NCBI GenBank assembly: GCA_013388855.1
Contig: JACAEM010000020.1
Span: 1-64,000, forward strand
Reading direction: 5' to 3'
Length of the DNA stretch: 64,000 nt
Source: Chloroflexota bacterium
GTDB lineage: Bacteria > Chloroflexota > Anaerolineae > Anaerolineales > Villigracilaceae
Positions 1-64,000 of this stretch are shown here, one piece after another (within the stretch, counting starts at the first letter, position 1; each line of letters begins with the position of its first letter). The notes under the pieces were generated by a model. That model saw nothing but the letters and a program-made list of their open reading frames with translations, was not told the origin of the DNA and ran no database searches. The position numbers were made by a program, and so were the translations under genes.

Positions 1-1144
1 GACCCGACTCCTGCTCACCGAACCCGACATCCTCCTGCTCGACGAACCCACCAACCACCTCGACGCCGAATCCGTCGCGTGGCTCTAACATCACCTGCGC
101 GACTACAAAGGCACGGTCATCGCCGTCACCCACGACCGCTACTTCCTCGACAACGTCGCAGGCTGGATCCTCGAACTCGACCGCGGCTACGGCATCCCCT
201 ACAAAGGCAACTACTCCTCCTGGCTCGAACAAAAGCAGGAGCGCATCCGCCTCGAAGAGAAATCCGAATCGAAACGCCAGAAGACGCTGGAGCGCGAACT
301 GGAATGGATTCGTATGTCGCCCAAGGCGCGTCAGGCGAAGGGACAGGCGCGCGTCGCCGCCTACGAAAAACTGCTCTCGCAGGAGACCGAGAAACGCCGC
401 GAAGATTTGGAGATTTACATCCCGCCGGGTCCGCGTCTCGGGGACGTCGTTTTTGAATTTAACAATGTGACCAAATCCTACGGCGACCGCCTCATTCTCG
501 ACGAGTTTTCTGCGACTGTTCCCCCCGGCTCTATCGTCGGGATAATTGGTCCGAACGGCGCGGGCAAGACCACATTGTTAAAAATGATTACGGGCAAAGA
601 GACGCCCGACAGCGGCACGATAAAAATCGGCGGGACGGTCAAACTCGCCTACGCCGACCAATCGCGCACGCTCGACTCCGAAAAGACCGTCTATGAAGAA
701 ATCGCGCAGGGACAGGAAACGCTGGAACTCGGCAAGCGCAAAATCAACGCCCGCGCCTACTGCGCCTCGTTCAACTTCCTCGGCGCAGACCAGCAGAAGA
801 AAGTCGGCGTGCTATCGGGCGGCGAGCGCAACCGTGTCCACCTCGCCAAGACCCTCACCGAAGGCGCGAACGTGATTCTGCTCGACGAACCCACCAACGA
901 CCTCGACGTCAACACCCTGCGCGCCCTCGAAGAAGCGCTGGAAGAATTTGCAGGCACGGCGCTCGTCGTCAGCCACGACCGCTGGTTCCTCGACCGCATC
1001 TGCACGCATTTGATCGTGTTCGAAGGAGATTCGATTGCGAAGATGTACATTGGGAATTGGAGCGATTACGAAACCATGATGCAGGAGAAGTTTGGCAAAG
1101 ATCTAACTCCGCATAGAGTCAAATATAGAACGTTGAAGCGGTAA
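1..1144 (+). pseudogene. ettA: ABC-F translation factor (EttA-like), 5'-truncated by window, with in-frame stop
   Basis: EttA-type ABC-F ATPases bind the ribosomal E site and couple translation initiation to ATP level. The reading frame enters from the left edge in the first ABC domain (Walker B LLLDEPTNHLD), passes a TAA at 86-88 where the family normally has a Glu or Arg codon (WL-stop-HHL), and continues without a further break through the linker and the complete second ABC domain: Walker [10 protein letters not shown], signature [13 protein letters not shown], Walker [13 protein letters not shown], and the EttA-typical end [13 protein letters not shown]. The first in-frame ATG after the stop is at 314, which could yield a 276-residue one-domain product. 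ABC-F function is expected to need both domains, so this is a pseudogene, a sequencing error or a recoded gene. Its last 159 bases recur at three places downstream. Confidence 0.85.
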
Positions 1145-1147
1145 GCC

Positions 1148-1168
1148 AAAGTGACGGTCACTTTTATA
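1148..1168 (+). terminator. ettA terminator-like palindrome
   Basis: An 8-bp perfect inverted repeat, AAAGTGAC and GTCACTTT, with a one-base spacer lies 4 bases after the ettA stop and runs into TTTTAT. A near copy (AAAGCGAC, T, GTCACTTTT) lies at 6532-6549, downstream of another ettA tail. It therefore seems to belong to the ettA 3' unit. The stem is weak for an intrinsic terminator. Confidence 0.45.
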
Positions 1169-1262
1169 GCGCGAATATGCCATGTACCCCGCATCCAATC
1201 GAGTAAGAATTGGTTAACAAGATAGAGTTATCGTTAGCTTTAATCCAAAAGGAGTAATGACA

Positions 1263-1874
1263 GTGGAAAATATCCCCTCACGCGCAATCAGCAGGTTAAC
1301 CGTTGCAATTGGCATTACAGCCATTGTTTCAATAGTCTCATTAATCTTGTTCTTCATCTTCGGAGGGTTCTGGGGACCACTCAATGATCTCACTATCGCG
1401 ATTTTTGCGCTCTTGAGCGCGGTGCTGGCTTGGATGCTTCATCCCTTCTTTCGCATACAGTCGCCTCGATTGAGTTGTTTCATGTTAATCGTCGCAATAG
1501 CTGGAGCTGTCATTACTTGCATTGGTTCAGCGCTTGTCATGTCTGGTACGACGAGCTGGCAACTGGCAGGTTCTGTCAATGCTTTGGGGTTTGCCTTCAT
1601 TGGCATCTGGCTCCTCGCGTTTAACTACCATGCGCGCCTCACCGACGTATTTCCGCAAACCCTGACTCGCTTGGGACAGATTTCTGGCGCGCTTTCGGCT
1701 CTTGGTCTACTGAACGTGCTTGCAATATTCGGGATGGTAGATTGGCAGAGTGATGTCTCCTGGCTGCTGTATCTCGCGCAATTCGGCGGCTTGGGCCAGA
1801 TACTTCTGCTTGTCTGGACTGTTTGGCTGGGACGTGTCATTTTGAAATCAACAAGGGCGATGCAACATAAATAA
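1263..1874 (+). CDS. hypothetical polytopic membrane protein, paralogue of the next gene
   Basis: A protein of about 203 residues with five to six hydrophobic segments and no recognised domain, signal peptide or catalytic motif. The start is probably GTG 1263: the GGAG at 1251-1254 is 8 bases from it but only 2 bases from the alternative in-frame ATG at 1257. The N-terminal part (TAIVSIVSLILFFIFGG then a short loop with PLNDLTIAIFAL) resembles the next gene, so the pair probably arose by duplication. Both genes form the whole cargo between the ettA gene and the first duplicated ettA tail. Function unknown. Confidence 0.7.
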   Translation: MENIPSRAISRLTVAIGITAIVSIVSLILFFIFGGFWGPLNDLTIAIFALLSAVLAWMLHPFFRIQSPRLSCFMLIVAIAGAVITCIGSALVMSGTTSWQLAGSVNALGFAFIGIWLLAFNYHARLTDVFPQTLTRLGQISGALSALGLLNVLAIFGMVDWQSDVSWLLYLAQFGGLGQILLLVWTVWLGRVILKSTRAMQHK

Positions 1875-1911
1875 GAATTCCCTCTTCCGTTTTGCAGGCT
1901 GGTCAGCGATA

Positions 1912-2436
1912 GTGAGCGCCATCGCCACAATTATCGGCGCGGTGACGCTGGTTATCTTTTTCAGCGTGGGTGATCCGTTTGGAAAAATCAATGACATTTC
2001 AAGCATTGTCATAGCACTGGCAACTATTCCAATGCTTCTGGCATTGCATAAGCTTAATCATAATGTGTCCTATGCCTTGAGTTTTGGTGCGTTGACAATT
2101 GGGATTGCCGCCATGTTAATCGCGGGCGTTGTTCAAACTTTGTTTGTCTTTGGGGTTTTTCAGTACGAGCAGACTGTCTACATTTCCCCCCTTGGATTTG
2201 GAGCGCTTGGCATGGCAATTGCAGTCTATGGCTATCTTGCCCGTGTTGGGAAGATATTCCCCAGCGCATTGACCGTTTTGGGAATACTCGCGGGAATCGG
2301 ATATGCATTGGTCGCCTTTGGCTTTCTGCACGGTGGAGAAAACCATTTCCTCAGTTATGTGGGCGGATCGATTGCTGTAATCGCCTATCCCTCCTGGGCT
2401 TTTTGGCTGGGCAGACAGTTATTGTCGAGGCGCTGA
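1912..2436 (+). CDS. hypothetical polytopic membrane protein
   Basis: At least 174 residues with five to six hydrophobic segments, similar in layout to the preceding gene (AIVSAIATIIGAVTLVIFF, then a loop with GKINDISSIVIAL). The first standard start is GTG 1912, but the frame stays open upstream to about 1867 and codes for NKNSLFRFAGWS, which matches the neighbour's N-terminus better. No ATG, GTG or TTG lies in that extension, so the true start may be atypical, or the 5' end may be damaged where it abuts the stop of the previous gene at 1872-1874. The stop codon is followed within 7 bases by the ettA tail copy. No function can be assigned. Confidence 0.6.
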   Translation: MSAIATIIGAVTLVIFFSVGDPFGKINDISSIVIALATIPMLLALHKLNHNVSYALSFGALTIGIAAMLIAGVVQTLFVFGVFQYEQTVYISPLGFGALGMAIAVYGYLARVGKIFPSALTVLGILAGIGYALVAFGFLHGGENHFLSYVGGSIAVIAYPSWAFWLGRQLLSRR

Positions 2437-2442
2437 ATTCGC

Positions 2443-2601
2443 TTCCTCAATAGCATCTGGGCACACCTCATCGCCTTCGAAGGCGACCCTGTTGCCAAAA
2501 TGTACATCGGCAACCTGTCCGATTACGAAACGATGATGCGCGAAAAATTTGGAAAGGATTTAACCCCGCATAGAGTGAAGTACAGAACATTGAAACGGTA
2601 A
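2443..2601 (+). pseudogene. duplicated 3' end of ettA (tail copy B)
   Basis: The frame reads FLNSIWAHLIAFEGDPV and continues to the EttA ending [13 protein letters not shown] plus stop: 53 codons, the same length as the matching part of ettA at 986-1144. There is no start codon and no upstream ABC domain. The differences from the full gene are mostly synonymous third-position changes, so the fragment derives from a once-functional ettA that had diverged, not from a recent copy. It begins directly after the preceding membrane-protein gene. Confidence 0.85.
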
Positions 2602-2684
2602 TGTCATTGCGAGGGCGGCGCTCTTCCGCCCTAAGTAATCTCATCGTTAAGTTGTGGATTGCTTCGCTAACGCTCGCAATGACA
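2602..2684. repeat. palindromic interspersed repeat (GTCATTGCGAG family), copy 1
   Basis: It is bounded by a perfect 12-bp inverted repeat (TGTCATTGCGAG at 2602-2613 and CTCGCAATGACA at 2673-2684) and contains GATTGCTTCG. A second member is at 11573-11659. It starts at the first base after the ettA tail stop. This type of non-coding palindrome is common between genes in many bacteria. No transposase is near. Confidence 0.8.
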
Positions 2685-2765
2685 TAAGCCAGAGGAGCGC
2701 GGCATGGAAGGCGGATGAGAAGAAGAATAATCCCATTAGCGAAATGAGGGTCATCCACGCGGCGA

Positions 2766-3809
2766 TTAGGAGCAGGAGCCTGTGGCTGAAGAAAGCAACT
2801 CTGGCGCGACCAGCACGATGTTGCCGGTCACCTGCCCGCTTTCGAGCAGGACGTTGGCTTGCGCCGCATCCAAAATGGGAAACGTCCTCGCAATAATCGG
2901 TTTGATCTTGCCCTCCTCGAGCAAATGAAAGAGCGCCGCCCAGTCATCCAGAAAAGGCTGTTTGTCACCCAGAAAATAGAAAGAGGTTCCATAGAGGCTG
3001 AAGGATTTTTCGTTCGGCAGAAAGTTGACCATCATCAGAGTCCAAAGAACGCGAAACAACACCAAAAAACCGGCGGGTTCGCCATAACTCACCAGTCTGC
3101 CTCCGTGCTTTAGCAACGACAATCCGCCGCGAATGTAGTTCAACCCCGTCATTCCATCGAAGACCGCGTCGAGTCCATATGGTTCGCGCTGGTGGATGAA
3201 TTCGACGAAATCCTGTGTGCGATAGTCAATGGGCGTCGCGCCGTATTGGGTCAGGGTGTCATGTTTGTCTTTGGATGCGAGGGCATACATCTTCAACCCT
3301 GCCAGTTGACCCAGTTGCAACAGCGCCGTTCCAATCCCGCCGCTGGCGCCGATGATCAACGCCGTCCCGCCCGGCTTGACCTTTGCCGAACGGTGCATGA
3401 CCTGGTAAGCGACGATGTAATTCAAGATTAAGGGAACGGCTTTCACCGGGTCCAGCTCCGCGGGAACAGGGATGAGCCGGTCGCTTCTCCAATACAAGAC
3501 CTCAGTGTAACCACCTGTGACCGTCAACGCGCCCACCCGCTCGCCCACGACGGCTTCACGGACGCCATCCCCAACGGCATCCACATTGCCAATGACCGCG
3601 TACCCTGGCACAAACGGCAGTTTCTGTCCGAGCGGCGTGCCAGAGTAGAGCGCCTCGCCTCGGCGCACGGTCACATCGGGGCGGCTCACAGCGGCTGCCA
3701 GGACCTTGATGCGAACTTCCCCGGCAGCGGGCGGACGAAGGTCTTTCTCGACCACTTGCAACACTTCCGGTCCGCCATGTCGGGAAACTTGGATACTTTT
3801 GTATTTCAT
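2766..3809 (-). CDS. MDR-family NAD(P)-dependent oxidoreductase (quinone reductase/alcohol dehydrogenase-like)
   Basis: A 347-residue medium-chain dehydrogenase. The N-terminal GroES-like domain starts with the quinone-reductase type lead (VSRHGGPEVLQVVEKDLRPP), and the Rossmann domain has ALIIGASGGIGTALLQLGQL as the NADPH loop. The catalytic and structural zinc Cys/His ligands of true alcohol dehydrogenases are not seen, which points to a zinc-independent quinone oxidoreductase or enoyl reductase. ATG 3809 is chosen because GGAA sits 5 bases upstream; a TTG at 3821 is possible. It is the last gene of a minus-strand operon with dppA and a small membrane protein, divergent from an AraC regulator. 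The substrate is unknown. Confidence 0.85.
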   Translation of the reverse strand: MKYKSIQVSRHGGPEVLQVVEKDLRPPAAGEVRIKVLAAAVSRPDVTVRRGEALYSGTPLGQKLPFVPGYAVIGNVDAVGDGVREAVVGERVGALTVTGGYTEVLYWRSDRLIPVPAELDPVKAVPLILNYIVAYQVMHRSAKVKPGGTALIIGASGGIGTALLQLGQLAGLKMYALASKDKHDTLTQYGATPIDYRTQDFVEFIHQREPYGLDAVFDGMTGLNYIRGGLSLLKHGGRLVSYGEPAGFLVLFRVLWTLMMVNFLPNEKSFSLYGTSFYFLGDKQPFLDDWAALFHLLEEGKIKPIIARTFPILDAAQANVLLESGQVTGNIVLVAPELLSSATGSCS

Positions 3810-3842
3810 GCTTTCTTCCAATGCCGGGAGTTGGGTTCTGGG

Positions 3843-4638
3843 TTAGAAACCCAGAAGATCCGATCCCTCCCATTCTATGGTTGTAGGATCTATCCGTTTC
3901 ACATTCGGGCGGCTTACCTGTTCATCCGCAAACTTTGCTTCGGTAAACTGCGTGCGAACCTGATAGGGAGGTTGAATGCGAAAAGGTTCCATCGTCTTCG
4001 CTTTCGTCATGGCTCGCCTGGCGCCCTCCCGAATGAGAGCGCGCGCTTTTTGAGGGGACAGGCTTATCGTGGGAGCCTGCGCGAGTCCTTTCACGTCCGA
4101 AGCGATGCCTTCCTTTACAGCCACGCCCTCAATGTCAGGAACCAATGCCCGCGCTTCGTCCACCGCCGCTTGATCGCCACTGATGAACACGGTCGGAACA
4201 CCGAACTGTCCGGCTGTGGCGCAATTCATTCCAATCTCGCCCACCTTCAATCCATTGATCCAACATCCCAGGACATTGGGCATAAAGGAATGACTCAGGA
4301 CAGCCCTGCACGTTCCAGCCATGGAATGCAAACCCAATAAAAAACATCGCGCGAAAAGAAGCATCGAGAGCAGCAGGTCCTCCATCCCCAGCGCCCATAA
4401 TCAACTTGCATTCTGGATGTAACAACTCGACATCCAAGCCGCCGGGAAAATTGCCGTGCCCATCCCAAGCCGTTATCTCCGTGGCGCCTCCCTCCAGAGC
4501 GCCTTCCACAAGTGCATTGAGTTCAAGGGTAGCCAGTTTCCGCGCCTGTCTGTAATACTCTCCATCGAACCAGCACTGTTGGCGGTGGTCAACAACCCCC
4601 ACTGTGCCTTCCAAGTCGCAAATCACGTATATTTTCAT
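3843..4638 (-). pseudogene. dppA: M55-family D-aminopeptidase (DppA-like), frameshifted
   Basis: DppA enzymes are zinc-dependent D-amino-acid peptidases. The protein starts at ATG 4638 after AAAGGAG and shows the family ligands in order: D8 and E10 in CDLEGT, H61 in WDGHGNF, then HSMAGT, the nucleophile-type His in VLSHSF, and VGEIGMN. Residues before about 4330 are in one frame and those after it in another. Removing one base near 4329, within GGGTTTGCATTCC on the coding strand, restores a continuous protein of about 264 residues. All active-site residues survive in the combined frame, so the break is recent or a sequencing error. It lies between a small membrane protein (16 bases upstream) and the oxidoreductase (33 bases downstream). 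Confidence 0.8.
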
Positions 4639-4654
4639 GCTCAACTCCTTTGAA

Positions 4655-5032
4655 TTATTGAGGCTTTGCAATCAGAAAATAAACCATACCCACCGCCGAA
4701 AACGACAGGACAACCAACGCGACCTTATGAACTGTCAATAGCGGCGCGTGTGGAAGATTGCCAATGCTCATAAACGCGCCTGTGGCGAAGAGAGCGATGA
4801 CACACAAAACACAGACCACCGCCAGCGTAACCACAACAGGTTGAATGTCCGCGCCTTTCAGCAGATTGTAGATCCGAATCGCGGCGAAGACCACCGCCGC
4901 AAGCGCGACAAGTTTATGGATATTGAAGACCAGTCCGTTATACGGCTTGCCGAGTCGACTCAACCAAAAGCCGAAGGTGAGCGTGAACAAGAAAAGAATT
5001 CCAGGCAGGATGAATTTTGAAGTGGGTTCCAT
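4655..5032 (-). CDS. small four-helix membrane protein with two conserved-looking His
   Basis: The 125 residues hold four hydrophobic helices. Two His residues sit in similar settings at helix starts (NIHKLVALA and LTVHKVALV), an arrangement that recalls b-type haem-binding membrane proteins, but this is only an inference. It is the first gene of the minus-strand operon with dppA and the oxidoreductase. AAAGGAG lies about 10 bases before the ATG, and a TTGACA promoter lies at 5066-5093. No family was recognised. Confidence 0.7.
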   Translation of the reverse strand: MEPTSKFILPGILFLFTLTFGFWLSRLGKPYNGLVFNIHKLVALAAVVFAAIRIYNLLKGADIQPVVVTLAVVCVLCVIALFATGAFMSIGNLPHAPLLTVHKVALVVLSFSAVGMVYFLIAKPQ

Positions 5033-5065
5033 AGAAAGTAAGCTCCTTTCAGCGCATTTTCCATC

Positions 5066-5093
5066 AGCCTAATGATAGTTCGGGATGTGTCAA
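5066..5093 (-). promoter_or_regulatory. promoter of the membrane protein-dppA-oxidoreductase operon
   Basis: On the minus strand a perfect TTGACA (5088-5093) is followed after 16 bases by TAGGCT (5066-5071). It lies in the 132-bp gap shared with the divergent AraC gene, where GTGC and GCAC arms at about 5121-5136 could be part of a regulator site. Confidence 0.5.
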
Positions 5094-5164
5094 TTGCCTA
5101 TGACATTTCCCGCAAAAAAAGTGCTTTTTGGCGCACGATTTTTCAGGTATGATTTTATATAGCT

Positions 5165-6226
5165 ATGCCTCCTGAACCCATTACTGTTTCGGTCCCGGTG
5201 CTTTCGCAATTGTTCCTCTACTTCCATTCGCTGAATGTGGATGTGGACAGCTTTCTGCGCTCTTTGGGCATTGACCCGCAATCGGTCAAAGCGCCCGACG
5301 AGCGGATTCCCGTGGAGACCTACCTGCTCATCCAGGATGAAGCCGCCCGCTTCGTTCGCGATCCGCATCTGGGGCTGCACATGGGAGAGTTTGCCGAGGC
5401 TGGAAGTTGGTCCATCCTCGGTTATATGATGATGAATTGCAAAACGCTAGGAGAGGCATTCGAGAAGGCGGGGAGATATTCGCGCATCATCGGCAACCTG
5501 ATCGAAGCGCGCGCCGATTTAAAGTTCGGTAAAATCCACATCGAGTTTTTCACCCCCCCGCACGCCCCCGCCATGTCGCGGCATTGTTTTGATTCAGCCA
5601 TCTCCACCAGCGTACAGATGATGCGAACCTTGACGGGCGTTCCGCTCGACCCACTCGAAGTGACCTTCGCTTATCCCAAGCCCGAATCCACCGCCGAATA
5701 TGAACGCATCTTCCGCTGTCCCGTGCGGTTCGACCGCCGGGAAAACTCCATGACGCTGGATTGGAATATCATCAATACGCCCGTTCGCATGGCGAACCCC
5801 GCGCTGCTCGAACGCTTTGAGCAATACGCGCAGGACTTCCTCTCGCAAATGGAAGGCAGGGACGAACACACCCACGCGGTGACAAAAATCATTCTCGCGC
5901 GGCTCGATGACGAGTCGTTGTCCATCGGGAAGGTCGCCAAAGAGATGTCCGTTAGCGTGCGGACATTGCAAAATCGGCTCGACGCCGAGGGCGTGGTCTT
6001 CAGCGAATTGCTGAGGGAGATCCGCGAGCAACTGGCAAAGAAATACATCCGCGAAGGGTACAGCGTGGAGCAGATTGCCTACCTGCTCGGCTTTTCCGAA
6101 CCGAGCGTCTTTCGCAAGGCGTTCAAAAGGTGGCTGGGAATTACACCGAGGGAATACCGCGAGATGCACCCAGCAAGCGTGGCAGGAACAATACAGTCTC
6201 CTCGCAGGGATAGTCGCGACATCTGA
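5165..6226 (+). CDS. AraC-family transcriptional regulator
   Basis: The 353 residues comprise an N-terminal AraC-type ligand-sensing domain of the OruR/ArgR-like kind (about residues 20-210) and a C-terminal double helix-turn-helix (about 245-335) with the hallmark second HTH and ending VEQIAYLLGFSEPSVFRKAF and GITPREYRE. No ribosome-binding site precedes ATG 5165. A TATGAT at 5149-5154 places transcription only a few bases upstream, so the mRNA may be leaderless. The gene diverges from the dppA operon, its likely target. The last residues (SRDI) are coded by DNA that already resembles ettA (SHDR), so the junction with the following ettA tail runs into this gene. Confidence 0.9.
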   Translation: MPPEPITVSVPVLSQLFLYFHSLNVDVDSFLRSLGIDPQSVKAPDERIPVETYLLIQDEAARFVRDPHLGLHMGEFAEAGSWSILGYMMMNCKTLGEAFEKAGRYSRIIGNLIEARADLKFGKIHIEFFTPPHAPAMSRHCFDSAISTSVQMMRTLTGVPLDPLEVTFAYPKPESTAEYERIFRCPVRFDRRENSMTLDWNIINTPVRMANPALLERFEQYAQDFLSQMEGRDEHTHAVTKIILARLDDESLSIGKVAKEMSVSVRTLQNRLDAEGVVFSELLREIREQLAKKYIREGYSVEQIAYLLGFSEPSVFRKAFKRWLGITPREYREMHPASVAGTIQSPRRDSRDI

Positions 6227-6385
6227 TTCCTTGACTTCATCTGCACCCACCTCGTCGTCTTCGAAGGCGACTTGACTATCAGGATGAACCTCGGCAATTG
6301 GTCCGATTACGAAGCAATGATGAGGGAAAAGTTCGGCAAGGATTTGACCCCGCATCGGGTCAAGTATAGGACGTTGAAGAGATAA
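6227..6385 (+). pseudogene. duplicated 3' end of ettA (tail copy C)
   Basis: The frame reads FLDFICTHLVVFEGDLT and on to [13 protein letters not shown] plus stop: again 53 codons, without a start. Weaker similarity reaches about 15 bases further upstream into the end of the AraC gene (10 of 15 bases match ettA). Differences from the ettA copy are largely synonymous, apart from a changed stretch after FEGD. Confidence 0.85.
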
Positions 6386-6387
6386 CC

Positions 6388-6508
6388 GTTGGTCGAGTAG
6401 CCCTGAGCATTCTTTCTTTGCGAAGGGCGTATCGAGACCAACAGGCAACATGAAAACAAAATTTTCCCTGTAAACCTCTGGTCTCGGTACGCTTCGCTAC
6501 TCGACCAG
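6388..6508. repeat. palindromic repeat (GGTCGAGTAG...GGTCTCG type)
   Basis: The left arm TTGGTCGAGTAG (6389-6400) with CGTATCGAGACC (6428-6439) is mirrored by GGTCTCGGTACGCTTCG and CTACTCGACCA at 6480-6507. The element sits between the ettA tail C stop and the ettA-type terminator copy at 6532-6549, as if inserted between them. No coding capacity. Confidence 0.7.
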
Positions 6509-6531
6509 CGGTCACTTGCAAAGACATGCCT

Positions 6532-6549
6532 AAAGCGACTGTCACTTTT
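6532..6549 (+). repeat. second copy of the ettA downstream palindrome
   Basis: AAAGCGAC, one T, then GTCACTTTT. It matches the element directly behind full-length ettA at 1148-1166 at all but a few bases and follows ettA tail C after the inserted palindromic repeat. Confidence 0.5.
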
Positions 6550-6597
6550 CAAATTCCATCGTGTTCTATCCATTAACCTTATCGGTAAGGAGCGCGT

Positions 6598-7167
6598 ATG
6601 GAAACATTGGAAACCATCGAAATAATTATCGCCGTCTGCATCGGCTCGGCGGCAGTGTGCATCACGGTAGTCTTCGGCGGCGCGATCGTTTACATCATCC
6701 ACCTTGGCAATCGCAGTATACGGAAAGCCGCGCAGTCGTGGCATTCCACGCAGGGACGCGTGCTCGATACGCGCGTCGTGCCGCGCGTCTACTTTTGGGG
6801 AGGCATCACTGAAGCGGAAGCCGAAGCTCAGGTCAAGAAATGGAAGGAAGAAGAAAAGTTTAGACCCGCAGACCTGCCTGCGGCAATCCTCAGCATGTTC
6901 GGACCCGTTGGGGAATTTGCCGGTGAACTCATCTCCCCTCCGCGCGGCGGCGGGCGCGAATTGGAAGAGTGGCCCATGGTGACGTACGAATATGAGATAG
7001 ACGGGGTCAAATACGTCAGCAACCGCGTTCGCGTGGAGGACGTCAGCGGACCCACAACGGGCGGCGGGTGGTATACGAAACGACTCTTCAAACGCTACCC
7101 GAAAGGCTCGACGGTCACTGTATATTACAACCCAAAAAACCCGAAAGAGTCCGCGCTGGAGAGGTAA
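6598..7167 (+). CDS. DUF3592 domain-containing membrane-anchored protein
   Basis: The 189 residues open with one transmembrane helix (about 8-35). A soluble part ends in the DUF3592 pattern: VTYEYEIDGVKYVSNRV followed by YPKGSTVTVYYNPKNPKES. The start is fixed by AAGGAG at 6588-6593, a few bases before ATG 6598. The central region (about 75-110) is charged and helical. Members of this family are membrane proteins without a known biochemical role. It is the only gene of the third module between ettA tail fragments; its stop codon lies inside the decayed tail D. Confidence 0.8.
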   Translation: METLETIEIIIAVCIGSAAVCITVVFGGAIVYIIHLGNRSIRKAAQSWHSTQGRVLDTRVVPRVYFWGGITEAEAEAQVKKWKEEEKFRPADLPAAILSMFGPVGEFAGELISPPRGGGRELEEWPMVTYEYEIDGVKYVSNRVRVEDVSGPTTGGGWYTKRLFKRYPKGSTVTVYYNPKNPKESALER

Positions 7168-7208
7168 CTCTGCATCGGGTTAAATACAAGAACGCTGAAG
7201 AGACAAAT
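7164..7208 (+). pseudogene. decayed remnant of ettA 3' end (tail copy D)
   Basis: TAACTCTGCATCGGGTTAAA and the bases after it align with the last 14 codons of ettA ([13 protein letters not shown]-stop). One base is inserted before CTGAAGAGA, and the stop codon TAA has become CAA. It lies immediately behind the DUF3592 gene, the same relation as copies B and C to their cargo. Confidence 0.6.
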
Positions 7209-7252
7209 CATGTCCGTAGGGAGGGCCTTGCCCCTTTTTTGTTTTTCCACGA

Positions 7253-8023
7253 TCAGTTTATCCTCTGATACTGTGGCACATCCACGTCGTCCAAGATAAC
7301 AAGGGTGCTTTCATCCAACTCGTATCCATCCGCTTTGATTTTTTGGTAACGCAACTCAGGCGGGAGGGCAAGCCAGGCTTCTGTGACGGAATTCAACGGC
7401 AGGGCTAACACCGAATTTGCGCGTCCCGTTTTGTTTTTCATTGCCTGCATTCCAAGCGTCTGATCCGAAACTTCCAGACTTGTATCAAGCAGGGATTTGC
7501 ACAACTCTGCATCGAGAAGTTTCACCCTATATGTTCGATAGACCCGCGCTGTGAGAGATCGGCGGGCATACCAGTTTTCGGTCCATACGGGGGTATTTTC
7601 CACAACGAAACCCATCGGTTCCACTGCATACTGACCTGGATTCAACTGCACGCCCATCGTTTCATCAAATTCCTCCACTAATTCGCGATCAGGCGCGGAC
7701 TCGATTTCAGAGTCATTGGGGTTTTCAAGGCAGAACAAGCAATATCGTTTGACATCCTCCCACTTGGATGGATCAATCAAAATGCGAAGATCCCGCTCCT
7801 GTTCTGATCGCTCGCTGTCGAATTGAATTTCCCCTACTATTTCTTTCAACGATTTTGGGTTGAGAATTTTTACTCCCCCGCCGAATGGCTGTGCGCGGAT
7901 GTTGACGCTTCCATCCAGCAAGACGGTTGCCTTGCGTTCCAGCGCCAGTATGGTGATTCCATTTTCAGGGTGCGGAAACACCACCTGGTTATACGTCGCA
8001 ACGCTGACGCGCAGTTGACTCAT
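7253..8023 (-). CDS. hypothetical protein with partial Nudix-like motif, coupled to STAND gene
   Basis: The protein has 256 residues and no signal peptide or membrane helix. A Gly-rich turn (RAQPFGGGVKI, about 43-53) is followed by an acidic stretch and RELVEEFDETMG at 113-124. This matches the REUxEE core of a Nudix box but lacks the following Gly at the canonical place, so hydrolase activity is uncertain. The start overlaps the end of the STAND gene by 4 bases (ATGA), implying translational coupling. As the small downstream partner of a signalling ATPase it could be its effector or client, which is inference. No other family was recognised. Confidence 0.6.
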   Translation of the reverse strand: MSQLRVSVATYNQVVFPHPENGITILALERKATVLLDGSVNIRAQPFGGGVKILNPKSLKEIVGEIQFDSERSEQERDLRILIDPSKWEDVKRYCLFCLENPNDSEIESAPDRELVEEFDETMGVQLNPGQYAVEPMGFVVENTPVWTENWYARRSLTARVYRTYRVKLLDAELCKSLLDTSLEVSDQTLGMQAMKNKTGRANSVLALPLNSVTEAWLALPPELRYQKIKADGYELDESTLVILDDVDVPQYQRIN

Positions 8024-11000
8024 GATTCCGAAGCGAACGCCAACGCTTGTTCGAGAGACATTACCGCGCCTTTTGTCTGCGCTGCAGCATACTCTTCCTG
8101 ACTCAACGCAGAACGAATGAATCCCTGATTCGCTTCCACTTCCACCCGGTCAGCGGGCCACCACGCGCCGCCTGTGACTTTCAACACGGACTCTGCCGCG
8201 CTGAGCATGACTGCACCCCAAGCAGCATCTCCCTTGCGAGCCCTCAGCCCAGCCAGCCCCGCCATGCATTCCGCCATGCCGCGCCGATTGCCCAACCTGC
8301 GGAACATGCGCAGGCTTCTTCGGAAATGCTCTTCGGCGCGTTCATGGTCGCCCTCGTGTTGGGCGATATATCCCAAACTATGCACAAAGCGCGCCCTGTC
8401 GCCTTTGTCGCCTGAATCGGGCAGGAGCGCCTCACATTCTTCGTAATACTTCCGCGCCAATGCGTATTGACCCTGCACCCGCGCCACTTCGCCGAGATTA
8501 TTCAGCGCGAAACTAATCAGCCAGTTTTCGTTCAACTGCCGTGCGGCGGACTCTGCCCGTGAATGATACTCATGCGCTTTTTCAGGATGCCCCAGTCCAA
8601 GTTCGGCATTGCCCAAATGCACCAGCGTGAGCGTATGGAAGTAGGACATGCCAGATTCCATGAAATACCTGCCAGCCTGTTCCAACAACGGCTGGGCTTC
8701 GCTGTCCCTGCCCATGTTGATGAAGGCGATCCCATTTGCCATTTGTGTCATTCCCACCATCTGGTCGTGCTCCAGCCGCAGTTGGATCGCGAGAGCATGC
8801 TGTATTCTTGTTAGCGCGGTCTCCTGTTGACCTTGCCAGATCGCCAATATGCCGCTGGATGCCAACGCTATGGCGAGAAGCGGCGGCATGCTTTGCAGTT
8901 CGGGCATTGCTAAAAACTTTTCCGCCCATTGCTGCCCTTCGATAAACTGTCCGCGCCGATACCAGAACCAGAACAACATGAAGATGAGCCTCACACCGTA
9001 TTGAATCCCCTGCGGCGCGGCGAGACACCACTTCAGCGTGGCGCGAATATTGTCTAATTCACGCTCATACCAAGCCAGCCATTGCTGAGAGTTTGGCGAA
9101 TAAATTCCCCAGCCCGCCTCGTTCATAATGATATTTCCAAAATATTGAGCATGTTTCGTGTGCAGGGCGTCCGATTCGCCGCTCTCGGCGAGACGTTCCA
9201 CCGCATATGCGCGGATGGTTTCCAACATCCCGAAACGCGGCTCGCCATCGTCCGCCTCCTCCTGACGGAGGAGGCTGTTGTCTGCGAGCGAAGTTAATCC
9301 TTCAAGGATGTCTTTCCCGTCCACATTGCACACGGCTTCGGCGGCTTCGAGCGTGAACCCGCCTACAAACACGCTTAACCGTGCGTATAACTTTTTCTCG
9401 TCTTCGTTCAGCAGGCTGTAACTCCATTCGAGCGTGTTGCGCAGCGTTTGGTGGCGTGTCGGCAGGTCGCGCGCGCCGCCCGTGAGCAGTTTGAGTTGAT
9501 CGTCGAGCCGCGATAGGATCGCCTGCGGAGAAAGCAGTTTGACGCGCGCCGCGGCAAGCTCAAGGGCAAGAGGCAGCCCATCGAGACGGCGGCAGATTTC
9601 GGTCACGAAAGAGGCGTTGTCTTTCGTCAAAGAAAAACTTGGAAGCGCTGACCGCGCCCGCTCCACGAACAGGACGATTGATTCGTGTTCCATTAAATCT
9701 TCCACACTGGCGTCATTTTCCGTGTTCGGCAAATCCATCGGCGGGACGGGGTATTCGCGCTCGCCGCGCAGTTTGAGCGCGGTGCGGCTGCTCGTAATGA
9801 TTTTCAAGCGCGGCGCGGCGGCAAGCAGGTCAGCCACCATGGGCGCGGCGGATATGAGTTGCTCGAAATTATCCAGCACAAGCAGGATGTGTTTATCGCG
9901 CAGATAATCCTTGACGTTATCGAGCAGGGGACGCCCGCCTTCGCGCACTTCGAGCTGCTGGGCGACCCGCGAGATGAACTGATTCGAATCCGTATCGTCG
10001 GCGAGCGGGACGAAGAAGACACCGTTGGGAAAATAATCGAGCGTCTCTTGCGCGACCTGTAAACTGAGGCGCGTTTTGCCTGTGCCGCCTGGTCCGATCA
10101 GGGTGATGAGACGCGCATCGGGGTCGAGAATCATCTCTTTCAACGCGGCAAGCTGTGCGGCACGCCCAATGAACGGCGTGGGTTGCGCGGGGAGATTGTG
10201 TTTCGGCTTTTTCGTTGCGGAAAACTCTGCCGCCTGATTCGCGTCGTACAGCAATTCGACGCTAGTCGGCTGCGGAAGTTTGAACACGGCGGCATAGCGT
10301 TTGAGATTCGCGGCGGCGTAGATCAATCCTGCGAGACGCTGTTCGTCTGGCTGGCCCGCCTTGTGACAGTACGCCAGCCCCGCCGCCACACCCGCCAGCC
10401 AGTATTGCCCCCACAAATCATCATGCAGACTGGGATGATGCGCCTGCACCCAATCTCCAAATGCGCCTCTTGCCGACCCGATGACTGCGCTGACACCCGA
10501 AACTTCGATTGCCACCTTGTGCGGATCAGGCACATCCGCCACGGCAAGCAGGCTGAGAAAGTCCACACATTTTGCAAATGAGACCTGCGACAGCGCCAGC
10601 ATGAGATAGGAAATTTCCAAATAACGCTGGTCGTACAACAACGGCATGTTCTCTTTGAACAGCGCAAAGTCAATCAGGTAATACCCCGCCAGGGTCTCTT
10701 TATCGTCCGCAAACCTGACCAGAATGTTGTTGGCGTTCAAGTCGCCGTGGATGAAGCCCGTGGCAACATCCATCGAACGCACCTTGCCCCATGGCTCGGT
10801 CTTTCGTGCATACAACAGAGGATTAGGGAAGACATGCCCACTAATAAGAAAGCCAGCGGCATTTGCATTTGCCTTCTCTTGAACGAAACGCTCGATGCTC
10901 CCGCCTTCATCCAGCCGAAACCCTAGCCACTTTTCCAGAATCTTTTGCGGGTGAACGGCCTGCTCGAAGGTCGAGTTTTGATTCCACTCGCTCAACAAAA

Positions 11001-11448
11001 CCCTGTTTGTCTCTGCGAAAATGGATTGGAGTTGGGTTTGTCTCTCATAGTTCGATAACGGACGGTATTTTTGAAGCGATTCCCCCGCGATGCGGTAAAA
11101 GATGGCGATGACGCCTTCGAGATCCACGCGGTCAAAGACCAGTTCGGCGATGTGCGCACGGGCAAACTCAGGCGCGGCTGTTTCCATCACGGTGTTGTGC
11201 CGCGTCACTTCATCTGACCTGGCGTTCTTGCCTTTGCGATCCAATTTGAGGATGCAATGCTCGACGTGCTTGGTCTCATTCCATGCCACGCTGACCAGAT
11301 AGACGACCGCGCCCGACCAGCCTCCCACCAGCAATTGCAGGGGAGCGATGGCGATGCCATTCTGCTCCTGCGCCAGCCGAATGACTTGCTGGTATTCGGG
11401 CGGCAGGGAGTGGAAGTCGGTGGTCAGTTCGGGCATGGAATAAGTCAT
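8020..11448 (-). CDS. kinase-like/STAND (NB-ARC) ATPase/TPR multidomain signalling protein
   Basis: The 1142 residues hold three modules. Residues 1-400 resemble aminoglycoside-phosphotransferase-type kinases: a nucleotide loop near GGWSGAVVYLVSV, a catalytic loop HGDLNANN (234-241) and a metal-binding LIDFA (about 259-263). Residues 425-770 are a STAND ATPase of the AP/NB-ARC kind: Walker A GPGGTGKT (452-459), Walker B LVLDNFE (523-529), sensor IITSSRTAL, and the GLPLALELAA motif. Residues about 800-1100 are TPR-type helical repeats. STAND proteins are switches that oligomerise on ligand binding and occur in regulators and in defence or conflict systems. The fused kinase-like domain and the coupled small gene downstream favour a signalling or conflict role, but no nuclease or toxin domain is seen. 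Confidence 0.85.
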   Translation of the reverse strand: MTYSMPELTTDFHSLPPEYQQVIRLAQEQNGIAIAPLQLLVGGWSGAVVYLVSVAWNETKHVEHCILKLDRKGKNARSDEVTRHNTVMETAAPEFARAHIAELVFDRVDLEGVIAIFYRIAGESLQKYRPLSNYERQTQLQSIFAETNRVLLSEWNQNSTFEQAVHPQKILEKWLGFRLDEGGSIERFVQEKANANAAGFLISGHVFPNPLLYARKTEPWGKVRSMDVATGFIHGDLNANNILVRFADDKETLAGYYLIDFALFKENMPLLYDQRYLEISYLMLALSQVSFAKCVDFLSLLAVADVPDPHKVAIEVSGVSAVIGSARGAFGDWVQAHHPSLHDDLWGQYWLAGVAAGLAYCHKAGQPDEQRLAGLIYAAANLKRYAAVFKLPQPTSVELLYDANQAAEFSATKKPKHNLPAQPTPFIGRAAQLAALKEMILDPDARLITLIGPGGTGKTRLSLQVAQETLDYFPNGVFFVPLADDTDSNQFISRVAQQLEVREGGRPLLDNVKDYLRDKHILLVLDNFEQLISAAPMVADLLAAAPRLKIITSSRTALKLRGEREYPVPPMDLPNTENDASVEDLMEHESIVLFVERARSALPSFSLTKDNASFVTEICRRLDGLPLALELAAARVKLLSPQAILSRLDDQLKLLTGGARDLPTRHQTLRNTLEWSYSLLNEDEKKLYARLSVFVGGFTLEAAEAVCNVDGKDILEGLTSLADNSLLRQEEADDGEPRFGMLETIRAYAVERLAESGESDALHTKHAQYFGNIIMNEAGWGIYSPNSQQWLAWYERELDNIRATLKWCLAAPQGIQYGVRLIFMLFWFWYRRGQFIEGQQWAEKFLAMPELQSMPPLLAIALASSGILAIWQGQQETALTRIQHALAIQLRLEHDQMVGMTQMANGIAFINMGRDSEAQPLLEQAGRYFMESGMSYFHTLTLVHLGNAELGLGHPEKAHEYHSRAESAARQLNENWLISFALNNLGEVARVQGQYALARKYYEECEALLPDSGDKGDRARFVHSLGYIAQHEGDHERAEEHFRRSLRMFRRLGNRRGMAECMAGLAGLRARKGDAAWGAVMLSAAESVLKVTGGAWWPADRVEVEANQGFIRSALSQEEYAAAQTKGAVMSLEQALAFASES

Positions 11449-11730
11449 TCTTTTATGATAAAGTTGGGGCGATTGGTTTATTTTACATCATAGTTGCTTC
11501 CTCCTTCATATTCCATCCGCTTTTACTGACCAAGGAGCGCTCCGTTACAAGGGTGTTTTTAGAAGCGCATTCCGTCATTGCGAGGAGGGCGGTGGCCCGA
11601 CGAAGCAAACTCCTCGCAAATTCTGGGATTGCTTCGCCCTTTCGGGTTCGCAATGACATGGTTATGTGTTGGATGATGGACACTCTCGTAAAGAGTGTGT
11701 ATAGATATTCGATGGCGACGGCGATACAAT
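11449..11730. other. intergenic region, palindromic repeat only
   Basis: The gap between the STAND gene and the next promoter holds the second GTCATTGCGAG repeat (11573-11659). No credible gene or RNA structure beyond that was seen. Confidence 0.6.
11573..11659. repeat. palindromic interspersed repeat (GTCATTGCGAG family), copy 2
   Basis: GTCATTGCGA at 11574-11583 is mirrored by TCGCAATGAC at 11648-11657, with an inner GAAGCAA/TTGCTTC pair and the shared GGATTGCTTCG. Same family as 2602-2684. Confidence 0.8.
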
Positions 11731-11759
11731 TTGACATAATTAATTGTTGATCCTATAAA
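11731..11759 (+). promoter_or_regulatory. near-consensus promoter, leaderless start
   Basis: TTGACA (11731-11736), a spacer of exactly 17 bases, then TATAAA (11754-11759). The first in-frame ATG (11768) is 8 bases past the -10, so the transcript probably starts at or next to the start codon. Confidence 0.7.
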
Positions 11760-11767
11760 ATTTATGT

Positions 11768-13206
11768 ATGGGCATGGAAAATTGGACACCTGAACGACAA
11801 GATGGTAGTGGGGAAGTGAGTCGCAGAAATTTTCTTAAGTTATGCCATGGTTTTGGCTTAACTATGGCTTTGGGGGGGGTTAGGATTAAGAGAAGTATTG
11901 GCAGGAGGCAACAATCCGAATGAAGCGTATGTTTCAACAAGAGGTGAAGGTCCGCAATTGCTCTTAGAAATGAATGCGTTAAGCGGCGAGGTTAACATGG
12001 CCGTGGGGTGGATGAGGGGCGGCGCCGCGGCAAACGGAGAGCCAACTACCGTTTTTAGAGTGGGGCAATCTGTTACTCTTGATAGCGGGAGCGTGCTGGT
12101 CCCTAGGAGGGTGGGCGGTGGTTCGCGAAAGATGGCAAGGGGAGGCGCAGTTGAGACAACTTATTTTTCGATACAGGATCCTATTAGGGTGGTTCCGGAA
12201 ATACTGGTTAGAGTGCCTCAAGATAATATTCATTACGGGGAGCAATTGGCGTATGCTCAAGCAGTCTTGGATGAGGTGTTTGCGGGAGAGGCGAGTTTTG
12301 CGACTGATGAGGGGGGAGGGGTATCTTGGTTCTGCTGAAGTGGCGATAGACCGTGACTTTCAAGAAGGGGGCAAACCCAGAGAAATGTTGCTAAGGATCA
12401 AGAATGGGGCTGGCACCAAGGCTTTGCCTCAGGTTTTACGACTCGAGGCATTGCAATTGAGGGATGATCCGTCTATCAATTATGGTGGTGGAGGAGCTAG
12501 ATTGAGGAATGATGTTGTTTATTTTCCTGCTCCTGCTCCCGAGATTGAAGGAGAGGCGGTTTTTGTGCCGGGGGCGGAGGTGGAGCCGGTGAGTGGAGAG
12601 GAATTTACTTGCTATCGAGATTTTATGCTGAAGTTGTTTTATGAGTATAACAAGAGAGAAATTGACCCTAACTGGGGGGTGGGTGATTTTGAGGGTTTTT
12701 TGAAAATGTATCAAGAGGCGGGAGAAAAAATCCCTGCAAGGCCGGGCGTGTGGTTGGGCTGGTTTGATGTGCACTCTGCGTTTTATAATCAGACAATAGA
12801 ATTAGAGATTAAATATGGGAATTTGCCGATGGATAAGCCGTTAGCGGTAGGCGCGCCGGTTTTTGTGATTACGGACGGCAGTCAAAGTGCTCATCCCGGA
12901 GTGGTGGATTTGGTGTATCCCAGAATTTCCGGGCCTTTGGTAAAAGAAGATGAGCGCTCGGTTACTGTGGGGGCGCCGATTGTTGAATTGGGTGAGGAGA
13001 GAGTGTTGCAAGCGATGGTGGCGTGGAATAATACTGATTACAATTTGTTAATGTGGCGGTACCGCGAGGGAGATGCTCCTCATATTGCTGAACAAGCCAA
13101 CATGCGGGCGCGAGAGTTTTTGCTTGTCAGCTACGCCATGTTGTTCCCGGCCGAGGTGGCCAGAGTAAAGGAGATTTGGCGAGATCCTTATCTGGCGAAA
13201 AGGTAG
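11768..13206 (+). pseudogene. Tat-exported protein of unknown function, frame broken at two G-runs
   Basis: The start (ATG 11768 or 11774) leads into a twin-arginine signal: SRRNFLKLCHGFGLTMALGG. At an 8-G run (11872-11879) the frame shifts; dropping one G continues as LRLREVLAGGNNPNEAYVS. A second shift occurs at GGGGGGAGGGG (12311-12321), again cured by removing one G, and leads to YLGSAEVAIDRD and an open frame to 13206. The repaired product has about 476 residues: a beta-rich central part, then GVWLGWFDVHSAFYN and a helical end. No known family. Codon use differs sharply from its neighbours (AGA/AGG for Arg, GGG/GGA for Gly, TTG for Leu, G-rich coding strand), which suggests acquisition from another lineage. 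Two identical +1 G errors suit phase variation or homopolymer sequencing error. Confidence 0.65.
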
Positions 13207-13404
13207 TCCGATCCGAATGACTCTTATATGGACGGTCGCGGTCATGTTGGACTAGTGGTGAGCTTGGATATTTTTTTAGTATATAAGTTACGGCCTGGCG
13301 CAATAGAAGTGGCTCTTGAAAAATTTGCGATCCCGAGAGTGTATCGGGGGACTGCGGGTGAGGGAGCAACGTAAGAATTGCCAACGGCGCAGCGATTTGT
13401 TTTA
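13207..13404. other. short gap, possible small ORF
   Basis: An ATG at 13228 opens a 48-residue frame to 13374 that reads MDGRGHVGLVVSLDIFLVYK and onward. It is in the same frame as the preceding Tat gene, directly after its TAG. It has no ribosome-binding site or recognisable homology and may be read-through debris rather than a gene. Confidence 0.25.
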
Positions 13405-13716
13405 ATGGAGAGGATGAAGGGGCGGAAACTATGGATCGGCGTGGGGGTGTTGCTGTTGGCGGCGGCGTTGCTGGGATATTTGGGGTTGCGGTATTATCTG
13501 GGGCACCGAGAAAAGATAGTGATTGAGAATAGCGTGCCGGGGTATGAGTTGCAGTTTGGAGCGGGCAAAGCGAGGCTAGAAGAGTTGGCGGAGGAGTGGG
13601 GAGTGTGGCGGGAGGGGATCAAACAACCCAAGGAAGGGAGAGGGGTGGAAAAACAAGGATGGAACGAGCCGGTTGACCCGGAGCAAGCACGACCTTCACG
13701 GTCAGATGTGAAATAA
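13405..13716 (+). CDS. hypothetical single-pass membrane protein
   Basis: About 103 residues from ATG 13405: a short basic lead (MERMKGRKLW), one transmembrane helix (IGVGVLLLAAALLGYLGL) and a charged outer part with a Pro/Gly/Lys-rich end. A TTG at 13378 is an alternative start. It shares the G-rich coding strand and AGG/GGG codon use of the preceding Tat-exported gene, so both probably arrived together. No ribosome-binding site and no family were recognised; the function is unknown. Confidence 0.5.
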   Translation: MERMKGRKLWIGVGVLLLAAALLGYLGLRYYLGHREKIVIENSVPGYELQFGAGKARLEELAEEWGVWREGIKQPKEGRGVEKQGWNEPVDPEQARPSRSDVK

Positions 13717-13769
13717 TGGATTGTTCGATCTGGCGGGTTATCGAAACGGAATAAAAGTATAATTCGCAC

Positions 13770-14696
13770 ATGCCTAAAAAGGACTCTGCGGGTCAAGACC
13801 TGACAGTCGTCATTCCTGTTTACAATGAAGCTCAATCCCTGCCTCATTTTCTGCCCGAATTGATTGAAACCTGCAGGGCGAAAAAGTGGCAGTTGATTCT
13901 GGTAAACGATGGTTCCAGGGATGATTCTGCCAGTGTGCTTGCGCAATATGAAGGTGACCCGTTTGTGAAAGTATTACACCACAAGGTGAATCGAGGGTAT
14001 GGGGGCGCCTTGAAAACCGGATTATCTTCCGTAAAGACCCAGTACGTGGTCACGATGGACGGAGACGGACAGCACCGGATCGCAGACATTGACGCAATCT
14101 ACCAATTTGCGCTGAAAAGCAATGCCGACATGCTGATCGGATCCCGCTCTGAGATGGAGCATGTCAACTGGTACCGCGAATTTGGGAAATGGATCATTCG
14201 TAATTTCACCCGCATCCTCGTCCCGTTGCCGGTCCACGACCTGAACTCGGGCTTCAAGCTATATCGAACGAAACTGGTCAATCGTTATCTGCATCTATGC
14301 CCGGATGCCATGGCGTTCAGTGACGTGATCACCCTGTTGTTTTTGAATCAGGGGCATCTGGTCCTGGAATTCCCAATCTCGGTCAAGAGGCGCATCGCGG
14401 GTTCGAGTTCCATCAGTACTCATACAGCTTTTCAGACCATCATCGAAATCATGAATCTCGCCATGCTGATCAATCCGTTGAGAATCTTCCTTCCGCTTTC
14501 GATCTTTTGCATGACGGCTGGTTTGTTGTGGGGCATCCCGATTGTCATTGCCGGGCGCGGGGTGAGCGTGGGCTCGATGCTGGCAATCGTGCTTGGGGCG
14601 CTGTTTTTCTTTCTGGGATTGATCGCAAGCCAGTTGGCCTCCATCCGTCTGTTTCTTGCCATTAAAAATGACACGATGAATTCCGAGGATGGCTGA
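13770..14696 (+). CDS. glycosyltransferase family 2, dolichyl-phosphate mannosyltransferase-like
   Basis: The 308 residues comprise a GT-A domain beginning LTVVIPVYNEAQSL, with LILVNDGSRDDS and the metal and sugar-nucleotide motif TMDGDGQH, and two C-terminal transmembrane helices (about 228-255 and 262-292). Such enzymes move a sugar from a nucleotide donor to a polyprenyl phosphate at the inner membrane face. A consensus TATAAT (13758-13763) lies 6 bases before ATG 13770 and there is no ribosome-binding site, so the mRNA is probably leaderless. The GT-C-like membrane protein at 15448 could use the resulting lipid-linked sugar, which is inference. The acceptor and the sugar are unknown. Confidence 0.85.
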   Translation: MPKKDSAGQDLTVVIPVYNEAQSLPHFLPELIETCRAKKWQLILVNDGSRDDSASVLAQYEGDPFVKVLHHKVNRGYGGALKTGLSSVKTQYVVTMDGDGQHRIADIDAIYQFALKSNADMLIGSRSEMEHVNWYREFGKWIIRNFTRILVPLPVHDLNSGFKLYRTKLVNRYLHLCPDAMAFSDVITLLFLNQGHLVLEFPISVKRRIAGSSSISTHTAFQTIIEIMNLAMLINPLRIFLPLSIFCMTAGLLWGIPIVIAGRGVSVGSMLAIVLGALFFFLGLIASQLASIRLFLAIKNDTMNSEDG

Positions 14697-14713
14697 TGCG
14701 GCAGGGAAGCCGT

Positions 14714-15406
14714 CTATTCCTTCCAGCCGACGTATAACCGATTCATGCCCCATTGAGTGACAAATGGTTTTCGGGTCACGCGTCGAAAACCGGCGCGTGC
14801 CAACCGCTGGCGTATCTCGTCTTCCGTCAGAAAATAGGTCTCGCCCTCCTCCATGCCGCGCTCCGAATCCATGTCAACGTGTGTGCCGAAGAACCGGTCA
14901 TAGAGCCATACCACGCGATGGACGATCAGTTCCGTGATCGGTAATCCCATCGTCAGGATGATGTTCCCGCCCGGCTTGAGCACGCGCCAGGCTTCAGCCA
15001 GCTCCGCGTCGCGCTGGGGTTCAGGCGCGTGATTCAGGTTGGCAATGAAAGTGACCGAATCAAATGATTCATCCGCAAAAGGGAAATGGGCGAGATCCGG
15101 GACGACATTCTCCTCGGTCAATCCTTCGTAGGGGAACAGGTCGATCCCTTTCCCGTTCCCATTCAGGTATTCTTTCACGAAACGGTTGCCATATCCACAA
15201 CCCACGTCGAGACAATAGCCGGTCACCTCTGCGGCAACATAATCGAAGCGTTCCGATGCCAGCGAAGAAAGCCCCCAGCGGTCTTCATGGAAAAGAGTAA
15301 AAGCGCGTAGCGGAAAGGTGACAAAATCCTTGATCTTCCGGGCGATGGTTCGACGCATGATATTCGATGATTTCCTGAACTGGGAAAATTTGGATTGAAT
15401 GGTCAC
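14714..15406 (-). CDS. class I SAM-dependent methyltransferase
   Basis: Up to 230 residues with the Rossmann SAM motif CLDVGCGYGNRF, the acidic GKGIDLFPYE, the post-II segment FPFADESFDSVTF and AWRVLKPGGNIIL. The layout fits small-molecule or sugar methyltransferases of the UbiE/BioC type. The start is unclear: GTG 15406 touches a minus-strand TATAAT (15407-15412), which would put the transcription start inside the gene. ATG 15358 (MRRTIARKIKDF) is therefore a good alternative. The TATAAT is palindromic and may also serve the divergent gene at 15448. The substrate is unknown. Confidence 0.8.
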   Translation of the reverse strand: MTIQSKFSQFRKSSNIMRRTIARKIKDFVTFPLRAFTLFHEDRWGLSSLASERFDYVAAEVTGYCLDVGCGYGNRFVKEYLNGNGKGIDLFPYEGLTEENVVPDLAHFPFADESFDSVTFIANLNHAPEPQRDAELAEAWRVLKPGGNIILTMGLPITELIVHRVVWLYDRFFGTHVDMDSERGMEEGETYFLTEDEIRQRLARAGFRRVTRKPFVTQWGMNRLYVGWKE

Positions 15407-15447
15407 ATTATAATGTACACGGTTTTAATGCCGCGCAAAGAGGTTCG

Positions 15448-17541
15448 ATGGGACTTCTCAGAAGACTGAATTTCCCGCCCGCCAATCCAAAATGGAACAG
15501 GGTTGCATGGTATGTCGGTATCGCCGCCCTCTGGTGCTTCATATGGTTTGCGCCGTGGCAGATGTTCTTGCATGAACTACCCTGGCTCAAATTGGGAATT
15601 GCACTGATCGTTTTCATGATCCCCGGCATTTCCATATACGGCTTGCTCGCCGACCGGAACGCCCATTGGATAAATCACATTACCTTTGGCTTTGTGATTT
15701 CCCACTTGTTATTTGCGGTGATGGCTCTGGCAGGACGCCTCGCCCATGCCTCGTTCGATCTGATCAGGAACCTGATGATGGCGCTGGGGATGCTCTTTCT
15801 TCTGATGTACGCAATGTCAGGGAATGCCCGCGGATTTTTTCCTCGCATGGATCGGACCGCATTCAGGCAGGCCGCCTCAGTCTGGACCCTCGGGCTGGTC
15901 TCCGTTTTGGTCGGACTGATCGTCATCCAGCGCGTCCTCTCGGATGATGACCTGTCCTATCTTGCCTTCCTGACCAATACGCAATACTCCACCCAAATGG
16001 GTTTTAACGACATCTTTTTCGGACTTGCCGAACCTGTCTCGACTCGTTTCTGGCTGATGAGCGCACCTTTTGCCCAGGCATTTCTCGCCGACCTCGGCAA
16101 TCTCCCCGGATTGTTGATCCTTGGCGGATATTATGAACCCTTCCTTGTAGTCATCGCTGTTCTGTGCTGGTATGGACTGGCCCGTACCCTGCGATTATCG
16201 CGCCAGGCAGCGGCCCTCTCTGTGGTCTTTCAAATATTATTTTTACTCTTGTTATCGGAATATCTCCATCCGGGCGCTCCCTTTTTCCGTCAGCTCAGCG
16301 CGGACAAGGCAACCGCTACATTCATCCTCGCCCCGGTTTTCCTTCAGAGCGTATTCCTGTTGCTCAAAGATATGACTGGAAGGCATTTTCTCGTCTGCCT
16401 CCTGGCAGGCATGAGCCTTACATTCATGCACCCCATTGCATTGGCATATGCCGTTTTTATCGGCGGGATGTTGATCATGCTGACCGTCAATCGTGACAAT
16501 ATTCGCGCGAGGGGCGCCTCTTTACTGGTTATGCTGGCAAGTGTTCTGCCTCAAGTCATCCTCCGTTTTGCCGGCACCCGTGTGGAGGAAAACGTGCCCT
16601 ATGGACTGGATGCGACCCTGAATCAAGGCGGTATCGAGAACATGGTCGCACAATGGGACGATAGCCGGTTCTATGGCTTCAATCCACATATTTTAGAAAT
16701 GACATTTCCCTATGGATCGAATTTCCCGTTTCTGGAACTCCTGCTGAAATGGGGATGGCTGTCCATCCCGGTGTTGGCTGTAGGGTTTGCCATTCGGAAC
16801 CTCAGAAAGAGCGATGGCGCCAACTATGTATTTGCCGCGTTCCTGTTATGTACGCTGGCAGGAATTCCGTTCACAGGCTGGATTATCGGCTATTTTCTGT
16901 CTGCTTGGGCGCTGGAGCGTACGACATGGTTGTTCCCATTCGGGCTGAGCGTGGTTTTCTTGCTTCAGTCTCTGCGCGATGGGACGAAGACCGGTTTAGC
17001 ATTAAAGGAATGGGTTCGGAGGCTGGAGATCAAGACCAGAATCTTGAATCTGCCTTTGATTCTGTCCGTCATCTTTACCTCAGGAATCCTCCTGTTATAT
17101 ATGCGCGAACAGGGATTGCCCGACCTTTCCAGGTTTGAGACAAAATCGCGCCGATATGTCGATATTGCCGCAGTGGGGCAATATCTGGACCGGCATATTC
17201 CCGAACAGGCAGTCGTGATTGGGTCGGAGGATTTGAATGATTTGATCCCCGGCGTTTCATCGAAAGCGAAATTGGTCACATTCCGTACTTCCGATTTCTT
17301 CAGTATGGCTCTCTTTCCGGTAAAAGAGATTGAGCAGCGGATCTCGGACCGGCGGGTGTTGTTTTCAGCGACAACGCCTCCAGAGATAAAACTGCAATTG
17401 CTGGAAAAATACAATGTCGAATATCTGGTCTTGCAGGGAGGGGACCGCGACCTCTTTTCAAGCATTATTTCGGAGTACCCGGATTTATTGACAGTGGAGA
17501 AGGTTGGCAGGTTCTTTGTGATTGAGATCCACGATGAGTAG
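15448..17541 (+). CDS. large polytopic membrane protein, GT-C glycosyltransferase-like
   Basis: The 697 residues hold about twelve to fourteen hydrophobic helices followed by a soluble C-terminal domain (about 580-697) that includes VVIGSEDLNDLIPG and EKYNVEYLVLQGG. An acidic loop after the fifth helix (RVLSDDDLSYLAF) sits where GT-C enzymes carry their catalytic or metal-binding Asp residues. The C-terminal segment resembles the tail seen in integral membrane glycosyltransferases of archaea and Chloroflexota. It lies beside a GT2 enzyme and a methyltransferase, which suits envelope glycan or glycoprotein synthesis. The assignment is by topology and context rather than by a clear signature. 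Confidence 0.65.
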   Translation: MGLLRRLNFPPANPKWNRVAWYVGIAALWCFIWFAPWQMFLHELPWLKLGIALIVFMIPGISIYGLLADRNAHWINHITFGFVISHLLFAVMALAGRLAHASFDLIRNLMMALGMLFLLMYAMSGNARGFFPRMDRTAFRQAASVWTLGLVSVLVGLIVIQRVLSDDDLSYLAFLTNTQYSTQMGFNDIFFGLAEPVSTRFWLMSAPFAQAFLADLGNLPGLLILGGYYEPFLVVIAVLCWYGLARTLRLSRQAAALSVVFQILFLLLLSEYLHPGAPFFRQLSADKATATFILAPVFLQSVFLLLKDMTGRHFLVCLLAGMSLTFMHPIALAYAVFIGGMLIMLTVNRDNIRARGASLLVMLASVLPQVILRFAGTRVEENVPYGLDATLNQGGIENMVAQWDDSRFYGFNPHILEMTFPYGSNFPFLELLLKWGWLSIPVLAVGFAIRNLRKSDGANYVFAAFLLCTLAGIPFTGWIIGYFLSAWALERTTWLFPFGLSVVFLLQSLRDGTKTGLALKEWVRRLEIKTRILNLPLILSVIFTSGILLLYMREQGLPDLSRFETKSRRYVDIAAVGQYLDRHIPEQAVVIGSEDLNDLIPGVSSKAKLVTFRTSDFFSMALFPVKEIEQRISDRRVLFSATTPPEIKLQLLEKYNVEYLVLQGGDRDLFSSIISEYPDLLTVEKVGRFFVIEIHDE

Positions 17542-17740
17542 CCTTTGAGGCATGAATCCTCATCGAAACGGGATCAAATTCACAGTCCGGAATGAGGCGG
17601 GAGTGGTGCGCGTAGAGATGACATCCAGGCAGATGGATCTGTTTGAATCTCACTCCCAAGCCGCATCCGGTCGGTTTTCGAATATTTTATATTTCAGCCT
17701 CGTATAATAAAGAGAGCCCATTTCAACAATCGGAGGCATC

Positions 17741-18508
17741 ATGCCTGAAATCCTGATCGAAACTCGTGATCTCATCAAACGCTATGGCGACAAAGTCGCT
17801 GTGAACAGTGTCAGTTTTGAAGTGTATGGGGGCGAGGTGTTTGGATTTCTCGGTCCGAACGGAGCCGGGAAGACAACCACGATCAAGATGATCGTCGGTC
17901 TTCTCCAGCCGACATCTGGCACCGTTAAAGTAGCGGGGTATGATGTCCAGTCCCAGCCTATGCTGGCAAAGGCATCCTGTGGATATGTTCCCGATACTCC
18001 CAATCTGTATGCCAAATTGACCGGTCGTGAACTCTTGCGCTTCGTCAGTGACCTGTACAACCTCGATCGCAGTCAGGTGGCACGCCGGATCGACGAATTG
18101 CTGCGCATGTTCGATCTCACTGCCGCGGCAAATGATACAGTCGATTCGTACAGCCATGGGATGCAACAAAAAGCGTCGCTTGCGGCGGCGTTGATGCATG
18201 ACCCGAAAGTGCTTGTACTCGATGAGCCGACCGTGGGACTCGACCCTAAATCCGCGCGGTTGATTAAGGATATTCTCCGTCAACTGGCAGACCGGGGCGC
18301 GGCGGTCATGCTTTCCACGCACATTCTCGAAATTGCCGAGCGCATGTGCGACCGCATCGGCATCATCAACAAGGGACAGCTCATCGCAGTCGGCACGATG
18401 GACGAACTCCGCACGCTCGACAAGACCGGGCAGACCAGTCTCGAGGATATCTTCCTCAGCCTGACCGGCGGCGCGGAAGAGACAGAAATTGCCGAAATCC
18501 TAAAATGA
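17741..18508 (+). CDS. ABC exporter ATP-binding protein
   Basis: A 255-residue ABC-2 type ATPase. Walker A is GPNGAGKTT, the Q-loop region is unusual (CGYVPDTPNLYAKLTG), the signature is degenerate (YSHGMQQKASLAAAL instead of LSGG), and Walker B is VLVLDEPTVGLD with the switch His in STHILE. Such signatures are common in exporters of this clade. CGGAGG precedes ATG 17741 and a TATAAT is at 17703-17708. It overlaps the following permease gene by 4 bases (ATGA), so the two form one transporter. The cargo is unknown. Confidence 0.9.
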   Translation: MPEILIETRDLIKRYGDKVAVNSVSFEVYGGEVFGFLGPNGAGKTTTIKMIVGLLQPTSGTVKVAGYDVQSQPMLAKASCGYVPDTPNLYAKLTGRELLRFVSDLYNLDRSQVARRIDELLRMFDLTAAANDTVDSYSHGMQQKASLAAALMHDPKVLVLDEPTVGLDPKSARLIKDILRQLADRGAAVMLSTHILEIAERMCDRIGIINKGQLIAVGTMDELRTLDKTGQTSLEDIFLSLTGGAEETEIAEILK

Positions 18509-20277
18509 ATGCTTCCATTTCATCTTTCGCCCATGTACCAGACGCGCGTGTATTGCCTGCGGTCTGGAAGTTGTTGCTCCTGCGCCTGCGCATCACCTGG
18601 AACAGTTTTCGCCATGCCAAACTCAGTAACAAGATTGGCATCATTTTCATCACCTTGATGTTGCTGGGATTCGGATATTTCATCTTTTCGATGAGCAATC
18701 TCCTGTTGAGATTTGTCCGTTCTCCTGAGTTTGTCCAATATGCAGGCATGAACCTTCAAGCCTTTCTCGCATCCATCCCTGCGCTGACGTTGACCACATT
18801 ATTCATCGGGACACTGATCACCAGTTTCGGCGTTCTCTTGCAGGCGTTATATCTTTCCGGCGACATGGACTTCCTGCTTGCCACACCAGTCCCCATCCGT
18901 GCGGTGTTCGTCGCCAAACTCTTGCAAGCCATTCTGCCGAACTTTGCTTTCATCTCCCTGTTCGGTCTGCCGCTGTTATTTGGTCTGGGGGCATCCAGTG
19001 GTTACCACTTCCTCTACTATCCTCTTGTCATCGTGGCGATGATTGTGCTGGTGCTGGCTGCGGCGGGACTTTCCTCCCTGCTCGTGATGCTGGTCGTACG
19101 CGTCCTGCCGCCGCGCCGAGCCGCCGAGATCCTCGGATTCGCCGGAGCGATCATCGGTTTCATGTGCGGACAATCGGGAAACCTGGCTAACTCGCTGGGG
19201 GAAGATATCCAGATTTCAGGAACACGTCTGACAGGAATCTTGCTGCTTGCCAATACACGCTGGCTTCCCTTGAATTGGGCAGGGCAGGGGCTGGTCGCGC
19301 TGGGAGAAGGGCACTGGTTGACTGGCACTTTGTTGCTGGGCGGCACCTTGGGATTGGCATCGGTCGCGTTCGGGTTTGCCCTCGCCACTGCTGAACGATG
19401 GTACTACTCCGGCTGGGCAGGAATGCAAATCGTGACGCGTAAAAAAGTGACCCGCTCCGCGCGACCAGCCAGCCCAACCGCAGCCGGCATCGGACACGGA
19501 CTTGCCCGCCTCCTTCCCAAGCCGGTGCTTGCCATCGTTCAAAAAGATTTTCTCACCCTCACGCGTGACCTGCGAAACCTCTCCCAACTGGTGACGCCTG
19601 TCATCTTTGGCGTCATGTACACATTCATCATGCTCCGCAGTGGAGGCGAACCGTCTGCAGGCAGGGGCGAGGCGCCCGATTGGTTCATGGAGTCATTTCG
19701 ACTTGTCCTTGCATATGGCAATGTTGGCATGTCGCTTTTTGTGGGCTGGATGCTCCTCTCGCGTTTATCGGGCATGGGCTTTTCGCAGGAGGGCAGAAAT
19801 TATTGGATGTTGAAAGCCTCCCCGATCCGCACTTCTCATTTGCTGGCTTCGAAGTTCATCGTGGCATATCTCCCCACGCTGGGACTCGGATTCGTTTTCC
19901 TGACGATCATCTCAGTCGTGCAGGGGTTGTCCCTTTTGGAATTTTCCTACAGCCTGCTTGCCATCATCATGTGCCTTGCAGGGATGAACGGCATCCTGCT
20001 CTCGTTCGGTGTTGCTGGCGCCAATTTCACCTGGGACGACCCGCGCAAAATGAACGCCGGGGTGATAGGCTGTTTCGGCCAGATCCTGACCATGCTCTAC
20101 CTGCCGCTCAGTTTTGGATTATTCATCGCTCCGTTGGGATTCGCCAAATTTCTGAGCTATCCCATCGCTTATGGCTATCTCTTCGGTCTGATCTTCGGCA
20201 CAGGCATCGCCTTGGGCTTTGCCCTCATCCCCCTTTGGCTGGTGCGAAAACGGGTCGAACGACTCGCGGAAGAGTAA
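18505..20277 (+). CDS. ABC exporter permease (large, about 12 TM)
   Basis: About 590 residues from ATG 18505, which overlaps the stop of the ATPase gene (ATGA). There are two sets of hydrophobic helices separated by a cytoplasmic loop near residues 310-360 (with KKVTRSARPASPTAAGIGHG). The size is roughly twice that of a standard ABC-2 permease, so it probably forms a pore as a fused dimer. It pairs with the ATPase encoded directly upstream. The frame is open further upstream within the ATPase gene but has no independent start signal there. The transported substrate cannot be read from the sequence. Confidence 0.85.
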   Translation: MNASISSFAHVPDARVLPAVWKLLLLRLRITWNSFRHAKLSNKIGIIFITLMLLGFGYFIFSMSNLLLRFVRSPEFVQYAGMNLQAFLASIPALTLTTLFIGTLITSFGVLLQALYLSGDMDFLLATPVPIRAVFVAKLLQAILPNFAFISLFGLPLLFGLGASSGYHFLYYPLVIVAMIVLVLAAAGLSSLLVMLVVRVLPPRRAAEILGFAGAIIGFMCGQSGNLANSLGEDIQISGTRLTGILLLANTRWLPLNWAGQGLVALGEGHWLTGTLLLGGTLGLASVAFGFALATAERWYYSGWAGMQIVTRKKVTRSARPASPTAAGIGHGLARLLPKPVLAIVQKDFLTLTRDLRNLSQLVTPVIFGVMYTFIMLRSGGEPSAGRGEAPDWFMESFRLVLAYGNVGMSLFVGWMLLSRLSGMGFSQEGRNYWMLKASPIRTSHLLASKFIVAYLPTLGLGFVFLTIISVVQGLSLLEFSYSLLAIIMCLAGMNGILLSFGVAGANFTWDDPRKMNAGVIGCFGQILTMLYLPLSFGLFIAPLGFAKFLSYPIAYGYLFGLIFGTGIALGFALIPLWLVRKRVERLAEE

Positions 20278-20329
20278 CTATTCAGCCACCTTTGCCAGGA
20301 GACGATCGTTCCCGTGAAATTGAGCATTT

Positions 20330-20992
20330 TCAGGCTTCGAGCAATTCCTTCAGACGTGGGTGCCCCGCATAGTACCCGCGATATTTCCCCGGCAATAGTG
20401 CCGCAATATGACACATGATTTCATCCGTATACTGTCTGAGCGCATCATCGCGGTGCTCATGGGGGAGGGGCGGCAGGGTAAAAGTTGGACCGGCAGTGAC
20501 GGTGATATGCGCGCGGCGGAGTCGCTTGAGATTGCCGAAAAAGGCTTTGTCCTCCGTGCCGGTGATCGCCACCGGCAGGATGGGGCGGTTTAACTTTGCA
20601 GCAAGATAACTAGCCCCCGGTTTGGCTTCGATCAGCGAGCCGACGCGCGAGCGCGTACCCTCCGGTGCGATGACGAGGATGTTGTTTTCCTTCATCAGGT
20701 TGATTACTTTGCGCAGGGCTTTGATATCGGGATTGAAACGGTCGATGAAAATAAAGTTGAAGTATTTCCCCAGGAACCGGAAAAACGCCACTTTTTCCCA
20801 TTTTTCCGCGACCATCACGAACATGTCCCAGCGGTCAAGCGCGTAGAATGCGATGGGTGCGTCCACGATCCCCAGATGGTTCGTGGCGATCACAAAACTG
20901 CCATCCCTGGGTAGATATTCGTACCCCTTTACGTCCACACGTGCAACAAGATTGAAGACTGTCCGGATGAGCCAGCGAAGAAAATATTTCAT
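20330..20992 (-). CDS. plsC: 1-acylglycerol-3-phosphate acyltransferase (PlsC family), copy 2
   Basis: PlsC acylates lysophosphatidic acid at the membrane in phospholipid synthesis. The 220 residues include the catalytic NHLGIVD (H-x4-D) motif and the substrate-binding PEGTRSRVG block, followed by PILPVAITGTEDKAF. An N-terminal amphipathic helix probably holds it at the membrane. It starts two bases after the end of a close paralogue and clearly arose by tandem duplication (shared ends YRG-YAGHPRLKELLEA and YRGVYADHPRLKELLKN). One copy may have changed acyl donor or acceptor. Confidence 0.9.
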   Translation of the reverse strand: MKYFLRWLIRTVFNLVARVDVKGYEYLPRDGSFVIATNHLGIVDAPIAFYALDRWDMFVMVAEKWEKVAFFRFLGKYFNFIFIDRFNPDIKALRKVINLMKENNILVIAPEGTRSRVGSLIEAKPGASYLAAKLNRPILPVAITGTEDKAFFGNLKRLRRAHITVTAGPTFTLPPLPHEHRDDALRQYTDEIMCHIAALLPGKYRGYYAGHPRLKELLEA

Positions 20993-20994
20993 TG

Positions 20995-21666
20995 TCAGTT
21001 CTTCAGCAATTCTTTCAGGCGTGGATGATCCGCATACACGCCGCGATATTTTTCAGGGAGAAGCGCGCCGATGCGGCACATGATCTCATCGGTCGCTTCG
21101 CGCATCGCTTGCTCACGCCCCTTCCCTTTTGGGACTTCGACGGTGAACAGATCCCCTCCTCTAACGACGATCTTCGAACGCCGAAACCGTTTCAGGTTTT
21201 CGACGATACTCCGGTCTTCCGTCCCGGTTACTGCCACCGGCAGGACAGGATAACCGCTTTTACTCGCGAGGAACGCAACGCCCAGTTTCGCCTCCTGCAG
21301 GGCTTCTGTTTTCGAACGCGTTCCCTCGGGCGCGATGACCAGCATACCGCCCTGTTCCATGCGCGCCAGAATCTGCCTCAGCGCGGCGTAATCCGCTTCG
21401 AAGCGGTTCAGCCAAATGCCATTAGCGGCGCGTCCGATGGCGCCGAAGATGGGATGGTTTTTATATTTCTCTGCAATCGGCATGATGATGTCCTCGCGGT
21501 CGATCACGCACAAAAGGACAGCCGTATCCAACCGCCCCAGGTGGTTTGCCGCCACGATCACGTTCCCCTTGGGAAGTTTTTCGATCCCATGCAATTCAAT
21601 ATCGGCAATGATCTTCATGAAAAAACGTACGATGGAACGCAATGTTCTGAATTTCATGCCCCCCAT
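20995..21666 (-). CDS. plsC: 1-acylglycerol-3-phosphate acyltransferase (PlsC family), copy 1
   Basis: 223 residues with NHLGRLD as the H-x4-D catalytic motif and PEGTRSKTEA as the phosphate-binding block. The N-terminus is shorter in hydrophobic character than in many PlsC proteins. It is first in a two-gene unit with its paralogue, which starts 2 bases downstream, so both are made from one message. The PilZ gene upstream on the same strand is separated by a strong terminator, so the pair has its own promoter, not identified here. The acyl specificity of the two copies cannot be told apart from sequence. Confidence 0.9.
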   Translation of the reverse strand: MGGMKFRTLRSIVRFFMKIIADIELHGIEKLPKGNVIVAANHLGRLDTAVLLCVIDREDIIMPIAEKYKNHPIFGAIGRAANGIWLNRFEADYAALRQILARMEQGGMLVIAPEGTRSKTEALQEAKLGVAFLASKSGYPVLPVAVTGTEDRSIVENLKRFRRSKIVVRGGDLFTVEVPKGKGREQAMREATDEIMCRIGALLPEKYRGVYADHPRLKELLKN

Positions 21667-21720
21667 TTTACAACAAGCGGGACACTTTGGTCTTGAATGC
21701 TTTCTACAAGGCGTATGAAT

Positions 21721-21747
21721 AAAAAAAACGGGCGGTCAAACCGCCCG
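21721..21747 (-). terminator. intrinsic terminator of the PilZ gene
   Basis: A perfect 8-bp stem, CGGGCGGT/ACCGCCCG (21729-21736 and 21740-21747), with a 3-base loop. On the minus strand it is followed by eight T (21721-21728), 14 bases after the PilZ stop. Confidence 0.9.
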
Positions 21748-21760
21748 CGGCAGTGCAGGG

Positions 21761-22150
21761 TTATCTCCACAAATAATCGTCTGAACTTTTTCGACTCTGT
21801 GACGATTTTTGCGAACCATACTTGTCGAACATGCGCTGAAAGATGACCATATCGCTGGGCGACATATTCATGATTTCGAAACCGACATTATAGGTATTCG
21901 GGTCGATATGATCCCGGCGGCACCATTTACTGCGCGCAATGAACACCATGGAGTTCTTGTCGGCGACCTCCGGAGTCAGGTCGATGTGCATCCGAAAATC
22001 CTGCCCGGGCACAATCTCTTTGGGGCTATCCAGCTTAAATCCACCGGTGCTGATATCGGTCAGATACCCGATTAACTGCTTGGTCGCGTCATCTGTGACC
22101 TGCATGTAATAGGTGAATTCACGACGGTCAATTTTTCTTTTGTCAGCCAT
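21761..22150 (-). CDS. PilZ domain protein (c-di-GMP receptor)
   Basis: A single-domain PilZ protein of 129 residues. The binding motifs are present: RKIDR near the N-terminus (RxxxR) and LTDISTGGFKL (DxSxxG) about 25 residues later, so it should bind cyclic di-GMP. The end is hydrophilic (SQKSSQSRKSSDDY). No flagellar, pilus or cellulose genes are adjacent, so its output is unknown. It has its own promoter (22177-22205) and a terminator right after the gene, so it is monocistronic. Confidence 0.9.
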   Translation of the reverse strand: MADKRKIDRREFTYYMQVTDDATKQLIGYLTDISTGGFKLDSPKEIVPGQDFRMHIDLTPEVADKNSMVFIARSKWCRRDHIDPNTYNVGFEIMNMSPSDMVIFQRMFDKYGSQKSSQSRKSSDDYLWR

Positions 22151-22176
22151 GTCAGGATCGCTCCTTGTTACACCCT

Positions 22177-22205
22177 AGTATAAAATATGTGTATACCAGA
22201 TTCAA
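22177..22205 (-). promoter_or_regulatory. promoter of the PilZ gene
   Basis: On the minus strand TTGAAT (22200-22205), a 17-base spacer and TATACT (22177-22182), located 26 bases before the ATG and upstream of an AAGGAG ribosome-binding site. Confidence 0.6.
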
Positions 22206-22302
22206 GACCCTGAATAAAACAAAAATGTGTTTGTAATACTGTGTTACGCTGCATTTGGCGGTGGAATGAAGACACACCCCAAATGTGGGGAACCGATTTT
22301 TT

Positions 22303-23460
22303 CTACTCTGCCTTCAAAACGTGTGTGAGGATCGTCGCTCCCGAACCGCCGATGTTTTGCGCCATGCCTATCGTTGCGCCATCCACCTGCGTGCCGTTAC
22401 ATTCGCCCCGCAATTGTTGGACGACCTCCACCACTTGATACATTCCCGTCGCTCCAACCGGATGCCCGCGGGCTTTCAATCCACCGCGAGTGCAGACGGG
22501 CACGCGCCCGGTTGGGCTGATCTCGTTATCGAGGCCGAGTCTCACACCCTGGCCGCGTTCCGCAAATCCGCACGCCTCCAGCGACAACGCCGACATGATC
22601 GAGAACGCGTCGTGCAATTCGAACACATCGATATCCTCCGGTCCGACCCCTGCCATTTCGTAGGCGCGTTTGGCCGACTGGTATGCCGCAGACAGGAACA
22701 ATGGGTCCTTTCGCGAATGGACGGCAATCGAATCCGTCGCGGACGCCGAGCCCGCCACCGTGATTCGGGGTCTGCCCGGTACGGAAACGACTTTGTCCGC
22801 CGGGACGATGATTGCCGCCGCCGCGCCGTCGCCAATGGGAGACGCGTCCAGCAGGTTGATTGGGGTCGCAACCATGGATGATTTCTCGAATTTTTCTACC
22901 GTGATCTTTTCATGCAGCCGGGCGAACGGATTGTGCATGGCATTGGCATGTGCATTGATGGAGAACGGGGCAAAGTCTTCGTGTTTCCAGCCGTATTCGT
23001 GCATGTACCGGCGCATGACCAACGCGTTGATACCGACGAACGAGATTCCCTGTTCCACTTCGTAATCGGCGTCGGCGGCGGTGGCCAGCGCGGCGGTGAC
23101 ATCGCGCCCGGCTTTGTCCGTCATTTTTTCGACGCCAACCACCAGCGCAGATTCCACGTCACCAGCGGCGACAGCCATCAGTCCCGCGCGAAGCGCCGCC
23201 GCGCCCGATCCGCAGGCGGCTTCCACTTTAACGGCTTCCCGTCCCCACAGCCCGATCCAATCCGAGAAAAATGTTCCAAGCTGGTTCTGCGCGCTGACGA
23301 GTGGGGAGAGCATGTTGCCCACGAACAGCGCATCGACCTTTTCCATGCCTGCATCCTGCATCGCGGCGAAGGCAGCGTTCCCGCCGATCTCGCGCAGGGA
23401 CAGGTCCCAGTGTTCATCCACTTTTGTTTGACCGATTCCAAGAATTGCCACTTTTCGCAT
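22303..23460 (-). CDS. thiolase-family acetyl-CoA acetyltransferase (archaeal/SCP-2 type)
   Basis: The 385 residues have the thiolase nucleophile Cys83 in VEAACGSGAAAL, the His of FELHDAFS, and the closing GGLKARGHPVGATG and IGMAQNIGGSG. This shape is that of the short thiolases that in archaea and many bacteria work with an OB-fold Zn-ribbon partner and an HMG-CoA synthase (mevalonate route) or in lipid degradation. No such partner is next to it: the neighbours are a secreted protein and a PilZ gene. The reaction is condensation or thiolysis of acyl-CoA. It appears to be a single-gene unit. Confidence 0.9.
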   Translation of the reverse strand: MRKVAILGIGQTKVDEHWDLSLREIGGNAAFAAMQDAGMEKVDALFVGNMLSPLVSAQNQLGTFFSDWIGLWGREAVKVEAACGSGAAALRAGLMAVAAGDVESALVVGVEKMTDKAGRDVTAALATAADADYEVEQGISFVGINALVMRRYMHEYGWKHEDFAPFSINAHANAMHNPFARLHEKITVEKFEKSSMVATPINLLDASPIGDGAAAAIIVPADKVVSVPGRPRITVAGSASATDSIAVHSRKDPLFLSAAYQSAKRAYEMAGVGPEDIDVFELHDAFSIMSALSLEACGFAERGQGVRLGLDNEISPTGRVPVCTRGGLKARGHPVGATGMYQVVEVVQQLRGECNGTQVDGATIGMAQNIGGSGATILTHVLKAE

Positions 23461-23507
23461 TGTTAGCCTCGAGGCTATTTTAACTGATTTGGCTATCAGG
23501 TTCTATC

Positions 23508-23538
23508 AAATAAAAAGGAGCGGTGACGCCACCGCTCC
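23508..23538 (-). terminator. intrinsic terminator of the secreted-protein gene
   Basis: A 9-bp stem, GGAGCGGTG/CACCGCTCC (23517-23525 and 23530-23538), followed on the minus strand by TTTTTATTT. It lies 24 bases after the stop at 23562. Confidence 0.9.
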
Positions 23539-23561
23539 AGAGGTTGTTACATTTTCAGACC

Positions 23562-24317
23562 CTATGGTTTGTTCTTGCCATTGCCGTTTCCGTTCCCGTT
23601 GCCCTTGTCTTTATCCTTTCCTTTGCCATTTTCCTGCTGGTCTCCAGCCGGGGGTGTATTGTCGTTTTCCGCCTTTCCCGAGACGATGACGCCCAGGTTG
23701 TTTTTCTTGTCCGAAATGGCTTTCTTAAACTGCCCCCAATTGGTGGGGACGGTGCCATCGGGCAATATGAACGCGCTATAGTCGCCGGTCTTTTTCGCTT
23801 CCAGAATCAACCCGGCAAGGGTCGCATCACCATTCAGATTTTTGGACATCCAAAGTGCCTGCGCGATAACGCCGAACCCGAAACCGTCCTGGTGATATTC
23901 ATCGATGATACTGCCATCCACACCGAAGAACGATCCCAGCAGGGCGGCAATGGGATGTAGTGGCTCCTCTTCGACGGGTTCATCGGGAATGACAGTGGTT
24001 GGATCGATTTCCACGGATTGTCCGACTTTGGTCTGATCCACGGCGGGCGCGCCTGTTGTGGGATCCAGAGTGACCAGCCCAAGTGTCACTGCTGTTTCCA
24101 CGCTGAGACGGACGGTTTGGGTGGTTCCTTGTGTGTCAACCAAAGTTACAAGGACGGTGGTCGTTCCGTTTGCATCGGTTTCAGTGGTAATGCTTTGTAT
24201 AGTTCCGGTGATTGAGGTAGTTTCCTGTTCTGCCGGAGCCGCGGCCGCCAATCCCACCTGTGCAAATAGCATCGCGGCAATTATCAATATGCTTGCCAGT
24301 ACTTTTGTTTTGGACAT
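23562..24317 (-). CDS. secreted hypothetical protein with Gly/Asn/Lys-rich tail
   Basis: About 251 residues from ATG 24317, selected because AAGGAG lies a few bases upstream; an earlier in-frame ATG at 24359 lacks one. A Sec signal peptide (SILIIAAMLFAQVGLAAAAP) is followed by a small beta-rich domain (TSITGTIQSITTETDANGTT, about 35-110) of the kind that binds or shields ions in repeated TGTI units. Then come an acidic linker, a helical stretch (HPIAALLGSFFG) and a low-complexity end of alternating G, N, K and D. It belongs to no family I can name; similar tails occur in many Anaerolineae envelope proteins. Confidence 0.75.
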   Translation of the reverse strand: MSKTKVLASILIIAAMLFAQVGLAAAAPAEQETTSITGTIQSITTETDANGTTTVLVTLVDTQGTTQTVRLSVETAVTLGLVTLDPTTGAPAVDQTKVGQSVEIDPTTVIPDEPVEEEPLHPIAALLGSFFGVDGSIIDEYHQDGFGFGVIAQALWMSKNLNGDATLAGLILEAKKTGDYSAFILPDGTVPTNWGQFKKAISDKKNNLGVIVSGKAENDNTPPAGDQQENGKGKDKDKGNGNGNGNGKNKP

Positions 24318-24487
24318 GGTTCTCTCCTTTTCTGATGGCACAAAATTTATTCTACTCAAATATGCCGCGATTCGATCACCACGAATGAAAACAGTACTTA
24401 TTTACCATTCGGGCGGCAGAATCCATTGGTTGCTCTCTGTTGGTTTAACGAAACCTGCTTCGTTTTGTTATACTCCAAAATAATTAC

Positions 24488-25012
24488 ATGAAATCGAGAA
24501 CCGAACGTGCTGCCTGGAAGGAGAATTTGCTTGAGCAACTTGCCCGCTTGGGCGGGGAGGGACGCGCCGCGGCGGAGTTTCTTCGTACTCACAAGACGTA
24601 TATCGGCTTCTGGAGGGTACGAAAAAATGTCGGCGCGTTCTGGACGTTTCTAGGGACAATCCATCTTAATTCGTTCTATTATTCCACCGAGACCGGGACG
24701 GACAGTATTGGCATGTTGACTCTGCTTATCCATGAGGTGAAACACCTGCAACAAGGATTGCTCCTGGCGTTATCCGTGTACGGTGAAATGGAAGCGTGGC
24801 AATTACAATTCCGGCTGTATCACCAATTGACGGGGAAGCCCATGCATCCTGCAATTGCCGAGCTTATGTCCCTGCCGTTGGCGTATGACCGCGCCGTCCT
24901 GCGCCGCGCCCGTGACCTGATGCAAGCCTATGCGGGTAAAGGCTACCGCGCCGACCTGCTGCCGTTGTTTCCATTAGGGAAAGAGATAAAATATTGGTTG
25001 AGGAGAAATTGA
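24488..25012 (+). CDS. small HExxH protein, putative metallopeptidase-like
   Basis: A 174-residue soluble protein. Residues 82-86 read HEVKH (HExxH) in LLIHEVKHLQQG, and E100 or E102 in YGEMEAW sits where gluzincin-type enzymes place the third zinc ligand. This makes a compact zincin fold likely, although proteolysis is unproven. There is no signal peptide. A TATACT at 24469-24474 is 13 bases before the ATG, and an inverted repeat AACGAA/TTCGTT overlaps the promoter region. It is convergent with the decarboxylase operon. The substrate is unknown. Confidence 0.65.
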   Translation: MKSRTERAAWKENLLEQLARLGGEGRAAAEFLRTHKTYIGFWRVRKNVGAFWTFLGTIHLNSFYYSTETGTDSIGMLTLLIHEVKHLQQGLLLALSVYGEMEAWQLQFRLYHQLTGKPMHPAIAELMSLPLAYDRAVLRRARDLMQAYAGKGYRADLLPLFPLGKEIKYWLRRN

Positions 25013-25080
25013 GCTTTCCCCCCGTTAAGACAATTGCCGCGAATGATACTGAAAAATTCGCGGCAACTGAATTTGCTATG

Positions 25081-26205
25081 CTAGATCATCTTGCTTACAA
25101 TAGCCAGCAGCACCCCGCCCGCAATAACTGAGCCCAACTGACCAGCTGTGTTCGAGCCCATGGCGTGCATCAGGATGAAGTTGTCGGGGTCTTCATCGAG
25201 CGCCATTCTGGCGGCAATACGTCCCGCCATGGGGAACGCAGAGATACCCGCCGCGCCGATGAGCGGATTAATCTTCCCGCCGCTGAAGAATGACATTAAT
25301 TTTCCAAACAACAGACCGACAACCGTATCGAGGGCGAAAGCTACCAGACCAAGCAGCAACACCTTGCCTGTATCAAGGTTCAGGAAGGATTCCGCGCTCA
25401 TGGTCGCGCCGATGGTCAAGCCGAGGAACAGGGTGGCGATATTGATGATTTCATTTTGCGCGGCTTTACTCAATCGGTCTACTACGCCGGAAACCTTCAG
25501 CAAGTTGCCGAGCATCAGCATGGAGATCAGAGGCGTTGCATCCGGGACAAGTAAACCGACAACCAATGTGATCGCCAGCGGGAACACCACCAGCGCCTTT
25601 GTTGAAACGGGTCTTGGCGAATACTCCATGCGGATCATTCGCTCTTTTTTCGTTGTCAGCAATTTCATTAACGGCGGCTGGATGATTGGAATGAGGCTCA
25701 TGTACGAATATGCCGCCACCGCGATGGGAGCCAGCAGTTCTGGCGCAAGTTTCGATGCCACATAGATGGAAGTCGGTCCGTCGATGGCGCCAATGACGCC
25801 AATTGATGCCGCCTGGTTCAGCGGGAAGCCAAGCGCGATGGCCAGCATCAACGTGCCAAAAATGCCGAACTGTCCCGCCGCGCCGAGCAGCGCCATTTTG
25901 GGCTGCGACAGCAAAGGGCTGAAGTCGATCATTGCGCCCACGCCGACGAAGATCAGCAACGGGAAAATCTCCGTTTTGATGCCACCGTACAGCACCCCCA
26001 TCATCCCTTCTGCGGCAGTCATGCCTGATAGCGGGATATTCGCCAGCAAACACCCAAACCCAATAGGCAGGAGCAGCACCGGTTCGATCTCTTTCGCAAT
26101 CGCAAGATAGATGAGAACAAGCGAGATGGTGATCATCAATGCGTTGCCCAGCGTAAAGTTTGAAAGCCCTTTAATTAATTCAGGCAATAATTCTCCGTGA
26201 TTCAT
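25081..26205 (-). CDS. mmdB: Na+-translocating decarboxylase, beta subunit
   Basis: A 374-residue integral membrane carboxybiotin decarboxylase of the OadB/GcdB/MmdB family, which releases CO2 from carboxybiotin and pumps Na+ outward. Typical features are the GFGCLLANIPL start, the conserved GVGAMIDFSPLL region and the second-half AAGISAFPMAGRIA with the terminal ending MGSNTAGQLGSVIAGG. It is the last gene of a four-gene operon and overlaps the biotin carrier gene by 4 bases. Together with the carboxyltransferase upstream it forms a primary sodium pump that conserves the energy of decarboxylation. Confidence 0.95.
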   Translation of the reverse strand: MNHGELLPELIKGLSNFTLGNALMITISLVLIYLAIAKEIEPVLLLPIGFGCLLANIPLSGMTAAEGMMGVLYGGIKTEIFPLLIFVGVGAMIDFSPLLSQPKMALLGAAGQFGIFGTLMLAIALGFPLNQAASIGVIGAIDGPTSIYVASKLAPELLAPIAVAAYSYMSLIPIIQPPLMKLLTTKKERMIRMEYSPRPVSTKALVVFPLAITLVVGLLVPDATPLISMLMLGNLLKVSGVVDRLSKAAQNEIINIATLFLGLTIGATMSAESFLNLDTGKVLLLGLVAFALDTVVGLLFGKLMSFFSGGKINPLIGAAGISAFPMAGRIAARMALDEDPDNFILMHAMGSNTAGQLGSVIAGGVLLAIVSKMI

Positions 26206-26651
26206 TCCGCAAACTCCACCAACGCCTGTTTGTGGGCCACAGTCTGCCCTGCACTCACCAACACTCCGGCGACCACTCCCGTGCGCACCGAGCGAATGCT
26301 GTTCTTCATCTTCATCGCCTCGATGATCAGGATCACCTGCCCCGCCTCGACCTTGTCGCCTTTCTTGACGAAAATCTCGGTGACTGTTCCCGGCAACGGA
26401 GAGGTGAGGGTCTTCCCGCTAGGGGATGGATTGGAAGTTGGGGAGGCGGCAGGAAGCGGCTTCGCACCGGATATGCTTTTCTCCATGACCGGGCTTGTTT
26501 CGACCGATTCTTTCTTCTCATCCAACCTGATCCCGTTTTCGGGCATTACCTCGAACCGTTCGCCATCCACGTGCACAACGACGGGACGGGCGTAAATGTT
26601 GTCGATCTCCACTTCGTACCTTTTATCGGCAATTTTGACTGTATATTTCAT
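26202..26651 (-). CDS. mmdC: biotin carboxyl carrier protein of the decarboxylase
   Basis: 149 residues: an N-terminal domain (1-60) with beta strands, a Ala/Pro/Ser linker (66-90) and a C-terminal biotinyl domain (about 82-149) with the acceptor Lys114 in IEAMKMKN. It carries the CO2 from the carboxyltransferase to the membrane beta subunit. The start is 2 bases after the end of the small gamma/delta subunit gene and the end overlaps mmdB, so expression is coupled. Confidence 0.95.
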   Translation of the reverse strand: MKYTVKIADKRYEVEIDNIYARPVVVHVDGERFEVMPENGIRLDEKKESVETSPVMEKSISGAKPLPAASPTSNPSPSGKTLTSPLPGTVTEIFVKKGDKVEAGQVILIIEAMKMKNSIRSVRTGVVAGVLVSAGQTVAHKQALVEFAE

Positions 26652-26653
26652 AT

Positions 26654-27016
26654 CTATTCCGCCTTACGCGTTCCCTGTCTGAGGGATATGCCTTTTTGAT
26701 ATAACTGCCGCGTTCTCATTCCAAGCTGCCACGCAGAGACCAGTGCCGTCGGCGGTTCAGACGCAGATAGAGTCAGCCTCTGTTCGGCGATTGCCATTGC
26801 CACCGCGACCGCCGCGGCCTGGGCTTTGTACTCTTTTTCCATAACGGAGGCAGGCGCGGCTGAGTCTGAAGCGTCTGTCCTTGATTCGGATGGCTCCTGC
26901 CGCTCTGCGGTGAGTCTCGTCAGCAGCGACATCATCACTGCCAGCAGGATGATCGCGCCGAAGACGATTCCCATGCCGAGCGCTGTAATCTGGAGGGAAA
27001 CAAGAAAATTGCTCAT
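26654..27016 (-). CDS. mmdD: OadG-family small subunit (gamma/delta)
   Basis: A 120-residue protein with one N-terminal membrane helix (LQITALGMGIVFGAIILLAV), the typical anchor of OadG/MmdD subunits, which hold the complex together. It continues with a Thr/Glu-rich stretch and an amphipathic C-terminal region containing ALVSAWQLGMRTRQLYQKG. It overlaps the carboxyltransferase gene by 4 bases and precedes the biotin carrier by 2 bases. Confidence 0.85.
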   Translation of the reverse strand: MSNFLVSLQITALGMGIVFGAIILLAVMMSLLTRLTAERQEPSESRTDASDSAAPASVMEKEYKAQAAAVAVAMAIAEQRLTLSASEPPTALVSAWQLGMRTRQLYQKGISLRQGTRKAE

Positions 27017-28566
27017 ACCGGAATATTCCCATGCTTGCGGGGAGGCGCCGGGGCATACTTGTCGCGCAATGCCGACAACGCCGCGACGATCTTGCGGCGC
27101 GATTCGCGCGGCTCGATGATGTCATCGACGTATCCGGTGGATGCGGCATAGTAGGGGTTGTTGAACTTGGCGCGGTATTCCTCTGCCAGTTTTTTACGTT
27201 CCTCGGATGGGTTGGGGGCGTTCTCAATTTGCTTCTTGAAGAGGATGTTTGCCGCGCCTTCGGCGCCAAGCACCGCGATCTCGGCGCTGGGCCACGCGTA
27301 AGTCACATCGGTGCCAAGATACTTGCTGGACATGACGACATACGCGCCGCCATAGGCTTTGCGGGTGATGATGCAGATTTTCGGAACGGTCGCCTCGGAA
27401 TACGCGTACAACAGTTTCGCACCGTGACGGATGATGCCGCCGTGTTCCTGCGCGATGCCGGGCAGGAAACCCGGCGAATCGACGAAGGTCACGAGCGGGA
27501 TGTTGAAACAATCGCACATGCGGACGAAGCGGGTCATTTTATCCGCCGCGTCGATGTCGATTACGCCTGCCATGATGGCAGGTTCCTGTCCCACGATGCC
27601 TACGCTGTGCCCGCCGATGCGTGCCAGCCCCACGATGGCGTTGCGCGCCCAATCTGGTTGGATCTCGAGGAACGTGCCCTTGTCCACGATCCTCTCGATG
27701 ACCTGGTGCATGATGTATGGTTCGGACGGGTCGAGCGGCACCGCATGGTTGAGCCACTCATCCATTCGTGTGGGGTCATCATCTGTTTTCACGAAGGGCG
27801 GATTCTCGACATTGTTCGAGGGCAGGTAGGAAAGGAAGGTTCGCACCATTTCAAGGGCGTCGCGTTCGGTCGGCACGCTCAAATGCGCCACACCGCTGAC
27901 GGACATGTGTACATCCGAACCGCCCAGCGACTCGGCGTCGATCACTTCGCCGGTCACGGCTTTGATTACTTCCGGCCCGGTCAGGAACATGAACGACTGC
28001 TTCTGCACCATGATGACCAGGTCGGTCAGGGCAGGGGAGTACGCCGCTCCGCCCGCGCACGGTCCGAGCATGACGCTGATCTGCGGTACCACGCCCGAGT
28101 ATTGTGCGTTGCGCCGAAAGATCTCGGCATACCCGCCCATCGAGCGTACACCCTCCTGAATGCGTGCGCCGCCCGAATCGATCAATGCAATGAATGGCGC
28201 GCCGTTGCGAACGGCCAAATCCATCACACGGCAAATCTTATGCGATTGCATCTCGCTCAGCGTGCCGCCATAAATTGTGAAATCCTGTGAATATAAATAA
28301 ACAGTCCGCCCCTTGATTTGTCCGTAACCTGTGATCACTCCATCGCCGAGATACTTTTCCTTGAGCAATCCCATCTCATCACCCTGGTGGGTAATGTACG
28401 GCTCAATCTCGTTGAACGTATTCCAATCGAGCAATAACTCGATGCGCTCGCGCGCTGTCAACTTGCCCTTCGCTTTTTGTTTTTCGATTCGCTCAGCGCC
28501 GCCGCCCTCAAGGGCTTTCGCGCGCATCTTGCGGAGTTCAAGAATTCTGGGATCTTCCTGCGTCAT
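27013..28566 (-). CDS. mmdA: methylmalonyl-CoA decarboxylase alpha subunit (acyl-CoA carboxyltransferase)
   Basis: About 517 residues of the PccB/MmdA carboxyltransferase family. Two crotonase-like halves carry IDSGGARIQEGV and GPCAGGAAYSPALTDL in the first and PGFLPGIAQEHGGIIRHGAKL and YGGAYVVMSSK in the second, the acyl-CoA and biotin sites. The start ATG 28566 follows AGAGGAAA; the frame is open further upstream (to 28596) but has no such signal. With the OadG-type, biotin and OadB-type subunits directly downstream, the enzyme is best read as Na+-pumping methylmalonyl-CoA decarboxylase. An acyl-CoA carboxylase would have a biotin carboxylase gene, which is absent here. Confidence 0.92.
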   Translation of the reverse strand: MTQEDPRILELRKMRAKALEGGGAERIEKQKAKGKLTARERIELLLDWNTFNEIEPYITHQGDEMGLLKEKYLGDGVITGYGQIKGRTVYLYSQDFTIYGGTLSEMQSHKICRVMDLAVRNGAPFIALIDSGGARIQEGVRSMGGYAEIFRRNAQYSGVVPQISVMLGPCAGGAAYSPALTDLVIMVQKQSFMFLTGPEVIKAVTGEVIDAESLGGSDVHMSVSGVAHLSVPTERDALEMVRTFLSYLPSNNVENPPFVKTDDDPTRMDEWLNHAVPLDPSEPYIMHQVIERIVDKGTFLEIQPDWARNAIVGLARIGGHSVGIVGQEPAIMAGVIDIDAADKMTRFVRMCDCFNIPLVTFVDSPGFLPGIAQEHGGIIRHGAKLLYAYSEATVPKICIITRKAYGGAYVVMSSKYLGTDVTYAWPSAEIAVLGAEGAANILFKKQIENAPNPSEERKKLAEEYRAKFNNPYYAASTGYVDDIIEPRESRRKIVAALSALRDKYAPAPPRKHGNIPV

Positions 28567-28815
28567 GTAATTTCCTCTTCTTGTGAATAATTTCACAACA
28601 ACAAGTATAGCATCAGATGTCTGACAAACCAGTGATGGAAGGCATAAAGGCGATGGGAATTTCCGCCTCTCTCCCAGACGGGTTTCGATTCCGTTTTATG
28701 ACTTTTGTCCAGCTGTATTCACATCCTCATAAAAGGATTCGCGGCTCTCTAAAAATAATGGGGGCCACCATCTCCGGTTTCGTTTGACCTTTTCTTGAAA
28801 GAGACCCGTGATGGG

Positions 28816-30108
28816 CTACTTTGTCTTTTCAACGGCGGGTTTGGTCTGTGGATGGAATTTATGCGGCTCTTTGATGATGAAAACTAGGATGCCCATCATC
28901 GCCACGGACAACATCGCCGACAATGCAAAGGTGATAACAAAACCTTGTGTATCCGCGATCCATCCTCCGAGGAGGGGGGCAATCATGGTGGCGGGCGCGG
29001 TGAGCGTCTGTGCCAACCCGATGTAAAACGGACGCTCCTTCTCATCGCTAAAAGTAGTTGCCATGGTCATGCCATTAGTCCAGATCGATACATTCGCAAA
29101 GCCGGACAAAACGAAGATGGGGAAGAACCACGCCAGCGATGGGGCGATCCACGCTAGGAAGGAACTCAATGTTGCCGCCGCCGCGCCGACGATCAGCATG
29201 GCCCGATGACCAATCTTGTCTCCCAGCCAGCCCATACCCGCATTGGCGACCGTCTGCGCGATGGTGAGGGTAGCTGTGAGAAAACCAGCCGTGACTTCGT
29301 CCATTTGAAAACGGCGCAAGGCATACACGATATAAAAAGCAAAACCCATGGTGGCGAACTGCGACAGGGTCCGGGCAACCAGGAACCAGTTGAAGTTGTT
29401 ATCGCGTTTCAGGATGTTGATCGCACCCTGCCAGAAGGGGATCGGATGTTCATCGATCACCTTGTCAAAATCTGTTGGTTCGCGCGTGAAGGCCAACGCG
29501 ATCCATGATGTGGTGAAAAAGAATGTAGCGGTAAAGAAACAAATGGCAAAGTTGAGAGGAGCTTCATATCCATTCAAAACATATCCGGCGGCGATTGCCG
29601 CGCCGCTGATGAACAGATTCGCAACCGCGGCTTGTGTGCCGAAGAACGTGCCGCGGTTTTCCGGGGGGATGATCTTGGAGATCATGCTGGTCCACGGATT
29701 GGCAGTGAAGCCGCCGCCAAGTCCCTGCCAGGTGAGCAGGAGAAAAGTCAGGATTAAACCGGCTTGCAATCCAATTTTGGGGAGGAGCAATGCAACAACG
29801 GCAAATCCCAAAAACGGAATGCGCTCATGAATGGTGTTCAACAAGACAGTGCGTTTGTACCGTCTCAGGCGGGAAGTGTGGCTTGCAGTAAATAGTTGCG
29901 GCAGCAACCATCCCGCGGAGTGGATTGCAGGGACGAGTCCGATCAGGGTGGCAGAATTGGTCATGGATGCGACAAAGAGCGGCAGAATTGTCCCAAAGGA
30001 GGCGAATCCCAGGGCAATACCAAACATGCCGCCATCCATCAAACCAACAGTGATGTTGTATCGTAAGTGCCTGCGGGCAAATTGTTCGACTTTGGAGAGG
30101 GGAAGCAT
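28816..30108 (-). CDS. MFS transporter
   Basis: About 430 residues with twelve predicted helices and a central loop. The start is ATG 30108 (MLPLSKVEQFARR). A minus-strand TAGAAT (30116-30121) lies 7 bases before it, which points to a leaderless mRNA; the frame runs on to 30306 but that part overlaps the divergent tetR gene. The protein resembles bacterial MFS members of the type found next to TetR regulators, with a conserved loop after helix 2 (SHTSRLRRYKRTVLL). The substrate is unknown; the divergent TetR and downstream drug-type exporter suggest efflux or uptake under shared control. Confidence 0.85.
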   Translation of the reverse strand: MLPLSKVEQFARRHLRYNITVGLMDGGMFGIALGFASFGTILPLFVASMTNSATLIGLVPAIHSAGWLLPQLFTASHTSRLRRYKRTVLLNTIHERIPFLGFAVVALLLPKIGLQAGLILTFLLLTWQGLGGGFTANPWTSMISKIIPPENRGTFFGTQAAVANLFISGAAIAAGYVLNGYEAPLNFAICFFTATFFFTTSWIALAFTREPTDFDKVIDEHPIPFWQGAINILKRDNNFNWFLVARTLSQFATMGFAFYIVYALRRFQMDEVTAGFLTATLTIAQTVANAGMGWLGDKIGHRAMLIVGAAAATLSSFLAWIAPSLAWFFPIFVLSGFANVSIWTNGMTMATTFSDEKERPFYIGLAQTLTAPATMIAPLLGGWIADTQGFVITFALSAMLSVAMMGILVFIIKEPHKFHPQTKPAVEKTK

Positions 30109-30156
30109 GTGAACGATTCTACCATTCGACCTTTTCTTACAAAATCGACTTTCCCC

Positions 30157-30184
30157 TTGACACAAATTTGGTTTTGAATAAAAT
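30157..30184 (+). promoter_or_regulatory. promoter of the tetR-ABC exporter operon
   Basis: TTGACA (30157-30162), 16 bases, TAAAAT (30179-30184). The palindromic operator begins 4 bases downstream. Confidence 0.75.
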
Positions 30185-30187
30185 AAA

Positions 30188-30201
30188 AACGAACGTTCGT
30201 T
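30188..30201. promoter_or_regulatory. TetR operator palindrome
   Basis: A perfect 14-bp palindrome, AACGAACGTTCGTT, lies just behind the -10 box, over the expected transcription start and 22 bases before the tetR ATG. The regulator bound here would block its own operon; the divergent MFS gene starts 80 bases away. Confidence 0.75.
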
Positions 30202-30223
30202 CATTTTTGGAGATTGGAAAATC

Positions 30224-30841
30224 ATGTCTGCAAAGGCTAAGGAAACACCGACGAAAGGCGAGGTTACCCGGCTGGTAATCGAAGATGCCGCCGTTGAACT
30301 ATTCATTGAACATGGCTATCACGCCACCTCCATGCGCCAGATCGCGGATCGAGCGGGGCTGGCGCTGGGCGGGATCTACAACCATTTCAAGAGCAAGGAA
30401 GAAATTTTTGAAGCGATTATCCTGGACAAGCATCCATACAAGAAAGTTTTGCCGCTGGTTCTCGAAGCCCAAGGGGAGGACTTGGAAACATTCCTTCATA
30501 ACGCGGTCCAGATCACTCTCAAAGAACTTGGCTCCGAGCCGATGTACATGAAATTGATGTTTATTGAATTTGTGGAATTCAACGGCAGGCATGGCGCTTC
30601 GATCCTTTCTCAGGTCGCGCCGAAGGTTTTACCGGTGTTCGAGCGAATCATCAAAGGCAGGAAAAACCTGCGTGTGACCAACCCTGCGCTGCTGATGCGT
30701 TCGTTTTTTGGAATGATCATTTCCTACTTTATTACGGAAATGCTCATCTCCAAATCTGTGATCGGAAAACTCATGCCCAAGGATGCCGCCGCCGCTTATA
30801 CCGATATTTTCCTGCACGGCGTCCTCAAGGAGCCTCTATGA
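30224..30841 (+). CDS. TetR-family transcriptional regulator
   Basis: The 205 residues have an N-terminal HTH of the TetR type (FIEHGYHATSMRQIADRAGL, then GGIYNHFKSKEEIFEAII) and an all-helical ligand domain. The gene directly follows the TTGACA promoter and the AACGAACGTTCGTT operator, so it probably represses itself and the exporter genes behind it. Its stop overlaps the ATG of the ABC permease (ATGA). It resembles regulators of the CecR kind that sit in front of YbhF/YbhS/YbhR exporters. The inducer is unknown, presumably a toxic small molecule. Confidence 0.9.
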   Translation: MSAKAKETPTKGEVTRLVIEDAAVELFIEHGYHATSMRQIADRAGLALGGIYNHFKSKEEIFEAIILDKHPYKKVLPLVLEAQGEDLETFLHNAVQITLKELGSEPMYMKLMFIEFVEFNGRHGASILSQVAPKVLPVFERIIKGRKNLRVTNPALLMRSFFGMIISYFITEMLISKSVIGKLMPKDAAAAYTDIFLHGVLKEPL

Positions 30842-31965
30842 ACTCGCGATTAATGTCCATTATCCGCAAGGAATTCATCCAGATCTTTCGCGACACGCGC
30901 ACACTGATCATGATCCTGGTCATTCCGATCATGCAATTGTTCCTGCTGGGATATTCAGCGACGAACGATGTGCGTAACATCCCATTGGCGGTGCTGGATC
31001 AGAGCCGAAGCCCTGAATCACGCGCCCTGCTGGATTCTTATCGCGCCGCCGATTACTTTCGCATCGCCTATTCTGTCACATCAGAGGCAGAGATTGAAAC
31101 CTTGATCTCTTCCGGTGACGCCCGTGCAGCGATCATTATTCCACCCGATTATGTCCAACAATTGACCGATGGAAATGCGCAGGTGGCTTTCATCCTGGAC
31201 GGCTCGGACCCGACCAGCGCCTCCACCGCGCTCTCGGCGGCACAACTCATCAGCCAGTCGCATTCCACGGGACTGCTCGCTGAACGCCTGGATCGTTCCG
31301 GAATCAACCTGCAGATCCGCCCGCCGATCGAAGTACGGACTACGGTCTGGTACAACCCCGATATGGTCAGCGCTCACTTCATGATTCCTGGCGTGATTGG
31401 CATGATCCTGTATGCCATTGCCGCTATTCTCACCGCCACCTCCGTCGTACGCGAACGCGAGCGCGGCACCATCGAGCAACTGATTGTGACTCCCATCCGC
31501 CCGTGGGAATTGATCGTCGGCAAACTCATGCCCTACGTCATCTTGGGATTCTTCAATACCATCGAGGTGCTTGCAGTAGGGCATTGGTGGTTTGGCATGC
31601 CCATTCGCGGTGACCTCGGGTTGATCATCGTTCTCTCTTTGGTCTTCCTTGCCACGGGGCTTGGCATTGGTCTCTTTGCCTCCACAATTGCCAATACTCA
31701 GCAGGAGGCCATGCTCACAGTATGGATGACACTCCTCCCAAGCATCTTTCTCTCCGGGTTCTTCTTCCCCCTAGAAGCCATGCCCAAGTTCCTGCAATGG
31801 CTGTCGTATCTCATGCCATTACGATACTACCTTGTCATCATCCGTTCGTTGTTGCTCAAAGGCGTCGGTATCACGCTGATCCAGACCAATGTCCTTGCCA
31901 TGACGCTCTTTGCCGTTGGCATTATGACCGCTGCGGCGCTCCGTTTTCGCAAGCGACTCGACTAA
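30838..31965 (+). CDS. ABC-2 type permease (YbhR/YhhJ-like)
   Basis: 375 residues. An N-terminal helix is followed by a large extracytoplasmic domain (about 45-190, with VAFILDGSDPTSAST) and five more helices, the ABC-2 layout of drug and antibiotic exporters. The motif RERERGTIEQLIVTPIRPWE precedes helix 3, as in YhhJ and YbhR. It overlaps tetR by 4 bases. Only one permease is present in the operon, although two ATPases follow, so it may act as a homodimer. Confidence 0.9.
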   Translation: MNSRLMSIIRKEFIQIFRDTRTLIMILVIPIMQLFLLGYSATNDVRNIPLAVLDQSRSPESRALLDSYRAADYFRIAYSVTSEAEIETLISSGDARAAIIIPPDYVQQLTDGNAQVAFILDGSDPTSASTALSAAQLISQSHSTGLLAERLDRSGINLQIRPPIEVRTTVWYNPDMVSAHFMIPGVIGMILYAIAAILTATSVVRERERGTIEQLIVTPIRPWELIVGKLMPYVILGFFNTIEVLAVGHWWFGMPIRGDLGLIIVLSLVFLATGLGIGLFASTIANTQQEAMLTVWMTLLPSIFLSGFFFPLEAMPKFLQWLSYLMPLRYYLVIIRSLLLKGVGITLIQTNVLAMTLFAVGIMTAAALRFRKRLD

Positions 31966-31979
31966 CCTAACCCCCGTCC

Positions 31980-32011
31980 CTCTCCCTGCAGGCACATGCC
32001 TGCAGGGAGAG
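31980..32011. repeat. perfect inverted repeat between permease and hlyD genes
   Basis: CTCTCCCTGCAGGCA (31980-31994), CA, then the exact complement TGCCTGCAGGGAGAG (31997-32011). It lies 21 bases before the hlyD ATG. As RNA it would form a 15-bp hairpin that abuts the AAGGAG ribosome-binding site, so it could tune hlyD translation or mRNA decay. There is no T-run, so it is not a standard terminator. Confidence 0.85.
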
Positions 32012-32031
32012 GAGAATATAAGGAGATATTC

Positions 32032-33333
32032 ATGAACCATAAACGTCCGCCCATTCCTGCAATTGTCCTTCTCATCCTCGTGCTTGCGTTCAGCATTTAC
32101 TTTATTGTGACACAGTCGCAAGGGGAACAGGATGACACTCTGACCGCCTCCGGCACCATCGAAGCAACACAGGTTAACATCTCGCCTGAAATGGCTGGAA
32201 AAGTAAAGGAGGTCCTTGTCGGTGAAGGGGATTCCATCAAGGCTGGTGATCCGCTTCTTTCCCTGGATGACAGCCTGCTTACCGCGCAACGAGCCGTTGC
32301 CTCCGCCGCAGTGGACTCCGCCAAAGCTGCCCTCGTCAGCGCGCAAACCAAATATGATCAGACCCTGCAATCCGCGCTTGCCGCGCAGGAGGCGCAACGG
32401 GATAAGGACTGGCGCGTCTCCGCTCCCATCGAATTCGACCAACCCATGTGGTACTTCAGTCAGGCGGAGCAAATTGCATCTGCCCAGACCGAAGTGACCA
32501 ACGCCAAAGCAGCGCTGGATGCCGCACTTGCGAATCTTGACAAGGTCATCACCGACCTGAACAACGCCGAGTACATCAAAGCCGAAAAGCGGCTTGCCGA
32601 TGCCCGTGCTGCCTTTCTGATCGCCGATCAGATCAAGATTCAGACCGAAAATGTCACCGAGAATGGCGGGCTGGTAGACGCCGCCTATGACTACTACAAT
32701 GCAACGGAGGATGAACTGGAGGCGGCACAAAATGAGTTCAACAGCCTCCTCGGTACAAAAGCGGATGAAGATATTCAATATGCCCGCGGACAGGTGCTTG
32801 TGTACCAGCAGCGCTATGATGCGGCCTACAAACGCTTGCTTTCCCTCCAAACCGGGGCGGAGTCACCGGCGGTGGTCGCGGCGATGAATGCGCTCGATCA
32901 GGCAAAAGCAGCGCTCGTACAAGCCGAGTCCAACCTCGCCTTGATCGACACGCAGATGGCAAAATTGACCATCTATGCTCCGATTGATGGTGTGGTGCTT
33001 GCCCGCAACGTAGAGCCCGGCGAGTTCGTCCAACCCGGCGCCACGGTATTCTCGACAGCAGATTTGGGCAGCATCACCATTACCGTCTATGTTCCCGAGG
33101 ATCGTTATGGTGAAATTTCTCTCGGGCAACTGGCTGCAGTGACCGTCGACTCGTTTCCCGGCGTGACTTTTACTGCTGAAGTGATCCACATTGCTGATCA
33201 GGCGGAATTTACACCGCGTAACGTCCAAACCGTGGAAGGGCGCAGTTCGACGGTTTATGCCATCAAATTAAAAGTGACAAACAGTGAGGGTAAATTGAAG
33301 ATTGGCATGCCCGCTGACGTTACCTTCAAATAA
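32032..33333 (+). CDS. HlyD-family periplasmic adaptor (membrane fusion protein)
   Basis: About 433 residues from ATG 32032, which follows AAGGAG; the open frame upstream crosses the hairpin. One N-terminal membrane anchor (AIVLLILVLAFSIYFIVT) is followed by a lipoyl-like half (SPEMAGKVKEVLVGEGDSIKAG), a long alpha-helical hairpin (about 85-300, rich in Ala and Gln) and the second half (IYAPIDGVVLARNVEPGEFV) with a beta-barrel end. It resembles YbhG. Chloroflexota generally lack an outer membrane, so the adaptor may work in a monoderm envelope. Confidence 0.9.
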   Translation: MNHKRPPIPAIVLLILVLAFSIYFIVTQSQGEQDDTLTASGTIEATQVNISPEMAGKVKEVLVGEGDSIKAGDPLLSLDDSLLTAQRAVASAAVDSAKAALVSAQTKYDQTLQSALAAQEAQRDKDWRVSAPIEFDQPMWYFSQAEQIASAQTEVTNAKAALDAALANLDKVITDLNNAEYIKAEKRLADARAAFLIADQIKIQTENVTENGGLVDAAYDYYNATEDELEAAQNEFNSLLGTKADEDIQYARGQVLVYQQRYDAAYKRLLSLQTGAESPAVVAAMNALDQAKAALVQAESNLALIDTQMAKLTIYAPIDGVVLARNVEPGEFVQPGATVFSTADLGSITITVYVPEDRYGEISLGQLAAVTVDSFPGVTFTAEVIHIADQAEFTPRNVQTVEGRSSTVYAIKLKVTNSEGKLKIGMPADVTFK

Positions 33334-33360
33334 TAAATTGTGTTTGAGAAGGAGGATGGC

Positions 33361-33840
33361 ATGAAGCCTATCGCGTTTGACTGGGCCAAGATGAGGAATA
33401 TCCAGAAGATCCATCGTTTACTCTATGCCATCGGGCTGGGACCTGCCATTGGCGGGATCATTCTCCTTCTCACGACAACAGGTCGAAGGTCTGGCAAGAA
33501 GCGTGTAACACCATTGCAGTATGAGAAGATCGGTTCAGATTATTATCTGGGTGCGGCGCGTGGTCTGAGCGCGGATTGGGTGCGTAACATTCTGGCAAAC
33601 CCGCAGGTCGAAGTCCGCGTGGGCGCAAAACATTTTTGGGGTACGGCGGAAGTCGTCAATGACGCGGCAAGGTTTGCCGATTTTATGGAAGTGCGACTCG
33701 AACGGCACCCGCGCATGGTCGGTTTGATCATGGAAAAGGCGCACGGATTACCCAGACACCCGAGCCGCGCTCAATTGGAAGAAATGGCGAAGACAGAAGT
33801 ATTCGTCATCCTTCACCCAGCGAAATTTAGCGAGAATTAA
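33361..33840 (+). CDS. deazaflavin-dependent nitroreductase-like protein (DUF385)
   Basis: 159 residues from ATG 33361 after GAAGGAGG. The family core is LLTTTGRRSGKKRVTPL, DYYLGAARG, NPQVEVRVG and the end ILHPAKF. Proteins of this split-barrel group in mycobacteria bind F420 and reduce nitro compounds or quinones. It stands inside an exporter operon, so it may modify the exported compound first, which is inference. No flavin-binding residue can be proven from the sequence alone. Confidence 0.8.
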   Translation: MKPIAFDWAKMRNIQKIHRLLYAIGLGPAIGGIILLLTTTGRRSGKKRVTPLQYEKIGSDYYLGAARGLSADWVRNILANPQVEVRVGAKHFWGTAEVVNDAARFADFMEVRLERHPRMVGLIMEKAHGLPRHPSRAQLEEMAKTEVFVILHPAKFSEN

Positions 33841-33842
33841 TC

Positions 33843-34784
33843 GTGACCAACTATTTAGTGGAAGCAACCCATCTCAAAAAACACTTTGGGCACATCCATG
33901 CTGTGGATGATGTCTCCTTGCAGATTAAAGCGGGCGAAATCTATGGCCTTGTCGGCGCCGATGGGGCGGGGAAGACGACAACGATCCGCCTGCTTGTCGG
34001 CGCGCTGCGACCCGACCAGGGCGAAATCAATGTTTGTGGGCATGATGTGATCCGCAAAACGGAACTTGCCCGTCAGCAACTCGGCTATCTGTCGCAGCGT
34101 TTCTCCATGTATGAAGACCTGACCGTTTTGGAGAATATCCGTTTTTTCGCCGAAGTGCGTGGACTTCGATCAGATGAATGGCTGCCGCGTTCCATGGAAA
34201 TATTGGAATTTGTCGGGCTGGAAAAATTCAAGGATCGCCGCGCTGGTCAACTCTCTGGCGGGATGAAGCAAAAACTGGGATTGGCGTCCGCAATGGTAAC
34301 GCGACCAAAGCTTCTCCTGCTCGATGAACCCACCACCGGCGTGGACCCCGTCACGCGGCAGGATTTCTGGCAGCTCGTCATTCATCTGACGTCACAAAGC
34401 GACGGTGTGGCGGTCATTATTTCCACGCCCTACATGGATGAAGCTTCACGCTGTCATCGTGTCGGATTCATGAGGAACGGAAAGATTATTGCCGAAGATA
34501 CACCGTCGAATTTGCGGGCACGTCTCAATGGGCGCGTCCTTGAACTGCGCGGTTCACCGATTCATATTCTTCGTCATGTGGCGCACAAGGACCCGGATGT
34601 CGAGGATGTCCAGGCGTTCGGCGACCGGCTGCACATCCGCGTCGGTGAGGGGAAAGCATGGGATGTCCTCAACAGGCTCCAGTCTCGGATTGGAAGCGAA
34701 GGCGGTCATGTGGATGAACTCCGTTCCGTGCCGCCCGTCCTCGAAGATGTGTTCATCGCGCTAACGGAGTCTAACCATGAGTGA
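33843..34784 (+). CDS. ABC exporter ATPase, first of two
   Basis: A 313-residue ATPase that starts at GTG 33843, 3 bases after the preceding gene. Walker A is atypical: GADGAGKTT, with Ala-Asp where most have Pro-Asn. The signature is LSGGMKQKLGLA and Walker B LLLLDEPTTGVDP. The switch His is missing: the text reads IISTPYMDEA instead of STH. This matches the first half of YbhF, whose first ATPase is also degenerate, so it likely pairs with the next ATPase to form an asymmetric dimer. Confidence 0.9.
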   Translation: MTNYLVEATHLKKHFGHIHAVDDVSLQIKAGEIYGLVGADGAGKTTTIRLLVGALRPDQGEINVCGHDVIRKTELARQQLGYLSQRFSMYEDLTVLENIRFFAEVRGLRSDEWLPRSMEILEFVGLEKFKDRRAGQLSGGMKQKLGLASAMVTRPKLLLLDEPTTGVDPVTRQDFWQLVIHLTSQSDGVAVIISTPYMDEASRCHRVGFMRNGKIIAEDTPSNLRARLNGRVLELRGSPIHILRHVAHKDPDVEDVQAFGDRLHIRVGEGKAWDVLNRLQSRIGSEGGHVDELRSVPPVLEDVFIALTESNHE

Positions 34785-35685
34785 AGCAGTCATCCGAGTC
34801 GAAAATCTCACCCGGCGGTTTGGCGATTTCGTCGCGGTGGATCATGTCAACTTCGAGGTGCGCGCGGGGGAGGTGGTCGGCTATCTCGGACCGAACGGCT
34901 CGGGCAAGACGACGACCATCCGCATGTTGCTGGGACTGCTCGAGCCAAGCGAAGGCAAGGCGACGGTGCTCGGATTTGACGCGTTCCGGCAGAGCGAGGA
35001 AGTGCGTGCCCGCGCGGGATACATGTCGCAGAAGTTTGCGATTTACGATGACTTGACCGTACTCGAAAACCTGACGTTTTACGGCGGCGTGTACGGTATC
35101 ACCGACAAAACCCGCATCGCTCATACCCTTGAATTGGTCGGGCTCAAAGGACATGATGCCACGCTGACACGTTCCCTCTCCGCCGGCTGGCGTCAGCGGC
35201 TGGCGCTGGGCATTGCGCTGGTTCATGAACCGAAACTATTATTCCTTGATGAACCCACCTCCGGTGTGGACCCCACCGCCCGCCGCGCCTTCTGGGACCT
35301 GATTTACGAACTTGCCGAAAACGGCGTGACCATCCTTGTTACCACGCATTACATGGATGAAGCCGAATATTGCGAACGCGTCGGTATCATGCGCGATGGC
35401 AAACTGCTTGCCATGGATACGCCCTCCAACCTGAAACGCGATATCATCCCTGGTGATGTGTGGGAGATTTTTGCCGAGCCGCTCGAAGCAGGTTTGGAGG
35501 CTTTACCTGAAATTGAGGGGGTTTTGCGTGTTTCGCTGGCAGGCGATCATTTGAGGACAATCACAGAGAGAGGAAAGACGAAAGAAGCCATATTAAGCAC
35601 TTTGAAATTAAGGGATGTGAGTGTAAAAGATATCATCGTCGGCGAACCGACGCTGGAGGATGTGTTTATTTCGCTGGCGAGGTAA
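34777..35685 (+). CDS. ABC exporter ATPase, second of two
   Basis: A 302-residue ATPase that overlaps the preceding one by 8 bases. Walker A is GPNGSGKTT, Walker B LLFLDEPTSGVDP and the switch His is present in TTHYMDEAEY. The signature is weak (LSAGWRQRLALG in place of LSGG). In YbhF both ATPases are one polypeptide; here they are two genes with the same order. It is the last gene of the tetR operon, and after it the sequence decays into a broken membrane-protein gene. Confidence 0.9.
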   Translation: MSEAVIRVENLTRRFGDFVAVDHVNFEVRAGEVVGYLGPNGSGKTTTIRMLLGLLEPSEGKATVLGFDAFRQSEEVRARAGYMSQKFAIYDDLTVLENLTFYGGVYGITDKTRIAHTLELVGLKGHDATLTRSLSAGWRQRLALGIALVHEPKLLFLDEPTSGVDPTARRAFWDLIYELAENGVTILVTTHYMDEAEYCERVGIMRDGKLLAMDTPSNLKRDIIPGDVWEIFAEPLEAGLEALPEIEGVLRVSLAGDHLRTITERGKTKEAILSTLKLRDVSVKDIIVGEPTLEDVFISLAR

Positions 35686-35782
35686 GCGGTATTTGTCAAT
35701 TTATAGTAATTGACAGCCTCTGTGTAGACTCTGAGAGTTCCAAATACGTATGCTGGGGGAAATTCCCGAACGGAGGTCTGTC

Positions 35783-36165
35783 ATGAAAACGGTCTCGATC
35801 TTTTTGGCGCTGGTCAATTCGCTGTTTGCAGGCTTTCTCATAGCGCTTGATCTTTCTTATCACGGGATTTACCAGAGCACCCATGGTGGTCCCTGCTCAA
35901 GTGGTCTGCGGCCTCATTGGTCATTGTGGTTGGCGCCTCCGCCTGGCTGGAAGTGATTGGGGCGCTCCCGCCGGGTCCGGTTTTGCTTGGTAGTCTGTTT
36001 CTGGTTGCCCTCGGCCCGTCGACTATCGTCTGGGCGATCCATGTGGCGCTAACTACCGGTGATTTGGAATATCACATGGCAGTATACGGAGGGAGTTTGA
36101 TGATACAAGGGATCACATCCCTCCTGGGGGGTGCGGGCGACCCAAGGAATGTGACTGCCTCATAA
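35783..36165 (+). pseudogene. small membrane protein gene, frameshifted
   Basis: ATG 35783 follows CGGAGG and codes for a membrane helix (KTVSIFLALVNSLFAGFLIA). Near 35870-35885 the frame changes, and the other frame carries on as WWSLLKWSAASLVIVVGASA, two more helices and a hydrophilic end at 36165. The total is about 127 residues with four helices once joined. No family was recognised. It is independent of the ABC operon upstream (97-base gap). Confidence 0.65.
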
Positions 36166-36250
36166 TTAAAACACCGTCCCGAAGGGGTTGCACATGCCAG
36201 CACGTTCTTTCGGAAATCATTCGGGCCGTCCCACGTGTGGAATATTTAAC

Positions 36251-36278
36251 TTGACAATCCTTGTAAGAATTGTAAAAT
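36251..36278 (+). promoter_or_regulatory. promoter of the sulfurtransferase-sufE operon
   Basis: TTGACA (36251-36256), 16 bases, TAAAAT (36273-36278). The first ATG downstream (36289) is only 10 bases from the -10, so the leader ORF is probably translated from a leaderless mRNA. Confidence 0.75.
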
Positions 36279-36288
36279 AGCCGCCATC

Positions 36289-36342
36289 ATGAAATTGATG
36301 AAACCTGTTCGCTATTGCTTGTGTCTGTGGCGGGGTTTGTAA
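36289..36342 (+). CDS. 17-residue cysteine-containing leader peptide
   Basis: ATG 36289 to TAA 36342 codes for MKLMKPVRYCLCLWRGL, with two Cys codons (TGC and TGT) separated by a Leu. The expected transcription start is within a few bases of the ATG. Its last codons and its stop form one arm of a hairpin (36329-36350). The gene downstream is a thiosulfate sulfurtransferase, and in mycobacteria leaderless cysteine-rich ORFs control just such genes. The 17-aa product itself has no recognised function. Confidence 0.6.
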   Translation: MKLMKPVRYCLCLWRGL

Positions 36343-36466
36343 CCACCGCCCAGGTATTGCCCTGAAGCAGTCAACAACTTGGGACAGTGGAACGACCCCG
36401 CGCAAGAAATTTCCATGCCGGATACTCCTCTGTCCTTTCCGTTTATGTTGACTGCTTTTATTTTTT
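36329..36466 (+). promoter_or_regulatory. attenuator-like RNA leader with alternative hairpins and terminator
   Basis: GGCGGGGTT (36329-36337) pairs with AACC-A-CCGCC (36341-36350) across the leader-ORF stop. GCGGGGT (36330-36336) can instead pair with ACCCCGC (36395-36401). Further down, GCAGTCAAC (36367-36375) with GTTGACTGC (36447-36455) and GGACAG (36382-36387) with CTGTCC (36430-36435) close a long stem followed directly by TTTTATTTTTT (36456-36466). The last part looks like an intrinsic terminator located 33 bases before the sulfurtransferase ATG. A ribosome at the Cys codons or stop would change the folding. No known riboswitch class was recognised. Confidence 0.6.
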
Positions 36467-36499
36467 AAAACTTTAGCATTGCAAAAAAAGGAAACTCAT

Positions 36500-37339
36500 A
36501 TGTCATACGCTCATCCCGAATATCTTGTGGAGACCGATTGGGTCGCCGAACACCTGAACGACGCGAATGTCCGCATCATTGAGTCGGACGAGGATCCCTT
36601 GCTCTACGCGGTCGGTCACATCCCCGGCGCGGTACAGGTGGATTGGTTCAGCACGTTGCAACATCCACTGCGCCGTGATTTCCTGACAAAGGAGCAGTTT
36701 GAAGAGGTCGCATCCAAATTGGGGATTACCAACGACACCACCGTTGTCTTCTATGGCGACAAATCCAACTGGTTCGCATGCTACGCACTCTGGCTCTTCC
36801 AATATTATGGGCACCAGAACGTCAAGATCATGAACGGTGGACGCCTGAAATGGGAGAAGGAGAATCGCCCGCTTGTAAAGGATATCCCTGTTTATCAAGC
36901 GACAACCTATAAAGCGAAAGAGGCAGATAAATCCATCCGCGCCTTTCGTGACGAGGTGTTGCAACAATCCAACGCGAAGAAACCGCTTGTCGATGTCCGC
37001 TCGCCAAAGGAATATACTGGCGAACTGCTCCACATGCCAAACTATCCGCAGGAGGGCGCGACGCGCGGTGGGCACATCCCTGGCGCAGTCAGCATTCCGT
37101 GGGCGCAGGCGGTCAACGAAGCGGACAGCACGTTCAAGGCCCCCGAAGAACTGCGCGCCCTCTATGAAGGGAAAGGCATCAGACCTGACAGCGAGGTCAT
37201 CGCGTATTGCCGCATCGGCGAACGTTCCTCCCTGACCTGGTTTGTGTTGAAATACCTGCTCGGCTACCCCAAGGTGAAGAACTATGACGGATCCTGGACC
37301 GAATGGGGCAACCTGGTCGATGCACCGATAGAAAAGTAA
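36500..37339 (+). CDS. sseA: thiosulfate/3-mercaptopyruvate sulfurtransferase (tandem rhodanese)
   Basis: 279 residues with two rhodanese domains. The catalytic loop in the C-terminal half is YCRIGERSS, the same as in actinobacterial CysA2/SseA-type enzymes, followed by [11 protein letters not shown]. The N-terminal domain is inactive and has [16 protein letters not shown] 36500 follows AAAGGAAA. It passes sulfur from thiosulfate or mercaptopyruvate to an acceptor. The sufE gene comes 21 bases later, so persulfide transfer into Fe-S assembly is likely. Expression appears to be governed by the cysteine-leader region upstream. Confidence 0.93.
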
Positions 37340-37360
37340 GGGTACGATTTATCGTATCCC

Positions 37361-37807
37361 ATGAATACCGCCATGTCACTCCCTCCCAAACTTCAAGAGA
37401 TTGTGGATGACTTCGCGACAATGACACGCGAGGAAAAACTGGAAACATTGATCGCCTATGCAGAATCCTTCCCGCCATTACCCGATTGGCTCAAAGAAAA
37501 ACGCGACCAAATGGAAGCCGTCCCTGAGTGTATGACTCCTGTCTTCCTACACGCCGAAAAGCAACCGGATGGCAGCGTCCACTTTTATCTGGATATACCA
37601 CCGCAATCTCCCACTGTGCGCGGGTTGGCTTCCATTCTTGCAAATGGGCTGGATGGATGCACCCCCGAGGAGATCATCGGCGTGCCGGGAGATTTTTATC
37701 TCCCCATGAATTTGCAGGAGGCAGTTTCGCAACAGCGGCTCAATGGGTTTACAGGAGTGTTAGTGCATATGAAGCAGGAAGCTGTCAGACTACTTGACAA
37801 AAAATGA
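37361..37807 (+). CDS. sufE: SufE-family sulfur-acceptor protein
   Basis: 148 residues. The family core has the persulfide-carrying Cys in PECMTPVFL near residue 57, then VRGLASILANGLDG and the LNGFTGVLVHM end. SufE accepts sulfane sulfur from cysteine desulfurase or rhodanese for Fe-S clusters. The start may be ATG 37361 or ATG 37373 (MSLPP). It forms an operon with the sulfurtransferase, as sseA and a sufE-like gene do in mycobacteria. No sufBCD genes are in the window. Confidence 0.9.
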   Translation: MNTAMSLPPKLQEIVDDFATMTREEKLETLIAYAESFPPLPDWLKEKRDQMEAVPECMTPVFLHAEKQPDGSVHFYLDIPPQSPTVRGLASILANGLDGCTPEEIIGVPGDFYLPMNLQEAVSQQRLNGFTGVLVHMKQEAVRLLDKK

Positions 37808-37828
37808 CGGATTGTGTAAACTAACGAC

Positions 37829-37867
37829 ACTTCACCCCGACCTGCCCCCCTCAGGCCGGGGTGAAGT
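37829..37867 (+). terminator. strong hairpin after sufE
   Basis: ACTTCACCCCG (37829-37839) and CGGGGTGAAGT (37857-37867) form a perfect 11-bp stem with an inner CCTG/CAGG pair. No T-run follows, so its role as terminator is uncertain. Confidence 0.6.
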
Positions 37868-37888
37868 ACTTAAAGCCCTCAGTAAAAT

Positions 37889-38683
37889 ATGACTAACAAA
37901 CAAAGGCTTCTTTTCGGATTATTTGTTCTGACGACCATTGCATGCAACCTGACCGGGGGAACGCCCGCCTCTCCCTCCCCTGTAATGGACGTGTCACCAA
38001 CCGGTGTTACCATTACCGAGACGGCACCGGCCACTTTCATTCCTGAAACATCCACCCCTATTCCCTCACTGACGCTTTCTCCAACGTCCCCTCCTACAGA
38101 AACACCAACGTTCACGCCGCTCCCGGTTGTGGAAAGCCTCAAAGCCAAAGTAACTGCGGATTTGTTAAGCTGCCGTTACGGTCCAGGCGCAGAATACCTG
38201 TATTTGTACGCGCTTCGTCAGACCGCCAACATCAAACTCATTGGACGCGCGGACGGCAACAACTGGGTCTGGGTCGATGGCAAGAACAAATGCTGGGTCA
38301 ATGCGAAGTTCCTCGATGTGGCGGGTGACATCATGAGCCTTCCCATTGTCTATCCTGGAACTGCAAAACTTCCGGTCTCACCATATTATCCCGGTCCGAG
38401 CTGGGCAAAAGCCACTCGAAGCGGAAACAGTGTAGAGGTCACATGGGAGGCGGTCCCAATCAGTCCCGGAAAATACGAAGATGAGAACATGCACCAGTAC
38501 ATCATCGAAGTCTGGCGGTGCGAGGGCGGGCAGATAATCTTTGAAACGCTTGGTACGAACTTTCCCGTCATTACGGTCGAAAATGATGAACCTGGATGTG
38601 CCCTGCCCTCGCATGGATTTGTTTATGTGCAGGAGAAACACGGGTATGGCGGACCCGTCGATATCCCCTGGCCTTCTCATTAG
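37889..38683 (+). CDS. lipoprotein with SH3-like domain
   Basis: 264 residues. A lipoprotein signal ends in TTIAC (Cys19), followed by a Pro/Thr/Ser-rich linker (about 22-90). The SH3 type 3 domain at about 95-150 has the pattern CRYGPGAEYLYLYALRQTA and NNWVWVDGKNKCWVNAKF. A C-terminal region (about 170-264) with WEAVPISPGKYEDEN has Cys residues that may form a disulfide. SH3 domains of this kind bind cell-wall peptides, so the protein may be attached to the outer face of the membrane and contact the envelope. The function is otherwise unknown. Confidence 0.8.
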   Translation: MTNKQRLLFGLFVLTTIACNLTGGTPASPSPVMDVSPTGVTITETAPATFIPETSTPIPSLTLSPTSPPTETPTFTPLPVVESLKAKVTADLLSCRYGPGAEYLYLYALRQTANIKLIGRADGNNWVWVDGKNKCWVNAKFLDVAGDIMSLPIVYPGTAKLPVSPYYPGPSWAKATRSGNSVEVTWEAVPISPGKYEDENMHQYIIEVWRCEGGQIIFETLGTNFPVITVENDEPGCALPSHGFVYVQEKHGYGGPVDIPWPSH

Positions 38684-38697
38684 GATATCTTTCCCCT

Positions 38698-39888
38698 ATG
38701 CCTACAATACAATACACACGATTGACGGCATACAGTTCAACAGCCGTGTACTACCTGTCTTTCATCATTCTGGGACTTACCACCGCCGCCAGTGGCCCCA
38801 GCCTGCTTAAATTTGCCGAACATACCGCCAGTGAATTGGAACATATCAGCCTTGTCTTTGTGTTCAGTTCGTTCGGATATTTGATCGGTTCCTTTCTGGG
38901 CGGGCGGGCTTTTGATCGGTTTTCCAGTCATCGCTTGATGTTCATTACACTCACAATCATGGCCGTCACTTGTGCGCTTATCCCCGCCGCGCGCTCGCTT
39001 GCGGTTTTGTTGTTCGCCATGCTTTTTAACGGACTGTCGGCTGGCATTCTCGATGTTGGCTGTAATACACTGCTCCTATGGATACACGGCAAGAGAGCCG
39101 GTCCATTCCTGAATGGACTGCACTTTTTTTTCGGCATCGGCTCCCTGGTTGCGCCGTTGGTGTTTGCACAAGCCCTGTTGTGGACCGGTGATATTTATTG
39201 GTTGTACTGGTTCTTTGCGATTGTCTGTGTGCCGATTATGATTTGGTTATGGTTCCTGCCTGAGCCCAAACATGGAGTCGCTGACGAAGTCAGGAAGGCG
39301 CCATTTTCTCTGCTTCCTGTTGTGGTCATGGCGATTCTTTTTTTTCTGTACGTGGGTCTCGAACTCGGATTCGGAAATTGGATTTATACGTATGCTTTCA
39401 CTCTCAACCTTGAAACCGATATCACTGCCGCCCGGCTGACTTCTGCATTTTGGGGATCATTCACTTTCGGCAGATTGCTTGGCATTTGGATTTCGACGTG
39501 CCTGCGTTCGAAGACAATCCTTTTTATGGACATCGTCGGTTGTGCAATTAGTATTGCCATCATGGTGTTGTGGAAGGATTCCAGCCTGGCGCTTAGGGTC
39601 GGCACTGTAGGTTTGGGGTTTTCGATAGCATCTGTTTTCCCGACGTTCCTCATGCTGGCGGGGGAGCGGATGCAGGTCACAGGGACGGTCACGGGTTGGT
39701 TCCTCGTTGGTTCCGGGGCGGGGAGTATGCTCCTGCCTTGGCTCATCGGGCAGTTGTTCGTTGCCACAGGGCCGCAAACCATGACGACCGTATTATCGAT
39801 TACCTTGGCGGGTATGTCTCTTGCGTTTCTGTTCTTTTTAAGGATGAGGACACATCCTCCGCCGGAACCTGTGCCGAATGTAGAATAA
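38698..39888 (+). CDS. MFS transporter, FHS/sugar-type
   Basis: 396 residues from ATG 38698, with twelve helices. The long open frame before this ATG overlaps the lipoprotein gene and is not used. Helix 2-3 loop GGRAFDRFSSHRLMF and the fourth-helix run NGLSAGILDVGCNTLLLW resemble the FHS family (fucose, glucose-mannose symporters), but specificity is uncertain. A strong terminator follows 13 bases after the stop. The gene is not clearly operonic with its neighbours. Confidence 0.85.
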   Translation: MPTIQYTRLTAYSSTAVYYLSFIILGLTTAASGPSLLKFAEHTASELEHISLVFVFSSFGYLIGSFLGGRAFDRFSSHRLMFITLTIMAVTCALIPAARSLAVLLFAMLFNGLSAGILDVGCNTLLLWIHGKRAGPFLNGLHFFFGIGSLVAPLVFAQALLWTGDIYWLYWFFAIVCVPIMIWLWFLPEPKHGVADEVRKAPFSLLPVVVMAILFFLYVGLELGFGNWIYTYAFTLNLETDITAARLTSAFWGSFTFGRLLGIWISTCLRSKTILFMDIVGCAISIAIMVLWKDSSLALRVGTVGLGFSIASVFPTFLMLAGERMQVTGTVTGWFLVGSGAGSMLLPWLIGQLFVATGPQTMTTVLSITLAGMSLAFLFFLRMRTHPPPEPVPNVE

Positions 39889-39901
39889 TTGCCGAATCTC
39901 A

Positions 39902-39931
39902 AAATCCCGCCGTGGCGGGGTTTCTTTTTTT
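39902..39931 (+). terminator. intrinsic terminator after MFS gene
   Basis: Stem AAATCCCGCC/GGCGGGGTTT (39902-39911 and 39914-39923, one G-T pair) followed by CTTTTTTT. Confidence 0.9.
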
Positions 39932-39971
39932 AAAAATCATAAAACCGACATTGAAATTATTAATATTGATA

Positions 39972-40000
39972 TTGACATTTATAAATTATTATTGTAATAT
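39972..40000 (+). promoter_or_regulatory. promoter of the second ABC exporter operon in a very AT-rich gap
   Basis: TTGACA (39972-39977), 17 bases, TAATAT (39995-40000). The surrounding 39930-40075 is far more AT-rich than the rest of the window. ACATTTAT at 39976-39983 and ATAAATGT at 40018-40025 form an inverted repeat over the start region, which may be an operator. Confidence 0.7.
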
Positions 40001-40087
40001 ATGAAATATTTATGGACATAAATGTGAATTTATTTAATAGAAATTTCTGTTTCTTGAACTTTACCTAAATTAAAAAGGAGAAATCTC

Positions 40088-41146
40088 ATGCTTGACCTTG
40101 CTGTGGAAGCCCACCAACTCATCAAGAAATTCCCCGCCCGCCCAGGGACAGGGGATAAGCCCCTCGAAAGCGGATCAGCCTCCGGTCCGAAGAAGAAGCG
40201 TTGGCAGTTTTGGAAAAAGGAGCCCAAAGCCATGTTCACCGCCGTGAACGGGGTCGACATCCAAATTCAGCGCGGTGAGATCTTTGGTTTACTCGGTCCA
40301 AATGGCGCGGGAAAATCCACCACGATTCGCATGTTATGCACGTTGCTTGAACCCACGAGCGGCACGGCACGCGTGAATGGATACGATATCGTCAAGCAGG
40401 CAAACGATGTACGGCGCAGTCTTGGCACGGTGCTTGCAGGCGAACGAAGCATTTATTGGAAATTGACCGGGCGTGAAAATTTGGAATATTTCGCGGCGCT
40501 CTATCACATTCCAGCGGCGGTGGCGAAAAAACGCGTGGATGAATTGATCGAGCGCATGGAACTTAAAGATCGCGCCAATGAACTGGTCGAGAAATATTCG
40601 ACAGGGATGCGTCAGCGAATCGCCATTGCCAAAGCTTTGCTTGCCCGCCCGCCGATCCTCCTGTTGGATGAACCTACGCTCGGTCTGGACCCTCAGGCGG
40701 CTCGCAACCTCCGGGAGTTGATTGCACAGCTCAAGCAGGAGGGGCATACCATCCTGCTGACGACTCATTACATGGAAGAGGCGGATCAACTCTCCGACCG
40801 TATCGGCATCATCGATACGGGAAAGGTTATTGCGCTCGATACACCCGCCGGACTCAAGCGTCGCATTGAGCAAAAGGAAGTGATCAAACTGGAGGTGACC
40901 GGCTGGCACGACGAGTTGGGCGACAAACTCAGAAGCATCAACGGCATCGAGAATCTGATGACGCGCCGACAGGGGGAAGCCGACCTGTGGGAGGTGAACA
41001 TGCAGGCGCACAACAGCCGCACCGCCATCCCGCGAATCGTGGAGCATATCAGCGGGAACGGCACGCGGCTGGTCAACATGAATATCGTCAAACCTTCGCT
41101 GGAGGATGTGTTCATCCACCTGACAGGCAAGGCGTTGCGCGATTAA
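40088..41146 (+). CDS. ABC-2 exporter ATPase, daunorubicin-resistance (DrrA) type
   Basis: 352 residues. An N-terminal insertion between the first beta strand and the Walker A region is basic and low-complexity (about 20-50, GPKKKRWQFWKKEPK) and not usual in this family. Then come Walker A GPNGAGKST, signature YSTGMRQRIAIA, Walker B LLLDEPTLGLDP and His in TTHYMEEA. AAAAAGGAG stands before ATG 40088. Two permeases follow in one transcript, so this is a three-gene exporter like DrrAB with two different membrane subunits. Confidence 0.92.
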   Translation: MLDLAVEAHQLIKKFPARPGTGDKPLESGSASGPKKKRWQFWKKEPKAMFTAVNGVDIQIQRGEIFGLLGPNGAGKSTTIRMLCTLLEPTSGTARVNGYDIVKQANDVRRSLGTVLAGERSIYWKLTGRENLEYFAALYHIPAAVAKKRVDELIERMELKDRANELVEKYSTGMRQRIAIAKALLARPPILLLDEPTLGLDPQAARNLRELIAQLKQEGHTILLTTHYMEEADQLSDRIGIIDTGKVIALDTPAGLKRRIEQKEVIKLEVTGWHDELGDKLRSINGIENLMTRRQGEADLWEVNMQAHNSRTAIPRIVEHISGNGTRLVNMNIVKPSLEDVFIHLTGKALRD

Positions 41147-41157
41147 CGGAGGCAGGC

Positions 41158-42027
41158 ATGAGGTCTGAAATGAACGTTCGCTCTTTGGCAGTTCCGGGTT
41201 TCTTTGCAGATGTCCAGGCGTTGTGGGCAGTGGTCCGCCGTGAGTGGACGATCTTCGTCCGTTACCCGTCGTGGATCATTGCCATGTTTATCTGGCCGGT
41301 CATCTTCCCGATGGGATATATCCTGACAGCACGAGCGCTTTCTGGCATTGACGGCAGTGGGCTGACAACCTTCCAAAATACCACCGGTTTGAATGAATAT
41401 GTCGGCTACATCGCTGTTGGAACGATGGTCTGGATGTGGCAGAACATCGTGTTGTGGGCGGTGGGATATTCGCTCCGCAATGAACAGATGCGGGGGACGC
41501 TCGAATCGAATTGGCTTTCCCCCACCTGGCGGTTCGCTTATTTGCTCGGGAGCAGCATCCCGCAGATGGTCTCGATGTTCATGCTGATGCTGGTCTCTGG
41601 GCTGGAATATGCATTCCTCTTCAAGGTGGATTTTGATGGCAGTCTTTGGCTGACATTGCTAGTGATCCTTGCAGCCATCCCCTCGGTGTATGGACTCGGC
41701 TTTGCATTTGCCAGCGTTGTCATCACCATGAAAGAGGCGAACGCATTCGTGTTTTTGGTGCGCGGCGTCGTGATGATCTTTTGCGGTATCACATACCCAT
41801 TGGCGATACTGCCAGGCTGGATGCAAACGGTCTCGCAGTGGTTGCCGCAGACCTACATCATTCACGCCATGCGAACTGCAGCGCTTTCGACGGAAGGCTT
41901 TAGCGCCATTGCGTTCGACTTGAAAATGTTGCTTCTCTTTGGAGCCTTCTGGCTTGCTGTCGGTTATTTGCTTTTCAGTATGATGGAACGCCGCGCCCGC
42001 CAGACCGGCGCAATCGGACAATATTAG
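41158..42027 (+). CDS. ABC-2 exporter permease, first of two
   Basis: 289 residues from ATG 41158, preceded by GGAGG; the frame upstream overlaps the ATPase gene. Six helices, with the conserved RNEQMRGTLESNWLSPTW between helices 2 and 3, as in DrrB/NodJ-type proteins. It follows the ATPase by 11 bases and is 9 bases ahead of the second permease. The two permeases share the phrase ESNWLSPTW / ESNWLTPIP, so they are paralogues that probably form a heterodimeric pore. The cargo is unknown. Confidence 0.9.
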   Translation: MRSEMNVRSLAVPGFFADVQALWAVVRREWTIFVRYPSWIIAMFIWPVIFPMGYILTARALSGIDGSGLTTFQNTTGLNEYVGYIAVGTMVWMWQNIVLWAVGYSLRNEQMRGTLESNWLSPTWRFAYLLGSSIPQMVSMFMLMLVSGLEYAFLFKVDFDGSLWLTLLVILAAIPSVYGLGFAFASVVITMKEANAFVFLVRGVVMIFCGITYPLAILPGWMQTVSQWLPQTYIIHAMRTAALSTEGFSAIAFDLKMLLLFGAFWLAVGYLLFSMMERRARQTGAIGQY

Positions 42028-42036
42028 GAATTGACC

Positions 42037-42888
42037 ATGCAAACACAGCCGCTTTCCCAACCCACTCTCACATCCCACTTGCGCGCACTATACGCGCTCA
42101 TCCGCAAGGATTGGAAGCAATACTGGCGTTATCCGCTGAACGCGGTTTCGCAGATATTTCAGCCATTAATCTGGATTGCCCCGGTCTATTTCATGGGGCA
42201 GGCCTTCAGCGTAGATGGCAAGGCCATCGGCTTCTCGCAATACAGCGGGACCACCGATTTCATGTCCTTTATTTTGCTCGGCACCGTGCTGGAAAGTTTC
42301 ATTAATGCCGTGTTCTGGGGTATGGGCTACGCTCTCAAGAACGACATGGACTCGGGTGTGATGGAATCCAACTGGCTGACACCCATCCCGCGCTTGCTTA
42401 TCCTGGTCGCTCACTCTGTGACCAACCTGATCGTCACGGCGATCACGTCCATGGGAATGTTGCTCCTTGGCGGGTTGATCTTTGGGTTCAGCGCATCGGG
42501 CGATGTGTTGAAAGCCTTTGTGCCAATCATTCCGATGATGCTGGGACTCTACGGATTTGGTTTTGCGTTCGCAGCGCTGGTCATGCTTTTGCGCGAGGCA
42601 AATACGCTTGTAGATGTGAGCAGTTTTCTCGTGCAGATCTTTTCCGGCTCGAATTTCCCGGTCAATGCCCTGCCGCGCTTCCTGCTTCCTGTTGCCCTCG
42701 CCCTGCCATTGACTTACGGTCTGGACGCCGTGCGCGCGCATTTGATCGGAACGAATACCATCCTGCCTCTGCAATGGGAAATGGTTTTGCTGGTCGTCTT
42801 CATGTTTGTTATGCTTTGGATCGGCACTGCAACATTCCACTCGCTCGAACGGCGGGTGCGGACTCTGGGAACGCTGGGACAGCATTAG
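42037..42888 (+). CDS. ABC-2 exporter permease, second of two
   Basis: 283 residues from ATG 42037, where AGGA lies 7 bases upstream; TTG 42031 is an alternative. Six helices; the helix 2-3 loop reads ALKNDMDSGVMESNWLTPIP, similar to its neighbour. A second conserved stretch FSGSNFPVNALPRFL precedes the last helices. It closes the three-gene exporter operon. A 79-base gap leads to the next MFS gene, which has its own ribosome-binding site. Confidence 0.9.
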   Translation: MQTQPLSQPTLTSHLRALYALIRKDWKQYWRYPLNAVSQIFQPLIWIAPVYFMGQAFSVDGKAIGFSQYSGTTDFMSFILLGTVLESFINAVFWGMGYALKNDMDSGVMESNWLTPIPRLLILVAHSVTNLIVTAITSMGMLLLGGLIFGFSASGDVLKAFVPIIPMMLGLYGFGFAFAALVMLLREANTLVDVSSFLVQIFSGSNFPVNALPRFLLPVALALPLTYGLDAVRAHLIGTNTILPLQWEMVLLVVFMFVMLWIGTATFHSLERRVRTLGTLGQH

Positions 42889-42967
42889 ATCCAGGCGGAA
42901 GCGGAATTCCACTATACAGAATAGAACATGTGTGCTACAATTTATTCTTCCATTGGAAAGGAGATGA

Positions 42968-44227
42968 ATGTTTACCCGCCTCAACAAGATTTATCATGAG
43001 TTCCCGCGTTTGTTTTGGGTGGTTGTCGGTGTCAGTTTCATCGACCGTATCGGAGGTACGCTCCTCTTCCCATTCTTTGCTTTGTACATCACACAGAAAT
43101 TCAACGTCGGTATGACCCAGGCGGGCATCCTGCTGGGGATGTCGTCGCTGTTTGGGTTGATTGGGTCAACTGTCGGCGGCGCGCTGACCGATAAGTTCGG
43201 GCGCAAACAACTCATTCTGTTCGGTCTCATCTTCAGCGCCATCAGTACATTGACTTTTGGACTCGTGGACAACCTCAACGCCCTGTATCCATTAATGATC
43301 GTCGTTGGGTTGCTTTCCAGCGTTGCACATCCCGCTCATGACGCGATGATTGCGGACATCCTGCCGGAGCATCAGCGTCAGGAGGGATTTGGTATCCTGC
43401 GCGTGGTTGGTAACCTGTCATGGATGATTGGTCCCACCATTGGCGGCATTGTCGCGAATATCAATTTCTTTTATCTGTTCGTGATCGACGCTGTGATCAG
43501 TTGCGTGGTTGCCGCCATCATCTTCCGCACCATTCCTGAAACGAAGCCCGAAGCGCACGCACATGCCGTGAGTGAATCATTCCTGCAAACTGTGGTCGGG
43601 TATCGCGTTGTCCTGAAGGATATTGCCTTCATGGCGTTCATGGTGGCGAGCATGTTGATGCTGATTGTTTATCAACAGATGTACGGTACGCTTTCTGTCT
43701 ACCTGCGCGACAGTCACGACATCGACCCCAGCGGGTATGGTTTCCTGATGACCACCAGCGCCATCACAGTTGTGCTTTTTCAATTCTGGGTCTCGCGCCT
43801 GATCAAGGTCCGCCCGCCGTTCCTCATGATGGCATTTGGCACAGTCTTCTACATGATCGGTTTCGCGTTGTTCGGCGTGGTTGCCGTCTACGTTCTATTT
43901 GCCCTGAACATCGTCATCATTACCATCGGTGAGATGATCGTTGTGCCCACCAGCCAGGTAATCGCCGCAAACTTTGCCCCTGAAACCATGCGCGGACGTT
44001 ATATGGCAATCTTCGGGCTTTCCTGGGCGATCCCCTCGACGATCGGGCCCGGCGCGGCGGGCTATATCTTGGATAACTTCAACCCGAATCTGCTTTGGTT
44101 CATCGGTGGAGCCTTGTGCGGACTATCCGTACTCGCCTACTACGCGCTTCACCTCCGCCTCGGCGCAAGACCGGAATTTGCCCCCGCGCCAAAAGAAGGA
44201 CAACCCGTCCCGGCGGTTTCCGATTAA
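42968..44227 (+). CDS. MFS transporter, drug:H+ antiporter-like
   Basis: A 419-residue, twelve-helix MFS protein. The helix 2-3 loop is GGALTDKFGRKQLIL, the standard GxxxDRxGRR-type motif A, and helix 5 has GNLSWMIGPTIGG, a form of motif C found in antiporters. AAAGGAG stands before ATG 42968. It may be co-transcribed with the ABC exporter upstream (79 bases). The C-terminus is rich in Pro and Ala. Confidence 0.88.
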   Translation: MFTRLNKIYHEFPRLFWVVVGVSFIDRIGGTLLFPFFALYITQKFNVGMTQAGILLGMSSLFGLIGSTVGGALTDKFGRKQLILFGLIFSAISTLTFGLVDNLNALYPLMIVVGLLSSVAHPAHDAMIADILPEHQRQEGFGILRVVGNLSWMIGPTIGGIVANINFFYLFVIDAVISCVVAAIIFRTIPETKPEAHAHAVSESFLQTVVGYRVVLKDIAFMAFMVASMLMLIVYQQMYGTLSVYLRDSHDIDPSGYGFLMTTSAITVVLFQFWVSRLIKVRPPFLMMAFGTVFYMIGFALFGVVAVYVLFALNIVIITIGEMIVVPTSQVIAANFAPETMRGRYMAIFGLSWAIPSTIGPGAAGYILDNFNPNLLWFIGGALCGLSVLAYYALHLRLGARPEFAPAPKEGQPVPAVSD

Positions 44228-44234
44228 ATGTCAG

Positions 44235-44266
44235 TTCGGGATAAGCCCCCAAAGGCTTACCCCGAA
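44235..44266. repeat. inverted repeat after MFS gene
   Basis: TTCGGGATAAGCC (44235-44247) and GGCTTACCCCGAA (44254-44266) match at 12 of 13 positions. It lies 8 bases after the MFS stop. There is no T-run. Confidence 0.45.
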
Positions 44267-44285
44267 TTCGGGTGATTAAACAAGT

Positions 44286-44320
44286 AGTCCCGCCACACGG
44301 CGGGACTGATTTTCGTTTTA
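44286..44320. terminator. terminator between convergent genes
   Basis: A perfect 9-bp stem, AGTCCCGCC/GGCGGGACT (44286-44294 and 44299-44307), with a 4-base loop, then GATTTTCGTTTTA. It serves the MFS gene on the plus strand. Confidence 0.8.
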
Positions 44321-44806
44321 GTGATGGTGTCCACCTTGGTGGACATGACCATGATCAAGTTCTTCGGCGGTTGGTTCGCGCAGATTGACCACCTTCACGT
44401 TGAAATGCAACTCATCTCCAGCCAGCGGATGGTTAAAGTTCAGGCGAACCGTTTCCCCTTCGACCGATTCGATCCGCGCATAACGCCCCTGACCCGAATC
44501 ATCGCGCACGGTCAGTTCCATGCCTTCCTCCACCTGCATATCCTTCGGAAATTGACCCCGAGGCACATCCAGGTATGCCTCCTCGTCATATTCGCCGTAC
44601 CCATCCGCGGGAAGAACGACCACATCCTTGCTATCCCCAACCTTCATGCCGATCATTTCGCGCTCCAGACCGGAGATAATGTTTCCATGCCCCGTGAGAA
44701 ATTCCAGCGGTTCCTGTCCCTCGGAGGAGTCGATCACTTCACCATCGACCTTCAATGTATATTCCATCGAAACCACAACGCCATTTTGCACCGAATCTTT
44801 GCTCAT
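44318..44806 (-). CDS. FKBP-type peptidyl-prolyl isomerase, SlyD-like
   Basis: 162 residues from ATG 44806, which follows GAAAGGA; the open frame to 44971 has no start signal. The FKBP part (GVVVSMEYTLKVDGEVIDSS and GREMIGMKVGD-type segments) is interrupted by the insert-in-flap domain (about 70-120, PADGYGEYDEEAYLDVP), as in SlyD, and closes with LAGDELHFNVKVVNLRE. The C-terminus is His-rich (HGHVHQGGHHH), suggesting metal binding. It acts as a chaperone and proline isomerase in the cytoplasm. Confidence 0.93.
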   Translation of the reverse strand: MSKDSVQNGVVVSMEYTLKVDGEVIDSSEGQEPLEFLTGHGNIISGLEREMIGMKVGDSKDVVVLPADGYGEYDEEAYLDVPRGQFPKDMQVEEGMELTVRDDSGQGRYARIESVEGETVRLNFNHPLAGDELHFNVKVVNLREPTAEELDHGHVHQGGHHH

Positions 44807-44918
44807 TGAGAATCCTTTCTTTGATAGTCTGCCCATTGTAACTGCTTTGGCGCGTTTATGGCCATAAAAGATTTGTATGAATCCATCTTTTTGAAACTGC
44901 ACTGATCGACTGAAATCA

Positions 44919-44946
44919 TTGACACATGAATAAACAGGAGTAAAAT
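44919..44946 (+). promoter_or_regulatory. promoter upstream of the subtilase gene
   Basis: TTGACA (44919-44924), 16 bases, TAAAAT (44941-44946), the same form as at 30157 and 36251. It gives an mRNA leader of about 105 bases that contains the hairpin at 45001-45021. Confidence 0.65.
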
Positions 44947-45000
44947 CCTGCCATTCTGTAGAACCCGACAAGATAAGTCCGATACCGACCCCGTGCTAGG

Positions 45001-45026
45001 CGTTGATTGCGTAGATCAACGTTTTT
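45001..45026 (+). terminator. hairpin with T-run in the subtilase 5' leader
   Basis: CGTTGAT/ATCAACG (45001-45007 and 45015-45021) followed by TTTTT. It lies between the promoter and the start codon, so it may act as an attenuator. Confidence 0.55.
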
Positions 45027-45057
45027 CCATATTGACCACTTTTGAGGAGAGGTGTGT

Positions 45058-47925
45058 ATGAGCAAAGCGTTCAGGTATCTTGTTTCTGCCGTTGCGATAT
45101 TGACCCTGTTGTTGGGGTCGGTGGCAATGGCCCCAGCAGGGAAGCCGGTTCAACCTGCGCCACTCCGCTTGCAAAGCGGAATCATCGTTCCCGCCAGAAG
45201 CAATCTGGCGGCAAACGGGGGAAAATACTATATCGTTCAGTTTGAAGGTCCAGTCGAACAGTCATGGAAGGATGCCGTCACCGCTCAGGGCGCGGAGGTT
45301 TTGGATTACATCCCCGACTTTGCGTTCAAAGTACGGATGAGTCCCGGCGTGGCGCAGAAGGTGGCGGGACAGTCCTTCGTCAGCGTGGTGCTGCCCTTCG
45401 AAGGCAGATTCAAATTCCAGGCGGGCGTGATGCGTGATAGTGTTACGCGCGTGTATATCGTCCGCTTCGAACGAGGGTCTGATTTTGCGGCGGCTCGCGG
45501 TCTTATCCAGCGCGCCGGCGCGCAGATCCTGGCGATGGATGGTGATATAGCACTGATTGCCGCGAACAGCGCGTTGTTGGATTCTGTTGCGAATGTGGAA
45601 GATGTGGCATCCATCAGCAATTTCTATTTGAACGAGACGTTTATTGTCCCGCGTGGAGCGCCGGCTGCACCTCCCGCCAATGATGCCAGCCGCGACATTA
45701 TCGGTGCGACCGCGGCCAACTCGCGCGGTTATGATGGTTCGACCCAGATCGTGGCGGTTGCCGATACCGGTCTCGGCGGCGGGACGACAACCACTGCCCA
45801 CCGCGATATCAACGGGCGTGTTACTGCCATTTACAACTGGCCGGGTTCAGCTGGTGGTTGTTTCCAATCCATCACCAATGATGGTTCGATTGATGTGGAT
45901 TCGGGGCACGGCACGCATACCGCCGGTTCGGTCTTGAGCGCTGGTGAAGCCAGCGGGTTGGGGAGAGGCTCCGCTCCGGCGGCGCAACTGGTCTTCCAAT
46001 CGACCGAAAATTACGCAACGATCTCTACGATTTGTCAGATTTTGTATGGATATACCAACGGCTATTACCTCACCGGTCTGCCGAGTAATTTGCAGAACTT
46101 GTATTCACAAGCCTATAATGCCGGTGCGCGCATCCATTCCAATTCATGGGGAGCGGCGGTGGCAGGCGATTACACCAGTGACAGCGTCAACACCGATACG
46201 TTCGTATGGAACAACCGTGACATGGTCATCACCTTCTCGGCTGGCAATGAAGGCATCGATGCCAATAGTGATGGTGTAGTCGATAACGATTCCATCGGTT
46301 CGCCCGGCACATCGAAAAATGTCATCACCGTGGGCGCAAGCGAAAACCAACGCCCCGATAACTTCCCGTGCGATACGGGGCTTTCGTACACCACCTGTGC
46401 CTCGCAGAGCGGACTCAACGTAATTGCCACGTATGGCACATCCTGGCCCAGCGACTATCCTGCTAATCCGCTCAACAACGACCCTGCCGCGGGGAACTCC
46501 AATCAGATGGCGGCGTTCTCCAGCCGCGGCCCCACCGACGATGGGCGTATCAAACCCGATGTCGTCGCTCCCGGCACATGGATCCTTTCTGCGTATTCTG
46601 ATCTGTACCAGCAGGGCTATGATGCTTCTGCAAATCCGCAAAATGGCGCGTATCAGTACGATGGCTGGGGTTTCCCCTACAATTCGTATTACAAATATAT
46701 GGGCGGCACGTCCATGTCCAACCCGCTCACAGCAGGCGGCGCAGCTGTGGTAAAGGATTACTATAGCAAGGCATATGGTTTCAATGCCACCGCGGCGCTC
46801 GTCAAAGCCACACTCATCAATTCGGCAGTGGATATTGCGGATGAGAACAATGATGGCGTCAACGACAACGATTTCCCGATCCCGAACAACCACGAGGGGT
46901 GGGGGCGTATCAATCTCGATGCCGCCACCGACGGCACGATCCAATATGTGGACGAAGGTGCCGGCTTGAGCACGGGCGGCAACGCCGTCTTCCAGGTGAC
47001 CACCACCGGCGGTCCGCTCAAAGTCACCGTCGTGTGGACCGATTATCCCTCCACTGATACTGCCACCGTGACTCTCGTCAACGACCTTGATCTCACAGTT
47101 TCCGGTCCGAGTGGCACCTTCCGCGGCAACGTATTCTCCGGCGGCTGGAGCACGACCGGTGGTTCCGCCGACCGCCGCAACAATGTCGAGAATGTCTATA
47201 TCCAGTCGCCCGCGGCTGGTACCTACACCATAACGGTCAACGGCTTCAATATCCCGAACGGTCCGCAGAAATTTGCCCTCGTTGTGGATGGCGGCACACT
47301 CGGCACCGGTCCCACGCCGACGCCGGGTCCCACCAACACACCGACGAACGCACCCACCGCGACCGTCACACCCACACCCACCAACACCCCGGCCCCTACC
47401 ACCAGCACGGGTTTCCTGTCTCCGTCTGCCAACGCGGCTGTTACATCCGGCTCAGGCGATAATAACGGTTATCAAACCAATCCCTCCAATGCCTATGCCA
47501 ATGACAGCGTCTTTGCCAGCGATGTGAACAGCGGCACCGGCACAAGCACCAGCTATACCAGCTCGCAGAAAGACCGGCATGTCTTCTATAACTATGGATT
47601 CAACATCCCGGCTGGCGCAACGATCAATGGCATCCAGGTCCGTGTGGACGCCCGCGCAGACCGCGCAAGTGGCACGCGCCAAATCTATGTCCAGTTCTCC
47701 TGGGATGGTGGAACCAATTGGACAACCGCACAGAGCACAGGCAACCTGGGCACCAGTGAAGCCGCTTATACCCTGGGCGGCACGACCAACACATGGGGGC
47801 GCACCTGGACTGCAAACGACTTCAGCAATGCGAACTTCCGTGTGCGCGTCATCGATGTATCAAATAACACATCACGTGACTTCTATCTCGACTACATCGC
47901 TGTCAATGTGACCTATACACCCTGA
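45058..47925 (+). CDS. secreted S8 (subtilisin-like) peptidase with C-terminal beta domain
   Basis: 955 residues from ATG 45058 (GAGGAGAGG upstream). A signal peptide (YLVSAVAILTLLLGSVAMA) and a propeptide-like region (30-210) precede the catalytic domain, with D236 in VAVADTGLGGG, H284 in DSGHGTHTAGS and S552 in GGTSMSNPLTAGG. A P-type beta domain (640-740) leads to a Thr/Pro-rich linker (TPTPGPTNTPTNAPT, about 745-780) and a final domain (785-955) ending DYIAVNVTYTP, which resembles the end domains of two later secreted proteins. It likely degrades proteins outside the cell. The triad is complete. Confidence 0.93.
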   Translation: MSKAFRYLVSAVAILTLLLGSVAMAPAGKPVQPAPLRLQSGIIVPARSNLAANGGKYYIVQFEGPVEQSWKDAVTAQGAEVLDYIPDFAFKVRMSPGVAQKVAGQSFVSVVLPFEGRFKFQAGVMRDSVTRVYIVRFERGSDFAAARGLIQRAGAQILAMDGDIALIAANSALLDSVANVEDVASISNFYLNETFIVPRGAPAAPPANDASRDIIGATAANSRGYDGSTQIVAVADTGLGGGTTTTAHRDINGRVTAIYNWPGSAGGCFQSITNDGSIDVDSGHGTHTAGSVLSAGEASGLGRGSAPAAQLVFQSTENYATISTICQILYGYTNGYYLTGLPSNLQNLYSQAYNAGARIHSNSWGAAVAGDYTSDSVNTDTFVWNNRDMVITFSAGNEGIDANSDGVVDNDSIGSPGTSKNVITVGASENQRPDNFPCDTGLSYTTCASQSGLNVIATYGTSWPSDYPANPLNNDPAAGNSNQMAAFSSRGPTDDGRIKPDVVAPGTWILSAYSDLYQQGYDASANPQNGAYQYDGWGFPYNSYYKYMGGTSMSNPLTAGGAAVVKDYYSKAYGFNATAALVKATLINSAVDIADENNDGVNDNDFPIPNNHEGWGRINLDAATDGTIQYVDEGAGLSTGGNAVFQVTTTGGPLKVTVVWTDYPSTDTATVTLVNDLDLTVSGPSGTFRGNVFSGGWSTTGGSADRRNNVENVYIQSPAAGTYTITVNGFNIPNGPQKFALVVDGGTLGTGPTPTPGPTNTPTNAPTATVTPTPTNTPAPTTSTGFLSPSANAAVTSGSGDNNGYQTNPSNAYANDSVFASDVNSGTGTSTSYTSSQKDRHVFYNYGFNIPAGATINGIQVRVDARADRASGTRQIYVQFSWDGGTNWTTAQSTGNLGTSEAAYTLGGTTNTWGRTWTANDFSNANFRVRVIDVSNNTSRDFYLDYIAVNVTYTP

Positions 47926-47952
47926 CCCACACTCAAGAGTACAACCAATAAC

Positions 47953-47992
47953 AAACGATGGACGCGGTTTCGGCGCGTCCATCGTTTCATTT
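47953..47992 (+). terminator. terminator after subtilase gene
   Basis: A 14-bp perfect stem, AAACGATGGACGCG/CGCGTCCATCGTTT (47953-47966 and 47974-47987), loop GTTTCGG, then CATTT. The U-run is short, but the stem is very strong. Confidence 0.8.
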
Positions 47993-48099
47993 GACACCCC
48001 CCGCTTCCTTCTCAGCCGGAACCTGCCTCTGACCAAATTCCTCTTCTCTCCCCTCATCTTCTCCTTCCGCCTTCTTCCCACATCCTTTACAATTCTTCC

Positions 48100-48984
48100 A
48101 TGCACTTCGACCTCTGCCTCCCCTGGTATTGGGAATATGATATTGACTTCGTCCACTTTGTCGAAAAGGCCTGCCATGAACAGGGATTGACTCTCTGGCA
48201 GATCACACCCGACACCCTGCTCGAATCCATTGCCGCGCTGTATAAAGGTGAACGAACCTTCAATACCCTGCTCGACCGTTCCCAGGGCGACGACCGTTTC
48301 CTTCCCATCCAGCGCTGGGCAAAAGAATACAACAAAAAACGGATCAACCCTGCCGAACTTTCCAAATGGTCCGAAGACAAAGCCACGATGCACCTGGAAC
48401 TGATCACAGCGGGTATCACCACTCCCTATACGATCCTGCTTTCCCCGTTTCTCGAACAGCCTGTCCTGCCTGAGTTGGATTTGACGCCGCTAGGGAACCA
48501 ATTTGTCATCAAGCCATCCAACGAAGGCGGCGGAGAGGGCGTCATCCTCGGCGCGTTCTCCATTGACCAGGTCATGCGCGCTCGTATGCAATTCCCTGAG
48601 CAAAAATACCTGCTCCAATCCACGGTCACACCACGCACCATTCAGGGGCGCCCCGCCTGGTTCCGTGTGTTTTATGCTGTTGGCAAGACCTATCCCTGCT
48701 GGTGGCATCCGCTTACGCATGTTTATGCACAGGTCACACCATCTGAGGAGAGTCGCTATGAACTTACACCGCTTCATGAAATCACCCGCCGTATCGCTTC
48801 CATCTGCAGGCTGGATTGGTTCACCACTGAGATCGCCCTTACACTCGAAAACTTCGTGGTCGTGGACTACGTCAACGATGAAATCGATACCCGCGTCCAA
48901 TCCAAAGCTGTGGACGGCGCACCGGATGAGATCATACACAGCATTGCATCGCAACTGGTGACGATTGCCAAAGAATGCCAGTAA
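48100..48984 (+). CDS. ATP-grasp-like protein of unknown substrate
   Basis: 294 residues, cytoplasmic. The ATP-grasp signature is the Gly-rich loop QFVIKPSNEGGGEGVILG (about 150-167) and a downstream acidic Mg site VVVDYVNDEIDTR (about 266-278). The N-terminal part has CLPWYWEYDIDFVHFVEKA. Such enzymes join a carboxylate to an amine or thiol by an acyl phosphate. No ribosome-binding site is seen; a TACAAT at 48088-48093 is 6 bases before ATG 48100, so the mRNA may be leaderless. The product is unknown. Confidence 0.7.
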   Translation: MHFDLCLPWYWEYDIDFVHFVEKACHEQGLTLWQITPDTLLESIAALYKGERTFNTLLDRSQGDDRFLPIQRWAKEYNKKRINPAELSKWSEDKATMHLELITAGITTPYTILLSPFLEQPVLPELDLTPLGNQFVIKPSNEGGGEGVILGAFSIDQVMRARMQFPEQKYLLQSTVTPRTIQGRPAWFRVFYAVGKTYPCWWHPLTHVYAQVTPSEESRYELTPLHEITRRIASICRLDWFTTEIALTLENFVVVDYVNDEIDTRVQSKAVDGAPDEIIHSIASQLVTIAKECQ

Positions 48985-49025
48985 AGCGATACTGAGCACT
49001 GTTTCCTCATTAATAAGGAGCCCCC

Positions 49026-50105
49026 ATGTCCAAACCCCGCGCCCGCGACCTCGGCATTCCCTTTGAAGGAATACCCGGAAAATATAACGCCATCACCGAT
49101 GTGGACGGAGTGACCGTCGGTTATTCGACCGTCATCGAAGGGGAGTCAGCCCGTACCGGAGTGACGATTATCCATCCGAGAGGAAAATCGAATCACGATC
49201 CCGTTTTTGCGGCATGGTTTCCGTTCAACGGCAACGGCGAAATGACGGGCTCCGCCTGGGTTGAAGAGGGTGGGTTTCTCGAAGGTCCCATTGGGCTCAC
49301 GAACACACATTCGGTGGGAGTCGTGCGCGATGCGATTATTGATTGGCAGGCAAGTCAGGGGAAAATGTTTCAGCATTGGTCGTGTCCGGTGGTGGCGGAA
49401 ACCGCCGACGGCTGGCTCAATGACATGAACGGTTTCTTCGTCAAGCCGGCTCACGTGTGGGAAGCGCTCGAGAACGCGGAATCAGGTCCGGTTGAGGAGG
49501 GAAGCGTCGGCGGCGGGACGGGAATGATCTGTTACGAATTCAAAGGCGGCAGCGGAACATCATCCCGCAAACTTCCCGAAAAACTCGGCGGGTGGACGAT
49601 CGGCGCGTTCGCGCAAACCAATTTCGGCGCGCGGTATCAGCTCACGATTGCAGGAGTCCCTGTGGGACATCACCTCAAGGAAGATCCCGTGTGGACGGAT
49701 GGAGAAAATCCGTATACGCAGGACAGCGGGTCGCTGATTATCGTCCTTGCGACCGACGCGCCGCTTTTACCGCATCAACTCAAGCGGATTGCGAAACGCG
49801 CCTCGCTGGGCATGGCGCGCACGGGGTCTCTAGGCGGCAACGGTTCGGGGGATATTTTCCTCGCGTTCTCTACCGCCAATCCCAATACGGCGCTTCAAGG
49901 CAATAGGCAGGTGGTTGAATTACGCGCGCTCGATAATGACCATCTCAATCCGTTGTTTGCGGCTTCGATCTTTGCCGCCGAGGAAGCCATCATCAACTCG
50001 ATGGTTGCGGCGGAGGATATGACGGGGCATAAGGACTTTTCCGTGAAGGCATTGCCACATGACAGGTTAAGGGAGATAATGAAACAGTGCAACCGATTAC
50101 AGTAG
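49026..50105 (+). CDS. P1-family peptidase (DmpA/BapA-type aminopeptidase)
   Basis: 359 residues. N-terminal motif RDLGIPFEGIPGKYNAITDV and the TNTHSVGVVRDAI block are those of the P1 family, self-processing Ntn-fold aminopeptidases that release N-terminal D- or beta-amino acids. The autoprocessing site is the Gly-Ser pair in LGGNGSGDIFLAFSTAN, whose Ser becomes the nucleophile of the small chain. AAGGAG precedes ATG 49026. There is no signal peptide. The dppA-like gene at 4638 is a second D-peptidase in the window. Confidence 0.92.
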   Translation: MSKPRARDLGIPFEGIPGKYNAITDVDGVTVGYSTVIEGESARTGVTIIHPRGKSNHDPVFAAWFPFNGNGEMTGSAWVEEGGFLEGPIGLTNTHSVGVVRDAIIDWQASQGKMFQHWSCPVVAETADGWLNDMNGFFVKPAHVWEALENAESGPVEEGSVGGGTGMICYEFKGGSGTSSRKLPEKLGGWTIGAFAQTNFGARYQLTIAGVPVGHHLKEDPVWTDGENPYTQDSGSLIIVLATDAPLLPHQLKRIAKRASLGMARTGSLGGNGSGDIFLAFSTANPNTALQGNRQVVELRALDNDHLNPLFAASIFAAEEAIINSMVAAEDMTGHKDFSVKALPHDRLREIMKQCNRLQ

Positions 50106-50148
50106 AGGGGACACATTGCAAACTTGAAGCAGGATATAGGAGGTCGAA

Positions 50149-51186
50149 GTGGTCAGAAAAATCCTTGCCTTCAGCCTGATGCTCATTCTCGCGGCTTGCG
50201 GAGCACAACCGACGCCGAAACCCACACCATTCACGGGTACGCCGCGTTCCGTCATCATTGATACCGACATGGCGGCTGACGATTGGATGGCGATCCTGTA
50301 TCTGCTCAATCGTCCCGATGTCAGCGTGAAAGCCATTACGATAACGGGTGCGGGGGAGGCGCATTGCGAGTCGGGCGTCAGAAATGCCATGCGCCTCACC
50401 ACCCTGGCAGGACAGCCGGATATCCCCGTCAGTTGTGGGCGCGAAACGCCCTTGCAGGGGAACCATACCTTTCCAGCCGCCTGGCGCGAGAGGGTGGATG
50501 CATTAGCCGGGCTCACCCTCCCAGATAACCCGTCTTCTCCCTCGCCTCAATCCGCTGTTGAACTGCTCGCCATTACGCTTCAATCTTCTCCTGACAAAAT
50601 GACCATCCTCACGCTGGGTCCGCTGACCAATTTGGCTGAGGCTTTACAGGCAGAACCTGAACTCAAGGATAAAATCGAGATGATCTACATCATGGGCGGC
50701 GCAGTGGATGTGCCCGGTAACGTGGGTTTCTCGAATGCTGACATTGACAATCCCTTTGCCGATTGGAACATCTATATAGACCCTCATGCCGCCGCGCTGG
50801 TCTTCCAATCCGGCCTTCTCATCATCCTGATTCCATTGGACGCCACCAACCACGCCCCGGTGACAGAGAGTTTCGTCAAACGGCTCAAGAACGATCGCCA
50901 GACGCCGGAAGCGAGGTTCGTCTTCGACTTGCTGACCAAGACAGAGTATTATGACTTCATTCGGTCGGGCGGCTATTATTTTTGGGATCCGCTTGCCGCC
51001 GCCATTTTGACCGATAATTCGCTGGCGGCTTTCGAAACCAAAGCACTCGTTGTGATCGAGGAAGAAGGCAGAAACAGCGGACAAACCTTGACGAGCGAGA
51101 ACGGCGCATCCATCCGCGTGGCAGTTAATGCCGACGGTGAACGCTTTGAGCAATTATTTTTGGATGCGCTGAACGCGACTGAGTGA
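50149..51186 (+). CDS. nucleoside hydrolase-family lipoprotein
   Basis: 345 residues starting at GTG 50149 behind a near-perfect AGGAGGT. A lipoprotein signal ends at LAACGAQ, then a Pro/Thr spacer. The inosine/uridine hydrolase core begins VIIDTDMAADDWMAILYLL; the family's DxDxxxDD calcium site is present (the usual Gly is Ala). Later GPLTNLAEAL, MGGAVDVPGNVG, FADWNIYIDPHAA and the end with the family Asp (YFWDPLAAAIL) fit. Enzymes of this family hydrolyse the N-glycosidic bond of nucleosides; a lipid-anchored copy would act on nucleosides outside the membrane. Confidence 0.9.
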   Translation: MVRKILAFSLMLILAACGAQPTPKPTPFTGTPRSVIIDTDMAADDWMAILYLLNRPDVSVKAITITGAGEAHCESGVRNAMRLTTLAGQPDIPVSCGRETPLQGNHTFPAAWRERVDALAGLTLPDNPSSPSPQSAVELLAITLQSSPDKMTILTLGPLTNLAEALQAEPELKDKIEMIYIMGGAVDVPGNVGFSNADIDNPFADWNIYIDPHAAALVFQSGLLIILIPLDATNHAPVTESFVKRLKNDRQTPEARFVFDLLTKTEYYDFIRSGGYYFWDPLAAAILTDNSLAAFETKALVVIEEEGRNSGQTLTSENGASIRVAVNADGERFEQLFLDALNATE

Positions 51187-51257
51187 GGGGTACTCTTCTG
51201 AAACCCTCAACCTGAAATGACGTATACTGTCTATGGTTCTCAATTTCAGGAGGTCAC

Positions 51258-52202
51258 ATGCCCAATATCCTCGAAGTCCACAACCTCGTCAAAAACTATG
51301 GCAACTTCACTGCCGTCAAGGGAATATCTTTCGAAATCAAAGAAGGGGAGATTTTCAGCCTGCTCGGACCCAACGGGGCGGGGAAAACCACCACCATCTC
51401 GATGCTTTCCACGCTCTACACACCCACTTCAGGCGATGCCACCATTGCAGGGCATTCCATCACCAAAGACCCGATGGCAGTCAAGCAGGTGATCGGCGTC
51501 GTACCACAGGAGATTGCGCTCTACGAAGACCTGACCGCCCGCGAAAACCTCATCTTCTGGGGGCAGATGTACGGCTTGAGCGGCAGGTCCCTCCACAGCC
51601 GCGTGGACGAGGTGTTGGAACAGATTGGTTTGGTGGATAAAGCCAAAAACCGGGTCAAAACCTATTCGGGAGGAATGAAGCGCCGCGTCAACATCGGCGT
51701 GGGATTGCTCCACAAGCCGCGTCTGCTCTTCATGGACGAGCCCACCGTCGGCATTGATCCACAATCGCGCCGCGCCATCCTCGACACGGTCAAAGACCTC
51801 AACAGGCAGGGCATGACAGTTCTTTACACCACGCACTACATGGAAGAGGCGCAGGAACTCTCCGACCGCGTCGGCATCATTGACCACGGGGAACTCATCG
51901 CGCTCGGTACGCAGGACGAACTTACCAGGCAGGTCGGTCAGACCGATACGCTCGTTCTGCACATCGGCGAAAACGAAGACGCCAACGCGCTTGCCGCATC
52001 GCTCAAAGGAATCAAAGACGTTCTGGAAGCAAACGCCACAGACCATGAAGTATCCATCATCACGCCGCAAGCCGAAAACATCCTCGCGGCAGTGGTGAGC
52101 AAAGCCAATGAACGCGGCATCAAGATCCGCTCGATTGACATCCGCGAGCCAAACCTCGAAGCGGTGTTTTTGCATCTGACGGGCAGAGCTTTAAGAGATT
52201 AA
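51258..52202 (+). CDS. orphan ABC-2 exporter ATPase (DrrA type)
   Basis: 314 residues. Walker [10 protein letters not shown], signature YSGGMKRRVNIG, Walker B LLFMDEPTVGIDP, His switch in TTHYMEEAQE, and a C-terminal regulatory extension (about 235-314) ending LHLTGRALRD, as in the ATPase at 40088. The start is set by CAGGAGGTC. No permease follows: a short frame MHTFWVGL begins 2 bases after the stop and ends at once, which may be the remains of one. It would need a membrane partner from elsewhere. Confidence 0.88.
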   Translation: MPNILEVHNLVKNYGNFTAVKGISFEIKEGEIFSLLGPNGAGKTTTISMLSTLYTPTSGDATIAGHSITKDPMAVKQVIGVVPQEIALYEDLTARENLIFWGQMYGLSGRSLHSRVDEVLEQIGLVDKAKNRVKTYSGGMKRRVNIGVGLLHKPRLLFMDEPTVGIDPQSRRAILDTVKDLNRQGMTVLYTTHYMEEAQELSDRVGIIDHGELIALGTQDELTRQVGQTDTLVLHIGENEDANALAASLKGIKDVLEANATDHEVSIITPQAENILAAVVSKANERGIKIRSIDIREPNLEAVFLHLTGRALRD

Positions 52203-52436
52203 TGCATACGTTCTGGGTCGGCTTATGAGAGTGGGTGAAGACTATGATTGAGGAAGAGGCTCTTGTCGATTGTGTTTGACAGCCACCCGATGATCTCGCT
52301 CGACAAATTTTTCCCAAGTATCATGAGAGGGACGGTGGAAAACAACCGTTTAAGAGTCAGGCAAAATGTTTTGTTCCTCGGTCAAACCTATCTGACTTGA
52401 TTCAACTTCGCCTTATATCGACTGCCTTTCCCTCCT
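52203..52436. other. gene-free stretch after the orphan ATPase
   Basis: It contains only short open frames. The first bases read MHTFWVGL and stop, possibly the start of a lost permease gene. The region 52258-52400 shows no signal that I can identify. Confidence 0.4.
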
Positions 52437-52462
52437 GCCAGCAGACCTCTGCTGGCTTTTTT
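52437..52462 (+). terminator. intrinsic terminator before the fur-type gene
   Basis: A perfect 8-bp stem, GCCAGCAG/CTGCTGGC (52437-52444 and 52449-52456), loop ACCT, followed by TTTTTT. Confidence 0.9.
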
Positions 52463-52527
52463 AATGTAAGAATGGGGACAGCTATGTATACTATAAGTTG
52501 TTGTAAAAACTTGCAATAAGGATATAT

Positions 52528-52950
52528 ATGACCTGTGCTTTGGAATATGCCCCCCAACTCCGCGCCCGCGGGTACAGAATGACCCCTCAGCGCATGGCAA
52601 TCCTGCATGTACTCCGTCATGCGGAGACTCACCTCTCCCCGGCGGAAATCTATAAAAAAGCACGATTGGAAGCGCCGGGTCTTACCGAACCGACAGTGTA
52701 TCGCACCCTTGAATTCCTTGCCGATATTGCTCTGGTGCGCCCCTCCTTTTCCTCCAGCGGTCACCTGACCTACGAGATGGCCGGGAACGATCATCATCAT
52801 ATCGTCTGCCGGGATTGCGGCGGCGAGGTCGAGGTGGAACATACCCTGCTCGAAAGTCTATATCGGCTGTTGGAAACAACCAGCGGCTATCGCAGTATCA
52901 ACAGCCATGTGACTTTTTTCGGAGTGTGCCCGAATTGTCAAGCAAAATAA
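52528..52950 (+). CDS. Fur-family metalloregulator
   Basis: 140 residues. The winged helix has the Fur signature RMTPQRMAILHVL and SPAEIYKKARLE, with LTEPTVYRTLEFL as recognition helix. The metal part has DHHHIVCRDCGG and CPNCQ, two CxxC pairs for structural zinc. AAGGA stands before ATG 52528. It opens the operon with a cobalt/nickel-type transporter (15 bases to cbiM), so it probably responds to that metal, or to zinc as in Zur. An AAGTT/AACTT dyad at 52495-52512 in its promoter is a possible binding site, unproven. Confidence 0.92.
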   Translation: MTCALEYAPQLRARGYRMTPQRMAILHVLRHAETHLSPAEIYKKARLEAPGLTEPTVYRTLEFLADIALVRPSFSSSGHLTYEMAGNDHHHIVCRDCGGEVEVEHTLLESLYRLLETTSGYRSINSHVTFFGVCPNCQAK

Positions 52951-52964
52951 CAAAGGAGAAAACG

Positions 52965-53921
52965 ATGCATTACTCACCTGCCCCTCTTCATATTCCGGAT
53001 GGCTTTTTGAATCTTGTCGTTTCATTAATTTGCTGGGCGATCACTGCGATTACACTCAGCGTGGCAATCGCGCACACCAACAAGTCTCTTGGCGAAAAAC
53101 AGGTCCCGCTGATGGGCATCATGGCGGCGTTCATCTTCGCAGCACAAATGATCAACTTCCCGGTGGCGGGCGGCACCTCCGGACACCTGCTCGGCGGCAC
53201 GCTGGCGGCCATCGCGCTCGGTCCGTGGGCGGGAATGCTGGTGATGACCGCGGTCATCGCCGTGCAGGGATTGCTCTTCCAGGATGGCGGTCTGCTCGTG
53301 ATGGGCGCGAACATTCTGAATATGGGCTTGATCACAGTCGCCATTGGTTATGGACTCTACCGCGCTGTGGCAGGTGGGAGCCGTGTGGTGAAGCTGACCG
53401 TTGCGGGCGTTGCCGCCTGGCTTTCGGTCATGGCGGGTGCGCTGTCCACCTCCCTGCAGATCTGGTTGAGCGGTAACGCCGATTTGCAGGTCATCATCCC
53501 TGCCATGCTGGGTGTACACGCCCTGATCGGCGTGGGCGAGGCGCTGATCACGGTCGCGGCGCTGGGATTCATCCTGCAATCCCGCCCCGATCTGTTGGGG
53601 AAGGGTTCCGCCTCCTCGGAAGGTGGACGCGGCTGGGTGATCGTGGGTGTGGTCATTTCCCTGATCGTTGTCCTGCTATCTCCGCTCGCCTCCGGCGACC
53701 CCGACGGACTGGAGCGCGTGGCGATTGACATGGGCTTCATCGATAGCGGACAGTCCGCGCCTTATGAGGTCATCCCCGATTACACCCTGCCATTCCTCGG
53801 CGAGACACCCGTCTCGACCATTGCTGCAGGCGCCATCGGTGTCCTGGTGGTGCTGGGACTGGCCATACTGGCGGGTCGTTCCCTGCAAAACAAAGCACAG
53901 GTGACAAACCGAAAATCATAA
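52965..53921 (+). CDS. cbiM: energy-coupling cobalt/nickel transporter substrate subunit, CbiM with fused PDGLE domain
   Basis: 318 residues from ATG 52965, set by AAAGGAG. The CbiM/NikM part (1-225) has the metal-capturing start MHYSPAPLHIPDGFLN, then GGTSGHLLGGTLAAIALGPW, and seven or more helices. It continues into a CbiN/NikN-like part with the PDGLE motif (DPDGLERVAIDMGFID) and a final helix, so two subunits are fused. It imports Co2+ or Ni2+ together with the EcfT and ATPase subunits encoded next. The residue differences between nickel and cobalt types cannot settle the metal. Confidence 0.93.
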   Translation: MHYSPAPLHIPDGFLNLVVSLICWAITAITLSVAIAHTNKSLGEKQVPLMGIMAAFIFAAQMINFPVAGGTSGHLLGGTLAAIALGPWAGMLVMTAVIAVQGLLFQDGGLLVMGANILNMGLITVAIGYGLYRAVAGGSRVVKLTVAGVAAWLSVMAGALSTSLQIWLSGNADLQVIIPAMLGVHALIGVGEALITVAALGFILQSRPDLLGKGSASSEGGRGWVIVGVVISLIVVLLSPLASGDPDGLERVAIDMGFIDSGQSAPYEVIPDYTLPFLGETPVSTIAAGAIGVLVVLGLAILAGRSLQNKAQVTNRKS

Positions 53922-53927
53922 CCTCCC

Positions 53928-54719
53928 ATGCACTTCGATGCCTTTGACCGTTACCACGAAACAGAGAGCTTCGTTCATCGTCTCGATCCGCGCGTGAAGG
54001 TCGTGGTGACGGTCGGCTTTATCCTCTCGAACACCCTCCTGCCCGACGGCGCGTGGCTGGCGTTTGGTTTCTCGTGGGTCTTCCTGCTCTTCGCAAATGC
54101 ATTCTCGAATCTTGGTGTTGCGTTCACCCTGAAACGATCATTCGTAGCATTGCCTTTTGCGCTCGTGGCGGTCACAGTTCTTTTTTCCATTCCGGGAAAG
54201 CCGCTTACTGCGTTTCATTTCCTTTTCTGGGACCTGACCATCACCGATATGGGGCTTCTGCGGTTCCTGAGCATCCTTGTCCGTTCGTGGCTGTCGGTGC
54301 AGATGGCGATCCTGCTCGTGGCAACAGCGCGCTTCCCTGATATCATCCACGCGCTCGAGCATCTGCGAGTGCCGTCCATTCTCACCACAATCATCGCGTT
54401 CCTTTATCGCTATCTCTTCGTACTGGCGGACGAAGTCTTTCGCCTGCTCCGGGCGAGGGAATCGCGTTCGGCTGGTGCGCCAGGCATGAGGTCCGGCGGG
54501 AGCGTGGCATGGCGCGCGCGCGTGGCGGGGAACATGGCAGGTCAACTTTTTCTGCGGAGCTACGAACGCAGTGACCGCGTCTACAACGCGATGCTGGCGC
54601 GCGGCTACACAGGTCACATGCAGACGATGAATCCGCATGTGCTCCGGCGCGTCGATTATTCCACAACGGTGTTCGCGTTGATTCTGCTTCTGTTGTTCCA
54701 GATTGTTGGATGGCTATGA
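53928..54719 (+). CDS. cbiQ: energy-coupling factor transmembrane protein (EcfT/CbiQ)
   Basis: 263 residues with five to six helices. The coupling-helix motifs are present: RARESRSAG and, later, RVYNAMLARGYTG, the Ala-Arg-Gly pair typical of EcfT. The start (HFDAFDRYHETESFVHRLDPRVK) is standard for CbiQ. It comes 6 bases after cbiM and overlaps the ATPase gene. It transmits ATPase movement to the substrate subunit. Confidence 0.93.
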   Translation: MHFDAFDRYHETESFVHRLDPRVKVVVTVGFILSNTLLPDGAWLAFGFSWVFLLFANAFSNLGVAFTLKRSFVALPFALVAVTVLFSIPGKPLTAFHFLFWDLTITDMGLLRFLSILVRSWLSVQMAILLVATARFPDIIHALEHLRVPSILTTIIAFLYRYLFVLADEVFRLLRARESRSAGAPGMRSGGSVAWRARVAGNMAGQLFLRSYERSDRVYNAMLARGYTGHMQTMNPHVLRRVDYSTTVFALILLLLFQIVGWL

Positions 54720-55429
54720 CAAACGTTTTACAGGTTCACGATTTATATTTTTCATATCATGACGGACATGAAGCCCTGCGCGGCGTTTCGTTTGCAATGT
54801 GTCCCGGCGACAAGGTGGCGTTGGTGGGACCGAACGGGGCGGGGAAGTCGACTCTGATGCTGCACCTGAATGGGATTTTGACCGGGAAGCGCGGCGATGT
54901 GATCGTGGGAGAGAAACGCCTCTCGCGTGACAATCTGCCTGCCATCCGTGCAATGGTGGGACTCGTGTTCCAAAACCCGGACGACCAACTTTTCTCGCCG
55001 ACGGTGTTCGAGGATGTGGCGTTTGGTCCGCTTCACATGGGCCTGCCAAGGGATGAAGTCGTTGCGCGCGTGGAGTCTGCGCTGCAGGCGGTGAGGATGT
55101 CCGGTTTTCGCGACCGGTTGTCGCATCACCTGAGCGTGGGGGAGAAAAAGCGTATCGCCATCGCCACCGTGCTTTCGATGAGCCCGCAGATCCTAGTGCT
55201 CGATGAACCCTCGGCAGGGCTCGATCCGCGTGCGCGCCGGACGCTCATCAATTTACTGCGTGAATTGCCAATCACGATGCTGGTTTCCACGCACGATATG
55301 AAGCTGGTCGAAGAATTATTTCCCCGCACGATTGTGATGGACGATGGTCGCATTGTCGCGGATGGGAGGACAGAAGATATTCTGGCTGATGAGAAGTTCT
55401 TGAATGAGCATGGGTTGGAGAAGCCATAG
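54710..55429 (+). CDS. cbiO: ECF transporter ATPase (CbiO)
   Basis: 239 residues. Walker A GPNGAGKST, Q-loop VFQNPDDQLFSPTV (ECF ATPase hallmark), signature LSVGEKKRIAIA (LSVGE in place of LSGGQ) and Walker B ILVLDEPSAGLDP, with STHDMKL. The gene overlaps cbiQ by 10 bases; ATG 54716 is an equally good start. It powers the metal uptake. It is the last gene of the fur-cbiMQO operon. Confidence 0.94.
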   Translation: MAMTNVLQVHDLYFSYHDGHEALRGVSFAMCPGDKVALVGPNGAGKSTLMLHLNGILTGKRGDVIVGEKRLSRDNLPAIRAMVGLVFQNPDDQLFSPTVFEDVAFGPLHMGLPRDEVVARVESALQAVRMSGFRDRLSHHLSVGEKKRIAIATVLSMSPQILVLDEPSAGLDPRARRTLINLLRELPITMLVSTHDMKLVEELFPRTIVMDDGRIVADGRTEDILADEKFLNEHGLEKP

Positions 55430-55528
55430 AGGGTCAGGTGTCGTTCATGATGAGCAAACCAAGGGATCAATATCCAGGCTGGCAATAGGCGGGCTTTTTC
55501 GTTGTAACAAACTGTGACAGTCCTTAGT

Positions 55529-55557
55529 TTGCGTTTTGAAAATTGAAGGCTTATACT
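55529..55557 (+). promoter_or_regulatory. promoter candidate of the beta-helix protein
   Basis: TTGCGT (55529-55534), 17 bases, TATACT (55552-55557), 75 bases before the start codon 55633. Confidence 0.4.
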
Positions 55558-55632
55558 AAGGTTTGTCTAGGCGGATTGGCGAAATCAGACAACACGGTGG
55601 AAAGAATATTCATCTTCCCGGAGAGAAATCTC

Positions 55633-58163
55633 ATGTTCACTAAAAACCGAATTGTGCCTGTCATACGTTTCATTCTATCTCTGATCCTGGTGGTTGGAGC
55701 GATGGGGCTTCAATCGGTTAGCCCTGTGATTGCATCCACGTTGACGGTAACGAATACCAATGACAGTGGTGCGGGTTCTCTGCGTCAGGCGATTACCGAT
55801 GCGGTGCCCGGTGATACGATTAACTTCGACGCGGCTTTATCTGGGCGGGTAATTACGTTGTCATCCACATTGGTCATCAATAAGAACCTGACAATCGACG
55901 GCTCCGCTCTGTCGACGCATGTCAGCATTAGTGGGAATGATGAAGTGAGGATCTTCACCATTGAGCCGGGCGTCATGGTTGTGTTGAATGGTCTTATCAT
56001 CCGAAACGGTTATTCTGCAGGATCCTATGGGGGAGGAATCTATAATAGAGGTAATCTGACGGTTCTCAATAGTACATTATTGGAGAATACTGCTGCAGGA
56101 TATGGTTTAGGCGGCGGTATTTTCAGTTTGTCTGGCACTTTGATCGTGGAGAACAGCCTTTTTATTAGGAATACGGCTACGGAAGGCGGCGGGCTCAACA
56201 ACAATAATGGCAACACCGGGAGCCTGTCCAATGTTACATTTTTCGAGAACACAGCTTCCATCGGAGGAGGAGTGAAGAATCATGGAGTGCTGAATCTCTC
56301 AAATGTCACAATATCCCATAACATTGGTTCAGGAGGAGTTGGCGGTTTATACAATGCCGGCACCTTGAATTACAAAAACAGCATCATTGCTAATTCCTTG
56401 GGTCAGGATTGTTACACAGATGATTTCGGGACGATTGGCGTCAATACGAACAATCTGGTGGAAACACCTGCTGCTTCGCCAAACGGTTGTGGTGCCCCAG
56501 CCTGACTGGTAATCCCCAATCGGGACCGCTTGCTTATGGCGGCAGCCTGACTCGAACCATGGCGCTCCTGCCCGGCTCCTCAGCCATTGACGCGGGCGAT
56601 GACGCGAACTGTCCTGCCACCGACCAACGTGGTGTGACGCGTCCGCAGGGAAGCCACTGCGATATGGGAGCGTATGAAAATGAACAGGCGCCTGCAATAT
56701 TTATTACAGATATTCCCAATTATGGCTGGCCTCTGCCTGACCCATACCCCAACGATGCAAATGATGACCCCATGCTCGGATGGGTGAATAATGTTATCCC
56801 GCCTGATGCCTACAAAAACTATTACGTGACTTGTTACATCTATGTGCCAGATTACCCCGGAATCACCGGCGAAAGCGGTTGGTGGGTAAAACCCACTTAT
56901 GGACTCACAAAGACATCGATCAACCCCGATGGGACCTGGAAATGTGATGTCACTACGGGTGGGTATGACGAATATGCCACGAAATACCGGGCCTATCTCT
57001 TCCCCACCACCCTTGCCAACCCGCCGATGTTGCCGCCTGCGGATTGCGAACGACCATCCTGTGTGGAAGTACTGCGCGACGATATTTCCCCTCCCGAAAC
57101 AACCATTACGACTTGTCCTGATGCTTTCACGGTCTTGCATGACGTGAGTTTTGAATTCCACAGCAGTCATACCGGGAATCTGTTCAACTGCATGCTGGAT
57201 GGCGTCGAAAATGCCTGTACCAGCCCGCAAAGTTTTAACAACCTGGAGGTCGGCGAGCATACCTTCTCTGTTTATGCCACGGACAGGGTCGGGAATGTCG
57301 ATCCATCACCGGCTTCCTGCACATGGGAGGTGTATGTTCCCTCGATGGTCTCCTCCATCACCCACATCGACCCAAACCCTGCCAGCGCCGAGACGGTCCG
57401 TTTCATCGTCACCTTTTCGGAAACAGTCACGGGGGTTGACCTCAGTGATTTTGCCCTTACAACCACCGGTGCAGTGGATGCCTGGATTGCAAATGTGAGT
57501 GGGACGGGAACCGCCTACACAGTCACCGTAAAGATCAAGACCGGCAAGGGCACGTTACGCTTGGATGTGGTGGATGACGACAGCATCAAAAACCTGGACA
57601 GTAACCCGCTCGGCGGCGCGGGACTGGGGAACGGCAATTTCGCGGACGGCGAAATGTATTTTATCGACCGTGACCCCTCTCTGCACTCGATGATCCTCGC
57701 GCCTGTTTCCCTCAGGACCCAATCTGGATCGGTTTCCGGTTCACTGCCGACCCTGGGTGTTCTCGAACAAAATGGGACGGAGGACAACCCGGCTGTGTAC
57801 ATCACTTTCCAAACGCCGGGGACGAACTACCTCGGCTACCTGTCCTATCGTCTGCCGGGTACAGTCAAGCTGTCGACGATCGCCTCCCTGAATTTGCAGG
57901 TGAACTTCAAAGGACCCGCCTCCTCCACTCAACTATGGACATGGTCCGTCTATGACTGGACGATGCGGCGATGGGTGAAGTTGGGAGACACGACCGGACT
58001 CAGCGCGGATGTGTGGCAAACGCTAACATTCGGGATTCGGAATCCCGGCCGGGTCATTTCGGTTGTTGGGCGTGAGCTTCGCATCCGCCTGCAATCGAAT
58101 AATCCCGCCGGTGACGCGAAGGTTGATTACATGGTGGTTGATCTCAATTATCGATCCGAATAA
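55633..58163 (+). pseudogene. secreted beta-helix/Ig-like protein, frameshifted
   Basis: ATG 55633 begins a signal peptide (IRFILSLILVVGAMGLQSV). Residues 35-280 are a right-handed parallel beta helix of the choice-of-anchor type (TVTNTNDSGAGSLRQAITDA; repeats such as GGIYNRGNLTVLNSTLLENT). Close to 56486-56505 the frame shifts: one frame ends NGCGAPA, the other continues SLTGNPQSGPL and ALLPGSSAIDAGDDANCPAT, which normally follow in one polypeptide. The second part holds Ig-like segments and a C-terminal beta domain (57690-58163) shared with the next gene. About 843 residues once joined. It may be a surface protein; the function is unknown. Confidence 0.75.
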
Positions 58164-58176
58164 CAGGGATGCCGGG

Positions 58177-58211
58177 AACAGTCCACTTTGCAGGAGGCGG
58201 ACTGTTTTTTT
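58177..58211 (+). terminator. intrinsic terminator after the beta-helix gene
   Basis: AACAGTCC (58177-58184) and GGACTGTT (58199-58206) form an 8-bp stem, then TTTTT. Confidence 0.85.
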
Positions 58212-58328
58212 GGTGAGGGAACGCTCCGTAAATGGAACCAACCGCCCCTGTGGAGGAGACGGGGGTACCAACTAGCGATGGGGTCCATCCCTAAAAGCGG
58301 GTAGAATGACATCCAGATTGGAGAAAGA

Positions 58329-60917
58329 ATGCGCTTTCCCCTTCGCATAACCCAACTAAATCGCTTCCTCCTGTTAGCCGCTGTGATCGCCTCTGGCGTT
58401 GGTTTCATACCGTCGGCTCAGGCGCAGGATCAGAGCCGGGTGGAACTCCGTCAGTTCGACATGCTGGGCGCGGATACCGGCTGGGTGTTGCTCGATCAAA
58501 AAATATTCTGGACGTCCGATGGGGGGCAAGCATGGAAGGATGTGTCTCCGACCCTGCCGTCCGGCGCAGTGGTGCAGGATGTTTATTTCGCTGATTCGGA
58601 GGCGGGCTGGGTGTTGTTCAGCATGCCCGATCCCGCGGGCGGCGCACGCTTCCATCTGGCGCGCACAGCCGACGGCGTAACCTGGTCGACGCGTGCGCTG
58701 CCGCTGTTTACGCCGGGAGAGATCGCCTCGTATGCCGAAAAAGCGGAGATGGGGTGGTTCGACGCGCAAACCGGCTGGATTTCTGTCAAGCAGGCCAGCG
58801 GCTCGAATTTCAGTGTGGGCGCGCTGTTCGTGACGACCGACGGCGCAGACACGTGGAGCCGCTTCGCGCTCCCGGTGGCGGATACCGTTTATTTCAACGA
58901 TCCGCAGACCGGATGGGCGGTCGGTGGACCAACCGGCGACCGCGTATTCCAGACAGACGACGCGGGCGCAAACTGGCAGGAGGTCAGTCCTGCAAAGATC
59001 GAAAACGCTCAGACCACCGCATACGTCCCCACGACCTCCGATGGAGATGGTTTGCTGGTAACAATGAGCGTTGGCGCGGTGAACAGCCTGAACGTGTACC
59101 GACCCGATCCCTCCGGCAGATGGTCACTCTTCGCTCAGGTGACGTTGAATGCCCAGCCCGGACTCATCGGGTTGTCCATCCTCGACCCGCAGAATTTCAC
59201 CGCGACGATCCCCGGCACGGATTCCATCGTGCGCATGGCAGACGGCGAACCAGGTGTGCTCACCAATCAGGACGGGCAGTCTGCCTCTATCGTGACGTTG
59301 GATATGATTTCGCCGGAGACCGGGTGGGCGAAGTCGGTCGAGTCAAGTTGTGCCACTGTTGCTTCGCTGGATGATTCGTCTGGCACTGTCAATTGCTCCT
59401 CCACAACCCGCCTCCTCCGCACCGCAGACGGTGGCGTGACGTGGCAGAGCGTGATGCTTCCATCCGGCGCGTTGAGCGCCTCGCACATCACCACGTTCCG
59501 CACCGACCGCCTGACGACCTTGAATTCCCTGTCCGATCTGGGCAATGCCCAACGGATGGTCGGTCAGGGGTTCGACAAATGCGAAATTCCCACCCTTGGG
59601 CAATTGCAGACATGGGCGGCGAGCAGTCCGTATAAAGCGGTCAATCTCTACATTGGCGGTTCCGCCCGCGCCTGTGATAACCTAGCGCTGACCTCCAATT
59701 ATCTGAACCTGCTGTCTGAGCAGGGCTGGAAGTTCATCCCCACCTGGGTGGGACCGCAGGCGCCTTGCACCAATTATTTCTCGAAGATGAGTTGGGATAG
59801 ACCCACCGCGCGCAGTCAAGGGATCGCCGAGGCAAATCTCGCAGTGGATACCCTCGCGGCGTTGGGGTTAACCTTCCCCGACACGACCGGTTCCGTCGTC
59901 TATTACGACATCGAATATTACGGTTCATCCGATACCGAATGCCGCGGTGCGGTCAAAGCCTTTATGAACGGCTGGGTGTCGCAGCTGCACGCGCGCGGCA
60001 ACCTGGCAGGGGTGTATGCCTCCCCCGCGTGCGACACCGGCTTGAGCGATTTCCAGTCCATTGCCTACGTGCCGGATGTGGTCTGGATCGCCGCCTGGTA
60101 TTACAACGTCGGTTCACCCAACAATACCTACGACCCCACCGCCAGCGTTTGGGACTGGCTCGGCAATTGCATGCCAAACACCGTCTGGGCGGACCATCAG
60201 CGCCTCCGGCAATACGCGGGTCCACACAATGAAACCTGGGGCGGGTTGACCATGAACATCGACAGCAATGTGCTGGATGGTGTGGTGGCGATGTCTTTTC
60301 TGCCGAATCCGCCCCCCTACCTCACGCCGACATCCATTCCGACGCGACCGCGTCCTGTGATGAGATCGGATGCGCTGACTCCCGCCTCGGTGACCACACA
60401 ACTCGGAGTGACGGGCGGCTCCGTTCCAAGCCTGAGCCTGTTCGACCAGACCGGTGTGGAGGACGACCCTGCCGCGTACCTTTCCTTCCAGACGCCTTCC
60501 ACGTATTACCTCGGATACCAATCCTTCTTCCTGCCGGAGGAGACCCAATCGCGGCTGGTCTCGACCATGCTGTTGCAGGTCAATTTCAAGGGACCCGCCT
60601 CCCAAGTGTGGACATGGTCCATCTACGACTGGGGCAAGAACTTGTGGGTTAAGCTGGGCGACTCCATCGGCGCGACCCCGGGGCAATGGAATTCCCTGCT
60701 GTTCCGAATCCGCAGCCCGAAGCGATACATTTCTCCGGGGCGCGAGATCCGCATCCAGTTGAAATCGAACAACGCAAACGGCGACGCAAAGATCGATTAC
60801 GAAGCGCTTCACATCACGTATGTTTCTGTTCCTGCCACACCCGCGCCTGTGACGCCTGTTGCCACCCCGAAGCGACCGGGCATCTTCTCCGCGCCGACTT
60901 CCACGCTAGGACCGTAG
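58329..60917 (+). CDS. secreted propeller/DUF1906 (glycoside-hydrolase-like) protein
   Basis: 862 residues. After the signal peptide ([19 protein letters not shown]), residues 35-400 form a BNR/Ycf48-like propeller with repeated [17 protein letters not shown]-type units. Residues 425-650 resemble DUF1906 (Rv2525c-like, GH25-fold): [37 protein letters not shown] and [10 protein letters not shown]; the acidic pair DIE could be catalytic. A Pro-rich link leads to a C-terminal beta domain (690-830), also found in the preceding gene and ending [11 protein letters not shown], and a Pro/Thr tail. The protein is probably surface-attached and may cut cell-wall or other glycans, which is inference. Confidence 0.8.
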
Positions 60918-61274
60918 GCGCAAGATAAGTCCTGAAACCAGACATCCGAGGCATGACGCTTCGGATGCCTGCTTTAACGGAGTATGTAACAGAGTAGCGA
61001 AAATCCATCAGCGGGATCAGTTGTCTCTGAGGTGGGATGCGAGGTTTTCCTGTTCTCATCCGGGCTTAATCCACTTTGCAGAAATGTTAGCGGCTCTAAG
61101 GGCATCGTAGTAGTACTTTGGTGCCCCAGTACTTTTGTTTTAGCGCGGCTTACAAAAACGTAGGCGATTCTTCTCTTGAAAAACTGTTTTTAAACCGGAT
61201 TGCCATGTAACCTTTTGGGCTGAAAGTCTTCGCCGAAAGAAATTGGATATTTCAGAGGAGAATTGGAGGTCTCA
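60918..61274. other. intergenic region
   Basis: 357 bases. Only a GGAGGT ribosome-binding site at its end (61265-61270) is clear. No hairpin with T-run, promoter of good match, RNA or small gene was seen. Confidence 0.5.
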
Positions 61275-64000
61275 ATGGTTACCAAAAAGTTGAGTATGTT
61301 GGGTCGCATGTTGGTCTTTGGTGTGACCGTGATCGCCCTGCTCGTAACGAGCGCGGGCGGAATACATACTGTACGCGCCGGATCTGATGAAGGCGCTCCG
61401 TTGCCTGCCATCGGGAATACTGCGATCGTGTTCGTTTCGCGCCAAATCCCCTCGGAGGGCAGTGTTTATTATCAGTCCGGCGGATCGATGCCGGGCGTGA
61501 TGCCGTACAGCCGATTCCATGTGGCATCGCCGGGCAAGTTGATCGTGCGCGAAGCGAACGGCACCCTGCGGGTGTTGGTCGATGGCTCAAATCCGACTGC
61601 GGCTTCGCTCAACCTGATCGATGTGAACGCGCCGGATGTCTCTTATGACGCGACGAAGATTGTGTTCGCCGGTCTGGTCAATGGTTCGTATTCACGGGGC
61701 ACGATGAGCAATCCCGGTGCATGGCGTCTCTACGTAATCAACGTGGATGGGACGGGACTGCGCCAGTTGACCTTTTCCGATAGGAACATCAACCTCTCAC
61801 AGTTTGGAGGGATCGCTTCGAGTTTCTCCCGCTACGATGACACCGACCCAGCCTGGCTCCCGGATGGACGCGTGGTATTCTCCTCCACGCGCTACCCCTC
61901 GTTTGGCATGTACGGTGCGTCGCGTACCAGCAACCTGTATGTGGTGAACGCCGACGGCACCAACCTGCACCGCATCACCTCCGAACGTAACGGGGCGGAT
62001 CGTCCCATCGTGGACCCGCTGACGGGCAGGATCGTCTATTCCCGCTGGTGGCGTAACCTGCGCGTGGCGACAAACGACATGGGTACGATTCCCGATCCGA
62101 GGTTCCCCGGCGGGTACATCATGAAGGATGGCCTGTGCGCCATCAATCACTCCGGTGCGGATTGTTTCGAGCCGGGCGGTAAGTTCAATATGGAACGCAA
62201 TTCCTGGCATCTGGCCAGCATCAACCCGGACGGTACCGGATTGGCGCAGTTCGCTGGTCGTTCCAACACCACATTCCACGGCGCTCTCGTCAACCATGCC
62301 TACGGCGGCTCCTTTGCCCCAGATGGCTCATTCTACGCCAACTTCTTCCCGATGACGAACGGGACCGAGGCTTCGGGCTTTGGCGGCATCCGTCATTATG
62401 ATCGCGGTCCGAACGGCTATACCCACGTCATCGGCATTACCACGCGCGATGAAAGCGTCCAACAGTTTGTGCGGACGAATCCCAATTCCTACGGCGTCTA
62501 CGTGGGGAACTACGCTGGCGAGCCGGAAGTTTTGCCCGATGGAAGCCTCGTCATTTCGTGGGCGCAGGATACGCGGCAGGATTACGGTCTCTACACCATC
62601 AATGCAGACGGAAGCGGCTTGACCCTGCTGTACGACAATCCCGGCACGACCGAACTGCGCGCCCGCGCGATTCGCGTCCGCCCGGTGCCGCCCATCATCC
62701 CCGACAAGGTCACCACGGTTGCCAGCGAACTGCCTCCTCTGGCGCAGGGTCCCTATAACAAGGACGGTAACTTTACCTTCGACGCGTTGAACGTCTACTT
62801 CAATGCCCCGGTCGATGTGGACATCCTGAATGCCCTGCCGGTAGGCTCCGCGAATACCATTCGCTTCTACATCGACCACCAGCGGACGCAGCAGACCGGC
62901 TCGATCGAAGCCCTGGACTGGCCCATCCTGCTCGATGAAGTGTTGATCGACCCTGATGGGTCGGTGACCGCCAGTTCCCCGGCGAATGTGCCGCTCTTCG
63001 AGCAAATCCGCACCAAGCCCCAATCCGGGTACACGGTGCCGCTGGTTGGGAGCAATGCATTGAGCATGGAATTGCCCGGCGCGGCGCATGTGGCAGGAGA
63101 GAATTTCGGACGACCCGGTCAGGTGATGCGATGTGTGGGTTGCCATGCAGGTCACACGATGATCCCTGTGCCGTCCAACCCTGCCGACGCACAGTGGACG
63201 AATCTTGCCACCGGCGCGACCGTCACCGTTTCTTCGACAGGCGGCGGCTCGAGCAAGGGAATCAATGACCGGCGTGTGAAACTGAACGTATCCGGCGCCG
63301 GCCCCCGCTACTGGGTCAGCCAGTCGGGCAGTCCCACCACGCAATGGGTGCAATTGACCTTCCCCGTCCCTGTCACCGTGCGCACCGTGCGCCTGTATAA
63401 CCCCGCCAGTTCCAACTCCAATATCAAGGTGTTGGATGCCACCGTGCGCCTGTTCAGCGATACCGCCGCGACCGTCGAAGTGGCGAGCAAGAATTCCGGC
63501 GCCCTGACCGACACCGGCACGAATGTCAACTTCAATGAAGTGCTCACCCGCGTGGTGCGCATCCAGTTCAATTCGGTAAACGGGAACGCCGCCGCGCTCG
63601 GTGAAGTGGAAGTGATTGCGCGCGCCGAGGCCGATACCACCACCTCCGTCCCGACCAGCACGCCCACCGTCACCTTTACCCCGACCATCACAGGGACGCC
63701 TGCCACCGAAACGCCGACCAGTACGCCTCTCGTAAGCGAAACTCCAACCAATGTTCCGACCTCTGAAGCGTCGCCCACCAGCACGCCGACCACAGGAGTC
63801 GGACCCACAAGCACCTTTACCCCGCTGCCCTCGGCTACAACCACTTCTGTGGCGCCGTCCAACACGCCCACCGTCATCCCGACCAACACATCCGCCTCCA
63901 CGCCGACCGCGACCGGCTCTCCGATACCGAGCGCCACTGCGACGAATACGGTAATCGTGCCCACCCTGCCGTCCGTTCCGGGAACGTTGAACGTGACCGC
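61275..64000 (+). CDS. secreted PD40-propeller protein with CxxCH haem motif, cut by window end
   Basis: At least 908 codons with no stop before the edge. A signal peptide (MLVFGVTVIALLVTSAGG) precedes a TolB/PD40-type propeller (about 50-490) with repeats like DPAWLPDGRVVFSSTRYP and VNADGTNLHRITSE. Near codon 617 is MRCVGCHAGHTM, a single CxxCH that would bind haem c. A discoidin-like domain (about 650-785) follows, then a long Thr/Pro-rich linker (TSTPTVTFTPTITGTP) to the edge. A propeller followed by a CxxCH recalls the hydrazine synthase alpha-subunit family, a cautious comparison. GGAGGT at 61265-61270 sets the start. Confidence 0.8.
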   Translation, partial: MVTKKLSMLGRMLVFGVTVIALLVTSAGGIHTVRAGSDEGAPLPAIGNTAIVFVSRQIPSEGSVYYQSGGSMPGVMPYSRFHVASPGKLIVREANGTLRVLVDGSNPTAASLNLIDVNAPDVSYDATKIVFAGLVNGSYSRGTMSNPGAWRLYVINVDGTGLRQLTFSDRNINLSQFGGIASSFSRYDDTDPAWLPDGRVVFSSTRYPSFGMYGASRTSNLYVVNADGTNLHRITSERNGADRPIVDPLTGRIVYSRWWRNLRVATNDMGTIPDPRFPGGYIMKDGLCAINHSGADCFEPGGKFNMERNSWHLASINPDGTGLAQFAGRSNTTFHGALVNHAYGGSFAPDGSFYANFFPMTNGTEASGFGGIRHYDRGPNGYTHVIGITTRDESVQQFVRTNPNSYGVYVGNYAGEPEVLPDGSLVISWAQDTRQDYGLYTINADGSGLTLLYDNPGTTELRARAIRVRPVPPIIPDKVTTVASELPPLAQGPYNKDGNFTFDALNVYFNAPVDVDILNALPVGSANTIRFYIDHQRTQQTGSIEALDWPILLDEVLIDPDGSVTASSPANVPLFEQIRTKPQSGYTVPLVGSNALSMELPGAAHVAGENFGRPGQVMRCVGCHAGHTMIPVPSNPADAQWTNLATGATVTVSSTGGGSSKGINDRRVKLNVSGAGPRYWVSQSGSPTTQWVQLTFPVPVTVRTVRLYNPASSNSNIKVLDATVRLFSDTAATVEVASKNSGALTDTGTNVNFNEVLTRVVRIQFNSVNGNAAALGEVEVIARAEADTTTSVPTSTPTVTFTPTITGTPATETPTSTPLVSETPTNVPTSEASPTSTPTTGVGPTSTFTPLPSATTTSVAPSNTPTVIPTNTSASTPTATGSPIPSATATNTVIVPTLPSVPGTLNVT

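Follow-up and report, generated by a model that had tools for sequence, protein, structure and literature searches.

A putative exported single-haem relative of the hydrazine synthase alpha subunit with a CBM32-type domain in a Chloroflexota genome

Introduction

Hydrazine synthase (HZS) was formerly thought to have no homologues outside the anammox bacteria (PMC12758564); HZS_alpha-domain proteins from outside this group have by now been published, with a proposal that they form part of a broader family using other substrates (PMC12758564, PMC10732223). In the alpha subunit of Kuenenia stuttgartiensis (HZSalpha; PDB 5C2V), a propeller is followed by a middle domain and by a haem c site (alphaI) of the CxGCHxG type, where the zinc ligand is His587, and Tyr591 is the proximal ligand of the haem iron (PMC12607021). 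The homologues presented as clades I-IV by Hagglund et al. 2025 were picked because their genes lie next to one for a fused beta-gamma protein; clades I-III are described with a two-residue gap at Ser590/Tyr591, and clades II and III also without haem alphaII (PMC12758564). In the main text of that paper, Chloroflexota appear solely as bacteria present in co-culture, and the words 'discoidin' and 'carbohydrate' are absent.

The propeller fold as such is common, e.g. in TolB/PD40 propellers; TolB is a periplasmic component of the Tol-Pal system and has no haem site. Galactose oxidase and sialidases contain kelch or sialidase propellers with copper-tyrosyl or hydrolytic active sites, and are not known to carry haem.

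Here we describe a Chloroflexota gene whose product is, very probably, an exported single-haem relative of HZSalpha. A full-text literature search, judged by title and start of abstract and with subscription papers mostly outside its coverage, yielded no published account of a single-haem branch with a CBM32-type domain; a Chloroflexota-centred HZSalpha subclass in which the haem site is followed by a carbohydrate-binding-type domain is apparently undescribed.

Gene and locus

The window, i.e. the whole stretch of 64,000 nucleotides analysed, comprises the first 64,000 of the 66,492 bases of its contig (assembly size, 4.03 Mb; 99% complete). The gene for the haem-motif protein starts with an ATG at position 61275 of the forward strand and is open to the window end; its missing 3' end was read on the assembly contig, where the stop at position 64505 completes a protein of 1076 amino acids. 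A preliminary description, made from the window alone, had proposed a secreted propeller with the motif MRCVGCHAGH. The frame is real, and the motif occupies residues 618-627 (CxxCH codons begin at 63132) of a protein with an apparent signal peptide, the latter judged by eye. The protein contains four cysteines in total, two of which lie within its single CVGCH motif (residues 620-624).

The gene had also been placed in a cluster of three giant secreted proteins, which is roughly right: two genes upstream on the same strand encode secreted proteins that have the C-terminal GH114_assoc domain in common with the haem-motif protein, one of these genes being apparently split by a frameshift. The nearer gene (58329..60917, forward strand) encodes Ycf48-like BNR repeats, an Rv2525c-type glycoside-hydrolase-like domain and GH114_assoc near the C-terminus. 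The farther one (55543..58163, forward strand), with a choice-of-anchor Q domain and a C-terminal GH114_assoc, is read as two overlapping frames (55543-56505 and 56487-58163) that probably represent one gene broken by a frameshift. The locus is a tandem of secreted proteins with GH114_assoc in common, and seven copies of this domain were found genome-wide.

Homologues and distribution

A genome scan recovered 29 related loci, mostly from Chloroflexota metagenome-assembled genomes (MAGs), with two from Bacteroidota, two from Ignavibacteria, and a few from MAGs under other labels; some of these labels (Acidobacteria, Gracilibacteria, Myxococcaceae) may be due to binning errors. Of 400 Chloroflexota genomes searched with a profile, 41 had at least one match at E 0.001, mostly short propeller matches; a near full-length core was present in nine of the 400 (the window's own genome included; table read by eye), and a tenth (G152) is cut by a contig end. 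The distribution is therefore patchy, even inside genus and family. A longer paralogue with CVGCHMGH or CIGCHMGH occurs in five genomes of one family (f61), and a more distant paralogue with CTGCHKGH in one further genome (G011). The tree, in which long branches meet, has the paralogues and the Bacteroidota pair well separated and requires three changes for Chloroflexota.

Domain architecture

The signal peptide comprises residues 1-36 (MVTKK...LLVTSAGGIHTVRA; 61275..61382, forward strand, as are all further features of the gene). It is followed by a TolB/HZSalpha-type beta-propeller (residues 41-469; 61395..62681), assigned by PD40, by fold matches of a predicted model and by a profile match to 5c2v_A. 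In Pfam, PD40 scored 17.8 bits on the protein (cut-off 20.9), and one PD40 repeat exceeded the cut-off (24 bits) in a six-frame search of the genome; the NCBIfam TolB propeller model scored 26.5 bits versus 343. The middle domain, HZS_alpha-like and with approximate borders (residues 470-612; 62682..63110), is represented by a sub-cut-off match to PF18582 (HZS_alpha) at residues 541-578 (20.8 bits versus a cut-off of 26.6). The same model matched 13 of 26 family members at E 0.01 and was over cut-off in one homologue (L078, 28.0 bits). The NCBIfam model hydrazine_alpha (NF052339) scored 27.5 bits, below its equivalog cut-off of 800; it matched 25 of the 26 members, all far under this cut-off.

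In the motif CVGCHAGH (63132..63155), C620, C623 and H624 are predicted to attach haem c, and H627 is invariant as well, as read from conservation and profile alignment. The discoidin-like domain that had been suspected after the motif is present at residues 643-779 (63201..63611): DUF7402 matched above cut-off (E 2.1e-9), and F5_F8_type_C reached 27.8 bits, just below its cut-off of 28.2. DUF7402 was found in 25/26 members at E 0.01. A second predicted model, covering the middle and discoidin domains, had a mean pLDDT of 75.4; among the 50 matches listed for its discoidin part, glycosidase CBM32 modules and the domain with which galactose oxidase binds galactose gave Z-scores of 15.6-17.8, and the CBM32 folds superposed with an rmsd of 1.9 over 130 residues (Z up to 17.8). 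As modelled, the domain is a CBM32-type galactose-binding-like beta-sandwich. A Thr/Pro-rich linker (63621..64000) runs past the window, and the protein ends with GH114_assoc (PF14741; residues 928-1049; contig 64056-64421). Weak matches to Shiga toxin A models in one of the 26 members (E 0.0015-0.0081) were taken as chance.

The region after the discoidin domain varies among the homologues. Little or nothing follows it in many members, GH114_assoc is present in the window protein and two close relatives (L012, L014), one member (L025) has a fibronectin III domain, and all four Bacteroidota/Ignavibacteria members (L033, L034, L038, L039) carry type IX sorting tails. These tails are the best evidence in support of a protein that works outside the cell.

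Relation to hydrazine synthase alpha

The preliminary description had suggested a comparison with HZSalpha, and this choice was right: the closest solved relative, by profile as well as by fold, is 5c2v_A. It was the best PDB match of the family profile (E 2.2e-8; 1.6e-9 once the paralogues were added), and for the first predicted model (mean pLDDT 74.7) it ranked first in Foldseek (E 2.9e-21); in VIA-align, model residues 3-602 were superposed on chain residues 51-604 with Z 33.3 and an rmsd of 3.6 over 446 residues. TolB chains scored lower (Z about 26). Since HZSalpha ranks above them and its match extends over the middle domain, membership in the TolB group only was rejected.

The haem site was aligned by a paralogue profile (HMMER, E 1.8e-6 overall), which placed CVGCHMGHA on CSGCHYGSY at residues 556-564 of the 5c2v chain (own count), with only 8.7 bits for that domain. 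With a numbering offset of 27, as implied by His587 and Tyr591 in the published description (PMC12607021), the counterparts of His587, Ser590 and Tyr591 are His624, His627 and Thr628, respectively. At the place of Tyr591 the homologues have Thr, Ser, Ala or Met, and the invariant histidine lies one position earlier; by this alignment, the alphaI attachment site is kept and the tyrosine ligand is absent. This loss agrees in kind with the Ser590/Tyr591 gap of clades I-III as described in PMC12758564. When the profile was limited to the middle-plus-haem region, 5c2v_A was not recovered at E 10, and there were only weak matches, e.g. to a fucose-binding lectin and XIAP. Both predicted models are weak in the CxxCH region (block means of 47-68 in the first and 58-85 in the second), and therefore no haem pocket can be read from them.

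No second haem c motif corresponding to alphaII, which in hydrazine synthase belongs to a C-terminal cytochrome domain, was found in the 1076 residues, which contain one CxxCH, and the site is followed by the discoidin domain. The protein thus shares with HZSalpha the propeller, the middle domain and the CxGCHxG site in the same order, but differs from it by the loss of Tyr591 and of the alphaII motif, by the CBM32-type domain after the haem site, by tails that mark export, and by the lack of a beta-gamma partner seen nearby. It is a member of the HZSalpha superfamily, yet no hydrazine synthase; with one haem site, and a sugar-binding-type domain in place of the second, it would probably not make hydrazine but serve as a haem protein anchored to sugars. 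HZS_alpha matches call for caution in inferring anammox potential.

Conservation of the haem motif

Residues C620, G622, C623, H624, G626 and H627 (CxGCHxGH) are without variation in 31/31 aligned proteins, whose identity to the window core goes down to 32%; the motif was also invariant in an earlier alignment (27/27). The window protein's remaining two cysteines are kept in close relatives only. When the core's own letters were shuffled, a CxxCH arose by chance in 5 of 20,000 shuffles.

One of the six patterns used for the locus search was CHAGHTMI, and the locus set leans to the motif to that extent; members with CHTGHS, CHSGHT, CHVGHT, CHNGHS, CHMGHA and CHKGHM were unreachable by this pattern, yet they keep CxGCHxGH. 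Left out of the 31 rows were two near-copies (L013, L039), a locus whose contig stops before the motif (L035), a frameshifted one with the motif in another frame (L037), and a distant partial match whose own frame is without CxxCH (L040). A variable CxxCH among the homologues would have spoken against the haem site proposed in the preliminary description; all 31 rows retain it.

Haem supply

A haem c outside the cell would presuppose cytochrome c maturation, and the genome provides for it. A gene cluster was read by eye from the frames as CcmE, CcmF, CcmH, CcmG, CcmA, CcmB and CcmC; it adjoins genes for multihaem cytochromes. PF01578, the one Ccm model applied, was over cut-off twice in the genome. 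Both features expected of a c-type cytochrome, i.e. an exported CxxCH (signal peptide judged by eye) and cytochrome c maturation in the same organism, are found here. These sequence features, i.e. the invariant CxxCH, the ccm genes and the type IX tails of the four Bacteroidota/Ignavibacteria members, are best read as a haem c site that would lie outside the cell.

PF01578 was also found in 30/30 genome handles of the homologues, which represent at most 27 distinct genomes, given three pairs of handles with identical matches (G055/G401, G323/G411, G330/G410). Co-occurrence with the haem lyase was dropped as support, since Ccm/Ccs-type PF01578 occurs in 183 of 201 Chloroflexota genomes of at least 90% completeness, a background that makes 30/30 uninformative beyond leaving the haem c reading unrefuted.

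Gene neighbourhood

The beta-gamma subunit would be expected as a frame with two CxxCH motifs. No such frame of at least 100 residues was found in all six frames of 326 kb of flanks at 28 loci, some of these flanks being cut by contig ends. Six frames with a single CxxCH were clear of the gene (two at L017, one each at L021, L027, L029 and L030), and two more were antisense to it. Within two places on either side of the gene, none of the 28 loci had a CxxCH among greedily chosen frames of at least 90 residues, some of which may be on the wrong strand. A partner candidate elsewhere in the genome (G000:C44:269977-270426), its only CCP_MauG match, was rejected; it is fused to a parallel beta-helix, as judged by eye, and not to a propeller. 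The present loci are in this respect set apart from clades I-IV as these are described in PMC12758564. No widely shared neighbour of another kind was found either when 285 frames of 29 loci (target included) were clustered; the largest non-target family occurred in five loci.

A partner-less single-haem branch with a domain of sugar-binding type in Chloroflexota, Bacteroidota and Ignavibacteria would reveal what role the alpha fold has apart from hydrazine making, and would offer a simple protein for the study of the alphaI haem site alone.

Proposed function

Our best reading of the protein, which we hold at roughly even confidence, is a glycan-anchored monohaem oxidoreductase or haem enzyme, for which the haem binding, the substrate and the electron partner are what we infer. 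The protein would be exported and would probably stay on the cell surface or in the matrix; as a c-type protein it would receive a single haem, attached by the Ccm system at C620/C623. The haem pocket would be formed past the middle domain and lean on the propeller, in the position that haem alphaI takes in HZS, with H624 or the adjacent H627 as the axial ligand and the other face presumably open to a substrate or a small ligand. Through its CBM32-type domain, the protein may dock on galactose-like sugars of the cell's own or a neighbour's exopolysaccharide, and an exchangeable tail would fix the protein outside the cell (GH114_assoc here, type IX in Bacteroidota/Ignavibacteria, none after the discoidin domain in many members). 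Its job would most likely be that of a haem enzyme at a surface polysaccharide, with an oxidase- or peroxidase-like reaction.

An extracellular electron-transfer cytochrome, which the preliminary description had offered as its second idea, would use a six-coordinate haem to pass electrons among cells, minerals or further cytochromes, its sugar-binding domains serving only to hold it in the matrix; it is an unlikely alternative, though one with some points in its favour: the protein is probably extracellular, H627 is an invariant extra histidine, and the multihaem cytochromes next to the ccm genes may provide partners. Against a relay, one haem site in 742 core residues would make a poor wire, a histidine at position i+3 could hardly ligate that haem from its opposite side, and the flanks hold neither a frame with two CxxCH motifs (28 loci) nor any CxxCH up to two frames to either side. 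Furthermore, the site matches HZS alphaI, which is reported as five-coordinate and irreducible even at -610 mV in HZS (PMC12607021). Given the lone haem site, its alphaI type and the absence of a multihaem neighbour, a haem for catalysis or ligand binding seems to us more likely than a conduit.

The protein may also be structural or adhesive, a lectin-like adhesin or matrix scaffold in which the CxxCH holds zinc or a structural haem. The CBM32-type and GH114_assoc domains, the Thr/Pro linker and the tandem secreted array with one common C-terminal domain would suit such a role, as would the zinc bound by the CxxCH histidine in HZS (PMC12607021). The exceptionless C, G, C, H, G and H down to 32% identity would, however, be unusual for a scaffold. 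Exported CxxCH proteins of ccm-positive cells are often haem-loaded, which also argues against this role, and we consider it quite unlikely.

The enzymatic reading can be extended, speculatively and with a small chance of being right, to a haem counterpart of galactose oxidase: a secreted propeller enzyme, held at surface polysaccharide by its CBM32-type domain, that would oxidise or cross-link glycans with an alphaI-derived haem. The CxGCHxGH ligation of this haem would be unusual, with His627 in the role of Tyr591 and His624 available to bind another metal. A secreted propeller and a CBM32-type domain of the galactose-binding kind are what the window protein has in common with galactose oxidase (PDB 1GOF) and the CBM32-bearing sialidases (discoidin Z about 17); this is a likeness of plan, and the catalytic part of galactose oxidase is not homologous. 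If such an enzyme were confirmed, hydrazine synthase alpha would be a recruited branch of an older extracellular, glycan-associated haem family.

Nitrogen-oxide chemistry akin to that of hydrazine synthase (with NO, hydroxylamine or ammonia, and a beta-gamma-like partner elsewhere or none) is the least likely role, for although the homology to HZSalpha at site alphaI and the alternative substrates proposed for HZS-like genes in other phyla (PMC10732223) point that way, Tyr591, haem alphaII and a two-CxxCH neighbour are all absent, the sole CCP_MauG match is the beta-helix fusion without a propeller, and the homologues described in PMC12758564 likewise are without key residues.

For the glycan-anchored haem enzyme, a neighbourhood of polysaccharide genes offers weak support; it was noticed post hoc, concerns a minority of loci and is absent at the window's own locus. 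Glycos_transf_1 was found in seven of the 74 neighbour frames scanned (of 111) and lies near the gene in 6/18 loci (L021, L024, L027, L028, L029, L032), compared with 1.57 expected from genome density (694 matches in 96.1 Mb, totals summed by hand), an expectation that ignores the clustering of glycosyltransferases; it is also near the gene in L030. O-antigen ligase-like genes are present at three loci (L027, L031, L032). Among the five Roseiflexus-type paralogues, one has no adjoining BcsB-like gene, and the other four adjoin such genes, as identified by Pfam in one case and by BLAST in three.

The GH114_assoc module and the secreted-gene array

The genome of this Chloroflexota bacterium encodes seven copies of the GH114_assoc domain (PF14741), and no copy was found in 14 control genomes. 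The copies at positions 57759-58130 and 60444-60800 of the window and at contig positions 64056-64421 are C-terminal in three tandem secreted genes on the forward strand, the third of which is the haem propeller gene; further copies are located on the contigs C29, C4, and C30 of the same genome. The fusion partners elsewhere in the genome, as assigned by eye, comprise a subtilase-like, a CAP-like, and a glucose/sorbosone-dehydrogenase-like protein and an MBG-repeat protein. Judged from sequence, GH114_assoc is a reusable module of secreted proteins in this organism.

The first gene of the cluster (55543-58163) is represented by two overlapping frames on the same strand (320 aa and 558 aa), which look like one secreted gene with a frameshift near 56487-56505. 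Both the choice-of-anchor Q domain and the GH114_assoc domain are located in the second frame (558 aa), for which no signal peptide of its own was seen by eye.

The haem propeller gene is followed by another secreted gene (contig position 64754 to the contig end; L009:3955-5691 in the extract covering this contig) with PMP-like repeats and an MBG domain, and its frame is still open at the contig end. Its first few residues recur at the start of a frame located at the end of contig C4, and this frame carries GH114_assoc near its own end. The C4 contig may therefore be contiguous with this one, with an MBG repeat at the junction, and there may be four members in the array of GH114_assoc secreted proteins.

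Other predicted genes

A secreted subtilase (PF00082; 45052-47925), which includes a Thr/Pro linker and an additional C-terminal region, is encoded upstream of the cluster. On contig C44 (L085:7783-10011), a di-haem cytochrome c peroxidase/MauG domain is fused to a part that by eye resembles a NosD-type parallel beta-helix, which is an unusual combination. A BcsB-like (cellulose synthase subunit) gene adjoins the Roseiflexus-type haem propeller paralogue in four of the five loci (L073-L077).
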